Position numbers and translations under genes: made by a program. A DNA stretch of 64,000 nucleotides from Treponema sp. (GTDB taxonomy: Bacteria > Spirochaetota > Spirochaetia > Treponematales > Breznakiellaceae), in contig WQSN01000004.1 of NCBI GenBank assembly GCA_009787835.1, positions 48,420-112,419 of the forward strand, in the 5' to 3' direction. Positions 1-64,000 of the stretch are shown here, piece by piece (within the stretch, counting starts at the first letter, position 1; each line of letters opens with the position of its first letter). Below the pieces are notes generated by a model, which was not told where the DNA came from, did no database searches, and saw only the letters and a program-made list of their open reading frames with translations.

Positions 1-1000
1 CGAAGACAGGACAATCCCGCTTGGTTTTCCTCTTGTCAATGAGGCATTTCGCGTATTGGCAATGATTGTATCAGGCATTGTCGCCGGCATGGCCTGCAAG
101 CGCCACCTTGCGCTCTTCAATAACATGATAGAATCACAGACATCTGCATCCGATTCTGTTACCAAAACAGTGGAACAGACAAAGAGCATGGCAAAAACAA
201 TTCAAAAATCCACAGACGAAATATTCCTGTCTTCCAAGGAAATTTTTACCACAGCGAACAACCAGGCGGCAAGCATTCAGGAGATAGAAAGCACAATAAA
301 CGAAAACGCGAAAATAGCAGGCGAAATTGCGGACAAAACATCCAGCGTAGCCGCAATTGCATCCAAAATGGAAAACGATGTCATTCACGGGTTTTCTGTT
401 CTGGAAAACAATGTCAATCAGCTTGAAAACATAAAAAGCAAAAATGACGGAGTAATTTCAGGCATTGTAGCCCTTGGAAACAAAATTACAAAAATACGCG
501 ATATAATAAAAACCATTAATACAATTACCGATCAAACCAAAGTAATTGCGTTTAACGCCGCTCTTGAAGCCGCAAGTGCGGGGGATCGCGGAAAACGATT
601 CGCCGTAGTCGCGAGCGAAGTAAACCGCCTTGCAGATGATATTGCGGCTCTTACTAGGCAAATTCGCGAACAGACAGAGGAGATTCAGGGCTCGTCAACT
701 TCATTGATCATTTCAAGCGAGGAAAGCGCCGACAAAATCACCGAGGGTAATAACCTTATCAGGGAGCTGGAAGACATTTTCCGTGAAATACGCTCAGGCG
801 CGGAGATTACGGCAAACCAGGCCCAAACCATCACAGTGTCCACTCAAAGACAGCAAAAATCCACAGAACAAATAAATGTCGCCATCGCCGATATTTCAAA
901 AGGTCTTAGTAATTTTATACATTCAACAAAGGTCGCGACTTCATCTGCGGAGGATCTTACGCAGATGATTAATAAACTGGACGCTTTACTGTCAAGTTAA
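1..1000 (+). CDS. Methyl-accepting chemotaxis protein, C-terminal part (5' end outside window)
   Basis: The frame is open to the left edge (codons from base 2), so the listed TTG start at 56 is probably internal and the receptor begins upstream. What is visible is a long helical, Gln/Glu/Ser-rich cytoplasmic signalling domain. The hairpin tip VIAFNAALEAASAGDRGKRF is the conserved CheA/CheW contact region of MCPs, and the flanking heptad-like helices would form the four-helix bundle. A short hydrophobic stretch (VLAMIVSGIVAGMA) before the helices could be the end of a membrane segment. It should feed the chemotaxis kinase controlling flagellar rotation. The gene ends convergently with the next one, overlapping by 4 bp. 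The sensory domain is not visible, so the ligand cannot be guessed. Confidence 0.9.
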   Translation, partial: EDRTIPLGFPLVNEAFRVLAMIVSGIVAGMACKRHLALFNNMIESQTSASDSVTKTVEQTKSMAKTIQKSTDEIFLSSKEIFTTANNQAASIQEIESTINENAKIAGEIADKTSSVAAIASKMENDVIHGFSVLENNVNQLENIKSKNDGVISGIVALGNKITKIRDIIKTINTITDQTKVIAFNAALEAASAGDRGKRFAVVASEVNRLADDIAALTRQIREQTEEIQGSSTSLIISSEESADKITEGNNLIRELEDIFREIRSGAEITANQAQTITVSTQRQQKSTEQINVAIADISKGLSNFIHSTKVATSSAEDLTQMINKLDALLSS

Positions 1001-4000
1001 AGCGCATTTTGTCCGCTGTTAACGGTTTTTTGTTCTTTTGTAAATCTTGCGTTCATTATCAGCATCTGCAAACGGTTTTCAATGTTCGCAAAACTGACAT
1101 CAGGATCATAATCCAAAGGCAGAATCTGAATGCCGGGGTAATGTTCCTTAAGTTTCTTAATGATTCCGCGGCCGCAGACATGATTTGGAAGGCAGCCGAA
1201 CGGCTGGAGGATTACAAAAGAGCGGATGCCTTTCGCGGCATAATGGAGAATGTCAGCGGAGATTAAAAAAGATTCGCCTGACAGTATCGAATGATGCATT
1301 ATATGATCGCTTAGCTTCCATACTTCATCAAGAGTTACATCGCTTTCGTATAACGGATGTTTTTTCGCGATATTGTCGGTGTGTTTCACGGCAATGTCCA
1401 TAAATTTATCGCCGCCAAAAGCGAACAATGTGTCGTATAACGAATGTTTAACCCTGAATTCCTTCATTTCCGCTATCGTATGCTGAAGAAAAAGATGGCG
1501 GTAAATGCCGTACATGCGCGGGAATATTACTTCCATCCCGTTTTTTTCAAGATACTTTTCCACTTCCTGATTTGATCCCGGATGAAAGGTTAAAAGATAT
1601 TCACCCTGAATTAACACAGGCTCTCTTAATTTTGAGCGGTCATAGCGGATTTTGCACATATCATCTATCGCCCTGGTAAACGGCTTAAAGGAGCCTGGAA
1701 TGCCGCCCTTCTTAAGACCGTCCGCGATTTCAGCAAATGCGTTCTCTGTTACCTTGTCTGTTTCTCCCTTCTCCAGTTCGTAAGGACGTATCTTCCGCCT
1801 TAAATACTCAAGAGCGTCTGTTTGAATAATGCCCCATACAATATTGGCATAAGTAACAGCGGTAAAGTTCATGCCAGGATGCGCTTTTTTCAGATCCATC
1901 ATATCGGTAGTAATTACAGGCACCTGGGGAAAGCCCGCTTCATCCAGCGCTTTTCTTGTTAAAGGCATATAATTTGCGAGCCTGCAGTCGCAAAGGACTT
2001 TCGCGTTGCTTACTACAGTATTGTCAGGATCATATTTTCCGCTTTTAAGCGCGAGAATGGCTTCGCCGATTACAATCTGCGCGGGCAGGCACATATCATT
2101 ATGCACATATTTCTTTCCCATCGCTATTGCATCCGCACCGCCCATCGGCAGAGGTTCTGTGATGTAACCATGATAGGCAAGGCAGCCGCTTGCGACAAGG
2201 CAGAATGCCCTGCTCGCGTTCGGTATTAAAATGGTCTTGTGCTTGTCCGTTTTTTTCAGTTTTACAGGATAGGGATCGCCAAGCGGTTTGGCGTTATGCG
2301 CTTCCTTTTTCCTGCGTATCATTACGGTTTCTATAAATGATCGTACGCGGATGCGCAGAGGGCCTGCTATCTCACTCTCGTCCATTTTTAAAATCAGGGG
2401 AGACTTGCCCGAAATTTCATCCATTATGCGCGCAATTTCGTCCGTATAAACGGCGTCATGCCCGCAGCCGAAACTGAAAATGTCAACATATTCAAGAGCG
2501 GGATGGTTGGCCGCGATAATGGCACCAGAAAGCAGGCGCGCGTGATTGTTGTTTGTAATCTCCACCCGCGATTTGTCCAGCTTTACCTTTCCGATGCCGG
2601 GAAGAGAATCAAGTGTCAGCACAGGTATTCCCATGCCCGTAAAGTAGCGGGAAAGATTGTGATTGATATGTTCATCATACTGATAATGCCGCCCTGCAAT
2701 AACAACCGCAAATTTTCCTTCACGTTCGGCTTCATCAATTATTTTACTGCCGTTATCTGTCATTAAACGCCTGAAATCGTTAAGCGCTTTTTCCGCCTGT
2801 TCAATCGCGGCAAGGACAGCTTTCCCGGGAATATCAAAAGTTTTCTGCATAAAAACGCAGAGCTGATTATCCTGATCCCTTTTGGAAAACCAGTGGCAGA
2901 CAGGGGTATCAAACGGGATATTGTGTTTTTCCTGCGGGTTATTGGAAAATCTGACAGATAACGGATACCCTTTCAGCACAGGGCATGTAAAAGTGCTGAA
3001 ACGCTCAGGATTATCGGGAGGAAGCCTGTTAATCTGCGGGAAGAATATCCTGTTTACCTTCCTGTCGATTAGATCCTGAATATGGCCGTGAACCAGTTTT
3101 GCCGGAAAGCAGACTGTATCGGACGCTACAAACTGAATTCCGCTTTCGTACAATTTGCGGGAACTCTTCCGTGATATTACGGTTTTAAAGCCCAAAGCGT
3201 TCCAGAACACTTTCCAGAACGGCATGTTCCGCCAGAAATCCAACACCCTCGGGATCCCGATTGTAATGCCGTTTAACGGTAATACAGGAGTAAATGGATA
3301 ATCCTTAAAAAGAAGTTCATCCCTTATTTTAATCATGTCGGGAACAGAGTTAATATTATTAGTGATTTTATTCGCCTCTTCGCGGATTACAGGATCATTA
3401 ATGTCACCGACAAGCTCTCCGCGTTCGCAGCGGTTGCCCGTAACCCAGGTTAAACCGTTTGTAAAACGTACCAGAGTACGGTTACAGCTATTGCTGCAGA
3501 ACGGGCAAATTTTATTAGCTTCCTGGGTGTAATCAAAATCCTTAAGAGCGTCAAAACCGATAAAACGCGAACAGCCGCCTGTTCCGTGCGGAGAAGTGTA
3601 ACCGTGCTCGTTAATTTCACGCCTGGTGAGAATTGCAATTCCTATAGCGCCCATCTCTCCCGGATACGGAGCGCGGATTACCGATTTGCCAAGATACTGT
3701 TCAAACGCGCGCAGAACCGCGTCATTTTTTAAAGTGCCGCCCTGCACTACTATTTTATTGCCAAGCTGGGCGGCGGAGGAAATGCGCACTACCTTGGTAA
3801 ACACATTTTCTACGATTGAGCGGCAAAGCCCCGCCATAATATCGTCCGCCTGTTTTCCGTTTTTCTGCTCGGTGATTATCGTACTGTTCATAAAGACAGT
3901 GCAGCGGCTGCCAAGGCGGGCTGGATTCTTCGCGTTAAGGGCGGACTCCGCGATTTTACTGACAGGAATATTCAAAGCTCCGGCAAAAGTTTCAAGGAAA

Positions 4001-5412
4001 GAACCGCAGCCTGATGAGCACGCTTCGTTTACAGTAATATTGGTAATAATATCATTTGAAATGCTGATAGCCTTCATGTCCTGACCGCCAATGTCCAGGA
4101 TGAAGCTGACGCCCGGAATATATTTTTGCGCGGCCGCGGCATGGGCTACAGTTTCAACTGTGTGGAAATCAGCGCCGAACGCTTTATCAAAAAGCAGTTC
4201 GCCGTAACCAGTGGTTCCCAGCGCGATAATTTCAAGCTTAATGCCCGCTTTCTTATATTTTTTATTCATGTCAAGCAATGCCTGCTTTACAACCTTCAGC
4301 GGTTCGCCCTTGTTGGAACTGTAAAAACAGTCAACAACATTTTCATCTTCGTCTATCAGCACAAATTTTGTAGTGGTGGATCCTGCATCAATTCCAAGAT
4401 ACACGCGCAATGTATCCCCTTTTTTTAATGTGAGCGCCATGAGATCATCGTTTATATCCATCATTTTATGACGGGCAGTGAACTCTTCCCTTTCATGAGA
4501 TATATTAAAAAAATTCAAATTATGTATGTCAGAATTTCCCGCGATAATTTCACGGTACATGGAAAGGGATTTTAACGCGGCATCGGGACTGAATTTATAA
4601 TCAAAATCCGCGAACATTTCTTTAACAGAAAGAGCAGCTCCATAGGCGATGAAAAGCTCAGCTTTAGGGGGAATAATTATATCAGCGTCGGAAAGCCCGA
4701 GACGCTCGACAAAAACCCTGATCAAAGTAGGATTAAACGTTAAAGGCCCGCCTTCAAAAACTACAGGCGGTTTAATCTCCAGTCCCTGCGACAGACCGCC
4801 GATAGTCTGCTTCGCGATTGCATGAAATGTTGAAAGGGCGATATCTTCCAATAACCCGCCCTGATTCAACAAAGGCTGAATATCTGTTTTGGCGAATACT
4901 CCGCAGCGGCCGGAAATATCATAAACCTGCGTACCCTTTGCGGCAAGAGCGTCAAATTCCTCAATTGGGATTCGCAGAAGAGATGCTACTTCATCAATAA
5001 AAGCTCCGGTCCCCCCTGCGCAGCTTCCGTTCATGCGCATGTCTCCTGCTACCAGCCGGTTAGTCGCTTTGTCATGGTAGAAGAAGACGATTTTTGCGTC
5101 CTGACCTCCCAATTCCACAGCGACTCTTGCCTGAGGATAGAAAGTTCTGACAGCGATTGAATTGGCTACCACTTCCTGGATATACGGAACATTGAGCAAG
5201 TCCGCAATAGCCCTGCCTCCCGATCCGCAGAAGGCAAGTTTATACTGCTCATGGGTATATTGGGAAAAAATCTCCTGTAAAAATGAGCGAACCATCTCGC
5301 TCTGACAGGCATTATGCCGCGCATACCGGGAAAAAATTACTTCGTTTGTATCACTCCTGATAACTACAGTCTTAACCGTAGTGGAGCCTACGTCTATACC
5401 TATGTGAATCAT
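997..5412 (-). CDS. Giant fused activase/dehydratase-like protein of the 2-hydroxyacyl-CoA dehydratase family
   Basis: About 1,471 residues. Two ASKHA/BadF-type ATPase domains lie in tandem: GIDVGSTTVKTVV near the N-terminus with Cys motif GSCAGGTGAF, and GIDAGSTTTKFVL near residue 345 with NEACSSGCGSF. In family members such cysteines bridge a [4Fe-4S] cluster. They are followed by a DUF2229-like region (GITIGIPRVLDFWRNMPFWK) and a long C-terminal part with Cys motifs (CPFCSNSC, DMCLPAQ, FGCLPNHVCG) resembling dehydratase subunits. The family uses ATP to drive low-potential electrons into an Fe-S partner in anaerobes; the substrate of this large fused version is unknown. The length is normal for the fused type. 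I chose ATG 5412 (MIHIGIDVG) over the upstream TTG 5436 because a promoter overlaps the latter. No good Shine-Dalgarno is visible. Confidence 0.85.
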   Translation of the reverse strand: MIHIGIDVGSTTVKTVVIRSDTNEVIFSRYARHNACQSEMVRSFLQEIFSQYTHEQYKLAFCGSGGRAIADLLNVPYIQEVVANSIAVRTFYPQARVAVELGGQDAKIVFFYHDKATNRLVAGDMRMNGSCAGGTGAFIDEVASLLRIPIEEFDALAAKGTQVYDISGRCGVFAKTDIQPLLNQGGLLEDIALSTFHAIAKQTIGGLSQGLEIKPPVVFEGGPLTFNPTLIRVFVERLGLSDADIIIPPKAELFIAYGAALSVKEMFADFDYKFSPDAALKSLSMYREIIAGNSDIHNLNFFNISHEREEFTARHKMMDINDDLMALTLKKGDTLRVYLGIDAGSTTTKFVLIDEDENVVDCFYSSNKGEPLKVVKQALLDMNKKYKKAGIKLEIIALGTTGYGELLFDKAFGADFHTVETVAHAAAAQKYIPGVSFILDIGGQDMKAISISNDIITNITVNEACSSGCGSFLETFAGALNIPVSKIAESALNAKNPARLGSRCTVFMNSTIITEQKNGKQADDIMAGLCRSIVENVFTKVVRISSAAQLGNKIVVQGGTLKNDAVLRAFEQYLGKSVIRAPYPGEMGAIGIAILTRREINEHGYTSPHGTGGCSRFIGFDALKDFDYTQEANKICPFCSNSCNRTLVRFTNGLTWVTGNRCERGELVGDINDPVIREEANKITNNINSVPDMIKIRDELLFKDYPFTPVLPLNGITIGIPRVLDFWRNMPFWKVFWNALGFKTVISRKSSRKLYESGIQFVASDTVCFPAKLVHGHIQDLIDRKVNRIFFPQINRLPPDNPERFSTFTCPVLKGYPLSVRFSNNPQEKHNIPFDTPVCHWFSKRDQDNQLCVFMQKTFDIPGKAVLAAIEQAEKALNDFRRLMTDNGSKIIDEAEREGKFAVVIAGRHYQYDEHINHNLSRYFTGMGIPVLTLDSLPGIGKVKLDKSRVEITNNNHARLLSGAIIAANHPALEYVDIFSFGCGHDAVYTDEIARIMDEISGKSPLILKMDESEIAGPLRIRVRSFIETVMIRRKKEAHNAKPLGDPYPVKLKKTDKHKTILIPNASRAFCLVASGCLAYHGYITEPLPMGGADAIAMGKKYVHNDMCLPAQIVIGEAILALKSGKYDPDNTVVSNAKVLCDCRLANYMPLTRKALDEAGFPQVPVITTDMMDLKKAHPGMNFTAVTYANIVWGIIQTDALEYLRRKIRPYELEKGETDKVTENAFAEIADGLKKGGIPGSFKPFTRAIDDMCKIRYDRSKLREPVLIQGEYLLTFHPGSNQEVEKYLEKNGMEVIFPRMYGIYRHLFLQHTIAEMKEFRVKHSLYDTLFAFGGDKFMDIAVKHTDNIAKKHPLYESDVTLDEVWKLSDHIMHHSILSGESFLISADILHYAAKGIRSFVILQPFGCLPNHVCGRGIIKKLKEHYPGIQILPLDYDPDVSFANIENRLQMLIMNARFTKEQKTVNSGQNAL

Positions 5413-5426
5413 AAGGATTTTTTTAA

Positions 5427-5455
5427 TTTCTATCAAAATTTTGATTTTTTTTCAA
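5427..5455 (-). promoter_or_regulatory. Candidate sigma70 promoter for the activase-like gene
   Basis: Read on the minus strand: TTGAAA, 17-bp spacer, TAGAAA. The predicted start of transcription is about 8 nt before the ATG at 5412, giving a very short leader without Shine-Dalgarno. The -10 matches consensus at 4 of 6 positions. Confidence 0.4.
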
Positions 5456-5485
5456 TAGGGGGTCAATTTATGTTCAAATGCAACT

Positions 5486-5513
5486 TTGTAATGTATTAAC
5501 TTCATGGTATAAC
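5486..5513 (+). promoter_or_regulatory. Candidate promoter for the RNA methyltransferase gene
   Basis: TTGTAA, 16-bp spacer, TATAAC, with only 5 nt between the -10 and the ATG at 5519 and no Shine-Dalgarno. If used, the transcript would be leaderless or nearly so. Confidence 0.4.
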
Positions 5514-5518
5514 AAATT

Positions 5519-6694
5519 ATGGTGACAGGCGATATTTTGAAGTTACGGCTGGAAAGCATAACCGGCGGCGGAGAGGCGGTTGGACGGTTTGAAGGCATAC
5601 CAGTCTTTGTTGAAGGCGGCGCGCCAGATGAAACTGTTTTATGCCGCGTTACAGAAGACAGAAAAAAATGGATGCGTTCTGAACTGCTTGAAATTATTGA
5701 GCCATCTCCTGCGCGCGTGGACAGCTTATGCGCGTTTAACAATAAATGCGGCGGATGTCCTCTTCAGCATATTGAGTACAATACCCAGCTTGAAGCGAAA
5801 AAAAACATATTAAAAGATTCTCTGTTAAAATTTGGCGGAATTCCAGCTTCTGAAATGCCCGCAATCGATCCTGAAGTTTATCCTTCACCGGAATGGGAAT
5901 ACCGCAATAGAATGCAATTTCACTGTATAAGGCAAGCGCCCGCAGGCAGTCCAAAATACGGCCTGATGGGACGGAGAAGCCCGGAAATAATCAGGGTTTC
6001 TGACTGCCCTGTCGCTTCCATTCAAATAAGGGATATTCTTCGCGTAAAAGAAAAAGAGCTTACACCGCCGCCCGGTAAAGATCGTTTTACAGTATTCGCA
6101 AAGGACAATGTCATATTAAGCGAAGGCGGACAGGAGAGGGGAAAAATAAAACTCCTTGAAAAAGATGTACTAATCGACGCCGGTTTATTTTTTCAGAGTA
6201 ACTGTTTTATGCTGGAAAAACTAATAATTGAACTGCGCAAGATTGCAAAGCAGGCGGACTGTAATTATCCAATGGCGGATCTTTACTGCGGCGTTGGGAC
6301 ATTTGCGATCTTTCTCTGCGATCTTTTTCCGAAAATAATCCTTGCAGAGGAAAACAAAGACGCCAAAAATCTCGCCCGTGAAAATTTAAAGGGAGCAAAC
6401 GCGGAATTTTTCGCTCTATGCGATACACAGTGGCCGCGGACAATATTGCGTAATAAAGCAGCAATAGGCTTTGCTGTAGTTGATCCGCCAAGATCAGGGC
6501 TTAACTCCAATACCGCATCAGCGCTGGCCAATAATGGGCCGCCTGTTATTGCCTATGTATCCTGTAACACAGTCTCGCTGGCCCGCGATTCAAAAATCCT
6601 TGCAAGAGGCGGCTATAAACTGAAAGAGCTGAAACTATTTGATTTTTATCCCCAGACCGCGCACATAGAAAGTTTAGCAGTGTTTGTAAAATAG
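5519..6694 (+). CDS. 23S rRNA/tRNA (uracil-5-)-methyltransferase, TrmA/RumA family
   Basis: 391 residues, normal for the family. The N-terminal 60 residues look like a TRAM RNA-binding domain (ITGGGEAVGRFEGIPVFVEG). A [4Fe-4S]-type cluster motif follows (CAFNNKCGGC). The C-terminal half is a SAM-dependent methyltransferase: ADLYCGVGTF binds SAM, DPPRSGL is the family motif, and SCNTVSLARD carries the nucleophilic cysteine. It should transfer a methyl group from SAM to C5 of a uridine in 23S rRNA or tRNA; which uridine cannot be told from sequence. It is divergent from the activase-like gene, and the start codon has no Shine-Dalgarno but a close -10 box. Confidence 0.9.
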   Translation: MVTGDILKLRLESITGGGEAVGRFEGIPVFVEGGAPDETVLCRVTEDRKKWMRSELLEIIEPSPARVDSLCAFNNKCGGCPLQHIEYNTQLEAKKNILKDSLLKFGGIPASEMPAIDPEVYPSPEWEYRNRMQFHCIRQAPAGSPKYGLMGRRSPEIIRVSDCPVASIQIRDILRVKEKELTPPPGKDRFTVFAKDNVILSEGGQERGKIKLLEKDVLIDAGLFFQSNCFMLEKLIIELRKIAKQADCNYPMADLYCGVGTFAIFLCDLFPKIILAEENKDAKNLARENLKGANAEFFALCDTQWPRTILRNKAAIGFAVVDPPRSGLNSNTASALANNGPPVIAYVSCNTVSLARDSKILARGGYKLKELKLFDFYPQTAHIESLAVFVK

Positions 6695-6710
6695 TTCTGT
6701 TTAACCACCC

Positions 6711-6739
6711 TTGATATATAATAATAAATTTGGGATAAT
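6711..6739 (+). promoter_or_regulatory. Promoter of the small unknown gene (leaderless geometry)
   Basis: TTGATA, 17-bp spacer, GATAAT. Exactly 7 nt separate the -10 from the ATG at 6747, so the transcript should start at or next to the initiation codon. The TTG offered as a start in the ORF track is this -35 box. Confidence 0.55.
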
Positions 6740-6746
6740 TTTAACC

Positions 6747-7187
6747 ATGAAAAATGAAGAAAATAAGATTCTATCAGTTGAAGATATACTACACCTTCAA
6801 AGTGATAAAAACAATCAAAAAGATAAAATAATGCCTAATGTAGACACAAGCAAATACGTTCTACAACAAAAACCAAAAGTGGAAGCGGCGCGCAGCTTTG
6901 CCACCTCTGTAAACATCACAGAAGAACAGCGAAAACAGTTCAATCAGGGCAATACAGCAGCGCCAAACCGCAATACCATACTGGCCGAACAAGCCCGTCA
7001 GGCAATTAAAATAGTAGAGCAAAACGCCCAAAAGGAAGCCATAGAAAGCAAAAAGACAGTTGAAGAAAAAAAAGTAAAAGATGGAAAAGACATAAAAAAA
7101 CTTGCCGATGAAATCAGAGGCGGTAAATTTGACTTTAACTTCGGCGCCCTTATCGAAGGCTCAAAGAATCTTAAAGATACTATTTGA
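6747..7187 (+). CDS. Small hydrophilic protein of unknown function
   Basis: 146 residues from ATG 6747 (MKNEENKILSVEDILHL). It is Lys/Glu/Gln-rich, with no signal peptide, membrane segment or cysteine, and is probably largely helical or disordered in the middle. The C-terminal stretch (KKLADEIRGGKFDFNFGALI) faintly recalls the pattern at the end of FlgM-type anti-sigma-28 factors (helix, basic-Gly turn, helix). That is only a resemblance by eye and could be chance. It follows the RNA methyltransferase by 52 bp but appears to have its own promoter and no Shine-Dalgarno. A large hairpin lies beyond its stop. Homology unrecognised. Confidence 0.65.
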   Translation: MKNEENKILSVEDILHLQSDKNNQKDKIMPNVDTSKYVLQQKPKVEAARSFATSVNITEEQRKQFNQGNTAAPNRNTILAEQARQAIKIVEQNAQKEAIESKKTVEEKKVKDGKDIKKLADEIRGGKFDFNFGALIEGSKNLKDTI

Positions 7188-7302
7188 ATTGAATTGTCCG
7201 CAGATTAAACGGATTATTATGGATTATAGGGAAGAAATGTTTTAAATCCGTTTTAATTCACAGACCTTTAATTTCTATATCAACGATTAGGGAGTCATGT
7301 AT

Positions 7303-7356
7303 CTAACATTACCTATGTACACTATTTACACAGTGTACTATAGATAGATATGTTAG
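7303..7356. terminator. Large imperfect hairpin between convergent genes
   Basis: Inner arms GTACACT/AGTGTAC are perfect with an 8-nt loop, and outer arms CTAACAT/ATGTTAG are also perfect, separated by partly matched sequence. The hairpin sits at the junction of two converging genes and overlaps the stop of the lipoprotein gene. No long T-run follows on either strand, so it may be a bidirectional or Rho-type end, or simply a dyad. Confidence 0.5.
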
Positions 7357-8012
7357 CGATCAAACGCTTCTTTCATTCGCTCTTCAGCGTTAAAAGTGGC
7401 CATGGGTGGAACAAGTAAAATATCGTTCATGCGCTCTTCAGCATCGAAGTACCTGGGTTTCGAAGAATCATATAAAATTGACCATTTTTCCCTTAACATG
7501 TCTATTATTTTGTCCGCTTCAGTTTTATCAATCGCCGCTATGCAAACTACCTCGTTATCAATTGTCTTTCCAAGGCGCATTATTTGAATTTTTACGGAAT
7601 TATTTAATTCATATACCATGTCAGGATAATGAGAAATTTTTGCATCTTCCGGTTCCCCAAGCATAGCAATCAGTAAACCTACAGTTGCCCAATATTTAGC
7701 CGCTTCAATGGCTATTGTATCAGCGCTTCCAATACCTAACCCAACACCCAGGAATTCATCATCATACATCAAACCCCACGTTCTGGCTGCATTCCAATCT
7801 TCAGGTAAAATTTCTGGCAGCCAGGGGATAGTTTTTAGTTGGCCAGGTATTATATCCACGGGGAAAGTATCCATATCCCATGACCAGTCAGCTACAGTTT
7901 CCAGTTTAGGAAGAGATGTTGAATCTGTTTTGGGAACAGAATTACAGCCAATAAACGCAAAAAAAGCCAAAATTGCAATAAGAGGCAATATAATACGAAA
8001 AATTTTGTTCAC
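7353..8012 (-). CDS. Putative lipoprotein of unknown function
   Basis: 219 residues. A basic start (MNKIFRIILPLIAILAFF) is followed by a relaxed spirochaete-type lipobox (FAFIGC), so it is probably lipidated at the cysteine and anchored in the inner or outer membrane. The mature part is acidic and Trp-rich at its start (VADWSWDMDTFP) with a hydrophobic helix around residues 100-118. The C-terminus holds a short duplicated motif (DAEERMNDI and NAEERMKEA). The GTG start at 8012 is supported by AAGGAG 8 nt upstream. It is monocistronic with its own promoter. No family recognised. Confidence 0.75.
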   Translation of the reverse strand: MNKIFRIILPLIAILAFFAFIGCNSVPKTDSTSLPKLETVADWSWDMDTFPVDIIPGQLKTIPWLPEILPEDWNAARTWGLMYDDEFLGVGLGIGSADTIAIEAAKYWATVGLLIAMLGEPEDAKISHYPDMVYELNNSVKIQIMRLGKTIDNEVVCIAAIDKTEADKIIDMLREKWSILYDSSKPRYFDAEERMNDILLVPPMATFNAEERMKEAFDR

Positions 8013-8039
8013 TGAGAATCTCCTTGTATAATAAATTTA

Positions 8040-8067
8040 ATTATATTTTAAAATTCAAAAAAATCAA
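8040..8067 (-). promoter_or_regulatory. Sigma70-type promoter of the lipoprotein gene
   Basis: Minus strand: TTGATT, 16-bp spacer, TATAAT (perfect -10), followed by a leader of about 20 nt containing AAGGAG and the GTG start. Confidence 0.55.
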
Positions 8068-8100
8068 GAAAATTTTCGGTTATTTTTAATGAATGATAAA

Positions 8101-9156
8101 TCAGCCCTTTTCGCTCAAACCATCTTTTGCGGCAAGAATCTGATCATTTACCTGATTAAAAACATCCACGATTAGCGGATCAAAATGGCCGCCTGAGCTG
8201 CTTAAAATTACATTAACCGCTTCTTCATGGGTAAAGGCTTTTTTGTAGGGGCGTTCCGAAACAAGAGCGTCATATACGTCAATGATTGCCATAAGGCGTC
8301 CCTGAAGAGGAATCTCTTTTCCTTTAAGGCCGTAAGGGTATCCCGATCCGTTCCAGCATTCGTGGTGATACGCCGCTATCATTTTGGCGTTTTGTAAAAA
8401 ATCAGCGTCCCCTGTCTGTTTCATGGTTTTATCAATGATCCGTTCACCCGCGATGGAATGCGTTTTCATTGTTTTTTTCTCTTCCTGTGTCAGGGGACCG
8501 GGCTTGTTTAAGATGGAATCAGAAATGGTTATTTTTCCCAAATCATGCAATCGCGCCGATGAAATCACAGACGCCATGTTCCAGTCACGCATTTCGTCTG
8601 TATATATTTCACGTTCCATCATCGCTTCAATTAAAATTTTTAAATAAACGGCGGTTCTGTCTATATGACCGCCTGTGTTCTTATCGCGATGCTCCACAAG
8701 TTCCGCCATTGTCTGCACAATGCCGTTCTGCAGAAGCACAAGCTGTTCCATACGGCGGGCAAGCTGCGCTGTACGTTCACGTATTAATTCATCAAGCTGC
8801 AGATGGTTTTTTATGCGGTTAAGCAGCACCGGAACAGAAAATGGTTTCATAATAAAATCCACTGCTCCCATTTCAATGCCCATTGCCTCGCATACAGGAT
8901 CAGTGCGTCCGGTCAGAAATATTACAGGAATTTCCGCGTATGTTTCACTTGATTTTAATTTCTTCATCGCTTCAAAACCTGTCATTTCAGGCATTTCAAC
9001 ATCAAGTAAAATAAGATCGGGTTTGAACTTTTCCAATGCCATAAACATTTTTGTCGCGGAAGCCAGGGCTATGACCCTGTACTGTTTCACAAGAGCTTCT
9101 TCCGCCATCGTAAGGTTTGTAGCGTTATCGTCAATCAGGAAAATGGTTTTCTGCAT
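8101..9156 (-). CDS. Response regulator with HD-GYP cyclic-di-GMP phosphodiesterase domain (module 1)
   Basis: 351 residues. The N-terminal receiver domain (about 3-120) has the acidic pair DD at 9-10, phospho-acceptor Asp52 in LLDVEMPEM and Lys104. After a helical linker the HD-GYP domain (about 140-345) carries GGHIDRT, the metal-binding HD at 204-205 (LHDLGK), HH at 264-265 and GYP at 272-274 (NGSGYP). All signature residues are present, so it should be active in hydrolysing cyclic-di-GMP when phosphorylated. It is last in a three-gene operon after a hybrid kinase and a tandem-receiver protein, and is closely similar to the HD-GYP protein at 23.2-24.2 kb. Confidence 0.92.
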   Translation of the reverse strand: MQKTIFLIDDNATNLTMAEEALVKQYRVIALASATKMFMALEKFKPDLILLDVEMPEMTGFEAMKKLKSSETYAEIPVIFLTGRTDPVCEAMGIEMGAVDFIMKPFSVPVLLNRIKNHLQLDELIRERTAQLARRMEQLVLLQNGIVQTMAELVEHRDKNTGGHIDRTAVYLKILIEAMMEREIYTDEMRDWNMASVISSARLHDLGKITISDSILNKPGPLTQEEKKTMKTHSIAGERIIDKTMKQTGDADFLQNAKMIAAYHHECWNGSGYPYGLKGKEIPLQGRLMAIIDVYDALVSERPYKKAFTHEEAVNVILSSSGGHFDPLIVDVFNQVNDQILAAKDGLSEKG

Positions 9157-9171
9157 AACTTTACCCCATGT

Positions 9172-10029
9172 TTAATCATATAATTTTTTGTTTTCATCCC
9201 TGACTTTCCGCAGTTCACCGGCTATCCTAATATGCTTTGCGACCTTATCATTAAGCTCTTTTGGTTTAAAAGGCTTTACAATGAAATCAGAAGCTCCAAG
9301 AGTAATAGCCTCGTTTACATGATCCTGCGTCCCTTCGGTTGATATAATTATTATCGGAGTATCTTTATGTTCAGGTAATTTTTTTATTATACTTATCAGG
9401 TCAAACCCGTTTAAGCCCGGCATCACATAATCGAGCAGGATGCAATCGGGCTTTCTAACATTCAAAAAGTCCAGCACATCTTCGGATTTAGAGAGCACAT
9501 ATACCTTGTATCTGTCGCTAAGCGCGTACTGAATCGCCCTGAGCATACTGGAAACATCGTCAACTACAAGCACGCTCGGTTTATTGCTGCCGTCATCATC
9601 GAATACGGCGAACTTGCTCTTTCTTGGATCCAGCTGGGTATTTATTGTTTCAATCAGCTTTGTAGTTGAATACGGTTTTACAACATAATCAACAGCGCCA
9701 AGGCTAAGACCCTTTACCACGCTCTCTCTGTCGCTTTTGCCTGTCAGAAAAATAACAGGAATTCCGGAATAACGTTCGTCTTCTTTAAGGCTTCTTATAA
9801 CTTCATACCCGTCTACAAACGGCATATTTACATCCAGCAAAATTAAATCCGGAATAAAGTTCTCAAGGAATTCCATCAGTTTAACAAATGATTCAGCCGG
9901 GTAGATTTCAAAAAATTCGCTCAGCCTGCTTTTTACTGATACCAGGCTGTAATTTACATCATCAACATAAATGATTTTTTTACGTCTTCCGGAAAAATCA
10001 TATATGGATTTAAAATCAGAACTTTTCAT
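9172..10029 (-). CDS. Tandem-receiver (REC-REC) response regulator without output domain
   Basis: 285 residues made of two CheY-like receivers: REC1 at about 18-135 (phospho-acceptor Asp66 in LLDVNMPFV) and REC2 at about 151-270 (Asp200 in LLDYVMPGL), each with its conserved Lys (VVKPY, IVKPF). A short charged tail follows and there is no DNA-binding or enzymatic domain. Such proteins usually pass phosphate along or act by protein contact. It lies 13 bp after the hybrid kinase and 15 bp before the HD-GYP gene, so it is probably the intermediate or branch point of the same phosphorelay. Confidence 0.9.
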   Translation of the reverse strand: MKSSDFKSIYDFSGRRKKIIYVDDVNYSLVSVKSRLSEFFEIYPAESFVKLMEFLENFIPDLILLDVNMPFVDGYEVIRSLKEDERYSGIPVIFLTGKSDRESVVKGLSLGAVDYVVKPYSTTKLIETINTQLDPRKSKFAVFDDDGSNKPSVLVVDDVSSMLRAIQYALSDRYKVYVLSKSEDVLDFLNVRKPDCILLDYVMPGLNGFDLISIIKKLPEHKDTPIIIISTEGTQDHVNEAITLGASDFIVKPFKPKELNDKVAKHIRIAGELRKVRDENKKLYD

Positions 10030-10042
10030 GACCTTCCTCCTG

Positions 10043-13000
10043 TCAGTTATTTAAATAAGAAAGTTTTTGAACGATTTGAGAAAAATTCATTCTGTTTAAA
10101 TTTTCCCGCAGCCACTGGGCAAGCCCGTCATCTGATTCATATTTATACTTTTCTATTTCCGCCATGGCCGCGTCCGCCTCATCCATCTCATAAGACTTGC
10201 AGGCTTTGTAAAGATTTAACAGTATTTCATCATCAGGCTTGTCCTTTACCGGTTTTTGATCATCGCCTTCAATTCTTGACAGCATGTCTTCTATGCCGCA
10301 GATCATTTTCTTCGCAGCTTCCACAAAAGCCGTGTTGTTAATTTTTATATAGTCGATATCGGCGTTCTTCGACGCCTCTTCCAGTTCTGCGGCTGTGTGG
10401 CCAATTTTGTCCGCGTAAATATCCAGGCTGATCCCTTTAATGCCATGAACTTTAATTCTGTAATCGCCGATTTTATCCTCGCTGAAATTTTCTACTACAT
10501 CAAGCATGGTGCGGACATTGTCTGCGTAAGAGCGAAGGAGTTTTATATACATTTTTTCATCGCCGCCATAGCGATCAAGGCCTTTGACTATATCCAGCCC
10601 TTCCACTTCTTCATAAAAAAGCGGCGAATCATTGCCCTCCTGCGTCCCGGATAAAAAGTCCGCGTATTCCTGCGCTTCGTTTTCAGCTTCCTCGAAATCG
10701 CTGTGATGCACAAACTCCGAAATCCTGTCCAGAACCGCCTTTGTCTCTTTTGAGTAACTCTTTATTTCAGAAATAATGTCTAATGTGCCCTTGCGGTTAT
10801 AAACAGCGCATTTTTCCTTTATTGCAAGCAGTTTGCCGTGTAAATCATCAATATCGTCGGTTCCGTATATATCGCGTTTTGTATCAAGTTTTTTCAGCAC
10901 TGCCTTCAGTTCTTTAATGAAATCCGGAACAGAGGCTGTAACCTGTTCATGATCTTTTTCCCTGCCTGATATTTCCAGTTTACCTGCAAGTTCAGAGAGC
11001 ATGCTCTCCCCAATGTTCCAAAGAGAGCTTTTTATGCCATGAACCTTGATTGTAAAATTCCTCAATACCTCTTCGTCCTTAAACCCGGTATTCTTCCTGT
11101 GCTCATCCAGCCAGTCTATTGTCTTTTGTGCGTCTCTTATAAATGATTCCTGCAGCAGGCTGTTAACATTCGGCACGCCGCTTACGCGCCCTTCAGCCCC
11201 GGAAAACTGAATCTGCGCGGCTTCAATTACTTCGGCGCTCTGCCTGTCGCGGATCAGCTTGTTCAGCACAGAGTTAAGCTGCCTTATGTCAATCGGTTTT
11301 GAAATAAATTCATCAAAGCCGTTGCTCAGGAATATTTCAGACTGCCCCACAAGCGCGTTAGCTGTCAACGCAACGATTGGAGCGTTATATGCCATTGCGC
11401 GCAGGCGTTTTGCGGTTTCCATTCCGTCCATTTCAGGCATCATGTGATCCATAAATATAATGTCGTACACTTTTCCGCTTTTGATTTTATCTATCGCTTC
11501 CTGTCCGCTCATGGCAGTGTCTATCTGGAGCCTGTAAAGTTTCATAAGCCCCATCGCTACATACAGGTTTGTTTCAACATCATCCACTATAAGCACGCTC
11601 CCGTAAGGCATCGGGTTACGCACAATCTGCCCCCTCTTCCTGCGCGCGAGGTAGCTCATCCTGAACTTCTTAAAATTCGCCGCGACTTCCTTTCCAAGCA
11701 CATCTGAGTCTACAATCCCCTGCGGCAGGTATATCGTAAACAATGTGCCCTTTGCAGGCGCGCTTTCAACGCGGATCTCTCCGTCCATGAGCGTTATAAG
11801 CCGCTGCGTAATAACAAGACCAAGGCCTGTTCCCTCTACTGTTGTGTTCTTCTCCCGGTCAAAGCGTGAATATTCTTCAAACAGCCTTCCCAGCTGTTCC
11901 TTAGACATTCCGCGTCCTGTGTCGCGTATTCCCAATACCAAAGTTATCCCTTCTTTCTCTGATATTTTTTTAGCAGCCACAGACAAGGTTACCTTTCCTT
12001 CGTCTGTGTATTTGAACGCATTGGACAAAAGGTTATTTAATATTTGCTTAATCCTGAGTTCATCGCCGATCAATTTTGCAGGGACTTTTTCATCAATATG
12101 AAGCTCAAACTCAATTGGTTTACTGTTAATATGCATCATATTAAGATGTACAGAATCATTTATCATGTCCGCGACTTTATATTTGTCAGACATGATATCC
12201 ATTTTCCCTGCTTCAATTTTTGAGAAATCAAGTATGTCATTGATAATACCCAATAACATATCGCACGAACTGTATATCCTGCCAAGCCCTTCCTCGATTT
12301 CGTCGGGAAGCGTTGTATGCTGTATTAAAAGTTCGGTAACGCCCAATATAGCGTTCATCGGGGTGCGTATTTCGTGGCTCATATTGGCCAGAAACGCGGA
12401 CTTAGAACGCGAAGATGCGAGAGCAGCGGCTTCCATTTCCTTGCGCTGCGTTATATCATGCGCGATGCATACCATCCCAATTATCTGACCGTCCAGAATG
12501 AGCGGAATTCTTGATGTCTCAAAAAGCATGATAGTCCCGTCAAAGCGCGGCACATGTTCCTCGATTGTGATAGTCTTTCCTTTATTGATAACTTCGTGAT
12601 CATTCCTGTTAAATGATTCCATTAAATCATCAGGCAGCCCGAGATTTTTTTCACTGTCTTCGCCTGTAATGTCTTCAGGCTTCTTTCCGAAATGTTCCAG
12701 GAAAGCCTTATTGCAATGAATAAAACGCAGGCTGGAATCTTTTGTAAAAATAATGTCAGGAATGGAATCAAACAATGTCATAAGAGTGGTTGTCTGAAGC
12801 GCGAGTTCATGCGTTCTCTTCGCGACCAATGAGTGGCGGTTTATCATGTTTACCATCATCAGACTGACAGATCGCAGAATCGCGATTTCTTCTTCTGTAA
12901 AATTACGCTCGTTTCTGCAATCATCAATACTGAAAATCCCCCAGAACTGCTTGTCCAGATAAAGGGGTATCAGCAAAATTGATTTTATTTCATAAGCATT

Positions 13001-13408
13001 AAAAAACGCCTGTTCTTTTTCAGGCATCTTTGAGACAGGACTGCTGATGTGTTCTCCGCGTATAAACCTGCTTTCGCAAATAGGCATATCCTTATAGGAT
13101 ACTTTTGAACCTATGGAAATTGATTTCTTGCCCTTTCCAAGATCGCTGCACCAGTTATATGCGCAGATAAAATGCATCTCACCTTTTATTATTTCATTGC
13201 GCCATATATAAACATGATCTGCGTTAGCTGAACTGCCCACAAGCTCCATGCTTTTTGTAAGGGAGTCGTCTATATCTTCATTTTCATCAACAGAGAGCAG
13301 CAGGACCGCAGCGTTATTTACAGCCTGCAGCATTTTATCCCGATGTTTTATGCTTTCAATCATTTCATAATATTCGTTTGTCTCGTTCATTGGTCTTTCC
13401 AATTCCAT
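10043..13408 (-). CDS. Soluble hybrid sensor histidine kinase: GAF-PAS-HisKA-HATPase-REC-HPt-HPt
   Basis: 1,121 residues with no membrane segment. Order by eye: GAF at about 30-190; PAS at 205-325 (DSIPDIIFTKD); HisKA at 336-402 with phospho-His345 (FLANMSHEIRTPMNAILG); HATPase at 445-565 (DTGRG, GTGLGL); REC at 603-720 with Asp654 (IFMDHMMPEMDG); a first HPt around His790 (VHGIKSSL); and a second around His988 (VHGIKGISL). The GAF and PAS domains imply cytoplasmic ligand or redox sensing. Two HPt sites offer two outputs, fitting the two regulators encoded next. It is a paralogue of the kinase at 19.7-23.2 kb. An alternative start is ATG 13390 with a weak GGAAAG upstream. Confidence 0.93.
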   Translation of the reverse strand: MELERPMNETNEYYEMIESIKHRDKMLQAVNNAAVLLLSVDENEDIDDSLTKSMELVGSSANADHVYIWRNEIIKGEMHFICAYNWCSDLGKGKKSISIGSKVSYKDMPICESRFIRGEHISSPVSKMPEKEQAFFNAYEIKSILLIPLYLDKQFWGIFSIDDCRNERNFTEEEIAILRSVSLMMVNMINRHSLVAKRTHELALQTTTLMTLFDSIPDIIFTKDSSLRFIHCNKAFLEHFGKKPEDITGEDSEKNLGLPDDLMESFNRNDHEVINKGKTITIEEHVPRFDGTIMLFETSRIPLILDGQIIGMVCIAHDITQRKEMEAAALASSRSKSAFLANMSHEIRTPMNAILGVTELLIQHTTLPDEIEEGLGRIYSSCDMLLGIINDILDFSKIEAGKMDIMSDKYKVADMINDSVHLNMMHINSKPIEFELHIDEKVPAKLIGDELRIKQILNNLLSNAFKYTDEGKVTLSVAAKKISEKEGITLVLGIRDTGRGMSKEQLGRLFEEYSRFDREKNTTVEGTGLGLVITQRLITLMDGEIRVESAPAKGTLFTIYLPQGIVDSDVLGKEVAANFKKFRMSYLARRKRGQIVRNPMPYGSVLIVDDVETNLYVAMGLMKLYRLQIDTAMSGQEAIDKIKSGKVYDIIFMDHMMPEMDGMETAKRLRAMAYNAPIVALTANALVGQSEIFLSNGFDEFISKPIDIRQLNSVLNKLIRDRQSAEVIEAAQIQFSGAEGRVSGVPNVNSLLQESFIRDAQKTIDWLDEHRKNTGFKDEEVLRNFTIKVHGIKSSLWNIGESMLSELAGKLEISGREKDHEQVTASVPDFIKELKAVLKKLDTKRDIYGTDDIDDLHGKLLAIKEKCAVYNRKGTLDIISEIKSYSKETKAVLDRISEFVHHSDFEEAENEAQEYADFLSGTQEGNDSPLFYEEVEGLDIVKGLDRYGGDEKMYIKLLRSYADNVRTMLDVVENFSEDKIGDYRIKVHGIKGISLDIYADKIGHTAAELEEASKNADIDYIKINNTAFVEAAKKMICGIEDMLSRIEGDDQKPVKDKPDDEILLNLYKACKSYEMDEADAAMAEIEKYKYESDDGLAQWLRENLNRMNFSQIVQKLSYLNN

Positions 13409-13433
13409 TTTTTAATGATGCCTTTTATTTTTT

Positions 13434-13462
13434 ATTGTATATATCAATATTAAGAATGCCAA
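13434..13462 (-). promoter_or_regulatory. Promoter of signalling module 1
   Basis: Minus strand: TTGGCA, 17-bp spacer, TACAAT, each matching consensus at 5 of 6 positions. Predicted transcription start about 20 nt before the kinase ATG. Confidence 0.6.
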
Positions 13463-13514
13463 GTACTGTAAAACAGTCTTATGCTTTTTTCAATAGTGGC
13501 GTTTCCAACAATAT

Positions 13515-14468
13515 TTAACTGTCCGCCAATATTGGAAGCTTCTCTGCAAATACACACCCGTACTTCCACTTCCCGTCTTTTTTACTGACTACAGCGGTAA
13601 GAGTCTCCCCGCAAAACACAGCGGCGTGCATATTTGGCAGAGAGTTCACCTGCTGATGTGCACAGGAGAATAGCGGCCTATCATTTAAAATTGGATCTAG
13701 AAACCTGCCGTGGATTAGTTTCTCTGCGTCACAAGGCGCAAGTTCAAACCATGGTAATCCAAGAGTTTTTATCACATCCTTGTTTATGGGGAGTAATGAA
13801 TATAAACCGGGAAGCGGGAAATCAGTACCTGTTTCCAATTGCTCATTTCCGTCTGGCAATTTAAAACCTGAAACCTGTGTTCTTACAAGCGATACCAGGT
13901 GTCCCCTGCTTCCCGCAGCAATAGCTATGTCGCGCGCAAGGGAGCGTATGTATGTACCGCTTGAACAGTGAACAAAAATATCGGCGAAAGGAGGTTCCCA
14001 AAGGCGAAGTTCCAGTTTATAAATATTTACCTGTCTTTGTTTCATTTCCAGTATCTGGCCTGATCTGGCAAGTTCGCTTGCGCGTTTTCCATTGATATGT
14101 ATCGCCGAATATGCCGGCGGCGTCTGCATTATCCCGCCTGAAAACCCGGCAAGCGCTTTTTCAGCTTCTTCACGGGAAGGAATATCCGCCCGCGCGATTT
14201 GTTCCCCTTGCGGATCAAGGGTATCGGTTTCTATGCCGAAGCGTATCCTGCCTGTGTACTGTTTATCGCAATGGGTGAACCACGGAACAAGTTTCAGCGC
14301 GCTTCCCGCAAGAACCAGAAGCAGCCCCTGTGCGAATTTGTCCAATGTGCCAGTGTGCCCCACTTTCCCTGTTCCAAGAAAGCGCTTTATATCACGTAAC
14401 GCGTCAAAAGAAGTGATTCCAGGCGGTTTATTCAGTAAAATTAAACCTGAACTGTCAGTATGGCTCAT
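13515..14468 (-). CDS. truB: tRNA pseudouridine-55 synthase TruB
   Basis: 317 residues, normal length. It converts U55 of the tRNA T-loop to pseudouridine. Seen: the N-terminal LLNKPPGITSFDAL, the catalytic motif GHTGTLDKFAQGLL with the essential Asp, and the later GTYIRSLARDI motif; the C-terminus probably holds the small RNA-binding domain. It is last in the rimP-nusA-infB-rbfA-truB cluster, a widespread order linking transcription elongation, translation initiation and ribosome maturation. A gap of 47 bp separates it from rbfA, and rpsO does not follow. Confidence 0.95.
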   Translation of the reverse strand: MSHTDSSGLILLNKPPGITSFDALRDIKRFLGTGKVGHTGTLDKFAQGLLLVLAGSALKLVPWFTHCDKQYTGRIRFGIETDTLDPQGEQIARADIPSREEAEKALAGFSGGIMQTPPAYSAIHINGKRASELARSGQILEMKQRQVNIYKLELRLWEPPFADIFVHCSSGTYIRSLARDIAIAAGSRGHLVSLVRTQVSGFKLPDGNEQLETGTDFPLPGLYSLLPINKDVIKTLGLPWFELAPCDAEKLIHGRFLDPILNDRPLFSCAHQQVNSLPNMHAAVFCGETLTAVVSKKDGKWKYGCVFAEKLPILADS

Positions 14469-14515
14469 TAGATTCCAATCCGAAATAAATCCCGCACAAG
14501 CTAAAATGCCGTATA

Positions 14516-14878
14516 TTACTCCGCGCCCGCTTCCTTTATATTAAGCTCATCAATTTTTTTTATCATGTCAAAACCGTCGCCTATGCTGGTGTCCGCGTGG
14601 AAGCGCAGGCGGGGAGTTTTACGGATGCGCATTCCGGAACCAAGCTGTGACTGGATAAAACCTGCGGCGCTTTGAAGGCCTTCCGCTCCCCTTTCAATAT
14701 TTTTCTCCCGGACATCGGAAACATATACATCCGCAAAGGACAGGTCTTTGGACACATCCACCCTTGTAATGGAAAGGAATGAGTTTACCCTTTTGTCTTT
14801 TATTTTACCTTCAAGAATGAGGGAGCTGATCTTCTCCTGGATTGACTGACCCAGCCGTTCCGTACGGTATTGAGCCAT
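14516..14878 (-). CDS. rbfA: 30S ribosome-binding factor RbfA
   Basis: 120 residues, typical. RbfA is a KH-fold protein that binds the 30S subunit late in maturation, near helix 1 of 16S rRNA. Seen: the start MAQYRTERLGQSIQEKIS, the strand-helix order with ITRVDVSKDLSFADVYVS, and the end region RIRKTPRLRFHADTSIGDG. It begins one base after the infB stop, so the two are co-translated. Confidence 0.93.
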   Translation of the reverse strand: MAQYRTERLGQSIQEKISSLILEGKIKDKRVNSFLSITRVDVSKDLSFADVYVSDVREKNIERGAEGLQSAAGFIQSQLGSGMRIRKTPRLRFHADTSIGDGFDMIKKIDELNIKEAGAE

Positions 14879-14879
14879 A

Positions 14880-17507
14880 TCAGGACACGCTGAGTTTTCG
14901 CGCTACTTCCACAGTTTCAATAACTTCAAGCATATCGCCTATTTGAATGTCGTCAAAACTATCAAGGCCAATTCCGCACTCATACCCGGCGGCTACTTCG
15001 CGCGCGTCATCCTTAAAGCGCCTGAGGGACGCGATCTTTCCCGAATGGATGACAATCTGGTTTCGTATAACATTAACAGTGCAGCTTCGCTTAACGGTCC
15101 CTGTTAGCACATAACAGCCTGCGATAGTGCCTACCTTTGGAACCTTGAATGTATCGCGGACTTCCACGGTGGCGACAACCTCTTCCTTTGTGTCCGGCTT
15201 TAACATTCCTTCCATCGCCTGCCTTATCTCATCCACGGCTTTATAGATAATATTGTATTTTCTAATATCTACCTTTTCCTGTTCCGCGAGTATTTTCGCC
15301 TTGGGCAGGGGACGGACATTAAAGCTGATAATAATCGCCTTGGAAGCGATAGCAAGGTCAACATCGCCTTCGTTTACAGGACCCGGAAGAGCCTGTATTA
15401 CATGAAGACGGATTTCCTTTGTGGAAAGTTTTTCAAGGCTGGATTTCAGCGCTTCGGCGGACCCCTGAACATCCGCTTTGATGATTACTTTCAGTTCCTG
15501 AATTGTGCCGTCGCTGATCATGTCGTGAAGGTTATCCATTGTAACCTTTCTCATAATCTTGGCGTCTTCAAAACGCTTAAACTCCTGCCGTCTTGAAGAA
15601 TATTCGCGCGCTACTTTTTCATCCGCCACTACCTGCAGAGGATCGCCCGCGTTAGGCATGCCTTCAAAACCCAGTACCTCAACAGGCATGGATGGAGTCG
15701 CATGGGTGAGTTTTTCTCCCTTATCGTTAAAAATCGCACGGACTCTGCCGGGCCAAACGCCCGCTACAAATGAATCTCCTACTGCAAGCGTTCCCCTTTC
15801 CACCATTACTGTCGCGACAATGCCCCGGCCGTGATCGACTTTTGCTTCCAATACCTTCCCTTCCGCGTTGCGCTGGAAATTCGCCTTTAAATCCAGAAGC
15901 TCAGCTTCCAGTAATATTGATTCTATCAGTTTATCAATGCCGACTTTCTGAAGCGCGGACAGTTCTACAAACATATTGGTTCCGCCCCAGTCCTCCGGCA
16001 TTAGCCCCAAATCGGAAAGCTGGCTCTTTACCCTGTCCGGATTCGCTTCGGGCTTATCAATTTTATTAACAGCGACGATAATCGGAACATTCGCGTCTCT
16101 TGCGTGATTGATGGCTTCAATTGTCTGAGGCATTACCCCATCATCCGCCGCCACGACAAGCACGACTATATCCGTTATCTGCGCTCCGCGCGCCCTCATG
16201 CGTGTAAACGCTTCGTGTCCCGGCGTATCCAAAAATGTTATTCTGCCGTGCGGAGTTTCAACCATGTATGCGCCGATATGCTGCGTGATGCCTCCGAACT
16301 CGCCTGACACTACATCGGCTTTTCTGATGGCGTCCAACAGCTTAGTCTTGCCGTGATCAACATGTCCCATAACAGTAACAACCGGAGGGCGCGGCAGAAG
16401 CACCGCGTTATCATCCGAAGCGGTTTCAATTACAGTCTCATCATAGAGGCTTACTATTTTTACATCCGCGCCGAATTCCGAAGCAATAATGGTAGCCGTA
16501 TCCGCGTCAATCTGCTGGTTGATGGTAACCATCTGTCCCATTGTCATTAACTTCGCGATAAGGTCAGACGCTTTCAGATTCATTTTTTTTGCCAGTTCGG
16601 AAACTGAAATGACTTCCATTATGTCAATTGATTTCGGTATTGGGTTGGCGACATGGGTTATTTTTTTCTTGGTCTGGAGGAGTTTTTCCTCCATCTCAAG
16701 TTCTTTTTCCTTGCGGTTATATACCGGTTTTTTGGTCGCGAATTTTCGTTTTGCAGGTCCTTTGCCTTCCGGTATCGGAGACGCAGGCGCGCCGCTCATG
16801 CCGCCGCTTCGGCCCGCTCCTCCTGCGGGAGGACGCTGAAAGCCTCCGCCGCCTGGTTTGTGTCCCGGTTTTGGAGGAAATCCGCCTGTTCTTACATTAC
16901 TGCCCGCAACGCCGCTTTGTGGACGCTGTCCATGAGTGTGGCTGCCGCTCCTGTTATGGCTTCCGCCTTCGGGCTTATGGCTTCTTGATTGCGGACGAGC
17001 CGGTTTTTGATGAGAGCTTCCATGATGACCTACTAGTTTTCCTCCGACCCTGCCGGCAGCGGCTGCGGGTCTTTGCGGCATTTGGAATGAACTTATATGA
17101 GAACCGGACTGCACGCCTGGGGAAACATTACCTGCCTGAGATTTTTCATGCTCTCTTTTTTTACCGGTGTCATCCGCTCGGGCGTCTGATCTTGCATAAG
17201 AGCCTTTGCCGGATGAAGTGCCTGTCTTCCCGGGAGCCGGAGCTGAAGGTTTGGTTTCCGCTGCGGCCGGGCGGTTATTTCCGCCTGTATTGATAACGAT
17301 CTTCGGCTGTATTTTTTTTACCGGTGTTGAGGAAGGTTTTTTCGATATAACAACAACTTTAACTTTTCTGCGCTCTCCCTGTTCCACCTGATTTTTCCCA
17401 TTGGAATTAGCGGAATTGGCGGAACTCACAGAGGCGTCCTGTTCACCCTGTGAATGTTTAATAAGTGGAGCTTTTTGTTTTCTTGTATTGTCAGTTTCTT
17501 CCGCCAT
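14880..17507 (-). CDS. infB: Translation initiation factor IF-2
   Basis: About 875 residues. The first 270 are low-complexity (Gly, Ser, Pro, Lys, His, Arg), as in other long IF-2 forms, followed by a helical charged segment and an IF2_N module ([21 protein letters not shown]). The G domain starts near residue 380: [10 protein letters not shown] (P-loop), [12 protein letters not shown]. Domains II-IV follow, ending in the fMet-tRNA-binding C2 barrel. It places initiator tRNA on the 30S and hydrolyses GTP on subunit joining. I chose ATG 17507 (MAEETDN) because it lies 10 bp after the nusA stop with AGAGGA just upstream; the earlier ATG 17540 is inside nusA. Confidence 0.95.
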
Positions 17508-17517
17508 AAATCCTCTT

Positions 17518-19011
17518 CTATTCCTCCTCTTCGTATTCAAAGCTCAGACCAATTCCGCAGTTTGGACAGGTAGTCATATCCACTGTTATCTTCGCGCCGC
17601 ATTCTGGACATTCATATTCTTCTGTTTCAGTTTCTTCTTCGATTGTTTCATCAGCCACAACCGCTATATCTGCGGACTCTTCTTCGTATACCTCATCTTC
17701 TTCTTCCACAATTTCAACATACTCTTCTATAAGCTTACGCAGCTGATCAAGTTCAGACGGCGACAATCCCCTGGATTCAAGTTCTTCCTGGCTTAACGCG
17801 ATAAAGTCCTCGATATAATCAACGCCTGAGTCAAGCAGTATCCTGGCAAGCCGGCTGTCCACGCCTGGCAGTTCGCTGATGCGTGAAATTTCGTCGCTGA
17901 AATCTTCGGAGTCTCCGAAAAGTTCAGATACAGCGCGCCTGGACTCGGCCGCGATATCCATTTCCGAGAACTGAGATTCAGTTTTCACGTCGATGTTCCA
18001 GTCCACAAGCCTGTTTGCAAGACGCACATTAAGCCCCTGCTTTCCGATTGCCAAAGACAGCATGGAGTCGCTTACAACCGCCAATGCCTGATGTTTGCCT
18101 TCATCCAGTATAATCACATCGCGCACTTCTGCTGGTGAAAGAGCGTTTTTAATGAACCGTCTTGGATCGGGATCGTATTTTAGTATATCAATTTTTTCGC
18201 CTTCAAGTTCCTTGATCACCGCCTGAATACGAACGCCTTTAAGACCGACGCACGCGCCTACAGGATCTACATCTTCGCGGTTTGAATAAACGGCCAGTTT
18301 TGTGCGGAAACCAGGTTCGCGCACAATCTTGTGTATTTCGACTGTTTTGTCGTAAATTTCCGGAACCTCAAGCTCAAAAATTGTACGGACAAATTCAGTA
18401 TGGGTTCTTGATAATACAATCTGAAGCCCGCCTGAATCTTTTTTAACTTCGGCAATCAGGGCTTTTATCCTGTCATTAACATGATAGGTCTCGCGGGGAG
18501 ACTGGAACTTTTTGGGAAGTACGCCTTCCGCTTTTCCAAGATCAACATATATTGTTCCGTTGCGTTCACGCTGGTAATAACCAATTATTATCTCGCCTTC
18601 CTTGTCCTTGAATTCTGAGTAAAGCGAATCCTTTTGTATTTCCCTTATTGTCTGATGCGCTGTCTGTTTCGCGCTCTGGACAGCGACACGGTCGAACTGT
18701 TTTGGATCAAGTTCCACCAGTATTTCATCTCCGACATCCGCGTCCGGATTTAATTCCCTTGCGTCGAATAAATCAATTTCCGTTACAGGATCATAAACTC
18801 CGTCCTGCTCCACTATTTTTTTCTGCGCAAAAATTGAAACTTCCATATTATCTTCATCAAATCTGACAACTGCGTTATCTACACTGCCGAAACGGTGTTT
18901 ATATGCCGCTCTCAATGTTTCTTCGATAGTGCGCAGTATAAGCTCTTCAGGAATTCCTCTATCCTGATTAATTTGACGGATTACCTGCGACATGTCTATT
19001 CCCAACTTCAT
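17518..19011 (-). CDS. nusA: Transcription elongation/termination factor NusA with C-terminal zinc ribbon
   Basis: 497 residues: N-terminal RNA polymerase-binding domain (1-125), S1 domain (about 135-200), two KH domains (200-345), then one helix-hairpin-helix-type repeat (ELPGVDSRLARILLDSGVDY), a strongly acidic linker and a C-terminal zinc-ribbon-like CPECGAKITVDMTTCPNCG. The final ribbon is unusual for NusA. It modulates pausing, termination and antitermination. The ATG overlaps the rimP stop (ATGA), but AAAGGAGG abuts it directly; TTG 19005, two codons further in, has ideal spacing and may be the real start. Confidence 0.94.
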   Translation of the reverse strand: MKLGIDMSQVIRQINQDRGIPEELILRTIEETLRAAYKHRFGSVDNAVVRFDEDNMEVSIFAQKKIVEQDGVYDPVTEIDLFDARELNPDADVGDEILVELDPKQFDRVAVQSAKQTAHQTIREIQKDSLYSEFKDKEGEIIIGYYQRERNGTIYVDLGKAEGVLPKKFQSPRETYHVNDRIKALIAEVKKDSGGLQIVLSRTHTEFVRTIFELEVPEIYDKTVEIHKIVREPGFRTKLAVYSNREDVDPVGACVGLKGVRIQAVIKELEGEKIDILKYDPDPRRFIKNALSPAEVRDVIILDEGKHQALAVVSDSMLSLAIGKQGLNVRLANRLVDWNIDVKTESQFSEMDIAAESRRAVSELFGDSEDFSDEISRISELPGVDSRLARILLDSGVDYIEDFIALSQEELESRGLSPSELDQLRKLIEEYVEIVEEEDEVYEEESADIAVVADETIEEETETEEYECPECGAKITVDMTTCPNCGIGLSFEYEEEE

Positions 19012-19532
19012 CCTCCTTTGAAAGCCGCAGGCGCAGCCTGCTTTTTAATGAGCGGATCCTGCGTTTCCCGCGAGGAATCCAGTTTTGCTTTCGCGATAAT
19101 ATCAAATTCCAGTCTGACTGTTTCTGTAACTGTTCTTAACACAATTCCCTTTTCATCGGCGGCTTCCAATATTCCGGCCGTCCATTCTGTTATATCTGTA
19201 CGGTAACACCGCACTCTCCTTCCAATATAATGGGCAAACTCCGCGCCGTCTTTAATGGTACGGTCTATCCCCGGCGAAGATACTTCCATGTAAACATCCT
19301 GCCCGCTGAAAGCCAGTTCCAGCCGCGGAGTAACAGCGCGATGCGCTTTAGTGCAGTCATCCGTACCAATTGACTTGCCGTTATAAATAACAAGCCTAAC
19401 CTGGACGCTCCCTTTATGCCTGGAAACCGTTATTTCAACAAGGTTAAAACCCAATCCGCCAAGAATCTCTTCCAGCGGCTCCCGTAAAGAAACGATATCA
19501 GGGCTTTGCAGGTTCTTACCGGTATATTGCAT
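19008..19532 (-). CDS. rimP: Ribosome maturation factor RimP
   Basis: 174 residues, normal. RimP helps 30S assembly. The N-terminal domain (GLGFNLVEITVSRHKGSVQVRLVIY) and the family pattern LEVSSPGIDR, here MEVSSPGIDRTIK, are clear, and the C-terminal part is a small Sm-like barrel. ATG 19532 has GGAG 5 nt upstream. It is the first gene of the rimP-nusA-infB-rbfA-truB operon, and a promoter and hairpin lie just before it. The tail (FKGG, stop) overlaps the nusA start. Confidence 0.94.
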   Translation of the reverse strand: MQYTGKNLQSPDIVSLREPLEEILGGLGFNLVEITVSRHKGSVQVRLVIYNGKSIGTDDCTKAHRAVTPRLELAFSGQDVYMEVSSPGIDRTIKDGAEFAHYIGRRVRCYRTDITEWTAGILEAADEKGIVLRTVTETVRLEFDIIAKAKLDSSRETQDPLIKKQAAPAAFKGG

Positions 19533-19546
19533 CGTTTCTCCAAACT

Positions 19547-19578
19547 AAAAAAAAAGAGCTCCCAGGAAGCCCTTTTTT
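19547..19578 (-). terminator. Terminator-like hairpin in the rimP-nusA operon leader (candidate attenuator)
   Basis: On the minus strand A6-GGGCU pairs with AGCUC-U9 around a 7-nt loop, giving a stem of about 11 bp with one G-U and a run of nine T. It lies downstream of the operon promoter and upstream of the rimP Shine-Dalgarno, so transcription from that promoter must pass it. It would also stop read-through from the upstream kinase gene. Confidence 0.65.
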
Positions 19579-19601
19579 AAATGAAAAATAATACTGTCTG
19601 T

Positions 19602-19630
19602 AGCATACCGCCATTTGAAAAATATGTCAA
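19602..19630 (-). promoter_or_regulatory. Promoter of the rimP-nusA-infB-rbfA-truB operon
   Basis: Minus strand: TTGACA (perfect), 17-bp spacer, TATGCT. The predicted transcription start is near 19595, giving a leader of about 62 nt that contains the hairpin at 19547-19578. Confidence 0.7.
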
Positions 19631-19681
19631 GCGTTGTACGGAAATTTTTTATGAAGGGCATAGCAGCAAGAAGCCTTCAAA

Positions 19682-22600
19682 TCAATAAGGAAACAAATCC
19701 TGGGCGGTAATGGACGCTTCTTCAAAATCACTGTGCAGCAAATGTTCTGCTATAATATTGAGCCGTTCCTTTATGGCAGGCGACCATGATACCTGCTTTA
19801 ATTCCGCCAGTGTTTCCTTGGCAAGCTTTTTATCATATCTGGCGCAGGCGGCCTGTATTATTATCAGTTTTTCACGCAATAAATTTTTATATTCTTTTGA
19901 ATTTTCATCAACTGATTCAATGTCTTCACTCTCTGATTTTTTCTTATTCTTGTTTATTACATTCTGTAACGAGTTCAGGAACACAGGAATTTCAGCTAAT
20001 ATAAGATCAATATTCTTCTCCCTTCCCGCCATTTCAAGCTTTAACGCTTCATCGGAAAGCTGCTGCTCTCCAATATTTGCCAAAGCGCTTTTCATTGCAT
20101 GTACATTAATTACAAGCATGGAAAAATCATCTGTCCTGCGGCATTTATTCTGGTAAATAGAATCAATCAATGCAAGCGCTTTTTCCGCGTCACGGACAAA
20201 AATTTCGGCAAGCTGCGGATTTACAGGAGTATCCTTGTTAGTATCATGGCTTGTGATTTTCTGCTGTCTGGCCGCTTCAATAACATCGGTTGTCTGCTTG
20301 TCACGTATCATCCTGTTCAGCACCGAATTCATCTGCCGGATATCAATCGGTTTGGAAATAAAACCGTCAAAACCGTTTTTAAGAAAAATCTCCGCCTGTC
20401 CTGCGAGCGCGTTTGCGGTTAACGCTATTATTGGGTTTGCGTAACCAAGACTCCTGATAATTCTGACAGATTCTATCCCATCCATTCTTGGCATCATGTG
20501 ATCCATAAAAATGACATCGTATATTTTACCGTCCCTGATTTTATCAATCGCTTCAAATCCGCTTAAAGCGGTATCAATTGATATTCCATAGGGGCTTAAT
20601 AGCCCTCTTGCTACATACAGATTTGTTTCAACATCATCCACAACCAAAACGCTGCCGTAGGGCATAAATTCCCGCGTTATCTGCGCATTTCTGGATTTTG
20701 AAATTTTTCCAAGATTTAACTGCTCCAGATTATTGGCCCATTCCTTTCCAATCGCTTCAAAACCCGCGTCCCCCTGCGGAAGGCTCACGGTAAAAGTTGA
20801 TCCCATGCCTGGTATGCTTTCTACGGAAATATCGCCGTTCATCATGTGAATCAATGTCCGCGTTATATTCATGCCCAACCCGGTTCCTTCGGTTGTGCGG
20901 TTAATATCAAGATTAAAGCGCGCAAATTTTTCGCCGAGTTTGTTTACCTGCTCTTCGGTCATCCCCTGCCCCGTGTCGCTGATGCGGAAAATAAGAGTCA
21001 CATCCGTGTTCTCGCTTCTTTCCTGCGGCTCTATATGGACAGACATATTAATCATTCCTTCGTCGGTATATTTGAAAGCATTGGAAAGAAGATTATTTAA
21101 AATTTGCTTAATACGAAGCTCATCCCCAATCAGCACGGAAGGCACGGTTTCACTTACAATTAATTTAAACTCAATGGGTTTGCTTTCAAAACGCAAAATA
21201 TTCAACTGCACAGTATCGTGAATAAGTGAGGCTACATCATATTGGGAATTCGTAAGTTCAAGTTTGCCGGCTTCAATTTTTGACAGATCAAGTATATCAT
21301 TTATAATTCCGAGCAGCATATCGCCTGAATTATAAATCCTGTACAGCGCTTCCTTTGCGTTCTGAGGAAGAGAATTATCCTGCAGCTGAATTTCAGTAAT
21401 ACCCAAAATCGCGTTCATTGGAGTGCGGATTTCATGGCTCATTCTGGCAAGGAAGTCGCTTTTCGCCCTGTTGTTCTCTTCGGCGATTTCCGCCCTGCGC
21501 ATTTCAGTTATCATTGCCTTAACTTCCCTCAAGTCCCTGATAAATCCGGCAAGCGCGTAATCGCCCCTGAATTTAACGCGGACAAGAGTAACTTCAGTCG
21601 GGATCGCTTCCTTTTTTTTATTCTGATGTATACATTCAAAACTGCTACGACCTTCTTCAAACGCTTCATCCGAGTATCTTATGATTTTTGCGGATGATAA
21701 TTCACCGTCCGGCTGATACTCGGGCAGGAATTCAAAAACACCGTTGATAAATTCATTTTTATTTGATAATCCAAGAAGCCTTACGGTTTCCTGATTACAC
21801 GCGAGAATTTTATTTTTATTGTCAACCATGAAGGAGCTAAGGGGAGTAGTGTCAAATAAAACCTGAGTGTACTCATCAGCCTCGCGCATTTTCGCCATTA
21901 CTGATTTCATATCACGCAAATCACGCGCGTATTGGGCTACTATATATTCCTTTCTGAAACTGACACGGACCAAAGTTACCTCGCACAGTATATCTTCCCC
22001 GTTCAGTTTGCGGTACAGCCACTCAAACCGGCAGTAACCCGTATAAAACGCCTTTTTGAGACATTCAATATTTTTCTCAAATGACAGCCTGCCGTCAGGC
22101 TGGTATTCGGGAGACAGTTCAAAAAATCTTTTGCAGTATTCTTTTTTGCCTGATATATCAAACAATTTAAGTGATTCTTCATTGCAGTCAATCGGAATAA
22201 AATATTTATCCCACAGGATCATGCAAAGGGGCGTCGCGTCCAGCATAATCTGCGTCCGCTCTTCTGCTTTCTTTTTGGCGGAAACAATGCTCAGAAGTAT
22301 CGCGCAGAGGGCCGAAGCCAGGATCGCGCCCAGCAGAATCAGGATATACGCTATATCATTTACGCTCTTATAATATTCCTTTGAATACGCTATAAGCGCC
22401 ATGTACCAGCCGTTATTGAGCTTGCGGACAAATAAAACAGAGGTATTACCGTTATAATCAGCCGCCTTCCGCTCGGAAATTTCTTTTCCCGCGAGCAGAT
22501 CATTCTGGATATTAACGCCGTCGTTCATCTGGGACAGATGCCTGCCAATATACGCCGGGACAGGATGCGCAATCACATTGAAATTACTGTCCAGCAGTAT

Positions 22601-23206
22601 GCCGTAACTGTTTTTGGTAACAGATGTGTTCACGGCATATTGCGCGATTCCATCAAACTGTATGTCAAGACAAATGATCCCAAGACGCCCGCCTTTCCCG
22701 TCTGTAATAACGCGGGGAAATGTAATAAAGTAATTTCCCGATTGCATGTTTAAATACGGCTCTGCATGCGAATTACCGTCAATAATTAAAGGCAGCCCGC
22801 TTAGCCTGTTGCTGTCTGTCAGCGGATTACCCGACCAGAACTCTCCGAAACAATCGAAGAAACCGTAAAAGTCTGTAATGCCGGAATTCAGGTTTTCATC
22901 GTAAAGGACATAATGGGCGGCGGACGCAAGATGCTCCCTTACTTCGCTGAAATCAGCGCCGCCAATAATCATGGCGCGGATACTGTCCGAAATGACACCT
23001 AACGCAATTTGCGGCTCGGTCAGATCGGCTTCTATGTGCGCCTGCATATTGGCGATAACATTATTTACATCATTTAATAAATTGCCGCGTTCAATATCGC
23101 TCATGAAATTATAGCTTAAAAAAACCATTATCGCAAACGCGAGAAAAACCGACAGCGCCTGCACATGAGTAACAATTGCCAGTAATTTTTTAAACAATGA
23201 ACGCAT
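19682..23206 (-). CDS. Membrane hybrid sensor histidine kinase: periplasmic sensor-PAS-PAS-HisKA-HATPase-REC-HPt
   Basis: 1,174 residues. Transmembrane helices at about 15-35 and 283-308 bracket a 245-residue periplasmic domain resembling a dCache/PDC sensor (GRLGIICLDIQFDG). Inside are two PAS domains (about 320-430 and 445-560), HisKA with phospho-His591 (FLARMSHEIRTPMNAILG), HATPase (DTGQG, GTGLGM), REC with Asp902 (IFMDHMMPRMDG) and one HPt around His1036 (VHAMKSAL). It should relay a periplasmic solute signal to a partner regulator, most simply the HD-GYP protein encoded just upstream, with which it overlaps by 1 bp (TAATG). It is a paralogue of the module 1 kinase but lacks its last HPt. 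Confidence 0.93.
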   Translation of the reverse strand: MRSLFKKLLAIVTHVQALSVFLAFAIMVFLSYNFMSDIERGNLLNDVNNVIANMQAHIEADLTEPQIALGVISDSIRAMIIGGADFSEVREHLASAAHYVLYDENLNSGITDFYGFFDCFGEFWSGNPLTDSNRLSGLPLIIDGNSHAEPYLNMQSGNYFITFPRVITDGKGGRLGIICLDIQFDGIAQYAVNTSVTKNSYGILLDSNFNVIAHPVPAYIGRHLSQMNDGVNIQNDLLAGKEISERKAADYNGNTSVLFVRKLNNGWYMALIAYSKEYYKSVNDIAYILILLGAILASALCAILLSIVSAKKKAEERTQIMLDATPLCMILWDKYFIPIDCNEESLKLFDISGKKEYCKRFFELSPEYQPDGRLSFEKNIECLKKAFYTGYCRFEWLYRKLNGEDILCEVTLVRVSFRKEYIVAQYARDLRDMKSVMAKMREADEYTQVLFDTTPLSSFMVDNKNKILACNQETVRLLGLSNKNEFINGVFEFLPEYQPDGELSSAKIIRYSDEAFEEGRSSFECIHQNKKKEAIPTEVTLVRVKFRGDYALAGFIRDLREVKAMITEMRRAEIAEENNRAKSDFLARMSHEIRTPMNAILGITEIQLQDNSLPQNAKEALYRIYNSGDMLLGIINDILDLSKIEAGKLELTNSQYDVASLIHDTVQLNILRFESKPIEFKLIVSETVPSVLIGDELRIKQILNNLLSNAFKYTDEGMINMSVHIEPQERSENTDVTLIFRISDTGQGMTEEQVNKLGEKFARFNLDINRTTEGTGLGMNITRTLIHMMNGDISVESIPGMGSTFTVSLPQGDAGFEAIGKEWANNLEQLNLGKISKSRNAQITREFMPYGSVLVVDDVETNLYVARGLLSPYGISIDTALSGFEAIDKIRDGKIYDVIFMDHMMPRMDGIESVRIIRSLGYANPIIALTANALAGQAEIFLKNGFDGFISKPIDIRQMNSVLNRMIRDKQTTDVIEAARQQKITSHDTNKDTPVNPQLAEIFVRDAEKALALIDSIYQNKCRRTDDFSMLVINVHAMKSALANIGEQQLSDEALKLEMAGREKNIDLILAEIPVFLNSLQNVINKNKKKSESEDIESVDENSKEYKNLLREKLIIIQAACARYDKKLAKETLAELKQVSWSPAIKERLNIIAEHLLHSDFEEASITAQDLFPY

Positions 23207-24225
23207 TAATAATCCGTCCTTGCCTGATTAATCTGCTCATGCACATCATAAAATATTTCCGCAATTCTGGGATCATAATGTATGCCGGAATTTTCCATAA
23301 TAATATCCACAGCTTCCCTATGGGTAAAAGCTTTCTTGTACGGCTTGTCTGTAACCAGCGCGTCATAGGCGTCAGCGACCGCCATTATGCGTCCGTGAAG
23401 CGGTATTTCAGTTCCCTTTAAACCGCGCGGATACCCCTTGCCGTCCCAGCGTTCATGATGAGAGCCGGCGAATAATTTTGCGTTACGCAAAAATTCGCCC
23501 TCGCCTGTCCGGGCGATGATCTCGTCAATTATCCGCTCTCCTTCCAGGGTATGGGTTTTCATTGTCTCGTACTCGGAAGGAGAAAGCCCGCCCGGTTTAT
23601 TTATAATTAAGTCTGATATTGAGATTTTTCCAAGATCATGCATGCGCGCAGATGATACCATTTTGCTTATATCCCATTCGTTGATTTCATCCTCATACAC
23701 ATTGCGCGCTTTCATTTCGGCGATCAATATGCCGATATAAACTGAAGTCCGTTCTATATGCCCGTCGGTTTTCTTGTCGCGGTTTTCGACCATGTCCGCA
23801 AGAACCGTAACAATGCTGTTCCTCACCGCGTTTAACTGCATTGTCTGTTCACGGATTATATGATCTATGTTAAGATGCGTTTTAATCCGGTATTGCAGCA
23901 CAGGCGGAGAAAAAGGTTTTGTTATAAAATCCACAGCGCCCATCTGGAATCCAAGAGCCTCCACTCCCGCATCCGTGCGGCCGGTTAAAAATATAACTGG
24001 TATATCATCCCATAAATTTACAGATTTTAAACGCTTAAGCGCCGCAAATCCGTCCATTTCAGGCATTTCAATATCCATTAATATTAAGTCCGGTTTGATT
24101 TTTTCAAGGAGGGAAAACATTTTCGCAGCGGACGGCATTGTCATAACGCGATAAGAATCTTCCAGGGCCGTTTCCGCCATGGATAGGTTAGTATCACTGT
24201 CATCAACGACAAATATTGTCTTCAA
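23206..24225 (-). CDS. Response regulator with HD-GYP cyclic-di-GMP phosphodiesterase domain (module 2)
   Basis: About 340 residues from TTG 24225 (MKTIFVVDD), chosen because a promoter and an AAAAGGAG lie upstream of it while the track start at 24312 precedes that promoter. REC domain with Asp in LMDIEMPEMDG and Lys in ITKPF; HD-GYP domain with GHIERT, MHDLGK (HD), SHHERWDGKGYP (HH and GYP). All catalytic residues are present. It is first in a two-gene operon with the membrane hybrid kinase and closely resembles the HD-GYP protein at 8.1-9.2 kb, implying duplication of a kinase/phosphodiesterase pair. Likely output: lowering cyclic-di-GMP in response to a periplasmic signal. Confidence 0.9.
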   Translation of the reverse strand: MKTIFVVDDSDTNLSMAETALEDSYRVMTMPSAAKMFSLLEKIKPDLILMDIEMPEMDGFAALKRLKSVNLWDDIPVIFLTGRTDAGVEALGFQMGAVDFITKPFSPPVLQYRIKTHLNIDHIIREQTMQLNAVRNSIVTVLADMVENRDKKTDGHIERTSVYIGILIAEMKARNVYEDEINEWDISKMVSSARMHDLGKISISDLIINKPGGLSPSEYETMKTHTLEGERIIDEIIARTGEGEFLRNAKLFAGSHHERWDGKGYPRGLKGTEIPLHGRIMAVADAYDALVTDKPYKKAFTHREAVDIIMENSGIHYDPRIAEIFYDVHEQINQARTDY

Positions 24226-24256
24226 ATGCGAAAGCGCTCCTTTTCTACTAAATAAT

Positions 24257-24285
24257 ATTCTAACATTAAAATTACGGAACAGCAA
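24257..24285 (-). promoter_or_regulatory. Candidate promoter of signalling module 2
   Basis: Minus strand: TTGCTG, 17-bp spacer, TAGAAT (5 of 6). Predicted transcription start about 25 nt before the TTG start at 24225 and inside the longer ORF of the track, which argues against that longer start. Confidence 0.45.
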
Positions 24286-24321
24286 TCTTGGATTTTTAAT
24301 AAAAGTGTGCAAATATAGTTT

Positions 24322-25242
24322 ATGCCGATAAAAATACCGAAAGAATTACCCGCTTATGAGGCGTTGTCAGGCGAGAGGGTCTTTGTAATGACTGAAGACA
24401 GGGCCGAATCTCAGGATATCAGGCCTTTAAAAGTCGGAATAATAAACCTGATGCCGACAACTGTGGATACTGAAATACAGCTCCTGCGGCTTTTGGGGAA
24501 CAGCCCTCTTCAGGTGGATATAACTTTTTTAAACATGAGCAGCCACACATCCAGAAACGCGCCGCCGGGACATCTGGAAAAATTTTATATCAGCGCCGGA
24601 GAAATTGCCCGCCTGAAAGTGCGGTATGACGGACTTATTATTACAGGCGCGCCTGTAGAAACTTTGCCATTCGAGGAAGTTGATTACTGGAATGAACTCG
24701 CCGAAATAATTGATTATTCAGAAGAAAATGTTTTTTCCTGTCTGCACATCTGCTGGGGAGCGCAGGCCGGTCTTTACCGCCGTTACAATATCCCCAAAAA
24801 AGCGCTGGATAAAAAACTATTCGGTGTTTTTCCCCATGCCGTTAATGAACAGTATCACTCGCTTTTCAGGGGTTTTGATGATGAATTTCTCGCTCCTCAA
24901 TCCAGGCATACAACCTGCGACCGCAGCGCCATAGCATCCGATCCCCGTCTCACCATTCAATCGGAAACACAGGAAGCCGGCGTCTTTATAGTTACCGCCC
25001 GCGAAGGCCGTGAAATTTATGTTACAGGCCACCTTGAATACGATCCACTGACCCTTGACCGCGAATACAGACGCGATAAAGAACGCGGTCTCACAATTGA
25101 AGTGCCAAAAAATTATTACCCCGGAGATGATCCTTCAAAATCTCCGGTCGTCCGCTGGCGAGCCCACGCCAATCTGTTTTTTGATAACTGGCTGAATTAT
25201 GTTTATCAGGAAACTCCCTACAATCTGGATGAGTTGAGTTAA
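24322..25242 (+). CDS. metA: Homoserine O-acyltransferase MetA (predicted acetyl-CoA type)
   Basis: 306 residues, full length. It acylates homoserine in the first committed step of methionine synthesis. The class I glutamine amidotransferase-like fold shows catalytic Cys in HICWGAQAGLY and the His/Glu pair in VTGHLEYD. At the residue equivalent to E. coli Gly111 this protein has Glu (GAPVETLPF); by published work on the family that marks acetyl-CoA rather than succinyl-CoA specificity. It is divergent from the HD-GYP gene. No Shine-Dalgarno is visible; a weak TATAGT lies 2 nt before the ATG. No SAM riboswitch was seen upstream. Confidence 0.95.
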   Translation: MPIKIPKELPAYEALSGERVFVMTEDRAESQDIRPLKVGIINLMPTTVDTEIQLLRLLGNSPLQVDITFLNMSSHTSRNAPPGHLEKFYISAGEIARLKVRYDGLIITGAPVETLPFEEVDYWNELAEIIDYSEENVFSCLHICWGAQAGLYRRYNIPKKALDKKLFGVFPHAVNEQYHSLFRGFDDEFLAPQSRHTTCDRSAIASDPRLTIQSETQEAGVFIVTAREGREIYVTGHLEYDPLTLDREYRRDKERGLTIEVPKNYYPGDDPSKSPVVRWRAHANLFFDNWLNYVYQETPYNLDELS

Positions 25243-25297
25243 CTGATTAATTATAAATAATACAAAAGCTAATATTGATAATTTATATCTAAGGTTG

Positions 25298-25341
25298 CTG
25301 TTCCAAAAACGCAAACCTTCGGTTTGAAAGTTTTGGAACAG
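25298..25341. terminator. Strong hairpin between convergent metA and HigA-like gene
   Basis: CTGTTCCAAAA pairs perfectly with TTTTGGAACAG, and an inner CAAACC/GGTTTG stem encloses a 3-nt loop. It is followed by a T-rich stretch on the plus strand. The position, after metA and just before the stop of the converging gene, fits a bidirectional terminator. Confidence 0.7.
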
Positions 25342-25362
25342 TCTCAATTTCTTATATAATAT

Positions 25363-25797
25363 TTACTTTTTGGCCGGTCTGCCTGCTCTTTTTCCTTTTG
25401 GTTTCTTCGCGCCAGGCGCTTTAGCGGCTACTTTTCGTTTTTCGGACAATGATTTCAATTTCTTTTTACCGGTTTTAACTTCTTTCTTTTCTTTGGCTAC
25501 AGGTTTTGAAGCTTTGGGGATTTTTTTCAGCGCGGACATGAATTTACTGTCCGATGTAAACCCTTCAATTTCCGCAGAATTCTGTATATCAAGCCAGAAT
25601 TGCGGAGTGTTGCCGAAATAAGCGGCTAAACGCAGGGCCATTGAGACCGTTATCCGCGCTTTTCCCTTTAAAATATTCGCAACTGACTGATACGCTACAT
25701 CTAAAGCTTTTGAAACGATAAATGGATTTATTTCGTACTTGTCAATGAATGACTGAAGCACCACGGCGGGGTTTTTGGGATTGGTTGTTTTTGGCAT
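25363..25797 (-). CDS. HigA-like HTH regulator with Lys/Ala-rich AT-hook tail (no toxin partner seen)
   Basis: 144 residues from ATG 25797, chosen for AAAGGAGG 5 nt upstream; the 20 extra residues in the track lack support. Residues 1-90 are a HigA/VapI-type XRE domain (ALDVAYQSVANILKGKARIT; LRLAAYFGNTPQFWLDIQ). The last 45 residues are Lys/Ala-rich (KKEVKTGKKKLKSL) and end in GKRAGRPAKK, with the GRP core of an AT-hook, like histone H1 or AlgP-type tails. Usual HigA antitoxins are about 95-105 residues and sit beside higB; none is adjacent here. It may therefore be a stand-alone DNA-binding or nucleoid-associated regulator. It has its own strong promoter. Confidence 0.85.
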   Translation of the reverse strand: MPKTTNPKNPAVVLQSFIDKYEINPFIVSKALDVAYQSVANILKGKARITVSMALRLAAYFGNTPQFWLDIQNSAEIEGFTSDSKFMSALKKIPKASKPVAKEKKEVKTGKKKLKSLSEKRKVAAKAPGAKKPKGKRAGRPAKK

Positions 25798-25895
25798 AAT
25801 TGCCTCCTTTGATATTATTTTGTGTCTATCCATAAATTCATATTGGCTGTGAGACACATGCTATTGCTTACTCTAAAGTATGCTCTATTATCATA

Positions 25896-25924
25896 ATTTT
25901 ATACCAAACAAGAAATTATGTCAA
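25896..25924 (-). promoter_or_regulatory. Strong promoter of the HigA-like gene
   Basis: Minus strand: TTGACA (perfect), 17-bp spacer, TAAAAT (5 of 6). Leader of about 90 nt before the ATG at 25797. Confidence 0.65.
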
Positions 25925-25992
25925 TACCTATTATTATCAATTTATTTATATATACATCAATCTTTATCAAAAATTAATTAGAATGGAGATAA

Positions 25993-26079
25993 ATGACTAA
26001 TAATCAATTAACTTTAAATAATGCGGTGTAAAACATCGCTTTTGGCATTGCGCATAACAATACAGCATTGAATGCTTAA
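25993..26079 (+). pseudogene. Possible remnant or stop-interrupted mini-ORF
   Basis: GGAG lies 6 nt before ATG 25993, which encodes MTNNQLTLNNAV and a TAA; the same frame then continues NIAFGIAHNNTALNA to a second TAA. It may be the 5' scrap of a lost gene. Too short to identify, and could be chance. Confidence 0.2.
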
Positions 26080-26183
26080 CACAGAAGCAACCGAAGATAT
26101 TTATAAACTTCATTGTAATTTAAAATCTGACAAATAAAACACCGTTGGAAATTTTTTCAACTAACGCCGGTAAATCAAGAATA

Positions 26184-26221
26184 GACTTGTCCGATAACTC
26201 TAGTTAGTTACTGAACAAGTC
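26184..26221. repeat. Inverted repeat / hairpin in intergenic DNA
   Basis: GACTTGT...ACAAGTC outer arms and TAACT...AGTTA inner arms are arranged symmetrically about a 6-nt loop, with a partly paired 4-nt internal loop. No T-run follows directly. It could be an operator or the end of an unrecognised transcript. Confidence 0.45.
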
Positions 26222-26322
26222 AATTATGGTTTTAAATGTTTCTATTTTACTATAAACCAAGATGATTGGAATAATGTATAAAAAATCATACATTAAACAC
26301 TATAAAAATGATTATTATATAG

Positions 26323-26352
26323 TTGCATAATATTGAAAAATTATGATATTCT
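26323..26352 (+). promoter_or_regulatory. Candidate promoter of corA
   Basis: TTGCAT, 18-bp spacer, TATTCT, about 40 nt before the corA start. The spacer is long and the boxes imperfect. Confidence 0.35.
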
Positions 26353-26394
26353 ATAAAAGCATAAAGCATTTTTTGGATAACAGGAGAAACATGG

Positions 26395-27528
26395 ATGGCA
26401 TTAATGAAATCAAAATATATGCAGGTTGTTAATCCCGTTTATACAGGAGACAGACCCGCTTCAGAAATGAAGCTGTCCTATATAAATTATGATTCAACAT
26501 CCGCGGAAACGAAAGATGTCTCTTCCATTGATGAAGTAATAAACCTTAAAGACGATTCAAAGATGTTATGGATAAATATCAGCGGATTAAAAGACACTGA
26601 TTCAATTAAGCGTTTGGGTGAACTGCTGGAAATTCACCCATTAACCATTGAAGATATTCTGCAGACAGAACAACAGGCAAAAATGGAAGTTTTTGACAAA
26701 TACAGATTCTTATTGGTTAAAACAATTATACAAAAAAAGAATACTTTTAACCGTTCAAACACCAAAAGAAAAATGTTCTTTCTGCCTTTCAGGAAGGACA
26801 AGCGCTTTGTATCCCAGGACGGAAATACAGATGAACTGATTATTACCCAGGTCGGAATAGTTATTATGAAAAATGTTCTTCTGACTTTTCAGGAATTATC
26901 AAGAGGTGCGTTTGAAGGTATAAGAAGAAAAATATTGGAAAATACCGGTGAAATCCGCAAAATGGAAACCGATTATCTTGCCTATTTAATAATTGATAAA
27001 ATTGTCGATGAATATTTTAACTCCATAAACCACCTGGAAGAACATATAGAAAATCTTGAGGAACGCGCGACAAGAACCAGCGATGATACATATATTGAAG
27101 AGATACAGGAAACTAAAAAATATCTATTGCTCGTCAAGAAAGCAATCCTGCCGTTAAAAAATAATTTATTAATTATTTCCCGGCAGGAATCATTTTTCCA
27201 AACAGGGGAAATAAAACCATTTTTACAGGACTTACTAGAAAATTTAGATCATGCGGTAATGCAGATTGAACATTACCGCGAATGGCTTTCAAGCGTTATG
27301 GAAGTAAATTTATCTGTATTATCGTATCAATTGAACAAGGTAATGAAAGTACTGGCAATGATTTCCGCCATCTTTATTCCGCTGTCTTTTATCGCCGGAA
27401 TTTATGGCATGAATTTTGATGTTATGCCTGAATTAAGATATAATTTCGGGTATTTTATCGTTCTTGGCGTAATGTTTTTAGTCGCCACAATCATGATTAT
27501 TGTTTTCAAGATTCGCAAGTGGTTCTAA
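26395..27528 (+). CDS. corA: CorA-family magnesium/cobalt transporter
   Basis: 377 residues, normal. It is an inner-membrane pentameric divalent-cation channel. The long N-terminal cytoplasmic domain ends in extended helices (LEEHIENLEERATR). Two C-terminal transmembrane helices follow, the first ending with the signature YGMN (FIAGIYGMNFDVMPE) and the second FGYFIVLGVMFLVATIMIIV, then a basic tail KIRKWF. ATG 26395 has AGGAG 8 nt upstream. An overlapping ATG at 26391 opens only 13 codons in another frame. It converges on fliJ with a 23-bp gap and no obvious terminator. Confidence 0.94.
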   Translation: MALMKSKYMQVVNPVYTGDRPASEMKLSYINYDSTSAETKDVSSIDEVINLKDDSKMLWINISGLKDTDSIKRLGELLEIHPLTIEDILQTEQQAKMEVFDKYRFLLVKTIIQKKNTFNRSNTKRKMFFLPFRKDKRFVSQDGNTDELIITQVGIVIMKNVLLTFQELSRGAFEGIRRKILENTGEIRKMETDYLAYLIIDKIVDEYFNSINHLEEHIENLEERATRTSDDTYIEEIQETKKYLLLVKKAILPLKNNLLIISRQESFFQTGEIKPFLQDLLENLDHAVMQIEHYREWLSSVMEVNLSVLSYQLNKVMKVLAMISAIFIPLSFIAGIYGMNFDVMPELRYNFGYFIVLGVMFLVATIMIIVFKIRKWF

Positions 27529-27551
27529 ATTTAAAACCGCAGAATGTTATT

Positions 27552-27971
27552 TCAGCCAAAAAGCCTTGCCGCGGTCAGATCATCAGTTTCGGCCATCTGA
27601 TAATCAAACAAATCCTTGCGGTATTCTTTTTGCCGTTTTTCCTTTAACTTTTCAATAGCTTTAAGATCTTTTAAAGCTTCCATGTATTCGGCGCGTTTCT
27701 CTTCAACTAACAGTTCCGCTTTCCCGGCCTGATCTTCCAGTATATGCGCCTCCTGTTCCAGCCTGATGATATAATTATCCCAGACTGCCATCTGCATTGG
27801 AGATGTAAAACGCTGGGAAGCCGCGTTATGATGCTTAAACGCGGTTTCTTTTATTCTGTTTTCTATCTCGTTCAGAAAACCGATTGCCTGTCCAAGCGCA
27901 ATCTTGCATTCCTCTTCACGGAATTTCCTTAACTGGAGAACTTTCTGCAAATTAAAAGAAAACTTTTTCAT
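27552..27971 (-). CDS. fliJ: Flagellar export chaperone FliJ
   Basis: 139 residues, typical. It is a short coiled-coil protein (FNLQKVLQLRKFREEECKIA start; long Glu/Lys/Ala heptads) expected to form the central stalk of the FliI ATPase ring, like gamma in F1. It overlaps the fliI stop by 4 bp (ATGA) and is the last gene of the flagellar operon. The fold, position and length give the call; sequence conservation in this family is low. Confidence 0.85.
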   Translation of the reverse strand: MKKFSFNLQKVLQLRKFREEECKIALGQAIGFLNEIENRIKETAFKHHNAASQRFTSPMQMAVWDNYIIRLEQEAHILEDQAGKAELLVEEKRAEYMEALKDLKAIEKLKEKRQKEYRKDLFDYQMAETDDLTAARLFG

Positions 27972-29476
27972 TGATTAAACTCTCCCGCCGCGCTGATTCC
28001 AGGAAGCGAAGAAAAAAGGGCGGCTACGCTGTTAAGCGCTTTTTTTGTGTCTTCCTCGGAAGAAGAAGGCGCGGATTCCGTTTCAGATTTTTCTTTTTTC
28101 ACGGAACGGCCGGATTTTGCGAGTTTAGCGTTGTTATCCGCCATTTCAAGCTCGGGGATTTTTACCCCTGTTATCGCGGATAAACCTTCAAGCGTATCTT
28201 CCAGCGATGAAGGTTCATCGATATCCTGTATAAGAAAATCTTCGATAAGACCGTGTTTCGCTATAGCTTCATCTATCGCCGGATTTGAACCTGGACGATA
28301 AGCGCCTACATTGATAAGATCTTCGGCTCCCGCGTAGGAAGCCATGTTCCTTCGTATAACACCTGCCGCTTTGCCGCTTGCGCTTCCTGAAACATGGGGC
28401 GCGAGGCGGGAAATGCTCTGCAGTATGTCAATCGCGGGGTAATGGTAACCTTGAGCCAAATCGCGGGAAAGAACGATATGCCCGTCCAAAATGCCGCGCA
28501 CAGTATCGGCGACAGGCTCATCCATGTCATCGCCGTCTACAAGGATTGTATAAAAACCTGTGATGCTGCCCCTGTCTGATGTTCCGGATCTTTCAAGGAG
28601 TTTCGGCATCGAATCGAACATGCTCGGAGGGTAGCCTCTTTGTGCCGGAGGCTCGCCTGACGCAAGGCCGATTTCCCTCATCGCGCGGGCAAAGCGCGTA
28701 ACGGAATCGAAAAGCAGCATTACATCATTTCCCTGATCGCGGAAATATTCAGCGACAGCGGTCGCGACATAAGCGCCGCGAAGGCGCGCAAGCGGCGGTG
28801 AATTGGAAGGGGTCACTATTAAAACACTGCGCGCAAGCCCTTCCGGCCCCAAATCGTTTTCTATAAAGTCATTTACTTCCCTGCCGCGCTCTCCTATAAG
28901 GGCGACCACATTTACATCGGCCGTTGTGTTACGTGCAATCATTCCAAGCAGTGTGGATTTGCCGACTCCAGAGCCTGCGAAAATGCCAAGCCTTTGTCCC
29001 TTTCCGACAGCGAGAAGGCCGTCAATCGCGCGCACTCCGGTTGTTATGCGCTCTGTAACGCGTTTCCTTTTAAGGGGATCAGGAGGGCTTGTTAAAGCGG
29101 GATACGTGCAGGCAGATTCTATATCGCCCTTGTCATCAACCGGGTTTCCCATCGCGTTCAGCACCCTTCCCAGAAGTTTCTGAGATACAGGCACTTCAAG
29201 GCGCGAGCCAAGGGCTATAACCTTGTCGCCCACTTCAAGCCCATCTGTATCTTCAAAAGCCATCAACTGAACAACTTCATTCCTTAACCCGACAACTTCG
29301 GCCATTATTCTCCCCCTGCCCTTGGGAGCAATAATTCTGCACATTTCGCCTATTATAGCCTGAGGTCCTCTGCTTTCAATTAACAGCCCCTGCACTTTAA
29401 TGATTCTGCCGATACATTTTATAGGATCAATACGCTGCGCGGATTCTATATATTTTTCTATAACTGATATTTCCAT
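27968..29476 (-). CDS. fliI: Flagellum-specific ATPase FliI
   Basis: About 502 residues against roughly 440-460 for most homologues. It energises type III export of flagellar subunits. Seen: Walker A GIFAGSGVGKSTLL, Walker B region DVMLLFDSVTRFARAM, and the RGYPPSMFDSMPKLLER segment typical of FliI/SctN. The extra length is a Lys/Ser/Glu-rich tail (KSGRSVKKEKSETESAPSSSEED) after the C-terminal domain. ATG 29476 has GGAGGG 10 nt upstream; TTG 29482 is the alternative. Confidence 0.95.
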   Translation of the reverse strand: MEISVIEKYIESAQRIDPIKCIGRIIKVQGLLIESRGPQAIIGEMCRIIAPKGRGRIMAEVVGLRNEVVQLMAFEDTDGLEVGDKVIALGSRLEVPVSQKLLGRVLNAMGNPVDDKGDIESACTYPALTSPPDPLKRKRVTERITTGVRAIDGLLAVGKGQRLGIFAGSGVGKSTLLGMIARNTTADVNVVALIGERGREVNDFIENDLGPEGLARSVLIVTPSNSPPLARLRGAYVATAVAEYFRDQGNDVMLLFDSVTRFARAMREIGLASGEPPAQRGYPPSMFDSMPKLLERSGTSDRGSITGFYTILVDGDDMDEPVADTVRGILDGHIVLSRDLAQGYHYPAIDILQSISRLAPHVSGSASGKAAGVIRRNMASYAGAEDLINVGAYRPGSNPAIDEAIAKHGLIEDFLIQDIDEPSSLEDTLEGLSAITGVKIPELEMADNNAKLAKSGRSVKKEKSETESAPSSSEEDTKKALNSVAALFSSLPGISAAGEFNQ

Positions 29477-29547
29477 ATGCAATCAGCCCTCCCCCTGTGC
29501 ATGTTCCGGCCTGAAAATCCGCGTCTGTTTATAAACAAACCAAATTT

Positions 29548-30726
29548 TTACATGACCGGATTATCAGAACTTCTTTTACCGATACTTTCAATTTTCCCTG
29601 TTTCAATTTTATCCGATTCTCTTCTGCCTTTTGCAGCCATTGTAGCGATTGCCGCAGAAGCTGTAAGCGCCGCGTTCGCAGCGGGTGAAAGCTCTGTTCC
29701 TTCTTCGGCTTCACTGCCTGACACATCCATCAGCGACGATGTCGCGGCAAGATCATTATTCAAATTAGCCGTCCTTATAACAGGAGGAGGCGTATTGTTT
29801 TTAATCCTTGATTTTATGGGAGATACTTCCAGAATCTTGTTTTCCAGCTCCGCCAGCTGGCTCGCAATACGCGCGTCAATCTCGCCAAAATCAGTTTCTA
29901 TAATGCAGCCGCCTGAGTCAACTGTTGTATCTTCTATTATCTGAACGGATTTCGCGCTTTCCATAAGTTTTATAAAATCCTGTTTGCGTTCCGTCGCAAG
30001 CTGCAAATCGCTCATGTTTACCCTGATGATAACATCTCCCTTTGCCTTTACCTTCCTGAGAGCCTGAACAACATTGGATATAATAACATTACGCTGATTT
30101 TCAGAAATAACCTTTATAATCTTGCGCGCGATCAGTAAAACCAAATCTATTATTTCTTTTTCCGTTTCGGCGAGTATTTCACCGCGTTTATCCTGCGCGC
30201 GCTCAAGCATTACCTGGGTTCTTTCAATCAAACGATCAACTTCGGCCTTGCCTTCCGCGAAACCCGCTTTGTGTCCCTCTTCATGCCCGTTATCAAGCGC
30301 TTCCTTGCGTTCGGCATCCAGAGTCTGTTTCATCTCTTTTTCCATTTCCGCCGCTTTCGCGTTCGCTTCATCTATTATTTTTTTTGCTTCAGTTTCCGCC
30401 TGCTGTTTTATAATCTGGGCTTCGTCGTTCTTTCGTTTAACGTCTGCGGATGCCGTTTTCTGCGCGTCAAGAACAATTTTGTCCGCTTCCGCTTTCGCGC
30501 CGGAGAGCATTTTCGCTTTTTCCGCTTCCCATCTTATCCTGAACGCTTCAGCTTCCCGGCGAAGGTCGTCAGCCGTCGGCCCTGTGTATTCTTCCGCCTT
30601 GACCGTGTCTTCATCAGTTTCTTCAACCGTCATAAGATGCGCAAGCTCAAGAGTATTGGGAGAAGCTATTATAATTTTTTCAGCTAACGGCACCAGTTCA
30701 TTCGGTCTGAATACAGCTTTTAACAT
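29548..30726 (-). CDS. fliH: Flagellar assembly protein FliH (extended form)
   Basis: 392 residues, longer than the usual 220-310. FliH regulates FliI and docks it at the export gate. An N-terminal SctL-like start is followed by a long Ala/Glu/Lys coiled coil (residues 60-165) and the conserved C-terminal domain (IIDLVLLIARKIIKVISENQ; IIRVNMSDLQL; DSGGCIIETDFGEIDARI). The last 90 residues (after NNTPPPVIRTANLNND) are an additional Ala/Ser-rich tail of unknown role. The start has AAGG 6 nt upstream. The gene is separated from fliG by an unusual inverted heptamer-repeat element. Confidence 0.9.
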   Translation of the reverse strand: MLKAVFRPNELVPLAEKIIIASPNTLELAHLMTVEETDEDTVKAEEYTGPTADDLRREAEAFRIRWEAEKAKMLSGAKAEADKIVLDAQKTASADVKRKNDEAQIIKQQAETEAKKIIDEANAKAAEMEKEMKQTLDAERKEALDNGHEEGHKAGFAEGKAEVDRLIERTQVMLERAQDKRGEILAETEKEIIDLVLLIARKIIKVISENQRNVIISNVVQALRKVKAKGDVIIRVNMSDLQLATERKQDFIKLMESAKSVQIIEDTTVDSGGCIIETDFGEIDARIASQLAELENKILEVSPIKSRIKNNTPPPVIRTANLNNDLAATSSLMDVSGSEAEEGTELSPAANAALTASAAIATMAAKGRRESDKIETGKIESIGKRSSDNPVM

Positions 30727-30743
30727 AGATTACCTTCTTTTTG

Positions 30744-30863
30744 TATAGGGAGTGGGGAGTTGGGAGTCGGGATTGTTGTTTCTGAAATATGTGCCAGCAT
30801 CTTGCAAGGCTTACAAACAACAATCCCTATTCCCTACTCCCTATAACCCACTCCCCATTCCCG
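30744..30863. repeat. Inverted heptamer-repeat element between fliG and fliH
   Basis: Each strand reads a run of degenerate 7-mers of the type NGGGAGT ending in GGGATTGTTGTTT. The left arm is 30744-30781 and the right arm 30815-30845 with further heptamers to 30863. The inner 13 bp (GGGATTGTTGTTT/AAACAACAATCCC) pair perfectly around a 33-nt loop. It begins one base after the fliG stop and would form a long G-rich/C-rich hairpin in the operon mRNA. Confidence 0.8.
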
Positions 30864-31916
30864 TTATACTACCAATTCGTCCTCTCCTGCGCGGGCGACG
30901 ACGATCTCTCCTGTGTCTTCCAGATGCCTAATGATGGATACAATCTTCTGCTGGGCTTCTTCAACATCTTTCAGACGTACAGGACCCATATACTCCATGT
31001 CTTCCTTGAGCATACCAGCGGCGCGTTTTGACATGTTCTTGAATATCTTGTCCTGTACCTGCGAGTCAACGGATTTAAGCGCTTTCGCGAGTTCCTGAGA
31101 GTCCACTTCGCGCATAACCTTCTGAATGGCGCGGTCGTCGAGCATAACAATGTCTTCGAATACGAACATTCTTTTCTTTATCTCTTCGGCAAGTTCGGGA
31201 TCTTCGTCTTCCAGAGCTTCTATAATCTGCTTTTCAGATGCGCGGTCTACAAGGTTCAGTATTTCTACAATGCTTTCCACGCCGCCTGCCGCGGTATAAT
31301 CTTCGCTTGACAGCGATGAAAGTTTCTTTTCAAGAACACGTTCAACTTCACGTAACACTTCAGGGCTTGTTCTGTCCATTGTCGCTATGCGCCTCGCTAC
31401 ATCGCTCTGCACTTCATTCGGCAGATTTTGAAGAATTATGGAAGCCTTGTTGGGCTCAAGATACGCAAGGATAAGCGCGATAGTCTGCGGATGCTCCTGC
31501 TGAATAAAGTTTAAAAGATGCGCAGGGTCTGTGCGCCTGATAAAGTCAAACGGACGAACCTGAAGGCTGGATGTAAGACGGTTGATAATATCAATTGCCT
31601 TCTGGCTTCCCAAAGATTTTTCCAGAAGTTCCCTGGCGTAGTCGATGCCGCCAGTTGATATAAACTGGTTGGCCATCATCAGTTCCTGGAATTCCTGAAG
31701 GATTGCGTCTTTCTGTTCTGCGTCAATTGTTTCAAGGCGCGCTATTTCAAATGTTAATGTCTCAATTTCATCTTCACGAAGATATTTGAATATTTCCGCC
31801 GAAATTTCCGCGCCTACGGCTACGAGAAATATCGCTGATTTCTGGCGCCCGGTATATTCTTTCCCGCCTTTCTTTTTTCCACCGCCTCCGGCGGCGCCTG
31901 CTGCTGCTTTTGCCAT
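30864..31916 (-). CDS. fliG: Flagellar motor switch protein FliG
   Basis: 350 residues, normal. FliG binds FliF, carries the torque helix facing MotA and sets rotation direction with FliM/N. Seen: N-terminal domain (YTGRQKSAIFLVAVG), the EHPQTIALILAYLEP middle motif, and the C-terminal charged helix region (FEDIVMLDDRAIQKVMREVD). The start is preceded by a Gly/Ala/Lys-rich extension (AAAGAAGGGGKKKGG). It directly follows fliF with no gap, GGAGG being inside the fliF end. Confidence 0.96.
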   Translation of the reverse strand: MAKAAAGAAGGGGKKKGGKEYTGRQKSAIFLVAVGAEISAEIFKYLREDEIETLTFEIARLETIDAEQKDAILQEFQELMMANQFISTGGIDYARELLEKSLGSQKAIDIINRLTSSLQVRPFDFIRRTDPAHLLNFIQQEHPQTIALILAYLEPNKASIILQNLPNEVQSDVARRIATMDRTSPEVLREVERVLEKKLSSLSSEDYTAAGGVESIVEILNLVDRASEKQIIEALEDEDPELAEEIKKRMFVFEDIVMLDDRAIQKVMREVDSQELAKALKSVDSQVQDKIFKNMSKRAAGMLKEDMEYMGPVRLKDVEEAQQKIVSIIRHLEDTGEIVVARAGEDELVV

Positions 31917-33623
31917 TTATTCCTCCAGTATCCAGGTTCTGATAAGCTGAGCCGCGTCTTCCGGATGTTCCTTTGCCATATTGATGACGCTTTCCGTAAG
32001 TTCCATCCTTGAGCGCTCTTCCATCGAGATTGAGACTTCCATGCCCTCCTGTTCCGCTTCCGCCATTGCGCTCTCACGCAGCATCTGCTCGCGTCTGGCT
32101 CTCTCTTCTTCGGCAAGCCTTCTGCGCCTTTCCATTTCACGCGATATTACCCTGAACAATACAAATCCGAATATCAAAAGCGTTAAACCCGAAAGGATTA
32201 TAATAACGGTCATCTGTATTTGTTTCTGCCTGAAATATACAGCGTCTTCAGCGTTGAATTCCACAGTGCGATCAAAGGGAATGTTCTGCACAGTAACGGA
32301 ATCTCCTCTGGCAGAGTTATAGCCGATGGCATCCCTGATAAGCGCTTCCGCCCTGCGCAGATCTTCTGCCGGAACGGGCGTGTATTCCCGCTCAATTGTG
32401 CCGCCGGTAAGGATTACAGGCTCTCCCTTTTCATCATATTTCCACTTCCATTTTCCGTCAATATTTACCGAAACCGTTACGCGATCAATCTGGGGGCTTC
32501 TCTCTTCCTGAATATTCCGCTCATTAAGCTCTTCGTTATGCGTCCTTGTAACGCTTGTTACTTCTCCGTAAAGGTTGCTCATATCCCTGAAAGCAGGCGG
32601 CGTCTGTCCTTCAACTCCAGCGGGGCCTTCCGGATTAAAACCTGTTCCCCTCCATGTTGTCTGTGAAGTTGTTTCTCCGACTGTTATAGAGGTTAACATT
32701 TCAGAATCGTCATAAGGAAGGCCGGGAGTGCGGGGTTTCACTGTTATTGGAAAAATTTCCCTTGTGTCGACCGATTTCCTTGACATGTCCATTTCTATTT
32801 TAATATTGAGATCCCTGACGCGATCGGAAGAAAAAGTGCTTTGAAGCGATTTCAGCACAAGGGTGCGGTAATCGCTTTCCATTTTCATAACAATTCTTTT
32901 TTCCCTTTCAATGGCATCCAGCCTGTCGCTTATTTCCATTCCCGCGAAATCATTTATTACAAGACCCCTGTTATCGGTAATCGTTATATTTTCGTCCTGT
33001 AAACCTTCAATCGCGTATTTAAGAAGTTTATGAATGCCTTCCACTTTCTTGCGGTTCTGGGTAATGTCGCTTCCCGGTTTCGGAGTGATAATCACGCTGG
33101 CTGTAACAGGATTTTGATCGGAGCGGAAAAGTTCCCGCTGAGGCCATACAATATTTACTGTTACATTGTCTATGTCGTCGATTGCCTTGATATGATCCGT
33201 TATCATCTGCCGCTGAGCACGCTGGAAATTTACATTCCGTTCAAAGTCGGTTATAGTCCAGCGGTCCTTGTCGAATATCTGCCATGGATCAATGCCTGAA
33301 GGAAGCAGATCCTCGCTTGTCAGAATGGTTCTCATCCGCCGCGCTGTGGCTTCATCGGGAACCTGCACTATGCCGTTTGCTGTTACTGCTACTCTTATCC
33401 CTTCCTGTTCAAGCCTGAATACAATTCTGTCCAGCACCGCTTCGTCGGTGATTGGCCGGGAAAAAACATTTACCATTATCGGTGATGATGTAACCCTGAA
33501 AAGCGCCACAATTCCCACAATGATTACAACGGCTACCGCGATAAGGATAACCCGCTGCATCATTGACCATCCCGCCCACAGGGCTGTAAGCCTTGTCAGG
33601 ATCTTTCTAAAAAACTCGTTCAT
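31917..33623 (-). CDS. fliF: Flagellar MS-ring protein FliF
   Basis: 568 residues, normal. Transmembrane helices lie near residues 18-45 (MMQRVILIAVAVVIIVGIVALF) and 455-480 (MTVIIILSGLTLLIFGFVLF), enclosing a periplasmic part with ring-building motifs (SVIITPKPGSDI; IKIEMDMSRKSVDTREIFP). The Arg/Glu-rich C-terminus ends in the FliG-binding segment (EHPEDAAQLIRTWILEE). It forms the membrane ring on which the motor is built. The ribosome-binding site is a run of eight G directly before TATG. Confidence 0.96.
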   Translation of the reverse strand: MNEFFRKILTRLTALWAGWSMMQRVILIAVAVVIIVGIVALFRVTSSPIMVNVFSRPITDEAVLDRIVFRLEQEGIRVAVTANGIVQVPDEATARRMRTILTSEDLLPSGIDPWQIFDKDRWTITDFERNVNFQRAQRQMITDHIKAIDDIDNVTVNIVWPQRELFRSDQNPVTASVIITPKPGSDITQNRKKVEGIHKLLKYAIEGLQDENITITDNRGLVINDFAGMEISDRLDAIEREKRIVMKMESDYRTLVLKSLQSTFSSDRVRDLNIKIEMDMSRKSVDTREIFPITVKPRTPGLPYDDSEMLTSITVGETTSQTTWRGTGFNPEGPAGVEGQTPPAFRDMSNLYGEVTSVTRTHNEELNERNIQEERSPQIDRVTVSVNIDGKWKWKYDEKGEPVILTGGTIEREYTPVPAEDLRRAEALIRDAIGYNSARGDSVTVQNIPFDRTVEFNAEDAVYFRQKQIQMTVIIILSGLTLLIFGFVLFRVISREMERRRRLAEEERARREQMLRESAMAEAEQEGMEVSISMEERSRMELTESVINMAKEHPEDAAQLIRTWILEE

Positions 33624-33624
33624 A

Positions 33625-33632
33625 CCCCCCCC
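33625..33632 (-). promoter_or_regulatory. Eight-G homopolymer forming the fliF ribosome-binding site
   Basis: On the minus strand the bases before the fliF ATG read GGGGGGGG-T-ATG. This run is the only purine-rich sequence that could act as Shine-Dalgarno. A length change would alter its quality or spacing. Confidence 0.7.
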
Positions 33633-33646
33633 TGATATTTTCTATA

Positions 33647-34045
33647 TTATCTGGTATTGATTATATCTCTCCAGCTTTGCACCAGCCTGCTTAAAATGTT
33701 GCGCGTAGTGCTAAGCGACATGCTGGCAAGAGACTGCGCTATTGTGATGTCGTGAATATCAATTGAATCAGGATTGATAATCGCTTCCTGCTGCAGCTGG
33801 CTCGCGAACTGCTGCTGGCCTGATACGCTGTCCAAAGCCTTAAGCATGGTCTGCTCGAACGGCGCAGATCGCGTAACGCCTTCAGCTCCGATTTTCTGCT
33901 CAAGGTTTAACATGCTGTTTATGCCGCCGTAATACGGGCTGTCGTTTAACGGTCCCATGTGATTCTGCCTGGTACGCAGGAGCGTTGTGGCGAAATCCTG
34001 CGCGGCTGACGCGCTGATAAAGGCATTGTCATCAAATATTTTCAT
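33647..34045 (-). CDS. fliE: Flagellar hook-basal body protein FliE
   Basis: 132 residues, slightly longer than the typical 100-110. FliE joins the MS ring to the rod. The C-terminal half shows the family pattern (FEQTMLKALDSVSGQQQFASQLQQEAIINPDSIDIHD in parts) and ends in a helix (LVQSWRDIINTR). The N-terminal 50 residues are less conserved. GGGAGG lies 5 nt before the ATG. It sits between flgC and fliF in the usual order. Confidence 0.9.
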   Translation of the reverse strand: MKIFDDNAFISASAAQDFATTLLRTRQNHMGPLNDSPYYGGINSMLNLEQKIGAEGVTRSAPFEQTMLKALDSVSGQQQFASQLQQEAIINPDSIDIHDITIAQSLASMSLSTTRNILSRLVQSWRDIINTR

Positions 34046-34070
34046 TTTTCCCTCCCATTATTGTTAAGCG

Positions 34071-34532
34071 CTATCTTGCGCCTATATCCAAAGCGCGCTG
34101 GAACATGGCCTTTGAGCCTTCTATAATCGCGGCATTTGCTTCATAAGACCGCGATGCGGAAATCATATCCACCATTTCTGTAACAACATCAACATTCGGA
34201 AGCTCTACATAACCTTCGCGGGGTCCTGACTTAATCGCGTCAGGATGGGTGGGATCCCAGCGCAGAGGATTCTCTGTAGAAAAATCCTTCTGAATTTCGG
34301 CTACCCGCACTCCGCCGCCAATTCCGTTATCCATCGCCTGCGGAAGAAAAGGCGAACGCCAATACGGGCTTTCTACCTTTGGCTGCATAATAACGCGGCT
34401 GCGCCTGTACGGGCCGCCCTCTGCGGTCCGCGTAGTGTTCACATTCGCCATGTTATCTGAAATTACGTCCAGCCTGACCCTGTTCGCGCTCAAGCCTGTA
34501 GCCGCTATGTTAATTGAACTGAATATTCCCAT
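34071..34532 (-). CDS. flgC: Flagellar proximal rod protein FlgC
   Basis: 153 residues. It has the N-terminal rod motif (FSSINIAATGLSANRVRLDVISDNMANVNT), a middle variable region and the C-terminal axial-family helix (NVDVVTEMVDMISASRSYEANAAIIEGSKAMFQRALDIG). It forms part of the periplasmic rod. GGAGG lies 6 nt before the start. It is 11 bp downstream of flgB. Confidence 0.96.
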   Translation of the reverse strand: MGIFSSINIAATGLSANRVRLDVISDNMANVNTTRTAEGGPYRRSRVIMQPKVESPYWRSPFLPQAMDNGIGGGVRVAEIQKDFSTENPLRWDPTHPDAIKSGPREGYVELPNVDVVTEMVDMISASRSYEANAAIIEGSKAMFQRALDIGAR

Positions 34533-34543
34533 ATTTTACCTCC

Positions 34544-34957
34544 CTAATTCCTTAATACCTGATTTATCTGGCTGAATTCAAATGAAACCGCCTGAGCGAA
34601 CAGGTTATAACTCATCTGATTCTGTGTGGCAAGCATGAATTCCTGTTCCGGGTCTACATTGTTACCATTGTTATTATAAGTGCTTGTGTAATCCAGAACG
34701 CGTCTGATTTGTACGTCTCTGTAATCTTTATCTTTATAATTAGGAAAATGACCGTCACGTGTCATTTTCATTTCAACAGCCGGTCTTTGTTTTTCGGTAT
34801 CCAGCGCCCGTTTCAGTTCGCTTTCAAAATTTACATTTGAACGTTTAAAATCAGGCACATCGGCATTAGCCAGATTATTTGCGATAACCGAACGGCGGAC
34901 AACCGCTGTGTCCATCGCCCGGTGCAATAAATCAACAGTTTTTGCAAATGAGTTCAT
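34544..34957 (-). CDS. flgB: Flagellar proximal rod protein FlgB
   Basis: 137 residues, normal. First gene of the flagellar operon. N-terminal rod motif (AMDTAVVRRSVIANNLANADVPDFKR) and C-terminal axial helix (FMLATQNQMSYNLFAQAVSFEFSQI). GGAAGG 5 nt before the ATG is a strong ribosome-binding site. The 158-bp upstream gap holds a dyad and a candidate -10. Confidence 0.95.
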   Translation of the reverse strand: MNSFAKTVDLLHRAMDTAVVRRSVIANNLANADVPDFKRSNVNFESELKRALDTEKQRPAVEMKMTRDGHFPNYKDKDYRDVQIRRVLDYTSTYNNNGNNVDPEQEFMLATQNQMSYNLFAQAVSFEFSQINQVLRN

Positions 34958-34995
34958 ATTTACCTTCCCCCTCCCTTCAACATCGGTAAATTTCA

Positions 34996-35014
34996 GGTCA
35001 AACTAAAATTGACC
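34996..35014. promoter_or_regulatory. Dyad in the flgB leader
   Basis: GGTCAA and TTGACC separated by 7 nt form a perfect 6-bp inverted repeat about 40 nt upstream of the flgB ATG. It could be an operator or a small leader hairpin. Confidence 0.35.
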
Positions 35015-35068
35015 CTAAATCCTCCCAACACTCATTTATCAATCTTCAATAATAATTCCTCTTTTCTC

Positions 35069-35097
35069 ATTATACACTATCTTTTTAATATATTATA
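35069..35097 (-). promoter_or_regulatory. Candidate promoter region of the flagellar operon
   Basis: Minus strand: a perfect TATAAT (35069-35074) about 110 nt before flgB, with only a poor -35 (TATAAT-like AT tract) 17 bp further up. No sigma-28 type sequence was seen. Confidence 0.35.
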
Positions 35098-35115
35098 TTT
35101 TTTTTTCATTTATAT

Positions 35116-36687
35116 TTATAAAATATATCTTCCCAAATCCTGATCCTTTACAATTTCCGCAAGCTTCTCGTTGACATAATCAACGGTTATATCTATATCC
35201 GCAGGAGCGATATCGGACGCCTCAAACGAAAGTTCTTCCAGCAGGGTTTCCATAATGGTGTGCAGCCGGCGCGCTCCGATATTTTCCAGTTTTGAATTAA
35301 CCTCCGCAGCAAGAGCTGCAAGGTGTTCTACTGCCTGCGGCGAGAAACTGATCTTTATTTCTTCTGTAGCGAGTAATTCTGTGTATTGTTTTACAAGCGC
35401 GTTTTTCGGTTCTGTAAGGATACGCAGAAAATCATCCTTTCCAAGAGAATCAAGTTCAACCCTTAGCGGAAAGCGTCCCTGCAATTCCGGAATTAAATCC
35501 GAAGGCTTGCTGACATTGAAAGCTCCGGCGGCGATAAAGAGAATGTGATCTGTATTAACAGGACCCCATTTTGTATTGACTGTCGCGCCTTCAACAATGG
35601 GAAGTATATCCCGCTGTACGCCCTCGCGGGAAACATCATGTCCGCCTCCGCGGTCTCCCTTAACGGCGATTTTGTCAATCTCATCAATAAAGATAATGCC
35701 GGTCTCTTCCACCCTCTGCCGCGCTTCATCGCTTACCTTGTCCCGGTCTACAAGTTTTTCTGCTTCTTCCGCTTTTAATATTTCCTTTGCCCTTACGACA
35801 GAGACAACTTTTTTCTTTTTATTGCCGCCAAAAAAACCGGCAATCCCGGAAAGGCTCGATTCAATATCTTCCATGCTGCCGCCCATCATTTCAAACGCGG
35901 GAAATGTCGGATTTTGGCTAACCGTAAGTTCCACTGTCCTGTTGTCAAGTTTCCCTTCATGCAGCATTGTTCTGAGTTTTTCCCTGGTACCCCTGAACTT
36001 TTCTTCTTCAGCTTCATTTACAGGCTCATTAACGGGTTCATCCGCTGCGTTATCTGTCATGCCTGCCTTGTTTTCATCAGCCTTTTTTTCGCCTCCGTTC
36101 TTTTGGGAAAAAAACGGAAACCCGACCTGCAGCGTTGTTCCGATAATGCTTCCGTTTGAATTTTCCGGGCTTATGGAAAAAGCGCCCATCGGCCTGACAA
36201 CAGGCGCTGGCTTTTCCTTTTTTTCCTTTTGTTTTTTCTGGTTAACCGGAAGAAGCAAATCCAAAAGCGCTTCTTCAGCGCGTTTTTCCGCTTCCTGGGT
36301 AACGGATTCCTGCATTTCCTGTTTTACCATCTGAAAGCCGGCCGCCATTAGATCGCGCACCATGGATTCTACATCCCTTCCCACATAACCTACCTCGGTA
36401 TATTTTGTGGCTTCCACTTTCAGAAAGGGAGAGCCTGAAAGTTTCGCAAGCCGCCTTGCGATTTCTGTCTTTCCAACTCCCGTCGGGCCTATCATCAGAA
36501 TATTTTTAGGCGCTATATCTTCGCGTAACTCAGGTTCAAGTTTGAGTCTTCTGATACGATTGCGCAACGCTACCGCTACCGCGCGTTTCGCTTTTTTCTG
36601 ACCAACAATATATTTGTCAAGTTCCGCCACAATTTCTTTTGGGGTCAGCCTGTTAAGCTTTTCATTCATCTGTTTGTTTTCGTTCAT
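35116..36687 (-). CDS. hslU: ATP-dependent protease ATPase subunit HslU
   Basis: 523 residues from ATG 36687, which overlaps the hslV stop (ATGA); the longer track start is inside hslV. AAA+ unfoldase of the HslVU protease: Walker [15 protein letters not shown], Walker [13 protein letters not shown], arginine/sensor regions, and the C-terminal end DLGRYIL that docks into HslV. The intermediate (I) domain is long, with a low-complexity Asn/Glu stretch ([16 protein letters not shown]), making it larger than the 440-residue E. coli protein. Confidence 0.96.
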
Positions 36688-37247
36688 CAGCTCAATTCCT
36701 CCAAAGTTATTTGCATATTTGTATATATACATATATTACCCGCGATTTTCAGGCTTTTTTCCGCTATTTCGGCGGCGGAAAAACCGCTTCCTTCAAGAAA
36801 AGCCAAAGCCGCCGCGTACGCGTAATTTCCTCCGGAACCGATTGCAAGCGCGTTTTCCGCGGGTTCTATTACATCTCCTGTGCCGGAAATCAAAAGAGTC
36901 TTGGTAATATCCGCCACCAAAAGCAAGGCCTCAAGCCGCCTTAAAGTGCGATCAAGACGCCAGTCTTTCGCGAGTTCAACCGCTGCCCTTAAAAGATCGC
37001 CTGAGTATTCCTTTAACTTAGCTTCAAACCGATCAAAGAGTGTAAACGCGTCCGCTGTCGCGCCGGCGAAACCGCAAAGCACCTTTCCGTCCATAAGACG
37101 GCGCACTTTACGCGCGTTGTTTTTCATTACAGTATTGCCCATCGTTACCTGTCCGTCTCCCGCCATGGCGACCTTACCGTCCTTGCGCACCGCGATAACG
37201 GTAGTGCTTCTGATTTTATTTTCATTATCAATCATTTGACTGCGCAT
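36687..37247 (-). CDS. hslV: ATP-dependent protease peptidase subunit HslV
   Basis: 186 residues. The proteasome-like threonine peptidase motif is [20 protein letters not shown]. The catalytic Thr would be residue 15, so a 14-residue propeptide ([14 protein letters not shown]) must be removed; many homologues have only the initiator Met there. ATG 37247 has AGGAG 8 nt upstream and overlaps the xerC end by 20 bp. It pairs with HslU to degrade misfolded or regulatory proteins. Confidence 0.95.
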
Positions 37248-38223
37248 GTTTTTTCTCCTTGATTTTTTTGCTTTTTGCTTCTCTTATAGCACCTCTTGGA
37301 TGAGCGTAAGCGTATACCTTTTTAAGGTTTTCAATATTTACATGTGTGTAACGCTGGGTTGTGGAGATACTGGAATGTCCCAGCATTTCCTGCACGACCC
37401 GCACATCGCAGCCTGAGTTTACAAGATGTGTCGCGAAACTGTGGCGGAGCGAATGCGGATGTATGTTTTTTCCCAGTCCTGAATGCTGCGAATACCGAGA
37501 AATAATCCAGCGCACTCCCGCCGTTGATATCGGCCTTCCTTTCTTGCTTATAAAAAGAGAGCTTGTTTTTTCATCAGAACCGATAATCCTTAAACGGGCG
37601 GAACGCTGCGGAAGGTATTCGGTTATTGCCGTCTTTGCCTCATCAGAAAAAAACACATAACGCTGCTTTCCGCCCTTTCCCGTAATTCTGGCTTCTTCCA
37701 GATTGGCTGAAATATTTGCCATGGAAAGCGAGACAAGTTCGGATATGCGCAAACCCGCCGAGTACATTGAAAGAATAAGAGCCTTGTCCCTCTGCGGCCA
37801 GAGAATGCCGGCTGTTTCAGGAAGAGCGGCGAATCCAGCCATTTCATCTTCCCAAAGAACAGACGGTAAATAATGAGGCGTTTTTACATTCCTTAATGAA
37901 GAACACGGATTATCTTCCCTTTTGTTAAATCTTGTCATCCAGCGGTAAAACCCGCGGATAGTTGAAAGATGGCGGTTAATGCTTGAAGATGCCATGCGTT
38001 CCGCGGACAGGTCGGCGATGAATTTCTGCACCTCATACCCCAGCGCCTTTTCCGGAGTAATATCATGGTTGGCGCAGTAATTCGCATAACGCAGGAGATC
38101 ATTCCTGTACGCTTCAATGGTTCTTGCGGAACATCCCTTAACAAACTGAAGGTAGGAAAGATATTCCTCTACAGCCTGGGGATCATTTATTTTTACCGTC
38201 TTTTCCGCAATCTCATTTCTCAT
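37228..38223 (-). CDS. xerC: Tyrosine recombinase XerC-like
   Basis: 331 residues. The N-terminal SAM-like DNA-binding domain ([23 protein letters not shown]) is followed by a catalytic domain with Arg in [10 protein letters not shown], Lys in [26 protein letters not shown] and the nucleophile in QRYTHV. It resolves chromosome dimers at dif with a partner, probably the Xer protein encoded at 42.2-43.1 kb. The C-terminus has an extra basic tail ([15 protein letters not shown]). XerC versus XerD naming is by position only. Confidence 0.9.
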
Positions 38224-38253
38224 TTTTGATTTCTGTTTCCTCTTTGTCCCGCG

Positions 38254-40428
38254 TCATTCATCTTCCGCGCTGTGCAGATAATCACAGGCGGGGTTTATGC
38301 AAATCTTGTGAGCCCCGTGTTTCTTGTCGTATTTTTCAACCATGAAAAAACCGCATTTGGGGCAGTCCTGATTTACAGGTTTAAAGTGGCTGATAAAATC
38401 GCATTCAGGATAATTTGTACAGCCGTAAAATTCCTTGCCCTTGCCCTTTGTCTTGCGCGCGACAATATCGCCTGAGCATTTGGGGCACCTGGCAAGCGGT
38501 ATGGATTTTGTATTTCTGCATTCCGGGAATCCGGAACAGGCAAGGAAAAAACCAAAACGCCCGAGTTTTTTTACAAGCGGCTTGCCGCATTTTTCGCAGG
38601 AATATTCCGTTACTTCATCCAGGGTTCCTTTATACGATTCAATATTTTTGCTTACCTCATCTACCGCTGTTTTAAAAGGATACCAGAACTCTCTTATCAT
38701 TTCCGGCCAGCTAACTCTGCTTTCTTCCACTTCGTCAAGTTTCGTTTCCATGGAAGCAGTAAAATCAGAATCCACATAAAGCTGAAAATGTTCTACAAGC
38801 ACATCATTGATGAGTTTTCCAAGGACAGTAGGCACAAGCTGCTTGTTTGAGCGCGTAACGTAGTAACGATCCAGCAGAACTGAAATAATGGAGGCATAGG
38901 TCGAAGGGCGTCCTATGCCTTTTTCTTCCAGAGTGCGCACAATGGATGCGTCTGAATAACGCGCCGGTCCCTGGGTAAAGTGCTGCTCACTGTAAAATTT
39001 TTCCACTTTAACCATGTCATTCACTTTCAAAGACGGACATGAGCCGGAACTCTCCTCCCTTGATGCCAGGAGTTTTATAACTTTATAAAAACCTTTTTCA
39101 AGAAGTTTTGTTCCGCTGACGCGGAAAATTCCCTCTTCCGCCTGCGGCCCGGATCCGCAGATTACTTTAATATCAACGCTGATTGTCCTGCTCTTTGCGT
39201 TGCTCATCTGGCTTGAAACAAATCTCTCCCAAATAATCGCGTACAAACGGTGCTGATCTTTTGTTAAATATTCCTTTATTGAATCGGGAGTATATTCAGT
39301 ATATGTCGGCCTTATGGCTTCATGAGCGTCCTGCGCGTTTTTTCCTACTGTGTATTCAGCCGGCTTTTCAGGCAATTCATCAGGGTAATTTTTGCCTAGC
39401 CAGACGCGCACATCTTCAATAGCTGTTTTTGCTATGCGGACGCTGTCTGTGCGCATATAGGTGATAAGTCCGACTCTTGAAGAGCCGATACTCACACCTT
39501 CATAAAGCTGCTGCGCTACCTGCATGGTCTTGCGTGAGGTGAAACCAAGACGATTTGCCGCGGTCTGCTGCAGCTGAGAAGTTGTAAACGGCGCTTTGGG
39601 GCGTATGGTTTTATCGGTCTCGCGCACATCGGAAACAATGCAATCATTATTTTTTATTTTATCCATGATTGCGTTAACTTCTGTTTCGTTTTTCAATTCC
39701 GGTTTACTGTTGTTCCACAGCGCCAATTGAGCTGTATAAACTGATTTGCCTGATTTAAAATCCGCTTCCAGCGTCCAGTATTCTTCGGGAATAAAATTCT
39801 CTACTTCTTTTTCCCGTTCGCAGATCAGTCGCAATGCCACAGACTGAACGCGCCCGGCGGAAAGGCCGTTTTTAACTTTCTTCCAGAGCAAGGGCGAAAG
39901 ATTGTAGCCTACAAGCCTGTCCAGCACCCGGCGCGCTTTTTGCGCGGATACTTTAGCTTCATCAATTGTGCGCGGATTTAAAACAGCGTCTTTCACAGCC
40001 TGGGGGGTTATTTCATTAAAACTAATTCTTTCAATGGGAACCTGTTCTGTTTTGGCGTTAATTGAATTGCGCAAATGCCAGGCGATTGCCTCTCCTTCGC
40101 GATCATTATCACAGGCAAGCAAAACCTTGCCGGATTTTTTCGCGTCTGTCTGCAGTTCTTTCAGGATTTTTGCCCTGCCGCGCACTGTTATATATTCAGG
40201 TTCAAAATCATGATCAACATCTATCGCGGTACGCGATTTTGGCAAGTCAATTAAATGCCCCATGGACGCTTTTACATTGTAGGAAGGCCCCAGATATTTT
40301 TCTATTGTTTTTACCTTCCCGGGAGATTCAACAATTACAAGAATCTGCTTTTCCTGCTTTGGCGAGTTTCTATTTTTTACTGGGCTGCCCGCTTTTGAGC
40401 TTTTTTTTGCTTTTGTTTCAGCTGCCAT
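38254..40428 (-). CDS. topA: DNA topoisomerase I
   Basis: 724 residues. Type IA enzyme that relaxes negative supercoils. Order: a basic, low-complexity N-terminal 28 residues, TOPRIM domain (LVIVESPGKVKTIEKYLG; DNDREGEAIAWHL), active-site Tyr in GLITYMRTDS, and three C-terminal zinc-finger repeats (CEKCGKPLVKKLGRFGFFLAC; CPKCSGDIVARKTKGKGKEF; CPKCGFFMVEKYDKKHG). It lies 10 bp after dprA, an association common in bacteria. Confidence 0.96.
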   Translation of the reverse strand: MAAETKAKKSSKAGSPVKNRNSPKQEKQILVIVESPGKVKTIEKYLGPSYNVKASMGHLIDLPKSRTAIDVDHDFEPEYITVRGRAKILKELQTDAKKSGKVLLACDNDREGEAIAWHLRNSINAKTEQVPIERISFNEITPQAVKDAVLNPRTIDEAKVSAQKARRVLDRLVGYNLSPLLWKKVKNGLSAGRVQSVALRLICEREKEVENFIPEEYWTLEADFKSGKSVYTAQLALWNNSKPELKNETEVNAIMDKIKNNDCIVSDVRETDKTIRPKAPFTTSQLQQTAANRLGFTSRKTMQVAQQLYEGVSIGSSRVGLITYMRTDSVRIAKTAIEDVRVWLGKNYPDELPEKPAEYTVGKNAQDAHEAIRPTYTEYTPDSIKEYLTKDQHRLYAIIWERFVSSQMSNAKSRTISVDIKVICGSGPQAEEGIFRVSGTKLLEKGFYKVIKLLASREESSGSCPSLKVNDMVKVEKFYSEQHFTQGPARYSDASIVRTLEEKGIGRPSTYASIISVLLDRYYVTRSNKQLVPTVLGKLINDVLVEHFQLYVDSDFTASMETKLDEVEESRVSWPEMIREFWYPFKTAVDEVSKNIESYKGTLDEVTEYSCEKCGKPLVKKLGRFGFFLACSGFPECRNTKSIPLARCPKCSGDIVARKTKGKGKEFYGCTNYPECDFISHFKPVNQDCPKCGFFMVEKYDKKHGAHKICINPACDYLHSAEDE

Positions 40429-40437
40429 AACGCTTCC

Positions 40438-41433
40438 TTATAAATCAATCTCCAGATAATCTGCCATGGAAGATACAAGCTCCGAGGGGAGCAGCTCCCT
40501 TTTACCCGCTTTATTTCCGGGAATCTCATAATCACCGCTTTCTATATAATCAATATTCCATTTTTTTAGAATATCGGCAACAGAATATATTATTTCCGCT
40601 CCGTCATAAGCGAGCTTTACAGTGCCGCGTTTATCATATAACGCCCCGTCATGCCGCTGAATGCCGGTCGATGCCACCCAAAGATCCCTGCCCTGTTCCA
40701 GAGCGAAAGAAGCTGTATGAAGAGCGCCTGATTTTTGCGGAGCTTCAACAATTAAAACACTGCGCGACAGCGCAGATATTATCCTGTTCCGCGCCGGAAA
40801 ATTACCTTTATACGGGCGCGTACCCGGAGGATATTCGCTAATCAGCGCCCCCCCTGAATCAAGTATCTGTTTTGCAAGATGCCTGTTTGACGCGGGATAA
40901 ATTTCGTCCGTTCCTGATCCAAGCACCGCGTATCCCGGAACACCGCCCGCAAGATTTCCCCTGTGCGACATTGCGTCAATTCCAAGTGCAAGACCGGATA
41001 CCACAGAAATACCGGTCCGCCCTGCGCCGCAGGCCAGCAAAAAGCTCTGCGCTGACGCTTCAGGGCTTGGCTTTCTGGTGCCGACCATGCCAAGCAGCGG
41101 TTTCCCCGGATATGGAAGACGCCCTCTGTAAAAAATTACAGAAGGCGGATCATACATTTCCCGTAACATGGGCGGATAGGCTTCATCCTTCCACGACACC
41201 CACTCAATTGACCTCTTGCGGCAAATCGCGTCAATCTGTCCTGCCCTTGCGCAGACTTCATCAATATCCCAAAATTGATTCAATCCATGTTTTAATATAT
41301 TTTCTATATCACTCCTGAATTGTACAATAAAATCTTCCTCACGGTCAAAGATCTGAAGTAATTTTATACGATCCACAGGTTTTAAGCCTGGTAAAAGCGC
41401 TATGACCAAGTCCAAAATGCTCCGTTCACTCAT
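40438..41433 (-). CDS. dprA: DNA-processing protein DprA (Smf)
   Basis: About 331 residues from ATG 41433 (MSERSILDL), preceded by a G-run. The Rossmann-like domain shows LALGIDAMSHRGNLAGG, VLGSGTDEIYPASN, SEYPPGTRPYKGNFPARNR and LIVEAPQKSGALHTA. DprA loads RecA on incoming single-stranded DNA in competent bacteria and is widely kept even where competence is unknown. It overlaps the TPR gene by 8 bp and precedes topA. Its coding region contains a G7 run. Confidence 0.94.
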   Translation of the reverse strand: MSERSILDLVIALLPGLKPVDRIKLLQIFDREEDFIVQFRSDIENILKHGLNQFWDIDEVCARAGQIDAICRKRSIEWVSWKDEAYPPMLREMYDPPSVIFYRGRLPYPGKPLLGMVGTRKPSPEASAQSFLLACGAGRTGISVVSGLALGIDAMSHRGNLAGGVPGYAVLGSGTDEIYPASNRHLAKQILDSGGALISEYPPGTRPYKGNFPARNRIISALSRSVLIVEAPQKSGALHTASFALEQGRDLWVASTGIQRHDGALYDKRGTVKLAYDGAEIIYSVADILKKWNIDYIESGDYEIPGNKAGKRELLPSELVSSMADYLEIDL

Positions 41434-42172
41434 ACAGCATCCCCCTGATCGTGTCAATATTATTCAGCGCTTCATTGATAGTGTTTTTATCCTTTGTCCG
41501 GCTTATAATCCGTTCATAAAGATCAATTGCCTGTGAATTTCGGCCTGTCATATAATACGCCCTTGCAAGAACAAACATCGCGGGAATATCCGAAGAGCTT
41601 ATCTCAAGATTTTTTTCAAGAAGCGGAATTGCTTCCGCCGGTCTGTTAAGCTCAAATGCATAGAGCACGCCAAGACCGTACATCGGCCTTGTGTATGTGC
41701 TGTCAAGTTCTATAGCGCGCAAATACGCCTTTTCGCACAGGCTGTAATAATGATCCCTCTCTTTCTGTGCGTTAGTTGAAAATCCAATAACTGATTTTGC
41801 CACAACCCCTGCGGAAACTCCTGTTAAATTATAAAGCGCGGGATCTGTTGAATTAAAATAAATCGCCCTTTCCAGAGCGGAAAGTGCGTCCTGATGCATT
41901 CCCCTGTCCGCGAGCCTTGTCGCAAGAATTTTCCAGTATACTCCTGTTTGTGCGCCTTCCATTACATTCCGATCAATTTGCTCTTCATATAACGCAATTG
42001 CCCTTCTTAAGCCGTCAATGGTTTCAGGAGGACCTCCGCGCGGACTTATTTCCGCCATGCGGCGCGCCAGTTCCCTGTTCTGATTTCCCTGGCTGTGGTA
42101 CACAAGGTAAATTATTGATCCTATAACAAGAAAAAAGACAATGCCTATAATAATATCTTTTGCTCTTTTCAA
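41426..42172 (-). CDS. Membrane-anchored TPR protein
   Basis: 248 residues. A single N-terminal transmembrane helix (KDIIIGIVFFLVIGSIIYLVY) anchors a periplasm- or cytoplasm-facing array of about four tetratricopeptide repeats (ALSALERAIYFNSTDPALYNL; PLLEKNLEISSSDIPAMFVL; SQAIDLYERIISRTKDK). TPR proteins act as scaffolds. It sits between xerD and dprA, so a link to division or chromosome segregation is possible but unproven. The TTG start has AGGAG 9 nt upstream. Confidence 0.85.
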   Translation of the reverse strand: MKRAKDIIIGIVFFLVIGSIIYLVYHSQGNQNRELARRMAEISPRGGPPETIDGLRRAIALYEEQIDRNVMEGAQTGVYWKILATRLADRGMHQDALSALERAIYFNSTDPALYNLTGVSAGVVAKSVIGFSTNAQKERDHYYSLCEKAYLRAIELDSTYTRPMYGLGVLYAFELNRPAEAIPLLEKNLEISSSDIPAMFVLARAYYMTGRNSQAIDLYERIISRTKDKNTINEALNNIDTIRGMLYE

Positions 42173-42194
42173 TGTATTATTCTCCTGTCTCCTT

Positions 42195-43115
42195 TCAATC
42201 CGGCGCGTTCAGCCGGGGTAAATAACGGCGGTGATTCTCACGCAGAACGCCGACATCCACATGAGTATAAATCTGGGTTGTGGCGAGATCCGCGTGTCCC
42301 AGCAATTCCTGAACAGTTCTAAGGTCAGCGCCGCCTTCCAAAAGTCCTGTAGCGAAACTGTGACGCAGTGTATGAAGCCGCGATGATGTTCCCGCGAGGG
42401 CAGCGTTTTTCGCGTAATTTTTCCAGATGCCTTTTCTGGAAAGCCTCTTTCCGTTCCTCCCGATAAACAGCGCCTGGTTTTTCATGAAAGGCTGATTCCG
42501 GCTCACCTTCCCCGCGAGTTTCGGACGCGATTCTTCCAGATACTGTCTCAGCCGCAGCGCCGCTTCCGGTCCAAAAAGCGCGAGCCTTTCCTTATTCCCC
42601 TTTCCTTTGACTTTCGCAACTCCTCCTTCAAGATCAATATCCCTGATATTCAACCCTGCCGCCTCTGATACTCTCAATCCCGCGGAATAGATCATTTCAA
42701 AAAGACATCTGTCGCGGCATCCTACAGGATTGCTTGTGTCTACGGTATCCAAAAGCACTTCAATGGTTTTTTTATCCATTACCTCAGGAAGGCTTACCCT
42801 TCTTTTGGGACTCTCCAGAACAACAGCCGGATTATCGTCTGTTAATCCTTCGTCCATCGCAAAGCGGAAGAACGAGCGCAGAGCGGAAACCGCCTTTGCC
42901 GTTGACCTTGAATCAATTTTATCCGTTGTGCGCCTCATCGCAATATACACAGACAGTAAACTCGCGTCCGCTTCATCAAGATTTTTATTTTCAGCTTCCA
43001 GAAAATCAAGAAAGCGGCGTATTTCCAGACGGTAACAATCCATGGTCAGTACGCCCCTCCTCTCTATCGCGACAAGCCGGGAACAAAATCTTTTCAATAA
43101 ATCGGATTTTTCCAA
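42195..43115 (-). CDS. xerD: Tyrosine recombinase XerD-like
   Basis: 306 residues. N-terminal SAM-like fold and catalytic domain with SAGLRVSEAAGL (Arg), KGKGNKERL (Lys), HTLRHSFATGL, LLGHADL and QIYTHVD (Tyr). Partner or paralogue of the Xer protein at 37-38 kb. The TTG start directly follows the ftsZ stop. Being in the division operon fits a role at the septum, where Xer recombination is normally controlled by FtsK. Confidence 0.9.
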   Translation of the reverse strand: MEKSDLLKRFCSRLVAIERRGVLTMDCYRLEIRRFLDFLEAENKNLDEADASLLSVYIAMRRTTDKIDSRSTAKAVSALRSFFRFAMDEGLTDDNPAVVLESPKRRVSLPEVMDKKTIEVLLDTVDTSNPVGCRDRCLFEMIYSAGLRVSEAAGLNIRDIDLEGGVAKVKGKGNKERLALFGPEAALRLRQYLEESRPKLAGKVSRNQPFMKNQALFIGRNGKRLSRKGIWKNYAKNAALAGTSSRLHTLRHSFATGLLEGGADLRTVQELLGHADLATTQIYTHVDVGVLRENHRRYLPRLNAPD

Positions 43116-43116
43116 T

Positions 43117-44436
43117 CTATTCGTTCTCCGCTTTCTTCAGCGCGATCTTTTCATCTGCCTGATAATTATGATTTCTTATAACAGACGGGACATCCAAATC
43201 ATCCTGATACTCGCGCTGCGGAAGAAAATGCAGATATTCGGGATGTTTTGTCCTTTCCCTCATTTTCACAAAATCACTGTAATCAATAAAATCGGGAGGT
43301 TTTGGTTTGGCGCTTTCAGCCGGATTGGCTGTTACAATCCTTTCGCTGTTAAAGCCCGTGGCGATAACCGTTACCTGAATGTCATTGTTTAACTCAGGTT
43401 CAAAAAGAATGCCGTGAATAATATTTACATCCGGATCGCATTTTTCCCTGATGCTGTTGATAATATTGTTAATTTCAATGAGCGGAACGTCTTCAGGGCC
43501 TGCGATATTGATAAGCACATGGGTAGCTCCGTCAATATTGGTATCTTCGATAAGAGGACCGTCCATGGCGTTTTTAACGGCGTCCATGGCGCGGTTGGAG
43601 CCCGACCCGGTGCCGATGCTCAGCAAAGCGTCTCCCTTGTTTCGCATAACGCTCTTGACATCCGCGAAATCAATGTTTTTATAGCCGACCTTATTGATAA
43701 TGTCGCTGATTGCCTTTACTCCGTTGCATAAAACTTCATCCGCTTTTTTGAAAGTATCCCTGTAGGAAGGCATGCTGTCCATTATCTTTAAAAGATCCTG
43801 GTTTCTTGTAACAATAAGCGAATCGATATTTTCCCGTAATTTATCAAGACCCTTTAAAGCCAGATTCATTTTATAGCGGCCCTCGCATTCAAACGGAAGC
43901 GTTACAACCGCTACTGTCAGAATGCCCATCTCTTTAGCGACTTTCGCGATAATGGGAGCCGCGCCTGTTCCGGTTCCTCCGCCCATCCCCGCTGTAATAA
44001 TCACCATATCGGCGCCCTTGAGCACTTCGGCAATTGTATCAATGTCCTCTAACGCCGCCTTCTCGCCTTTTTCAGGTTCGCCTCCGGCTCCGTGCCCGCT
44101 TGTGATCTTCGCGCCTATCTGCACTTTAATATCCGCTTTGCTTTTTATTTCAAGGTCCTGGATATCGGTATTTGCCGCAATAAACTCGACTCCGTACAGG
44201 TTACTGGAAATCATAAGATTTAAGGCGTTCCCGCCGCCGCCGCCCGCTGATATTACCTTGATAATCGCAGGAAAAGATTTTGAACGCAGTCTTTCCGGAA
44301 TTATCTGTTGTTTATCAGAGTCGTCGGGTTGTTTGAATTTCAACACCTGATTTCTTTCGCGCAATGAAACAACCGGCGCAGGTTCATCCTGCAGATCGTT
44401 CATTTGTTTATTCTCATAAACCGCAACAATATTCAT
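43117..44436 (-). CDS. ftsZ: Cell division protein FtsZ
   Basis: About 439 residues from ATG 44436 (MNIVAVYENK), chosen for GAGGG 6 nt upstream; the extra 31 residues in the track have no support. Tubulin-like GTPase: GGGGNALNLM, GMGGGTGTGAAPIIAK (T4 loop), the T7-loop NVDFADVKSVM variant (NIDFADVKSVMRNKG). The C-terminal conserved peptide that binds FtsA is recognisable (DDLDVPSVIRNHN) but is followed by about 17 extra residues (YQADEKIALKKAENE). It has a 45-residue N-terminal extension before the core. It forms the Z ring. Confidence 0.96.
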   Translation of the reverse strand: MNIVAVYENKQMNDLQDEPAPVVSLRERNQVLKFKQPDDSDKQQIIPERLRSKSFPAIIKVISAGGGGGNALNLMISSNLYGVEFIAANTDIQDLEIKSKADIKVQIGAKITSGHGAGGEPEKGEKAALEDIDTIAEVLKGADMVIITAGMGGGTGTGAAPIIAKVAKEMGILTVAVVTLPFECEGRYKMNLALKGLDKLRENIDSLIVTRNQDLLKIMDSMPSYRDTFKKADEVLCNGVKAISDIINKVGYKNIDFADVKSVMRNKGDALLSIGTGSGSNRAMDAVKNAMDGPLIEDTNIDGATHVLINIAGPEDVPLIEINNIINSIREKCDPDVNIIHGILFEPELNNDIQVTVIATGFNSERIVTANPAESAKPKPPDFIDYSDFVKMRERTKHPEYLHFLPQREYQDDLDVPSVIRNHNYQADEKIALKKAENE

Positions 44437-44474
44437 TTTTTTCCCTCCTAAAAAAAGAATAATGCAATATTTTT

Positions 44475-44508
44475 TTGACTGGTTTAACGCCTTCGCGTTA
44501 ACTGTCAA
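44475..44508. repeat. Hairpin spanning the ftsA stop, upstream of ftsZ
   Basis: TTAACGC/GCGTTAA with a 4-nt loop and outer TTGAC/GTCAA arms. In the mRNA it is followed by A-rich sequence, not a T-run, so it is unlikely to terminate transcription. It may be an mRNA processing or stability element between ftsA and ftsZ. Confidence 0.5.
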
Positions 44509-45773
44509 GAAAATTCTTCTCTTAGCCACTCCTTTAATCTGTCTATAAGAGCGGCGCTCTTCTTGTCATTTTTTTTCATTTCAGAACTGTGTTCCGCGCC
44601 CAAAGACGCCCTTCTGTCTCCCTCCATCGCAAGCCCGATAACAGTCGCGTAAGAGGGAGTGCGGTACTCTTCTACCAGCCCTCCAAGCTCCTGCACCGGC
44701 AGGGGATATCCAAGTCTCGCAGGCAATTTAAGAATACTGTTCGCAAGTTCTACAACTCCCGTTAGCTGTGCCCCTCCGCCCGTTATTACAACACCGCCTC
44801 CAAGGGGACGCGGAAGATTTAACGTATCAAGATGATTTTTAATCATTTTAAAAATTTCTTCCATGCGGGGTTTAATAATTGTTAAAACCTGCGAACGCGG
44901 AATTGACATTGGCGGCCTTCCTCCCACTCCCGGAACAATGACAGTTTCATCATCATCAAGCAGATCATCCCAGCAGCATCCGGCTTCAATTTTTATTTTT
45001 TCCGCGTTTTCTATGGAAACATTTTTTATTATGGATATGTCGTTTGTAACTTGCGTCCCCCCCGCAGGTATAGTATATGTTGAATATGGAGTTCCGTCAA
45101 CATAAACAAGCACATCTGTTGTGCCGCCGCCTAAATCAATAACTGTTACTCCCAATTCTATCTCATCCTGGGTAAGAACAGCGCGTCCTGCGGCAAGCGT
45201 ATGCAGTATAAGTTCATTTACCCTGAAGCCAGCGCGATTAACGCACTTTATTAAATTCTGAGCGCCTGTAACAGTGCAGGTAATAATGTGCACCTCGCAT
45301 TCAAGACGAACCCCCATCATGTCAAGCGGATTGCGTATCCCTTTCTGATCGTCTACCTTGTAGTTCTGCGGAATTACTTCCAGTATCTGTTTATCTGTCG
45401 GTATTACTACGGCTTTTGCGGCTTCATGCACGCGATCAAGATCTTCCTGACTGATTTCCCTTGTATCCTTTTTTTTGCTGGAAACTCCCACAACTCCTTT
45501 TGAATTAAAACCATTTATGTGATTCCCTCCAATTCCTGTCCAGCAGTCAAGAATTTCAATACCACTCATCATTTCCGCATCTTCTATCGCCGCGACAATC
45601 GCTTTTAGAGTCGCTTCTATATTTACAATAACTCCCTTTCTCAGACCGGTAGAAGGACGCACGCCGGTTCCCATAATTTTAAGAATCCCGTCTTCGTCCC
45701 GTTCACAGACAATAACGCGTATAAATGCTGAACCAATATCAAGAGCCGTTACTATATTACCATTACCTGCCAT
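44505..45773 (-). CDS. ftsA: Cell division protein FtsA
   Basis: 422 residues. Actin-like ATPase that tethers FtsZ to the membrane: VTALDIGSAFIRVIVCE (phosphate 1), VTVIDLGGGTTDVLVY (phosphate 2), GGVVITGGGAQL (adenosine motif), and a C-terminal amphipathic membrane helix (ALIDRLKEWLREEFS). AAGGAG lies 7 nt before the ATG. It overlaps ftsQ by 11 bp. The coding region includes a G7 run. Confidence 0.96.
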   Translation of the reverse strand: MAGNGNIVTALDIGSAFIRVIVCERDEDGILKIMGTGVRPSTGLRKGVIVNIEATLKAIVAAIEDAEMMSGIEILDCWTGIGGNHINGFNSKGVVGVSSKKKDTREISQEDLDRVHEAAKAVVIPTDKQILEVIPQNYKVDDQKGIRNPLDMMGVRLECEVHIITCTVTGAQNLIKCVNRAGFRVNELILHTLAAGRAVLTQDEIELGVTVIDLGGGTTDVLVYVDGTPYSTYTIPAGGTQVTNDISIIKNVSIENAEKIKIEAGCCWDDLLDDDETVIVPGVGGRPPMSIPRSQVLTIIKPRMEEIFKMIKNHLDTLNLPRPLGGGVVITGGGAQLTGVVELANSILKLPARLGYPLPVQELGGLVEEYRTPSYATVIGLAMEGDRRASLGAEHSSEMKKNDKKSAALIDRLKEWLREEFS

Positions 45774-46584
45774 CGTATTGCTCCTTTAATTTATAAGAAC
45801 CCATACCGGATCTAAAATCTATCTCCTGCGGTTTCTGAGATTCAGATTCAAAAACATTTAACATAAGCAGCATATACCTAATTACATCTTCTGTCAAATT
45901 GTTTTCAATCCTAACCCTAATCGGACTGTGAACCGGATACAGGATAAGCTCAAAACCGTCCCATGCTTTTCTCTCGACGCGTATTTCAGAAATTGCAGCT
46001 AACAGATCGGGGGATTTTTCCGCTATAACAGAAATACTTTCAATCAGCGGCAGAAGCCCGGAAGGCAGCCTCATACCCAATTGCGGATTGTCAATTCCGG
46101 AAATAACCGGAACTTTATATGAAACAGATTCGAAATCCGTTATTTTAAAGAATACTCCCTTTTTGTCAACATATATCAGACGCTGTCCTGAGAGTGTATT
46201 TGTCAGAGCCGCCGCCGCCTCTTGCCTGGGAACAAGAAAAATTGATAATTTGTCCGGAAAACGTTTTGTAATTTTCGCGGATTCAATCAAAACATAACCG
46301 GAAAGTTTATCCTGTATCTCTTTGATATTTACCGAAACAAAAGATGACTTCTCATTTAAACCTGCGATTTTTATTATTTCCGCCCTGCTTAAACTTTCAA
46401 ATCCATGCACTTCTATTACAGAAAAAGGAATGAACGAGCTTATTCCAAAAAGCCAGATAATTTGAGCAATCAGGATAATTAAAGCTATAATCAGAAGCCT
46501 TTTAAGGCCTTTTTCTATCTTTTTGGAAGATTTGGTTTTTACGCCCGCATCTTCGCAGGCGGCGTATGAAAAATCAGATGTCAT
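45763..46584 (-). CDS. ftsQ: Cell division protein FtsQ/DivIB
   Basis: 273 residues. One transmembrane helix (RLLIIALIILIAQIIWLFGISSF) follows a short basic cytoplasmic N-terminus, then a periplasmic POTRA domain (FSVIEVHGFESLSRAEIIKIAGL) and beta domain (RFPDKLSIFLVPRQEA). It bridges early and late division proteins with FtsL. The ATG overlaps the ftsW stop (ATGA). Confidence 0.88.
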   Translation of the reverse strand: MTSDFSYAACEDAGVKTKSSKKIEKGLKRLLIIALIILIAQIIWLFGISSFIPFSVIEVHGFESLSRAEIIKIAGLNEKSSFVSVNIKEIQDKLSGYVLIESAKITKRFPDKLSIFLVPRQEAAAALTNTLSGQRLIYVDKKGVFFKITDFESVSYKVPVISGIDNPQLGMRLPSGLLPLIESISVIAEKSPDLLAAISEIRVERKAWDGFELILYPVHSPIRVRIENNLTEDVIRYMLLMLNVFESESQKPQEIDFRSGMGSYKLKEQYDGR

Positions 46585-47756
46585 TCCATATCTCCGGAAT
46601 AATTATAATTTTTATTTTTAAAAGTATTATAACCTGAGTTTGCGCCGCCTTTCCTTGCGACATTGGCGATTAAACCCGCGCATATCAGAGTTGTTGTAAG
46701 AGATGAACCGCCCGCGGAGAAGAAAGGAAGCGGAATGCCAGTAGCCGGAAGAGCTCCTGACACCACTGCGACATTTAACAGCGCCTGCGATACAAGCATT
46801 GTCGTTAATCCTGATGCGAGAAGCCGTCCAAAAACAGTATCACTGCGCAATGCCGTACTGTAGCCTAAAATGCCCAGGGCGGCGAAAAGGATAAAGAATA
46901 AAACAATTCCTATTAAACCTGTTTCTTCCGCGTATGAACTGAAAATAAAATCCGATTGTATTTCCGGTACGCTCGCTATCTTGCGCGTTCCCTCTCCTAT
47001 GCCTTTTCCCAGCAAACCGCCTGAAACAATCGCATCGCGGCTTGCTTTAACCTGGAAACCCGCGCCCATCGGCTCCCATTCGGGTCTTAGAAAACTGATA
47101 ATGCGCATCCAGCGGTGTTCCTTTGTAAAAACAAGCAGTATTGATATCGGCGCTATCATTACAAAAGCGGATATAAAATACCGGTAGCGGAGTCCTGCGA
47201 TAAAAAAGATTGCAAGGGCGTTAATCACAATAAAAACAGCGGTGGAAAAATTATTTTGAATATAAATCAGGGTAAAGAAAAGGCCGATTACAAGCACAGG
47301 AGGCAGTATTCCGGAAAAGAAGTCATTTATTTTTTCGCCTTTTTTGTCAAACAGATGGGCCAGATATAACGGGAGAACAAATTTAACCATTTCAGACGGC
47401 TGGTAAGACACCGAATTAATTTCTATCCAACGAGTCGCGCCGTGCCTCTCTTTTCCGATTTCAGGAACTAGTGTCAAAATGCACAGAACAGCTGATAACC
47501 CAAGCAGGATAATTATATTTTTGCGCAGGATGCCAAGATTAATCCGCGAAGAAATTATGAATAACACGATGCCAATTGCGCTGAAAACAAGCTGTCTCGT
47601 GATTAATTTATTGCCGTCATTCATAAACCTCTGTGAATACGCGTAAGACGCCGAATAGAGCGAGGCCAAGCCTGTGCCCAATAAAAGAATTATGCAAAAA
47701 TAAAAAGCGTGTAAAGTCTTTTTATTTTGAATTCTTTCAGCATCAAAATGAAACAT
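46581..47756 (-). CDS. ftsW: Septal peptidoglycan glycosyltransferase FtsW
   Basis: 391 residues with about ten transmembrane helices (SEDS family). Seen: the EIGKERHGATRWIEI loop, SYQPSEMVKFVLPLYLA, the catalytic-region Asp/Glu area, and the C-terminal GIPLPFFSAGGSS signature. It polymerises septal glycan with a class B PBP, whose gene (ftsI) is not in this cluster. GGAGA lies 6 nt before the ATG. Confidence 0.95.
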   Translation of the reverse strand: MFHFDAERIQNKKTLHAFYFCIILLLGTGLASLYSASYAYSQRFMNDGNKLITRQLVFSAIGIVLFIISSRINLGILRKNIIILLGLSAVLCILTLVPEIGKERHGATRWIEINSVSYQPSEMVKFVLPLYLAHLFDKKGEKINDFFSGILPPVLVIGLFFTLIYIQNNFSTAVFIVINALAIFFIAGLRYRYFISAFVMIAPISILLVFTKEHRWMRIISFLRPEWEPMGAGFQVKASRDAIVSGGLLGKGIGEGTRKIASVPEIQSDFIFSSYAEETGLIGIVLFFILFAALGILGYSTALRSDTVFGRLLASGLTTMLVSQALLNVAVVSGALPATGIPLPFFSAGGSSLTTTLICAGLIANVARKGGANSGYNTFKNKNYNYSGDME

Positions 47757-47767
47757 TTCAATTCTCC

Positions 47768-48847
47768 CTATTGAATTTTCAGCGTTGACAGGGAAATAAT
47801 CGCGAATAAACCTCCGATAATCCAGAATCGGATAACCACCTTTGTTTCCGCCCAGCCTGAAAGCTCATAATGATGATGGAGCGGCGCCATTTTAAATACC
47901 CTTTTTTTCCTGAGCTTGTAAGAAATTACCTGAATAACAACCGAAGCGATTTCCAGGACAAATACTCCTCCGATAATGAAAAGCAGTATTTCTTTTTTTA
48001 TCATTAAGGACACTACAGCGACAGCGCCGCCGAGAGCCAGGCTGCCTGTATCGCCCATAAATACTTCCGCAGGCGGCGCGTTGAAAAACAGAAATCCCAC
48101 GCACGCGCCCGCAGCCGCTAAACAGAAAACTGTTAACTCTCCGGCTCCGGGAATATAAGGTATTCCCAAATAATCGGAATAATCAACGCGTCCCGTTATA
48201 TAGGTAAGAACCGCAAGCGTTAAAAAGACCAGGATCAAAAGACCCGCCAACAGACCATCAAGACCGTCAGAAAAATTAACAGCGTTCGACTCTCCTACAA
48301 TCAGAAGTACCGCGAACGGAACCCACAGCCAGCCCATATCAGCTACCGGGTTTTTGAAAAAAGGAATATATAAAGCGGTAGAATTCTCTTCTCCCGTAAA
48401 ATACATGATTAAAACGACAGTAAGCGCTACCGCAAACTGCGCTAAAAGCTTTGCCCATACTGGAAGACCCGCGGAATTATGGCGCGTAACTTTCAGATAA
48501 TCATCGGTAAAGCCAATCGCGCCGAAGGCGAGAAACGCTCCCATGACTATCCACACTGATTTGTCCTTTAAATCCCCCCAGAACAGCATCGCAATGACTA
48601 CGGAAAGGATAATAAATATTCCTCCCATTGTAGGGGTTCCTGTTTTTTGCAGATGAGTCTGCGGACCGTCTTCACGCACAAACTGGCCGATTTTAAGCCT
48701 TCGAAGGAGTTCAATTATTTTATTACCAAAGATAAAACAGATTAGCAATGTGGTAAGGGCCGCGAACGCTCCGCGGATTGTCAGGTAGCTGAATACCCGG
48801 AAAGGAGTAAAATAACTGAACAAAAAATCAAAAAACTCAAGAACCAT
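47768..48847 (-). CDS. mraY: Phospho-MurNAc-pentapeptide translocase MraY
   Basis: 359 residues, about ten transmembrane helices. It makes lipid I from UDP-MurNAc-pentapeptide and undecaprenyl phosphate. Motifs: GTPTMGGIFI, GFTDDYLKV (Asp-Asp), NAVNFSDGLDGL, FMGDTGSLALGG and PLHHHYELSGW. It overlaps the murF end by 11 bp. murD, usually next, is missing. Confidence 0.96.
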   Translation of the reverse strand: MVLEFFDFLFSYFTPFRVFSYLTIRGAFAALTTLLICFIFGNKIIELLRRLKIGQFVREDGPQTHLQKTGTPTMGGIFIILSVVIAMLFWGDLKDKSVWIVMGAFLAFGAIGFTDDYLKVTRHNSAGLPVWAKLLAQFAVALTVVLIMYFTGEENSTALYIPFFKNPVADMGWLWVPFAVLLIVGESNAVNFSDGLDGLLAGLLILVFLTLAVLTYITGRVDYSDYLGIPYIPGAGELTVFCLAAAGACVGFLFFNAPPAEVFMGDTGSLALGGAVAVVSLMIKKEILLFIIGGVFVLEIASVVIQVISYKLRKKRVFKMAPLHHHYELSGWAETKVVIRFWIIGGLFAIISLSTLKIQ

Positions 48848-50237
48848 GTTTTACCTCTGTGAGAATTTCACTTAACCGTTCAAGCGCGCATCCCCTTGAA
48901 CCTTTTAAAAGGACAATATCCTTTGACTGCACATAACCATCAAGAGCGGCGGAAAGCTGTTCCATATCGTCTGTGTAAAAGAAGGATTTGCACCTGTCAG
49001 ACAGGCAGGAAGCCGCGGCTTTTATTTCACTGCCGAATAAAAAGATCCTGTCAGCTTTTGATTGAGTTAAAAAATCTCCAAGCTGTGTATGAGCGGAAAA
49101 GGAAACATCTCCCAATTCCAGCATATCTGCAAGCACATAAACCTTTCTGCCGTCCCATACAAGGGAATCGCAGAACTCAATGCTTTTTACCATCGATTCG
49201 GGGTTAGCATTGTAACAGTCGCGGATAACAGTTGTTCTTCCTTTCAGAATTTCAGCCCTGCCGAAAAGCGGCTTAACAGATTCCAGACCTTTTTTAATAG
49301 AATCATTGCCAACATTTAATTCTTTTGCGATTGCGATGGCGGCAAGCGCGTTGGCCAGATTATGTTTCCCTGCAAGAGCGAAACGTATTTTTTCGCCCGC
49401 CCATGTTATTTCAGTTCCTTCAAGCCCCAGATCGAGCGCGCCTTCAAATTCCGCAAAAGTATCTTCTCCGAAATAATGAATATTTCCCATAACGCCCTGC
49501 GCAAGTTCGCCTGCAAGTTCATCGTCTTTTGGAATCAGGGCGATATCGTTATCTGTCATAAATTTAAAAACGCATTTTTTTTCTTTAAGTATTTCATTCC
49601 GGCTGCCGAAAAATCCTACATGAGCATGACCGATATTCGTAACCTGCGCGATATTGGGTCTTAAAATTTCCGCAAGAGCGGATATTTCGCCTTTTTTATT
49701 CATGCCAAGCTCAAATACGCCGACCTCATGGCATGAGCGCAGGTTAAAAACCGAAAGCGGCAGCCCTGATTCTGAATTAAAATTTCCTTCATTTTTCAAA
49801 GTGTTTTTTTCACAGGAAATAATTGAGGCCGCAATTTCCTTTGTTGTTGTTTTACCCGATGATCCTGTAATGGCGATCTTTACAAGAGCGGGAAATTTTT
49901 TAAGATACGCAATAGCTGAATCTTGCAGAGCCTTTAGCGTATTTTGCACTAAAATTAAATCTTTCCGGTGTTTTTTCGCGATATCTGCAATATTAAAACT
50001 TTCCAGTTTGGAAGATTCGACAACCGCCGCCTGCGCACCTGAGCTAAACGCGGCTTCGACAAAACCATGACCGTCGCAGGATGCGCCTTCAATGGCGAAA
50101 AACAGGCCTCTCTCTTTGATTAAACGCGAATCTATGGACACTGAATTAAATGGTGAATTGGGGGAAGGCGAAAAAGACAAAAGACGTCCCCCGATTGACC
50201 GGGACAGCTCGTCTGCTCCCATGAGTTCAGTATTCAT
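48837..50237 (-). CDS. murF: UDP-MurNAc-tripeptide-D-alanyl-D-alanine ligase MurF
   Basis: 466 residues. It adds D-Ala-D-Ala to the wall precursor using ATP. N-terminal domain with VSIDSRLIKERGLFFA, ATP-binding ITGSSGKTTTKE, the GMNKKGEI loop, and the C-terminal DCYNANPESM motif. It overlaps ftsL by 11 bp and mraY by 11 bp, so is clearly co-translated. Confidence 0.95.
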   Translation of the reverse strand: MNTELMGADELSRSIGGRLLSFSPSPNSPFNSVSIDSRLIKERGLFFAIEGASCDGHGFVEAAFSSGAQAAVVESSKLESFNIADIAKKHRKDLILVQNTLKALQDSAIAYLKKFPALVKIAITGSSGKTTTKEIAASIISCEKNTLKNEGNFNSESGLPLSVFNLRSCHEVGVFELGMNKKGEISALAEILRPNIAQVTNIGHAHVGFFGSRNEILKEKKCVFKFMTDNDIALIPKDDELAGELAQGVMGNIHYFGEDTFAEFEGALDLGLEGTEITWAGEKIRFALAGKHNLANALAAIAIAKELNVGNDSIKKGLESVKPLFGRAEILKGRTTVIRDCYNANPESMVKSIEFCDSLVWDGRKVYVLADMLELGDVSFSAHTQLGDFLTQSKADRIFLFGSEIKAAASCLSDRCKSFFYTDDMEQLSAALDGYVQSKDIVLLKGSRGCALERLSEILTEVKHGS

Positions 50238-50520
50238 GCCCCTTCCCCTCCGTTATTCTTACCTGAAGCAAATACTCAGGCTGTATCCTCTGTAAATCAA
50301 GCTGGTTTTTCGCTATATCATTTATTCTTTCTGCGGATGAATATTCTGCAATTCCGGCGATAAGCCTTTTATTGCTTTCCACCCATTCGGTCTGCGTTTG
50401 TTCCAGGCGTATAATTTCCGAATTCAGATTTTGGTATCTTGTAGACTGAAATACGATGAGACTCAGAAAAACAGGTATTGTAATCACAATTAAATAAAGC
50501 AGGAAATTCTGTTTCCTCAT
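50227..50520 (-). CDS. ftsL: FtsL-like bitopic division protein
   Basis: 97 residues: short cytoplasmic start, one transmembrane helix (FLLYLIVITIPVFLSLIVFQ), then a leucine/isoleucine-heptad coiled coil (LNSEIIRLEQTQTEWVE). Size, topology and position between rsmH and murF match FtsL/DivIC; the sequence itself is poorly conserved in this family. It overlaps rsmH by 4 bp. Confidence 0.75.
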   Translation of the reverse strand: MRKQNFLLYLIVITIPVFLSLIVFQSTRYQNLNSEIIRLEQTQTEWVESNKRLIAGIAEYSSAERINDIAKNQLDLQRIQPEYLLQVRITEGKGHEY

Positions 50521-51470
50521 AAACTGTCCTCTTCCAGAACTTTTTCAGCTACACGCAGCCTGGCGCTGCGGGAAGGAGGATTCCGCTCAATCTCGTCTTC
50601 TGCAGGCGCAATACCCTTTTTTGTAAGTATATTGACTGAGCGGCGTCCCTCACATCTACATATCGGCGCTTCTTTCGGGCAAATGCAGTCTTTATTCATT
50701 GAGCGGAAAAAATTCTTTACAATTTTATCCTCCAGCGAATGAAAACTGATAACCCCAAGCCTCCCCTCAGGCTCAAGGACCCGAAGCGCTCCCCTCAAGA
50801 GTTCAGGAAGCCGTGAAAGCTCCCCATTTACTGCAATACGTAAAGCCATAAAAACTTTAGTAGCAGGATGTATTGGTCCATGCCGGTAAGAAGCCGGTAC
50901 AGCCCTTTTTACCAATTCGGCCAAAGCCGAAGTTGATGTAATTTTTCCTTTCTGCCTTTCATCAGCGACAACAGAAGCGATGCGTTTTGAATAACGTTCG
51001 CCGGCATTGTTGTAAAAAAGGTCAGCCAGCTCCTGTTCCGGCAATCTGTTCAATAGATCCGCAGCTGTTACGCCGCCAGAAATATCGAGGCGCATGTCCA
51101 GGTATTCATCATTCTCGAAACTGAAGCCCCTGCTGCTTTTTTTATAATGATAGGAACTAATCCCAAGATCAAAGAAGATTATATCCGGTCTTTTAAATTG
51201 CGAAGGATAATCGGCGAAGAAATCATGGGACCAGCCGGTATAAAAATGCACGCGATCCGCGAACCTTTCAAGCCTCTTTTGCGCAACCGCGATAATCTCA
51301 CTGTCAACATCAATTCCTATCAATTTTAATTCAGGATATTTTACAAGAAATTCAAACGCGTGATTTCCTTCGGCGATATTGCAATCGATCATCAAATCTT
51401 TATTTCCTCTTGGAGCAAGATATAGCAATACTTCATTCAGAAGAACAGGAGTATGTATGTACTGTGTCAT
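50517..51470 (-). CDS. rsmH: 16S rRNA (cytosine-1402-N4)-methyltransferase RsmH
   Basis: 317 residues. SAM-dependent methylation of C1402 in 16S rRNA. Start YIHTPVLLNEVLLYLAPRGN, SAM-binding DCNIAEGNHAFEFL (variant of the usual DaTlGgGGH), FFDLGISSYHYKKSSRGFSF, and the C-terminal GVISFHSLEDKIVKNFF. The ATG overlaps the mraZ stop (ATGA). Confidence 0.94.
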   Translation of the reverse strand: MTQYIHTPVLLNEVLLYLAPRGNKDLMIDCNIAEGNHAFEFLVKYPELKLIGIDVDSEIIAVAQKRLERFADRVHFYTGWSHDFFADYPSQFKRPDIIFFDLGISSYHYKKSSRGFSFENDEYLDMRLDISGGVTAADLLNRLPEQELADLFYNNAGERYSKRIASVVADERQKGKITSTSALAELVKRAVPASYRHGPIHPATKVFMALRIAVNGELSRLPELLRGALRVLEPEGRLGVISFHSLEDKIVKNFFRSMNKDCICPKEAPICRCEGRRSVNILTKKGIAPAEDEIERNPPSRSARLRVAEKVLEEDSL

Positions 51471-51949
51471 TCATCCTCTCCGTTTATAAAGAAATTCGCT
51501 TTTCCGATGCTTTTTCTGTGAGTATTTTTATTGATAATCCGCTGTTCTTCCATGAATGATCTGTTTAATTCCTCGTTCCATATCTCCAAATGCCCGTTTA
51601 TGCTTACAACAAGGCAGTCTTTCGACAAATTCGCGTAAGATCTGAGGAAAGCCGGTATCGGCATACGGCCTGTTTTTGGATCAACATCAACAACCTGCGC
51701 TGTGCTGACATGCTGGTATAAAAACGCTTCAATTTCTTCCGAACTCCAGTTATCTTCCTTGCTTGTCTTTTTAAAGGTTTTCATAAAGTGATCGTAAGTG
51801 CCGGCCGGCATAACCCATACGCATAAATCCTTACCCTGCATAATAACAAGCCTGCCTGTATAGCGTTCTCTGACAGCAATGGGAATCACTACACGGCCTT
51901 TATCATCGAGAGTACTTTCAAATGTCCCAGTTTCAAGCACGGATTCCAT
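51467..51949 (-). CDS. mraZ: Transcriptional regulator MraZ
   Basis: 160 residues from ATG 51949 (MESVLETGTF), chosen for AAGGG 5 nt upstream. Two SpoVT-AbrB-like repeats: STLDDKGRVVIPIAVRERY and VDVDPKTGRMPIPAFLRSYA, the usual MraZ architecture. It is known in other bacteria to bind repeats at its own promoter and control the division cluster, and matching repeats are present here. First gene of the leftward block. Confidence 0.95.
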   Translation of the reverse strand: MESVLETGTFESTLDDKGRVVIPIAVRERYTGRLVIMQGKDLCVWVMPAGTYDHFMKTFKKTSKEDNWSSEEIEAFLYQHVSTAQVVDVDPKTGRMPIPAFLRSYANLSKDCLVVSINGHLEIWNEELNRSFMEEQRIINKNTHRKSIGKANFFINGEDE

Positions 51950-51965
51950 TATTTCCCTTGGATAG

Positions 51966-51992
51966 CTAATTTTGGTCACTAAATGACACTTT
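51966..51992 (-). promoter_or_regulatory. Candidate MraZ boxes (10-bp spaced repeats)
   Basis: Minus strand: AAAGTGT-CAT-TTAGTGA-CCA-AAATTAG, three 7-mers at 10-bp period, the third degenerate. The spacing and the AAAGTG core resemble MraZ sites described in Mollicutes. They cover the predicted transcription start. Confidence 0.6.
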
Positions 51993-51993
51993 T

Positions 51994-52022
51994 AGTATCC
52001 AATGGTTTTATTTATTTGTCAA
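51994..52022 (-). promoter_or_regulatory. Promoter of the mraZ division block
   Basis: Minus strand: TTGACA (perfect), 17-bp spacer, GATACT (4 of 6). The predicted transcription start falls in the MraZ repeats just downstream. Confidence 0.6.
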
Positions 52023-52104
52023 TACTTTTTAATAAAAAAAAATGAAAAAAAAATGCTTTTTTTAAAAATTCTTTCACTACGCATTATTGTAGTAAATATT
52101 AATC

Positions 52105-52133
52105 TTGAGATAAATTTTTTCTTTAGATATGAT
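52105..52133 (+). promoter_or_regulatory. Promoter with leaderless geometry for the small unknown gene
   Basis: TTGAGA, 17-bp spacer, TATGAT, then 7 nt to ATG 52141. The ATG at 52129 proposed by the ORF track lies inside the -10. No Shine-Dalgarno exists for either. Confidence 0.45.
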
Positions 52134-52140
52134 TAAAAAA

Positions 52141-52380
52141 ATGTTTACAAATGAATATTTTATGGTTTTCCCGGAAGGTGATATTCAGGAAATAAACCGC
52201 CGTCTTCCTTTTAACTCTCTTGTTGATATGAACGGCAATGTGTTATATCCTCCGCTTCCAACAAACAGAATGATAGTCTTTAGGGTAAACAGAATAAAAA
52301 CCGATGAAAATAAGGGAGGAAATGAAACATTTCATTTTCTGGAATTGCTTGGCGCGGATGAATTAACAGAATTTTTATGA
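52141..52380 (+). CDS. Small conserved-looking protein of unknown function
   Basis: 79 residues (MFTNEYFMVFPEGDIQEIN). A compact soluble protein with no signal or membrane segment and a proline-rich centre (VLYPPLPTNRMIVFRVNRI). It begins at ATG 52141 if the leaderless promoter is real, otherwise at 52129. The stop region overlaps the upstream ATG of the next ORF, and the real start of that gene lies 20 bp on, so the two form an operon divergent from mraZ. No family recognised. Confidence 0.65.
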   Translation: MFTNEYFMVFPEGDIQEINRRLPFNSLVDMNGNVLYPPLPTNRMIVFRVNRIKTDENKGGNETFHFLELLGADELTEFL

Positions 52381-52400
52381 GGCAGCAAAAGGGAGGGGGC

Positions 52401-53090
52401 ATGAGTAAGTCCATTGGGGTTAAAAACGAAAGCAGTTTACATCGCGCCCTGAAATACCATTATACAGGGCCAGGCGGAAAAACTGAAGTTTCCGTAGGCG
52501 AATATGTAGCGGACGGAGTATGTAAGAACGGCGAATATATTGAAGTTCAAACCGGCAGCTTTGCCCCGCTGAAAAAGAAGGTAAAGGAATATACCGTATT
52601 CGGAAAGGTAAGGATCATCCATCCTGTCGCGGTTACAAAAAAAATAGAAGTGTATGATTCAGATGGCTCATTTCTTTACAGGCGAAAAAGCCCCGTACAA
52701 GGATCATTATGGGACATTTTTGACGCTCTTATGTACGCGCCGGAATTGCCGCTTATCCGCAATGTAGAAATAGAAGTCGCAATGATTGATATTATTGAAA
52801 AACGCGTTAAAGACGGCAAAGGAGCGTGGCGGCGCAGGGGAATAAGCATTAAGGACAAGGAACTTTCCGCCTGGCATGAATGCTTCCTGTTTAAGAAATC
52901 ATCCGATTACTTATGTTTTGTCCCATTTAAAAAAAAAGAAGAGTTTACCGCTTCCATGCTGGCTGAACGCGCCGGTATCAATAAAGACACAGCCAGAAAA
53001 GCTTTATATGTTCTTACAAAAATGAAGATTGTTAAAAGGATTTACAGGAAAGGGCCGGCATGGGTATACATAAAAAAAGCTGCCTGTTAA
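52401..53090 (+). CDS. Nuclease-like N-terminal domain plus winged-helix C-terminus, function unknown
   Basis: 229 residues from ATG 52401, chosen for GGGAGGGGG just upstream. Residues 8-60 read ESSLHRALK...VGEYVADGV...YIEVQTGSF...LKKKV, the Glu / Asp / Glu-x-Gln / Lys order of a PD-(D/E)XK-like fold. The middle (RRKSPVQGSLWDIFDAL) continues the module. The C-terminal 45 residues (FTASMLAERAGINKDTARKALYVLTKMKIV) form a winged helix-turn-helix. I recall similar architectures in uncharacterised bacterial proteins, but no function. It could be a DNA-binding regulator with an inactive nuclease fold or a real endonuclease. Confidence 0.75.
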   Translation: MSKSIGVKNESSLHRALKYHYTGPGGKTEVSVGEYVADGVCKNGEYIEVQTGSFAPLKKKVKEYTVFGKVRIIHPVAVTKKIEVYDSDGSFLYRRKSPVQGSLWDIFDALMYAPELPLIRNVEIEVAMIDIIEKRVKDGKGAWRRRGISIKDKELSAWHECFLFKKSSDYLCFVPFKKKEEFTASMLAERAGINKDTARKALYVLTKMKIVKRIYRKGPAWVYIKKAAC

Positions 53091-53109
53091 CCTTTCGGTC
53101 AACGGCAGC
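53072..53109 (-). terminator. Intrinsic terminator of the FlaA operon (probably bidirectional)
   Basis: GCTGCC and GTTGACC arms pair with GGTTAAC and GGCAGC around a GAAA loop, followed on the minus strand by seven T. On the plus strand the same stem overlaps the stop of the preceding gene and is followed by GTTTTGT, so it may serve both. Confidence 0.85.
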
Positions 53110-53117
53110 CGTTTTGT

Positions 53118-53846
53118 CTACCAGCCATCCACCATATCATCAGGATCGCGGTTACTCTCCGTAAAGAGATCCGTTACCGCGCGAAGATCGTCAAAATAGA
53201 TATAGTAACTGCCATAAGTTTCCGCCAGATTACAAACTACCCTGAAACCCATGATCTTGATACCCATTTGATTATTATAATGATAATTCCGCTGAATAAC
53301 GCCGGATACGCCATCCTCTGATTGAGGCGGTATAGCGACAACCAACTTCTTCCAGCCCATAAAATTAAGCCTTCCCATGAAGAATTCATAATTTCTACCG
53401 AAAAAATCCTGAATTATTACATACAGGTCATGGTTAAAATTACGCCCTGCTACCCACATTGATAATGTTTTTGTAATCCCTTCAATTGGAATTGGACGGG
53501 CAGGGTAAATGGTAAAGCTATTATGACCTCTGCGCAGGTAATCCACCCTTGTACCAAGCACATGCTTGTCCGGAAGATCAAGCCCTTCTTCATCCGCAAT
53601 TGGTTCTTTATCCTGTGAACCTAAGGAAGAAAACAGCCTGGAAGTTACATAACCTTCATCAGTTGACATACTGGAACGCCAGAAGCCGTCATGCTCAAAC
53701 TTGTCGACACTGACTTCTTTAAGTTCCTGCTGAGCGGCTTCAGCTCCCATACTTTCCGGACTTATAGCGCCGATTTCCCTCTCCTGCTGAGCATAGAGAA
53801 AACCAGACAAGGAAAAAACAATTAAAATAATAATTAACTTTTTCAT
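53118..53846 (-). CDS. FlaA-family periplasmic flagellar sheath protein (second of pair)
   Basis: 242 residues. Signal peptide MKKLIIILIVFSLSGFLYAQ with a cleavage site after LYA. The mature part has the FlaA signature pattern: SFTIYPARPIPIEGITKTL, SMWVAGRNFNHDLYVIIQD, GRLNFMGWKKL, and the closing YYIYFDDLRAVTD. FlaA proteins coat the FlaB core of spirochaete periplasmic flagella or related structures. It is shorter than the classical FlaA of about 320-350 residues. It follows the other FlaA-like gene by 15 bp and ends at a good terminator. Confidence 0.85.
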   Translation of the reverse strand: MKKLIIILIVFSLSGFLYAQQEREIGAISPESMGAEAAQQELKEVSVDKFEHDGFWRSSMSTDEGYVTSRLFSSLGSQDKEPIADEEGLDLPDKHVLGTRVDYLRRGHNSFTIYPARPIPIEGITKTLSMWVAGRNFNHDLYVIIQDFFGRNYEFFMGRLNFMGWKKLVVAIPPQSEDGVSGVIQRNYHYNNQMGIKIMGFRVVCNLAETYGSYYIYFDDLRAVTDLFTESNRDPDDMVDGW

Positions 53847-53861
53847 TCTTTATAACCTCCC

Positions 53862-54608
53862 TTAATTACCGTTCGACCATATCTGCTCAATAAATTGAGG
53901 ATCAGCTAAATCATTACCGTCATATAAAGACTGGAAAGTATCTGTTAATACTCTAAACTGTTTAAAATAGATATAAAAATTATCTACCTTTTCAGTCGGT
54001 TGAGTCCATATACGGAATTTTATGAAATCCAAGCCTGTGTAAGCAGGTAAAATTCTTTTTGTCTGAGGAATGTTATTGGGAACGTTGGCACGAAGGTTCT
54101 TCCATCCGGGATAAGAGATGTCCCCCAGTTTTACGGCGTGAACAACACCTTGATAATCCCGTAAATATACTTCTATATAATACTTGAGATTTGATCCCCA
54201 GACCCACATATCTATGCTTCGCACAGTGCCTGGTATACGAATCTCGTACGGGTTCTCTTCATCATCTTCCGATAAGACAGGATATATATCTATCCAATTA
54301 TATCCCCGGCGGTTAAATCCGCCCCGAATCCCCAAACTCCTTAGAGTTTCCTGAGCGTTGCTGCCCCGGTTGTTTCCAAAGGCTGCTATCGGCCAAGCTT
54401 CTACATAGGTTAGCAATGGAAAACTAATATCGTCCGTTTTTGTTGTAAACCTACTTGCTGTAGCTTTCCACGTATATTCAGAATCTCCATTAAAAGATTC
54501 CAGAATTCGTGTTTCATAGCTTATGGTGTTTTCCTGACCATAACCTGAAAAAACCGTTATACATGCCCAGATAATCAGGCAGATGATTTTGAAACTACCT
54601 TGTTTCAT
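53862..54608 (-). CDS. FlaA-family periplasmic flagellar sheath protein (first of pair)
   Basis: 248 residues from ATG 54608 with AAGGAG 8 nt upstream. Signal peptide FKIICLIIWACITVFSGYGQ. Same domain as its neighbour: SIDMWVWGSNLKYYIEVYL, KLGDISYPGWKNLRANVP and FYIYFKQFRVLTDTF. The Trp-rich strands predict a beta-sandwich. It is expressed from a consensus sigma70 promoter with an overlapping dyad. T. pallidum also has adjacent flaA paralogues, supporting the assignment. Confidence 0.85.
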   Translation of the reverse strand: MKQGSFKIICLIIWACITVFSGYGQENTISYETRILESFNGDSEYTWKATASRFTTKTDDISFPLLTYVEAWPIAAFGNNRGSNAQETLRSLGIRGGFNRRGYNWIDIYPVLSEDDEENPYEIRIPGTVRSIDMWVWGSNLKYYIEVYLRDYQGVVHAVKLGDISYPGWKNLRANVPNNIPQTKRILPAYTGLDFIKFRIWTQPTEKVDNFYIYFKQFRVLTDTFQSLYDGNDLADPQFIEQIWSNGN

Positions 54609-54640
54609 CTTTAAAGCTCCTTGTGTCATTCCTTATATAG

Positions 54641-54669
54641 ATTATATTTGGTTGACAAGTTTTTGTCAA
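54641..54669 (-). promoter_or_regulatory. Consensus sigma70 promoter of the FlaA pair with overlapping dyad
   Basis: Minus strand: TTGACA, 17-bp spacer, TATAAT, both perfect. The -35 begins a perfect dyad TTGACAA-AAAC-TTGTCAA that extends into the spacer and could bind a repressor or activator. Confidence 0.85.
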
Positions 54670-54685
54670 ACCTCCATTTGGTGAA

Positions 54686-55612
54686 TTACTTAATTTTACC
54701 AATATTTTGTAATTTCTGAATAGTATCCTTGCCAATTTTATCTCCTATAATAATTTCACGTCTGGATAATATTTGCCCCTTTACCGTACCGGCGGCAACC
54801 ATTTCAACTGCTTTAACAGCCTGAACAAAGGGTGAATCATTAAAAACCATTACTACATTATCGGGTAAATATTCAAGATTCATCCAAGAAAAAAAAATAA
54901 TTGGAACATTTATTTGATTTTCAAGGTATTCAGACCCAATACCGGCCAGAACTACACATGAAAAATCCGGTCTCCTTGATGCTGCGCTGGAAAACGTATT
55001 ATAGGAAGTATAAAACGATGTTTGCAGAGGTTTTTCCAGATCAATTAAAGCCTGTGTAAAAGCCTCCCTGGCTTGAACAGGGGCGCCTGGTTCCATTAAA
55101 ACAGCGATTCTGCCGTTTTTATCCCCGTCAAGGATAGAAGCGGCTTGACCCGCAATATAAAAATCTCTAATAATATCGGTTTTAAAAATGAAATAATCAT
55201 CGTTATTGCCGCTCCCTATCCCAAAGACGGCCGGGTTTGCATTTTCAGGATACCTTCCCTCCAGTATAACTACAGGAATTCCCGGATTTTGCTCCCGGTA
55301 CATACGCGCCGCCTGCGCAAACCTTAATGAAAATATAACGCAAAAAGGAGCCGCGGAAACTTCAGCTATGGCATACTGAATTATATCGGCGCTTACATCA
55401 TCTGCGATATCCACCGTTTTTACCGGCCTGAACAGGGCGATTGATGAAGAAGCCAGGTCCTTTTTTATTCTGGATTCATTATACAGCAAAGCGAAGGAAT
55501 GATCGGTAACAATCAGTACCGGAGGAAGTGAAAAAAAATACAGGACAGGCACCGCGATTATTATCAGAATTATCAATGGCACTGCAATTTTTATGATATT
55601 TTTCTTATTCAT
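54686..55612 (-). CDS. Membrane-anchored periplasmic-binding-fold protein, function unknown
   Basis: 308 residues. An N-terminal signal anchor (IIKIAVPLIILIIIAVPVLYFF) leads to a soluble domain with the alternating strand-helix pattern of type I periplasmic binding proteins (PVVILEGRYP; GRIAVLMEPGAPVQAREAFTQAL; FSCVVLAGIGSEYLENQ; VPIIFFSWMN). Ligand unknown. It lies upstream of the FlaA pair, 77 bp away with a promoter in between, so it is not obviously in the same transcript. Confidence 0.7.
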   Translation of the reverse strand: MNKKNIIKIAVPLIILIIIAVPVLYFFSLPPVLIVTDHSFALLYNESRIKKDLASSSIALFRPVKTVDIADDVSADIIQYAIAEVSAAPFCVIFSLRFAQAARMYREQNPGIPVVILEGRYPENANPAVFGIGSGNNDDYFIFKTDIIRDFYIAGQAASILDGDKNGRIAVLMEPGAPVQAREAFTQALIDLEKPLQTSFYTSYNTFSSAASRRPDFSCVVLAGIGSEYLENQINVPIIFFSWMNLEYLPDNVVMVFNDSPFVQAVKAVEMVAAGTVKGQILSRREIIIGDKIGKDTIQKLQNIGKIK

Positions 55613-55707
55613 GGCGGCGCTTTCAGGATAGCATAATAAAAATTATTTGTCTCAAATGTATTTATTAAATGCGGGCTGCGCAAATCCCTGTCAGGGTCTG
55701 TAAGGCA

Positions 55708-55723
55708 GACCGTTTGCACGGTC
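55708..55723. repeat. Short perfect hairpin
   Basis: GACCGT-TTGC-ACGGTC lies just beyond the stop of the small membrane protein gene; a CCCTG/CAGGG dyad lies 20 bp away. It may end that transcript although no T-run follows. Confidence 0.45.
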
Positions 55724-55764
55724 AATAATATAAGCGGCATTCTACTGAATTTGATACTCGCTCT

Positions 55765-55971
55765 TTATTTTTTAACAATCTCATTAATTTTTGCCACAAT
55801 TATTTTCCCCAATACTGTATCTGATATTATTACCTGTATAAATCCTGCCAAAATAAATGGAATTAATACTATTATCCAGTTCCATTCTACTATTTTTAAT
55901 ATTTTTAATATCAAAAATATCCACCCAAATAATCCAATAGAAGAAAATATTATATCTTTTACTTTTTTCAT
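55765..55971 (-). CDS. Small two-helix membrane protein
   Basis: 68 residues from ATG 55971 (MKKVKDIIFSSIGLFGWIFL). Two hydrophobic helices (IIFSSIGLFGWIFLILKI and WIIVLIPFILAGFIQVII) and a basic C-terminus. ATG 55971 is preferred to 55995 because a perfect TATAAT ends 6 nt before it. No Shine-Dalgarno. The region is richer in A+T than its neighbours, which may indicate a recent acquisition. No family can be assigned. Confidence 0.5.
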   Translation of the reverse strand: MKKVKDIIFSSIGLFGWIFLILKILKIVEWNWIIVLIPFILAGFIQVIISDTVLGKIIVAKINEIVKK

Positions 55972-56139
55972 TGTTTTATTATACCTGATATTCATTATTT
56001 CGTATATTAATCTTGTTCAATGATATTATTAGGAGATTAAAGAACTGACCTGTATCAGCATCAGACCATTCAATAATGTAAATGTAAGGTAAATTTTAAT
56101 AAATTAATTTTAAACGCAACTGTCGCCTAACACACGGCA

Positions 56140-56190
56140 ACGGTTCAGAGCATGTTCTTAAAGGTCGGAACATGCTCTGATATAAACCGT
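56140..56190. repeat. Long perfect inverted repeat
   Basis: CAGAGCATGTTC and GAACATGCTCTG (12 bp, perfect) around a 10-nt loop, with outer ACGGTT/AACCGT arms separated by 5 nt on one side. It lies downstream of the repeat-rich lipoprotein gene and is probably part of its terminator, though a clear T-run is missing. Confidence 0.65.
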
Positions 56191-56236
56191 TTATAATCTC
56201 AAAAAAATGCATTACAATATGTGTCTGCGATCTTGA

Positions 56237-57991
56237 TTAATTTTCTACCACCATAATTCTTGATGGGGCAGAGACGGTTGCTCCGGCTGGTACATTCAAG
56301 TCTGTTTTATTTCCATTAAGCCAGTAACAAGCCTTTCTGGTTTCCACTGTACTCCCATAACTGCCAACTACATAGATATTTGACCCATGTACAACTACTT
56401 CACCGGCTCTTGTTATAGCCGCTCCCGGCACGGTTAAATCTGTCCTGACTCCGTTGGTCCAGTAACAGCCTGTTTGATTACTGCTTCCGGTGCTATAAAC
56501 CCCGGCTACATAGATCGTTGAGCCATAAATAGACAGGGCATTTGTATATGAATCAGTAATCCCTGCGGGCAGGGAAAGATCTGTTCTGTATCCGTCTCTC
56601 CAGTAACAGGCTCTCTGAATGCTGCTGCTCCTGACATTACCGGGAACATATACCGCATTTCCCAGTTTTGCGCCGGGCGTACTGTAGTAGTTATTATTTC
56701 CGCTGCCTGATGGCAGTTGAAAAGAAATGCTATTTACTGTTGCGTTCTCGCTGCTGACTCCGGTATCCCAGTAAAAGGATTTCGTGTCGTTCGTGGGTCC
56801 AAATAAACCAAGAATATATACCGCAGTTCCCTCGACAGATATTCCTACGGTATAGGTGATGTTTGTGGAGTGAGTTATGTTTGTTCTATTCCCGTTAACC
56901 CAGTAACAAGCCATCCGGTCGCTTCCGCTCCTTAGTTGACCGGTAATATATACTGTACTCCCCTGAACAGCGATATCAGTAGTTGTTGAGTAAGTTATTC
57001 CTGTGGGAAGTTCCAGGTCTGTCTTGACCCCGTTAGCCCAGTAACAGGCTCTTGGCGTTTCAGAGGTCATTGAATAATAACCTGAAACATAAACTGTATT
57101 CCCCATGACGGCTATACCGCTTGTGCCGCTGCTGGTTGCTCCGGCGGGTACGGGAAGATCTACCCTGGATCCGTTAATCCAGTAACATGGATTCCATACG
57201 CCGCCACTTTCATAAGAACCGGCTATATAGACGCTGGTGATAGGGGTGCCGCCCCTTGTATAAGTATTAGTGTAAGGTCCGGAAGAATCATTACCTGACA
57301 TAGTTAAAGTTTGTCCGTCTGAGCTCAAGGTAAATGTAACATTTGACCAGGCTGTACCTGTAGCAACATTTGGATTTGATGTATTATACGTTATATGCAA
57401 GTTTTGTCCCGACCATGTCAAGGAACCAGTACTCGTAATATTTCTCCATATTGTCTGACCAATTTGTAAATATCCTTTATTTTTGGCATCCTGTATTATA
57501 GGTTCATCAGCAATGGTACTCCAGGCAGTTCTGACACAGGATGTGCCGCTAACAGTATATAACCCTCCGGCGCTACCCTGCCAAACGCCGTCAAGAGAGT
57601 AATTATTAGGGTTCAGTGTTGTCGCATAAGCAATACTTGACATTGCAACTTCTGTTCCGTTTGCGGTAAATGCGGCTACTTTATAATAAAAAGTCGTACT
57701 TGGCAGCAGTGTGTCATTAACTTTCATGTTTATTATTGCGGTACCAAATAATTCAAATCCAGTCGAAGAATCCTGACTTTGATATACATTGTATCCAACA
57801 GCGCCCGGCACGGGATTCCAGTAGAGATATATCTCTGATGAAGAAAATGCCGCAGCGATTAATCCGGTTGGCGCGGTAAGTCCGCCGCCGGTATTATTGT
57901 CACCCAGATCGCAAGCGATCATTGAGAATCCGATTACCGCTGCAATGAGACATAAGTTTTGGAAAAAAGTCCGATTTTTGTTTTTCGTCAT
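56237..57991 (-). CDS. Repeat-rich surface lipoprotein (FN3-like plus beta-propeller-like repeats)
   Basis: 584 residues from ATG 57991 with GGAGG 8 nt upstream. A lipobox (GFSMIAC) near residue 25 predicts lipidation. Residues about 40-125 resemble a fibronectin type III domain (APTGLIAAAFSSSEIYLYWNP). A beta-rich domain (GVWQGSAGG) resembling small lipocalin-like lipoprotein modules follows. The C-terminal 330 residues hold about seven repeats of 40-50 residues built around ACYWxNGxRTDLxxPAG and IAVxGxTVYVxG, suggesting a closed propeller. It is probably surface-exposed and binds a ligand or polysaccharide. Last gene of the envelope set. Confidence 0.8.
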   Translation of the reverse strand: MTKNKNRTFFQNLCLIAAVIGFSMIACDLGDNNTGGGLTAPTGLIAAAFSSSEIYLYWNPVPGAVGYNVYQSQDSSTGFELFGTAIINMKVNDTLLPSTTFYYKVAAFTANGTEVAMSSIAYATTLNPNNYSLDGVWQGSAGGLYTVSGTSCVRTAWSTIADEPIIQDAKNKGYLQIGQTIWRNITSTGSLTWSGQNLHITYNTSNPNVATGTAWSNVTFTLSSDGQTLTMSGNDSSGPYTNTYTRGGTPITSVYIAGSYESGGVWNPCYWINGSRVDLPVPAGATSSGTSGIAVMGNTVYVSGYYSMTSETPRACYWANGVKTDLELPTGITYSTTTDIAVQGSTVYITGQLRSGSDRMACYWVNGNRTNITHSTNITYTVGISVEGTAVYILGLFGPTNDTKSFYWDTGVSSENATVNSISFQLPSGSGNNNYYSTPGAKLGNAVYVPGNVRSSSIQRACYWRDGYRTDLSLPAGITDSYTNALSIYGSTIYVAGVYSTGSSNQTGCYWTNGVRTDLTVPGAAITRAGEVVVHGSNIYVVGSYGSTVETRKACYWLNGNKTDLNVPAGATVSAPSRIMVVEN

Positions 57992-58025
57992 TGAAAAAAC
58001 CTCCATTCATTTTCAGTTTTTATTT

Positions 58026-58054
58026 GATAAACCGCCGTTAGAGCGGTGTTTATC
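58026..58054 (-). other. Hairpin in the leader of the repeat-rich lipoprotein gene
   Basis: GATAAA...TTTATC with inner CCGC/GCGG and a two-base bulge, about 35 nt upstream of the start codon. A TATAAT box at 58126-58131 (minus) might start the transcript but no -35 is convincing. No known riboswitch pattern was recognised. Confidence 0.35.
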
Positions 58055-58282
58055 CAATGGTATGGGTATGCTGCTCTATGGCTAATTGTAAAGTTTTTTT
58101 CATTGGAAGACAGCGAAAGAGAGCAATTATATACATTTGGAGATAAAGGTTAAAATGCTGTTTTTTACTTTTTTGGGTGATTTTTCCAGCCATTATGAGA
58201 TATTAACATTTCCTGGTAGAAATTTCCAGTAACGGCCATTGATAAAATCTGTCTATCGAAATTTCTAATTTCTATATCTGAA

Positions 58283-59497
58283 TCATTCATATCTCAACGC
58301 TTCAATGGGATAAAGTTTAGCCGCTTTTAACGCGGGGTAGAAACCGAATATTACTCCGACAAGGGCGGCGAAAAAAGCGGAAACTGCGACAATCATGGGG
58401 TTTATCGCTGTGGGAATTCCAATCCCGAATAAAACCCTGCACGCTAGAAAAGCCAAACCGATACCGATAACTCCTCCCATCAGGCTTAAAATTACAGACT
58501 CGGTGAGGAACTGAAAAAGGATGTCGCGTTTGCGGGCTCCGACTGCCATTCTGATGCCTATCTCGCGGGTACGTTCCGTAACGGATACAAGCATTATGTT
58601 CATGATGCCTATGCCGCCGACAAGCAGCGAAATCGCGGCGATGGCGGTTAACAGTCCTGTAAGGATTCTTGAAGTTTCCGATGCCGTGTTGATTGTGTTG
58701 GTTTGGTTTGCGACAGCGAAGTCGGAATTTATTCCGTCGGGGATGCTTCGTGACTCGCGCAGAAGCAGCTCTATCTCTCTTTGAGCGGCTTCCATGTATT
58801 CGGATCTGATCACGCTAATTACTATATGGTTAGCATACTGCGAGTTGTTGATTCGCGTCATCGCGGTATCCATCGGGATTAGGACTATATCGTCTATATC
58901 CCTTCCGTCTATATCAGTCCCTCTTGTTTCCAAAAGACCGATAACTGTGAAATAAACATTTCCGATCCGCACCTGCTGTGAAATGGCTTTCTGGGGGTCG
59001 GTAAAAAGATTTTTGGCTGTAGTACGGCCAAGAACAGCTACAGTATTGCGGGCTTCCAAATCATCATCATCAAAAAAATATCCTGAGTCTACTACCATGT
59101 TACGTGCTTTCAGGAAATCAGGCTGCACGCCCTGCAGTCTTACCCGGACGCTTCCTTCGCCTCCAATCAGATTAGTCTCGCTCTGGACAACGCCTGAAAC
59201 CGCCGACGCGTAAGTCGCTTCCGTCTTTAGTTTATCAATGTCTTCCTTGCTGAAGGAACTCCTTCGTGTATATGTAGACTGAGTGTTTCGGGATGGCGGC
59301 CGATGGTTGATCTGCAAGAGGTTAGTTCCCATCGCGCTGATTTTCTCCTGAATGGCGCGCTGGGAACCTTCGCCCATCGCAACCATGACGATTACTGACC
59401 CAACTCCTATTATTATGCCCAATGATGTTAAAAGACTTCGCATACGGTTACGAAGGATTGATCGAAAGCAGTTAAGCAGGTGCTGGGACATATCCAT
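58283..59497 (-). CDS. MacB/FtsX-type ABC transporter permease (no adjacent ATPase)
   Basis: 404 residues from ATG 59497, one base after the adaptor stop, with GGGAGAG upstream. One N-terminal transmembrane helix (SLLTSLGIIIGVGSVIVMVAMG), a periplasmic MacB_PCD domain and three C-terminal helices (AISLLVGGIGIMNIMLVSVTERTREIGIRMAVGA is the FtsX signature). Such permeases act with a MacA adaptor and an ATPase in export or mechanotransmission. The partner ATPase gene normally next door is absent here and must be encoded elsewhere. Confidence 0.92.
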   Translation of the reverse strand: MDMSQHLLNCFRSILRNRMRSLLTSLGIIIGVGSVIVMVAMGEGSQRAIQEKISAMGTNLLQINHRPPSRNTQSTYTRRSSFSKEDIDKLKTEATYASAVSGVVQSETNLIGGEGSVRVRLQGVQPDFLKARNMVVDSGYFFDDDDLEARNTVAVLGRTTAKNLFTDPQKAISQQVRIGNVYFTVIGLLETRGTDIDGRDIDDIVLIPMDTAMTRINNSQYANHIVISVIRSEYMEAAQREIELLLRESRSIPDGINSDFAVANQTNTINTASETSRILTGLLTAIAAISLLVGGIGIMNIMLVSVTERTREIGIRMAVGARKRDILFQFLTESVILSLMGGVIGIGLAFLACRVLFGIGIPTAINPMIVAVSAFFAALVGVIFGFYPALKAAKLYPIEALRYE

Positions 59498-59498
59498 T

Positions 59499-60776
59499 CT
59501 AAAGTCTCTCCCGCGCAATCACCTGTTTGCCTTCAAGATCCTGGGATGATATGATCTCTGTTAATGAACTTGTACTGATGCCGGTTTGAACCTGTATCAC
59601 TTCAAGTTTACCTTCATTATTTAAATACCAGATATTGCGGTAAACAACAGCCACGCGTCTTCCTCCTCCGGACGGCGGCAATGGCGCAGGCCTTGACCTC
59701 GCTCCTGTTAAAAGCCCCACAAGGCCGGAACTTGAATTCTGGGAAGCGCCCCTGTCAGTCAGAGTCTGCAATCGCGCTTCTATTGCTGATTGCTGCTGGC
59801 TTTCGTCCATGTTCGCCAGGCTTGCGATAAATTCCATTTCTTCAATATGATCTGCACTTAAACCTGAAGGCTGATAACGCAGCGCGGCGTTGGCGACCAC
59901 AAGGACATTCTCGCTCTGCTGCACAACAAAATTTACCGCGCATGTCATTCCAGGAAACAGTAATCCATCCTGATTATCCGCGCTGATTATTACGGTGTAT
60001 GTAACTACATTACTTGTCACTACAGGAGTCATTTTTACATTATCTACAGTTCCGTTAAACCTGCGGCCGGGAAGGCTTTCCAGAGTAAAGCGGACAGTCT
60101 GTCCCCTGTGAATTGATACAACATCAAGTTCGCCTACAGAAGCCGTTATCTGCATTTCACTTAGATTCTCCGCCAGGGTAAAAATACTGCTGTTGCCGGA
60201 ATCCACTACAGTGTCACCCACATTGATGTTACGATCCAGAACAATGCCGTTTATGGGAGATGTTATATATGCATACTGATTTATTTCAGTTTCGAGAACC
60301 AGCAGGTTTGTCTCTGCGACTTCTAGTTCGGCAGCGAGGTTTTCCAATGAAGTCAGGCTGCTTTTAAGCTCATATTCAGATATTAAATTTCTTTGCGCAA
60401 GAGTTTCCTGGCCGCTGTAATTCATTAGCTGCAATTCGTAATTGGCCCGCGCTTTTCTGACTGTGGCAAGCTGCTGGCTCCTTTTAAGCCGCAGTACGTC
60501 TGTGTTTAATTCCGCCAGTATATCTCCCGCCTTTACAGTATCATTATCATTAACAAAAACTTTTTCTACCTTGCCGCTCATGCGCGGTATTACCTTGACT
60601 ATTGCGACCGGATTGATGGTACCGCTTGCAGTTACAGTGCGTTCAAGAGTGCTCCTGCGAATATTGGTGTATTCATAATTGGCCGTCTCTGTTTTTGTAC
60701 CGGTACATCCCGGAAAATTTCCGGCGCAGTATAAAATAATAATAAATAATATAAACCGGTGATAAAATAGTTTCAT
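59499..60776 (-). CDS. Lipoprotein periplasmic adaptor, MacA/HlyD-like
   Basis: 425 residues. A signal peptide with lipobox (NFPGC) gives an inner-membrane lipid anchor. Domains in order: beta-barrel and lipoyl half (GTINPVAIVKVIPRMSGKVEKVFVNDNDTVKAGDILAELNTD), coiled-coil hairpin, second lipoyl half (YITSPINGIVLDRNINVGDTV), then the membrane-proximal domain. A Gln/Ser/Arg-rich insertion (QNSSSGLVGLLTGARSRPAPLPPSGGGRR) precedes the last strand. It should link the MacB-like permease to the outer membrane. Confidence 0.92.
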   Translation of the reverse strand: MKLFYHRFILFIIILYCAGNFPGCTGTKTETANYEYTNIRRSTLERTVTASGTINPVAIVKVIPRMSGKVEKVFVNDNDTVKAGDILAELNTDVLRLKRSQQLATVRKARANYELQLMNYSGQETLAQRNLISEYELKSSLTSLENLAAELEVAETNLLVLETEINQYAYITSPINGIVLDRNINVGDTVVDSGNSSIFTLAENLSEMQITASVGELDVVSIHRGQTVRFTLESLPGRRFNGTVDNVKMTPVVTSNVVTYTVIISADNQDGLLFPGMTCAVNFVVQQSENVLVVANAALRYQPSGLSADHIEEMEFIASLANMDESQQQSAIEARLQTLTDRGASQNSSSGLVGLLTGARSRPAPLPPSGGGRRVAVVYRNIWYLNNEGKLEVIQVQTGISTSSLTEIISSQDLEGKQVIARERL

Positions 60777-60835
60777 TGTAAACTCCCTATAAGCGATAAC
60801 TGCCAGGCATTTACATCAAAGCAGTATAACAGACC

Positions 60836-62323
60836 CTAAACAGCCCTGCCGTATCTGGCAAATAGTTCCTGTATGCTCTGAATACCCAATTTCCGGTACA
60901 AATTCTTCTGATGATGATGAACTGTCTCATAGCTGATTTTCAATGTAAAAGCAATATCCTTGGGCGAAGTGCCTTTAAGCAGCATGGTAAAAATTTCCTG
61001 TTCTCTGGGTGTTAAATTCAACTGTTCCTTTTTATTTATTTTTTCCGTTTCTACTAGCTGACAGGAGTACTCTTCCATGTCACGCAGATAAAGACCGTCT
61101 GTCCAGTCTGCTTCAAACAGCCTCTTTTGAATAAACGGTATAAATAACAAACATAAACTAACCAAAACCAGAACAACAGCGAAAGCGAGAAATTTATTAG
61201 GTTCATCAAAATAATTAAAATAAAAAGAGAAGATGCCAGAAATAACAAAATACTGAATAAAAAAAACAAAACAGCAGAACCTGAACATTCGCAGCGATTT
61301 GCTTCTTTTAATGGCTCCGGCGCACATATAACTAATTATAATATAACCTAAACTGTCGCCAAGACCGTATATGAATGAACCTGATATTACCGCCGCGGAT
61401 GTATTGAAATGGGAACCTTCATACAGCGCCGCCATGTCCGGTTGAGGCTCAAGTAACAGTGCGCCTAACCCAAGCAATGTAAAGACAAGAAACATCAGCC
61501 AGATATACAAAGCGCTGCGGCCTTTGAGCAGCTGCATAATCAGAACAATGGCGATAGCGATTGCGGTTCCAAGTCCAAAGGCAAAACTGGAAACGCTGCT
61601 TTGCGACCATTCGATATAATTACTCATGCACATTATCATGTAATGAACAACACCCAGACCGATCACAAAAAAAACTCCGGAACCTTTGCCGTCGCTGTCT
61701 GTATTTGTTTCGCTGTTAGCTGTCATGCGCCCGGAAACAAAAAATACAATAACAATAAGCAGCGCCATTAATGCGGCATCTGTCCATGAATTTCCCGCTG
61801 TATGAAATTCAGGAAATATATTCCAGAGCGCGTAATATAATCCGTAGTAAAGCTGAATAACAGCCAAACCTGCAAGACGCTCAACATTATTCAATACAAA
61901 ACAGAACAGATAAAAGGCGCTGGCGGCGCAAAGACCGCTGAAGAATTTAAAAGCTGAATAAAGCGCGAACTGAACAAAACCCATTGGCATTAAAAATAAT
62001 AAAATCATTAGAGCCGCTGAAACTATTACAGATATTCTAAGTAAAGGAATTATCAGGCGTTTAGGCGTAAAGCTTAGGATGAGCCAGCTTAAGGCCAAAA
62101 TAAAAAACATTATTTCATTGGCCGCAAACCCTGTTATTGCGATGCTGTGATCGTAATAACGCAGATTCCCCAAAATAACAGAAATTGGAAAAACCAGCAT
62201 AACAGGCCAAAGGGCAGTCCTGATATTGCGAAATGATAATTCATCCCGGGTTTGAAAAAAGCCTTTTACTACCGCGCTTATTCTGTTATGCAAAATTCTA
62301 TACCCCTGCCCTTCCGATGGCAT
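60836..62323 (-). CDS. Membrane-integrated LuxR-type transcriptional regulator
   Basis: 495 residues: about twelve hydrophobic helices (residues 40-405) in an MFS-like arrangement fused to a C-terminal LuxR helix-turn-helix (LTPREQEIFTMLLKGTSPKDIAFTLKISYETVHHH). It lacks a receiver domain, so the membrane part probably senses a ligand or membrane state and the HTH acts close to the membrane. It overlaps the OB-fold gene by 26 bp; a TTG start at 62293 with CAGGGG upstream is an alternative. It is placed between secreted OB-fold proteins and a MacA/MacB-like pair, which it may control. Confidence 0.9.
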   Translation of the reverse strand: MPSEGQGYRILHNRISAVVKGFFQTRDELSFRNIRTALWPVMLVFPISVILGNLRYYDHSIAITGFAANEIMFFILALSWLILSFTPKRLIIPLLRISVIVSAALMILLFLMPMGFVQFALYSAFKFFSGLCAASAFYLFCFVLNNVERLAGLAVIQLYYGLYYALWNIFPEFHTAGNSWTDAALMALLIVIVFFVSGRMTANSETNTDSDGKGSGVFFVIGLGVVHYMIMCMSNYIEWSQSSVSSFAFGLGTAIAIAIVLIMQLLKGRSALYIWLMFLVFTLLGLGALLLEPQPDMAALYEGSHFNTSAAVISGSFIYGLGDSLGYIIISYMCAGAIKRSKSLRMFRFCCFVFFIQYFVISGIFSFYFNYFDEPNKFLAFAVVLVLVSLCLLFIPFIQKRLFEADWTDGLYLRDMEEYSCQLVETEKINKKEQLNLTPREQEIFTMLLKGTSPKDIAFTLKISYETVHHHQKNLYRKLGIQSIQELFARYGRAV

Positions 62324-62966
62324 GCACTTTTATATGAATCTGAGAGCGGTTGATCTTTACCTCTCCGAAAATTTCAACCCTGTCGGAAACGCCGACAGAT
62401 AACCCCCGCCATTCTTTGGCGCCGATATCAACTGTAATTTCCCCTGTCGCGTCACTGAAAGTATAATTATGTTTACCGTCTGGCAGCCTATTAATTATGT
62501 TGCCGGTTAATACCACAAATGAATCATGGGGAAGAGTTCTGGCTTCATTTACCATAACCGGTCGTGTAATTGTAACAGCCTGCCCTGCTCTGGCATTTAC
62601 CCTCGCTGTTCCTGAAATCGCATGAACTTTAATATGAATTTGTCCGCGGCTTATTTTAACCTCTCCGAAAATTTCAACCCTGTCCGCTGCGTCAACAGAC
62701 AATCCCCTCCATTCTTTCGGTCCTATATCAACCACAATATCGCCTGTCGCGTCACGGAAAGTATATTGTCTGCCTCCCGGCAGCATATTGATTATATTTC
62801 CTGTTAATACTACCCATGAATCATGGGGCAGCATTCTGGCTTCGCTAACCGAAATAAACCTGCCTGTCATAATAGTTTGTCCTGTAGAACCTGGCCCTGT
62901 AAAACCCTGCCCGTAAACAACGGCGGTTAACAACAGAAGCGTCAAATAAATAAAATATTTTCTCAT
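62298..62966 (-). CDS. Secreted protein with two tandem OB-fold (BOF/YgiW-like) domains
   Basis: 222 residues. Signal peptide MRKYFIYLTLLLLTAVVYGQ. Two near-identical domains (about 33-120 and 135-218), each with SEARxLPHDSxVVLTGNIIN, YTFRDATGDIVVDIG, EWRGLSV and DRVEIFGEVK..QIHIKVHAI. This matches the bacterial OB-fold family (YgiW/YdeI), periplasmic proteins linked to stress and cationic-peptide tolerance in enterobacteria. Tandem duplication is unusual. It precedes the membrane LuxR regulator. Confidence 0.88.
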   Translation of the reverse strand: MRKYFIYLTLLLLTAVVYGQGFTGPGSTGQTIMTGRFISVSEARMLPHDSWVVLTGNIINMLPGGRQYTFRDATGDIVVDIGPKEWRGLSVDAADRVEIFGEVKISRGQIHIKVHAISGTARVNARAGQAVTITRPVMVNEARTLPHDSFVVLTGNIINRLPDGKHNYTFSDATGEITVDIGAKEWRGLSVGVSDRVEIFGEVKINRSQIHIKVHAIGRAGV

Positions 62967-63036
62967 AGGAAAACCTCACGATTAAGAGAGTCTTGTCTGA
63001 GCTGCCGCCCAAACAAGAGGTTCTCTGATAAATCTA

Positions 63037-63528
63037 TCATAATTTCCTGATATATCTTACATGCACTTCAGGTGATCCCCAATTATGCCTTGGCCAATGA
63101 ACTTCGCCGTATACTTCAACAGTATCGGCCGCGGCGATACTCACACCCTGATACCACAGGTTCTGCCTTTCTTTCGCTCCGATTTTGACAAGAATATCGC
63201 CTGATGAATCACGGAAAATATACAGGTCTTTTCCTCCGTAAAACTGGACAATATTTCCCTGTATAACAATCGGCATTTTATGGCCGTATGTCCATGCCTG
63301 GACTACAGAGACAGCTTGCTGCCCATAACCGTATTGCCCCGGAATAATCTGCTGTCCCGGGACAATTTGCTGTCCGGGAATGATCTGCTGACCCGGAATA
63401 ATCTGTTGACCCGGTAGAATCTGCTGTCCCGGAACTGCCTGCCCTGAAAATCCTCCCTGGGCAAAAACGCTTCCTGTTGAAAAAAACACAATTAAACAAC
63501 AGGTAAAAAAAGCTGTATACTTGTTCAT
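63037..63528 (-). CDS. Secreted single OB-fold protein with Pro-Gly-Gln-Gln repeat linker
   Basis: 163 residues. Signal peptide (YTAFFTCCLIVFFSTGSVFAQ), then about six PGQQII-type hexapeptides, then one BOF/YgiW-like domain (MPIVIQGNIVQFYGGKDLYIF; DILVKIG; DTVEVYGEVHW). The linker is encoded by 18-bp tandem repeats. It is the first of the leftward envelope set, with its start after AGGAGG (spacing about 8). Confidence 0.85.
   Translation of the reverse strand: MNKYTAFFTCCLIVFFSTGSVFAQGGFSGQAVPGQQILPGQQIIPGQQIIPGQQIVPGQQIIPGQYGYGQQAVSVVQAWTYGHKMPIVIQGNIVQFYGGKDLYIFRDSSGDILVKIGAKERQNLWYQGVSIAAADTVEVYGEVHWPRHNWGSPEVHVRYIRKL
63338..63445 (-). repeat. Six 18-bp tandem repeats encoding the PGQQI linker
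   Basis: Six consecutive 18-bp units such as CCCGGAATAATCTGCTGT, the last one degenerate. They stay in frame with the CDS, so gain or loss of units would only change linker length. Confidence 0.9.
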
Positions 63529-63649
63529 AAGTACACCTCCTAAATAGATTTGCGTATTAGCATTCTGTCATAACATTCATTGCGTCAAATAAAACAAAAC
63601 GCTGTCATACGCATTTATGAAAAATATAAGGCTGCAAAAACGCAAAGGC

Positions 63650-63671
63650 AACTCACCAAATTAGGTGAGTT
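63650..63671. repeat. Perfect hairpin upstream of fba
   Basis: AACTCACC-AAATTA-GGTGAGTT, 8-bp arms, 6-nt loop. Its core CCAAATTAGG recurs at 63710-63719. Together these could be regulatory sites or a terminator for an unseen transcript. The 299-bp gap shows no other gene. Confidence 0.5.
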
Positions 63672-63770
63672 TGGACAAGCCCCGCATTTTTTTGGCTGTT
63701 TTTTACCTGCCAAATTAGGGGATATTGGCTGTAATGGCGGTAGCAGCTGCGTTGAAAATACGGATAGTCA

Positions 63771-63799
63771 TTGACCAAGTGCGTATATATATGTAGTAT
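63771..63799 (+). promoter_or_regulatory. Candidate promoter of fba
   Basis: TTGACC (5 of 6), 17-bp spacer, TAGTAT, about 29 nt upstream of the fba ATG with AAGGAG in between. Confidence 0.5.
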
Positions 63800-63827
63800 T
63801 TAGAAAAATCATTCAAGGAGTGAAAAA

Positions 63828-64000
63828 ATGACCAGTTATAAGGAATTAGGTCTGGTAAATACAAAAGACCTGTTTAAGAAAGCGGTATCAGGCGGATATG
63901 CCCTTCCGGCGTATAATTTTAATAATATGGAACAAATGCAGGCTATTATTCAGGCTTGCGTGGAAACCAAATCCCCGGTAATCCTTCAGGTTTCAGCCGG
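63828..64000 (+). CDS. fba: Class II fructose-bisphosphate aldolase, N-terminal fragment (3' end outside window)
   Basis: 57 codons to the window edge: MTSYKELGLVNTKDLFKKAV, then GGYALPAYNFNNMEQMQAII and SPVILQVSAG. This is the class II aldolase N-terminus (AYNFNNMEQMQAI, VILQVS). The enzyme splits fructose-1,6-bisphosphate using a metal ion. ATG 63828 has AAGGAG 7 nt upstream. The remainder of the gene lies beyond the window. Confidence 0.9.
   Translation, partial: MTSYKELGLVNTKDLFKKAVSGGYALPAYNFNNMEQMQAIIQACVETKSPVILQVSA

Follow-up and report, generated by a model that had tools for sequence, protein, structure and literature searches.

A rimP-leader-type attenuator is the probable role of a promoter-proximal hairpin upstream of rimP-nusA-infB in Treponema and related spirochaetes

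Does the terminator-like hairpin that separates the rimP-nusA-infB promoter from rimP, the leading gene of the operon, in Treponema sp. (contig WQSN01000004.1) control transcription of that operon, and is the controlling signal NusA, one of the proteins that the operon encodes? A preliminary description of this DNA, made from its letters and open reading frames, had suggested both. We examined the suggestion in the window, which is the whole stretch of 64,000 nucleotides that was analysed (positions 48,420 to 112,419 of the contig; coordinates below count from its first letter), and in the genomes of related spirochaetes. The reading that best explains the data, and to which we give a probability of about 70%, is that the leader acts as a rimP-leader-type transcription attenuator, in which the share of polymerases stopped most likely rises with free NusA.

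The sequence bears out the order of elements that had been described, from promoter through hairpin to the rimP ribosome-binding site (Table 1). The promoter, TTGACA-17-TATGCT, is present on the minus strand at 19630-19602, and from the position of its -10 element we infer a transcription start at about 19598-19595 (GACA). Between this predicted start and the A-tract of the hairpin lie 17 to 20 nt, and about 23 to 26 nt separate it from the GC core, which makes the earlier estimate of "within about 20 nt" a fair one. The hairpin is laid out as AAAAAA-GGGCTTC-CTG-GGAGCTC-TTTTTT, with a GC core at 19572-19556 that is extended on both sides by the A6 and T6 runs, and the nine T reported for it are in place. 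Its stem is modest, with one or two G-U pairs and a loop of three bases. Folding, which had been proposed as a check, gave a minimum free energy of -13.1 kcal/mol for the hairpin and -16.0 kcal/mol for the whole leader (z -2.1 against shuffles). The predicted leader is about 65 nt long, with termination predicted about 50 nt past the start.

Table 1. Leader elements and operon genes in the window, with the evidence for each.
Feature	Position	Strand	Evidence
-35 element TTGACA	19630-19625	-	Read from sequence; promoter scan; TTGAC with hairpin upstream of rimP in 81/90 family loci
-10 element TATGCT, spacer 17 nt	19607-19602	-	Sequence; scan; -10 columns prominent in family profile
Expected transcript 5' segment GACAGTATTATTTTTCATTT	19598-19579	-	Start inferred from -10 position; genus alignment
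Terminator hairpin AAAAAAGGGCTTCCTGGGAGCTCTTTTTT	19578-19550	-	Fold; scan; conserved upstream of rimP
Nine-T tract, predicted release site, overlapping the A/T-extended stem	19555-19547	-	Sequence; T run in relatives, median 7
Shine-Dalgarno GGAG, 5 nt upstream of rimP ATG (19532-19530)	19541-19538	-	Sequence
rimP	19008-19532	-	PF02576, E 7e-12; NCBIfam RimP models
nusA, with C-terminal zinc ribbon	17518-19011	-	TIGR01953, 417.6 bits; Pfam NusA_N, S1, KH_5, Zn_ribbon_3
infB (IF2)	14880-17540	-	Pfam IF-2, IF2_N
rbfA	14516-14878	-	PF02033
truB	13515-14468	-	PF01509

Searches with Pfam and NCBIfam upheld the identity of the operon as rimP-nusA-infB and extended the gene order downstream of the leader to rbfA and truB. 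On the other side of the leader lies a gene for a hybrid histidine kinase, on the same strand and with its stop at 19682; a perfect TTGACA-16-TATAAT on the plus strand (21280-21307) runs antisense within this kinase gene. The NusA encoded in the window is closed by a zinc ribbon, CPECGAKITVDMTTCPNCG (residues about 464-488), which is preceded by an acidic stretch. Pairs of CxxC at the NusA C terminus were found in all 53 loci examined in the order, three of them with longer spacing, and a literature search turned up no paper centred on such a feature.

Taken singly, the promoter and terminator matches do not rise above chance. The promoter scan alone gave 48 matches in the region compared with 40 in shuffles, and the terminator scan alone gave 22 compared with 20, with no clear excess in either case. 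The combination is much more restricted: TTGAC, a hairpin (dG < -9) and a T run occurred together in the 200 nt upstream of one of 50 window genes, and that gene is rimP. A chance arrangement becomes untenable because the leader is conserved among relatives. In the window's family, rimP was located in 129 of 145 genomes, and leaders were read from 90 loci; comparison of these leaders, as the preliminary description had advised, found the same TTGAC promoter, hairpin and T run upstream of rimP in 81. The family profile has prominent -35 and -10 columns, of which TTGAC is imposed by the search itself, and the sequence farther upstream is low in information. When the promoter was left out of the criterion (dG at or below -8, at least five T, no more than 150 nt from rimP), a hairpin and T run remained at 74 of the 90 family loci. 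Applied more widely, to loci where rimP could be placed by BLAST, the same criterion found them at 24/24 loci of the order outside the family, 9/10 of the class and 13/26 of the remaining phylum, compared with a background rate of 4 among 51 window genes.

Not every relative carries the leader. Several family loci lack it under the promoter, hairpin and T criteria together, and in some of the 16 loci negative by the promoter-free criterion a hairpin is visible that is interrupted or more distant. Four loci of a single genus, g18 (L021, L024, L047 and L055), have no promoter-hairpin leader, and rimP there seems to lie close behind another gene; this absence may represent a natural loss of the attenuator. 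Inspection by eye found a weaker hairpin, its T run interrupted, at three loci that BLAST left unplaced (L154-156), from a small-genome genus of the class, and found no T-tailed hairpin upstream of rimP in one member of the order with a genome of 1.14 Mb (L128), compared with 24/24 at the other loci of the order.

Run on the alignment of the window's genus, RNAalifold recovered no more than the A/U stem plus two GC pairs and showed little covariation; unequal lengths of the inner stems, which hamper their alignment, are the probable cause. The same alignment places AGTATAGTTTTTCATTT, strongly kept within the genus, just past the expected start; no function was found for it. A -10-like motif that follows the start in the genus (TATAGT, TATTAT) was considered as a promoter-proximal pause site and rejected as too variable.

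An element of this kind is already on record. Naville and Gautheret (2010, PMC2965389) described the rimP-leader, which they ranked first in ubiquity among predicted transcription attenuators. It is a GGGc...gCCC terminator with a T stretch in the 5' UTR of rimP-nusA-infB, and NusA is its favoured regulator; the idea of a NusA-feedback attenuator is in this sense already published. The leader in the window shares with the rimP-leader its operon, its place, a hairpin starting with GGGC, the T stretch and closeness to the rimP start. Its Rho-independent hairpin stands in the 5' UTR of rimP, the first gene of the operon, and the T run ends 14 nt before the rimP ATG, where rimP-leader terminators lie 4-130 nt from the gene start. 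The corresponding stem in the window reads GGGC...GCTC, in which a G-U pair accounts for the single departure from the published signature, and most relatives in the genus have GGGC...CCC. On the grounds of position, architecture and operon, the leader fits the rimP-leader kind. One difference lies outside the window's genus. The general rimP-leader motif includes no larger conserved element, and a tandem terminator with an antiterminator is described only in some Gammaproteobacteria (PMC2965389), whereas in relatives from other genera the leader has a 5' segment that is both conserved and complementary to the loop. The rimP-leader of S. agalactiae is also very short. There a short transcript ends at +31, at a predicted intrinsic terminator for which NusA feedback was proposed (PMC4448216); its end was mapped by RNA-seq at 31 nt, compared with a predicted end at about 50 nt in the window.

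We do not claim membership in Rfam family RF01770 (rimP) for this leader, because the RF01770 model, which has 102 positions and the same gene context, does not match it. RF01770 is absent among Rfam matches to 19400-19800 of the window with E up to 10, and it scored above its gathering cut-off in 0 of 140 family genomes; among the sub-cut-off matches listed for those genomes, none coincides with a located rimP. Other Rfam families gave low-scoring and unrelated matches to the leader, all below their gathering scores. The copy in the window is a newly recognised spirochaete case of a known attenuator, and mostly of an already-described kind.

Does the hairpin serve the operon behind it or the gene before it? 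The kinase gene lies on the same strand, and a clear T-tailed hairpin was not seen between 19682 and 19630, so that the hairpin might be the kinase gene's ordinary terminator, placed after the rimP promoter by accident. We consider this extremely improbable and rejected it, as the rimP promoter sits between the kinase gene and the hairpin, and the hairpin is kept where the near neighbour points the other way: by an ORF-based estimate, 23 of the 60 family loci that have an upstream ORF within 250 nt, two of the 23 in the window's genus, have the closest such ORF on the opposite strand. It is hardly more probable that the hairpin works post-transcriptionally, by affecting how stable the mRNA is or how readily ribosomes reach their binding site at rimP. 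Such a role would suit a hairpin that lies 14 nt from the ATG and near the ribosome-binding site, with which the leader pairs weakly in the full fold, but it does not account well for a T tract kept behind the stem throughout, or for a hairpin-to-ATG distance that varies among relatives from a few nt to more than 100 nt, a spread better suited to termination than to gating of a ribosome site. Retention across the order and class, near-absence at other genes and persistence beside apparently divergent neighbours instead make a regulatory premature terminator of the rimP operon well supported as the predicted function of the hairpin, and with it the attenuator that had been suggested for this leader.

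If the leader is such an attenuator, RNA polymerase would start near 19597 and encounter the intrinsic terminator about 50 nt on. Part of the polymerases would halt within the T tract, with release of a short RNA, and the remainder would read through into rimP-nusA-infB-rbfA-truB. Because NusA stimulates termination at such hairpins, the stopped share would most likely go up with free NusA, placing negative feedback on NusA and, through the shared mRNA, also on RimP and IF2. That NusA sets the level of termination in treponemes is likely by analogy, with NusA dependence of the spirochaete leader carried over from other phyla. According to a 2025 review (PMC12288461, citing Mondal 2016), NusA of B. 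subtilis controls its own synthesis by stimulating termination in the leader of its operon, which likewise has an intrinsic terminator; NusA dependence was shown there and is predicted for the window. The B. subtilis leader is 180 nt, according to work cited in PMC2965389, compared with the predicted 65 nt or so in the window. In E. coli, NusA represses its operon, again by a citation in PMC2965389.

The same hairpin could lower or tune operon output without NusA feedback, by terminating at a fixed level or in response to RimP, NusG, nucleotide pools, ppGpp or translation factors. Termination at the window hairpin could, for example, be constitutive. All of the conservation evidence fits this explanation equally well, and the coevolution of 5' segment and loop in relatives permits control at the level of the RNA. 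Against it stands the leader-mediated autoregulation of NusA, which, in the accounts given by PMC12288461 and PMC2965389, is established for B. subtilis and has support in E. coli, and no alternative signal has comparable support; we regard a terminator indifferent to NusA as unlikely.

Many family leaders outside the window's genus are predicted to start with GACAGTCGGAGATTC or a variant of it, and the complement of this 5' segment is found in the terminator loop together with the opening bases of the 3' arm. The paired sequences differ between loci, as in GTCGGA/TCCGAC (L013), GTCGAAC/GTTCGAC (L043), TTCGGAA/TTCCGAA (L007), GTCTGAA/TTCAGAC (L088) and GTCTAA/TTAGAC (L085). When segments and loops were swapped between leaders, a leader's own pair was more complementary than swapped pairs among 66 distinct leaders (z 6.7), among 32 core-motif leaders (z 6.3, 0/50,000 shuffles), with one leader for each of 38 genera (mean z 4.5, largest p 0.0033) and with swaps kept within genera (p 0.035). 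These z values serve for guidance and should not be read as probabilities, since relatedness partly remains in the shuffles and the pairs were scored under several different schemes. No complementarity signal came from the promoter or from the segment following the 5' element in these swap tests. We also fixed one register by a rule, devised when the pairs were already known, that sets the bases following ACA in the element against the five that precede the 3' arm and the first two within it. This register gave an excess of z 3.1 (6/3,000 shuffles); when it was shifted in six ways, one shift (+3) rose to z 2.2 and none of the other five exceeded zero. In the rule-set register only 9 of 61 distinct pairs match at six or seven of seven positions, and pairing is poor in L079, L080, L082 and L084.

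Folds of the nascent RNA, taken before the 3' arm emerges, pair the element with the loop region in ten of ten examples (whole-fold energies of -7.7 to -15.1 kcal/mol), whereas the finished transcript favours the terminator. A kinetic antiterminator, or a pseudoknot with the loop, would be in keeping with pairing of this kind. We tentatively propose, as a possibility that is open to considerable doubt, that in many treponemes of the family the first bases of the transcript (GACAGTCGGA, GACATTCGGAA, GACAGTCTGAA and others) pair with the loop and the start of the 3' arm, forming a 5'-end antiterminator or pseudoknot that would delay the terminator, and that NusA would shift the balance. A 5' segment that is complementary to the loop and partly changes with it seems to be undescribed. 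A regulon sharing the element was considered and rejected: exact matches to GACAGTCGRAGATTC lie at rimP leaders (two at contig ends), and the sole exception, in a genome of the same genus, falls at an unrelated position. In the window, the best duplex between 5' segment and loop is 3 bp, and in the window's genus, which carries AGTATAGTTTTTCATTT in place of the loop-pairing element, the coevolution signal is not significant (p 0.07).

The comparison documents the putative rimP-nusA-infB attenuator across a spirochaete order and class, where the dedicated Rfam model misses it, and a distribution of this breadth supports an ancient origin for feedback control of a core transcription factor. The alignment across the family also provides a compact natural system, about 50 nt in length, for probing the role of NusA and the pairing between 5' end and loop. 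If that pairing is real, these treponemes would have a variant of the rimP-leader with a switch built into its 5' end, which would have been lost, or replaced by AGTATAGTTTTTCATTT, in the genus of the window.
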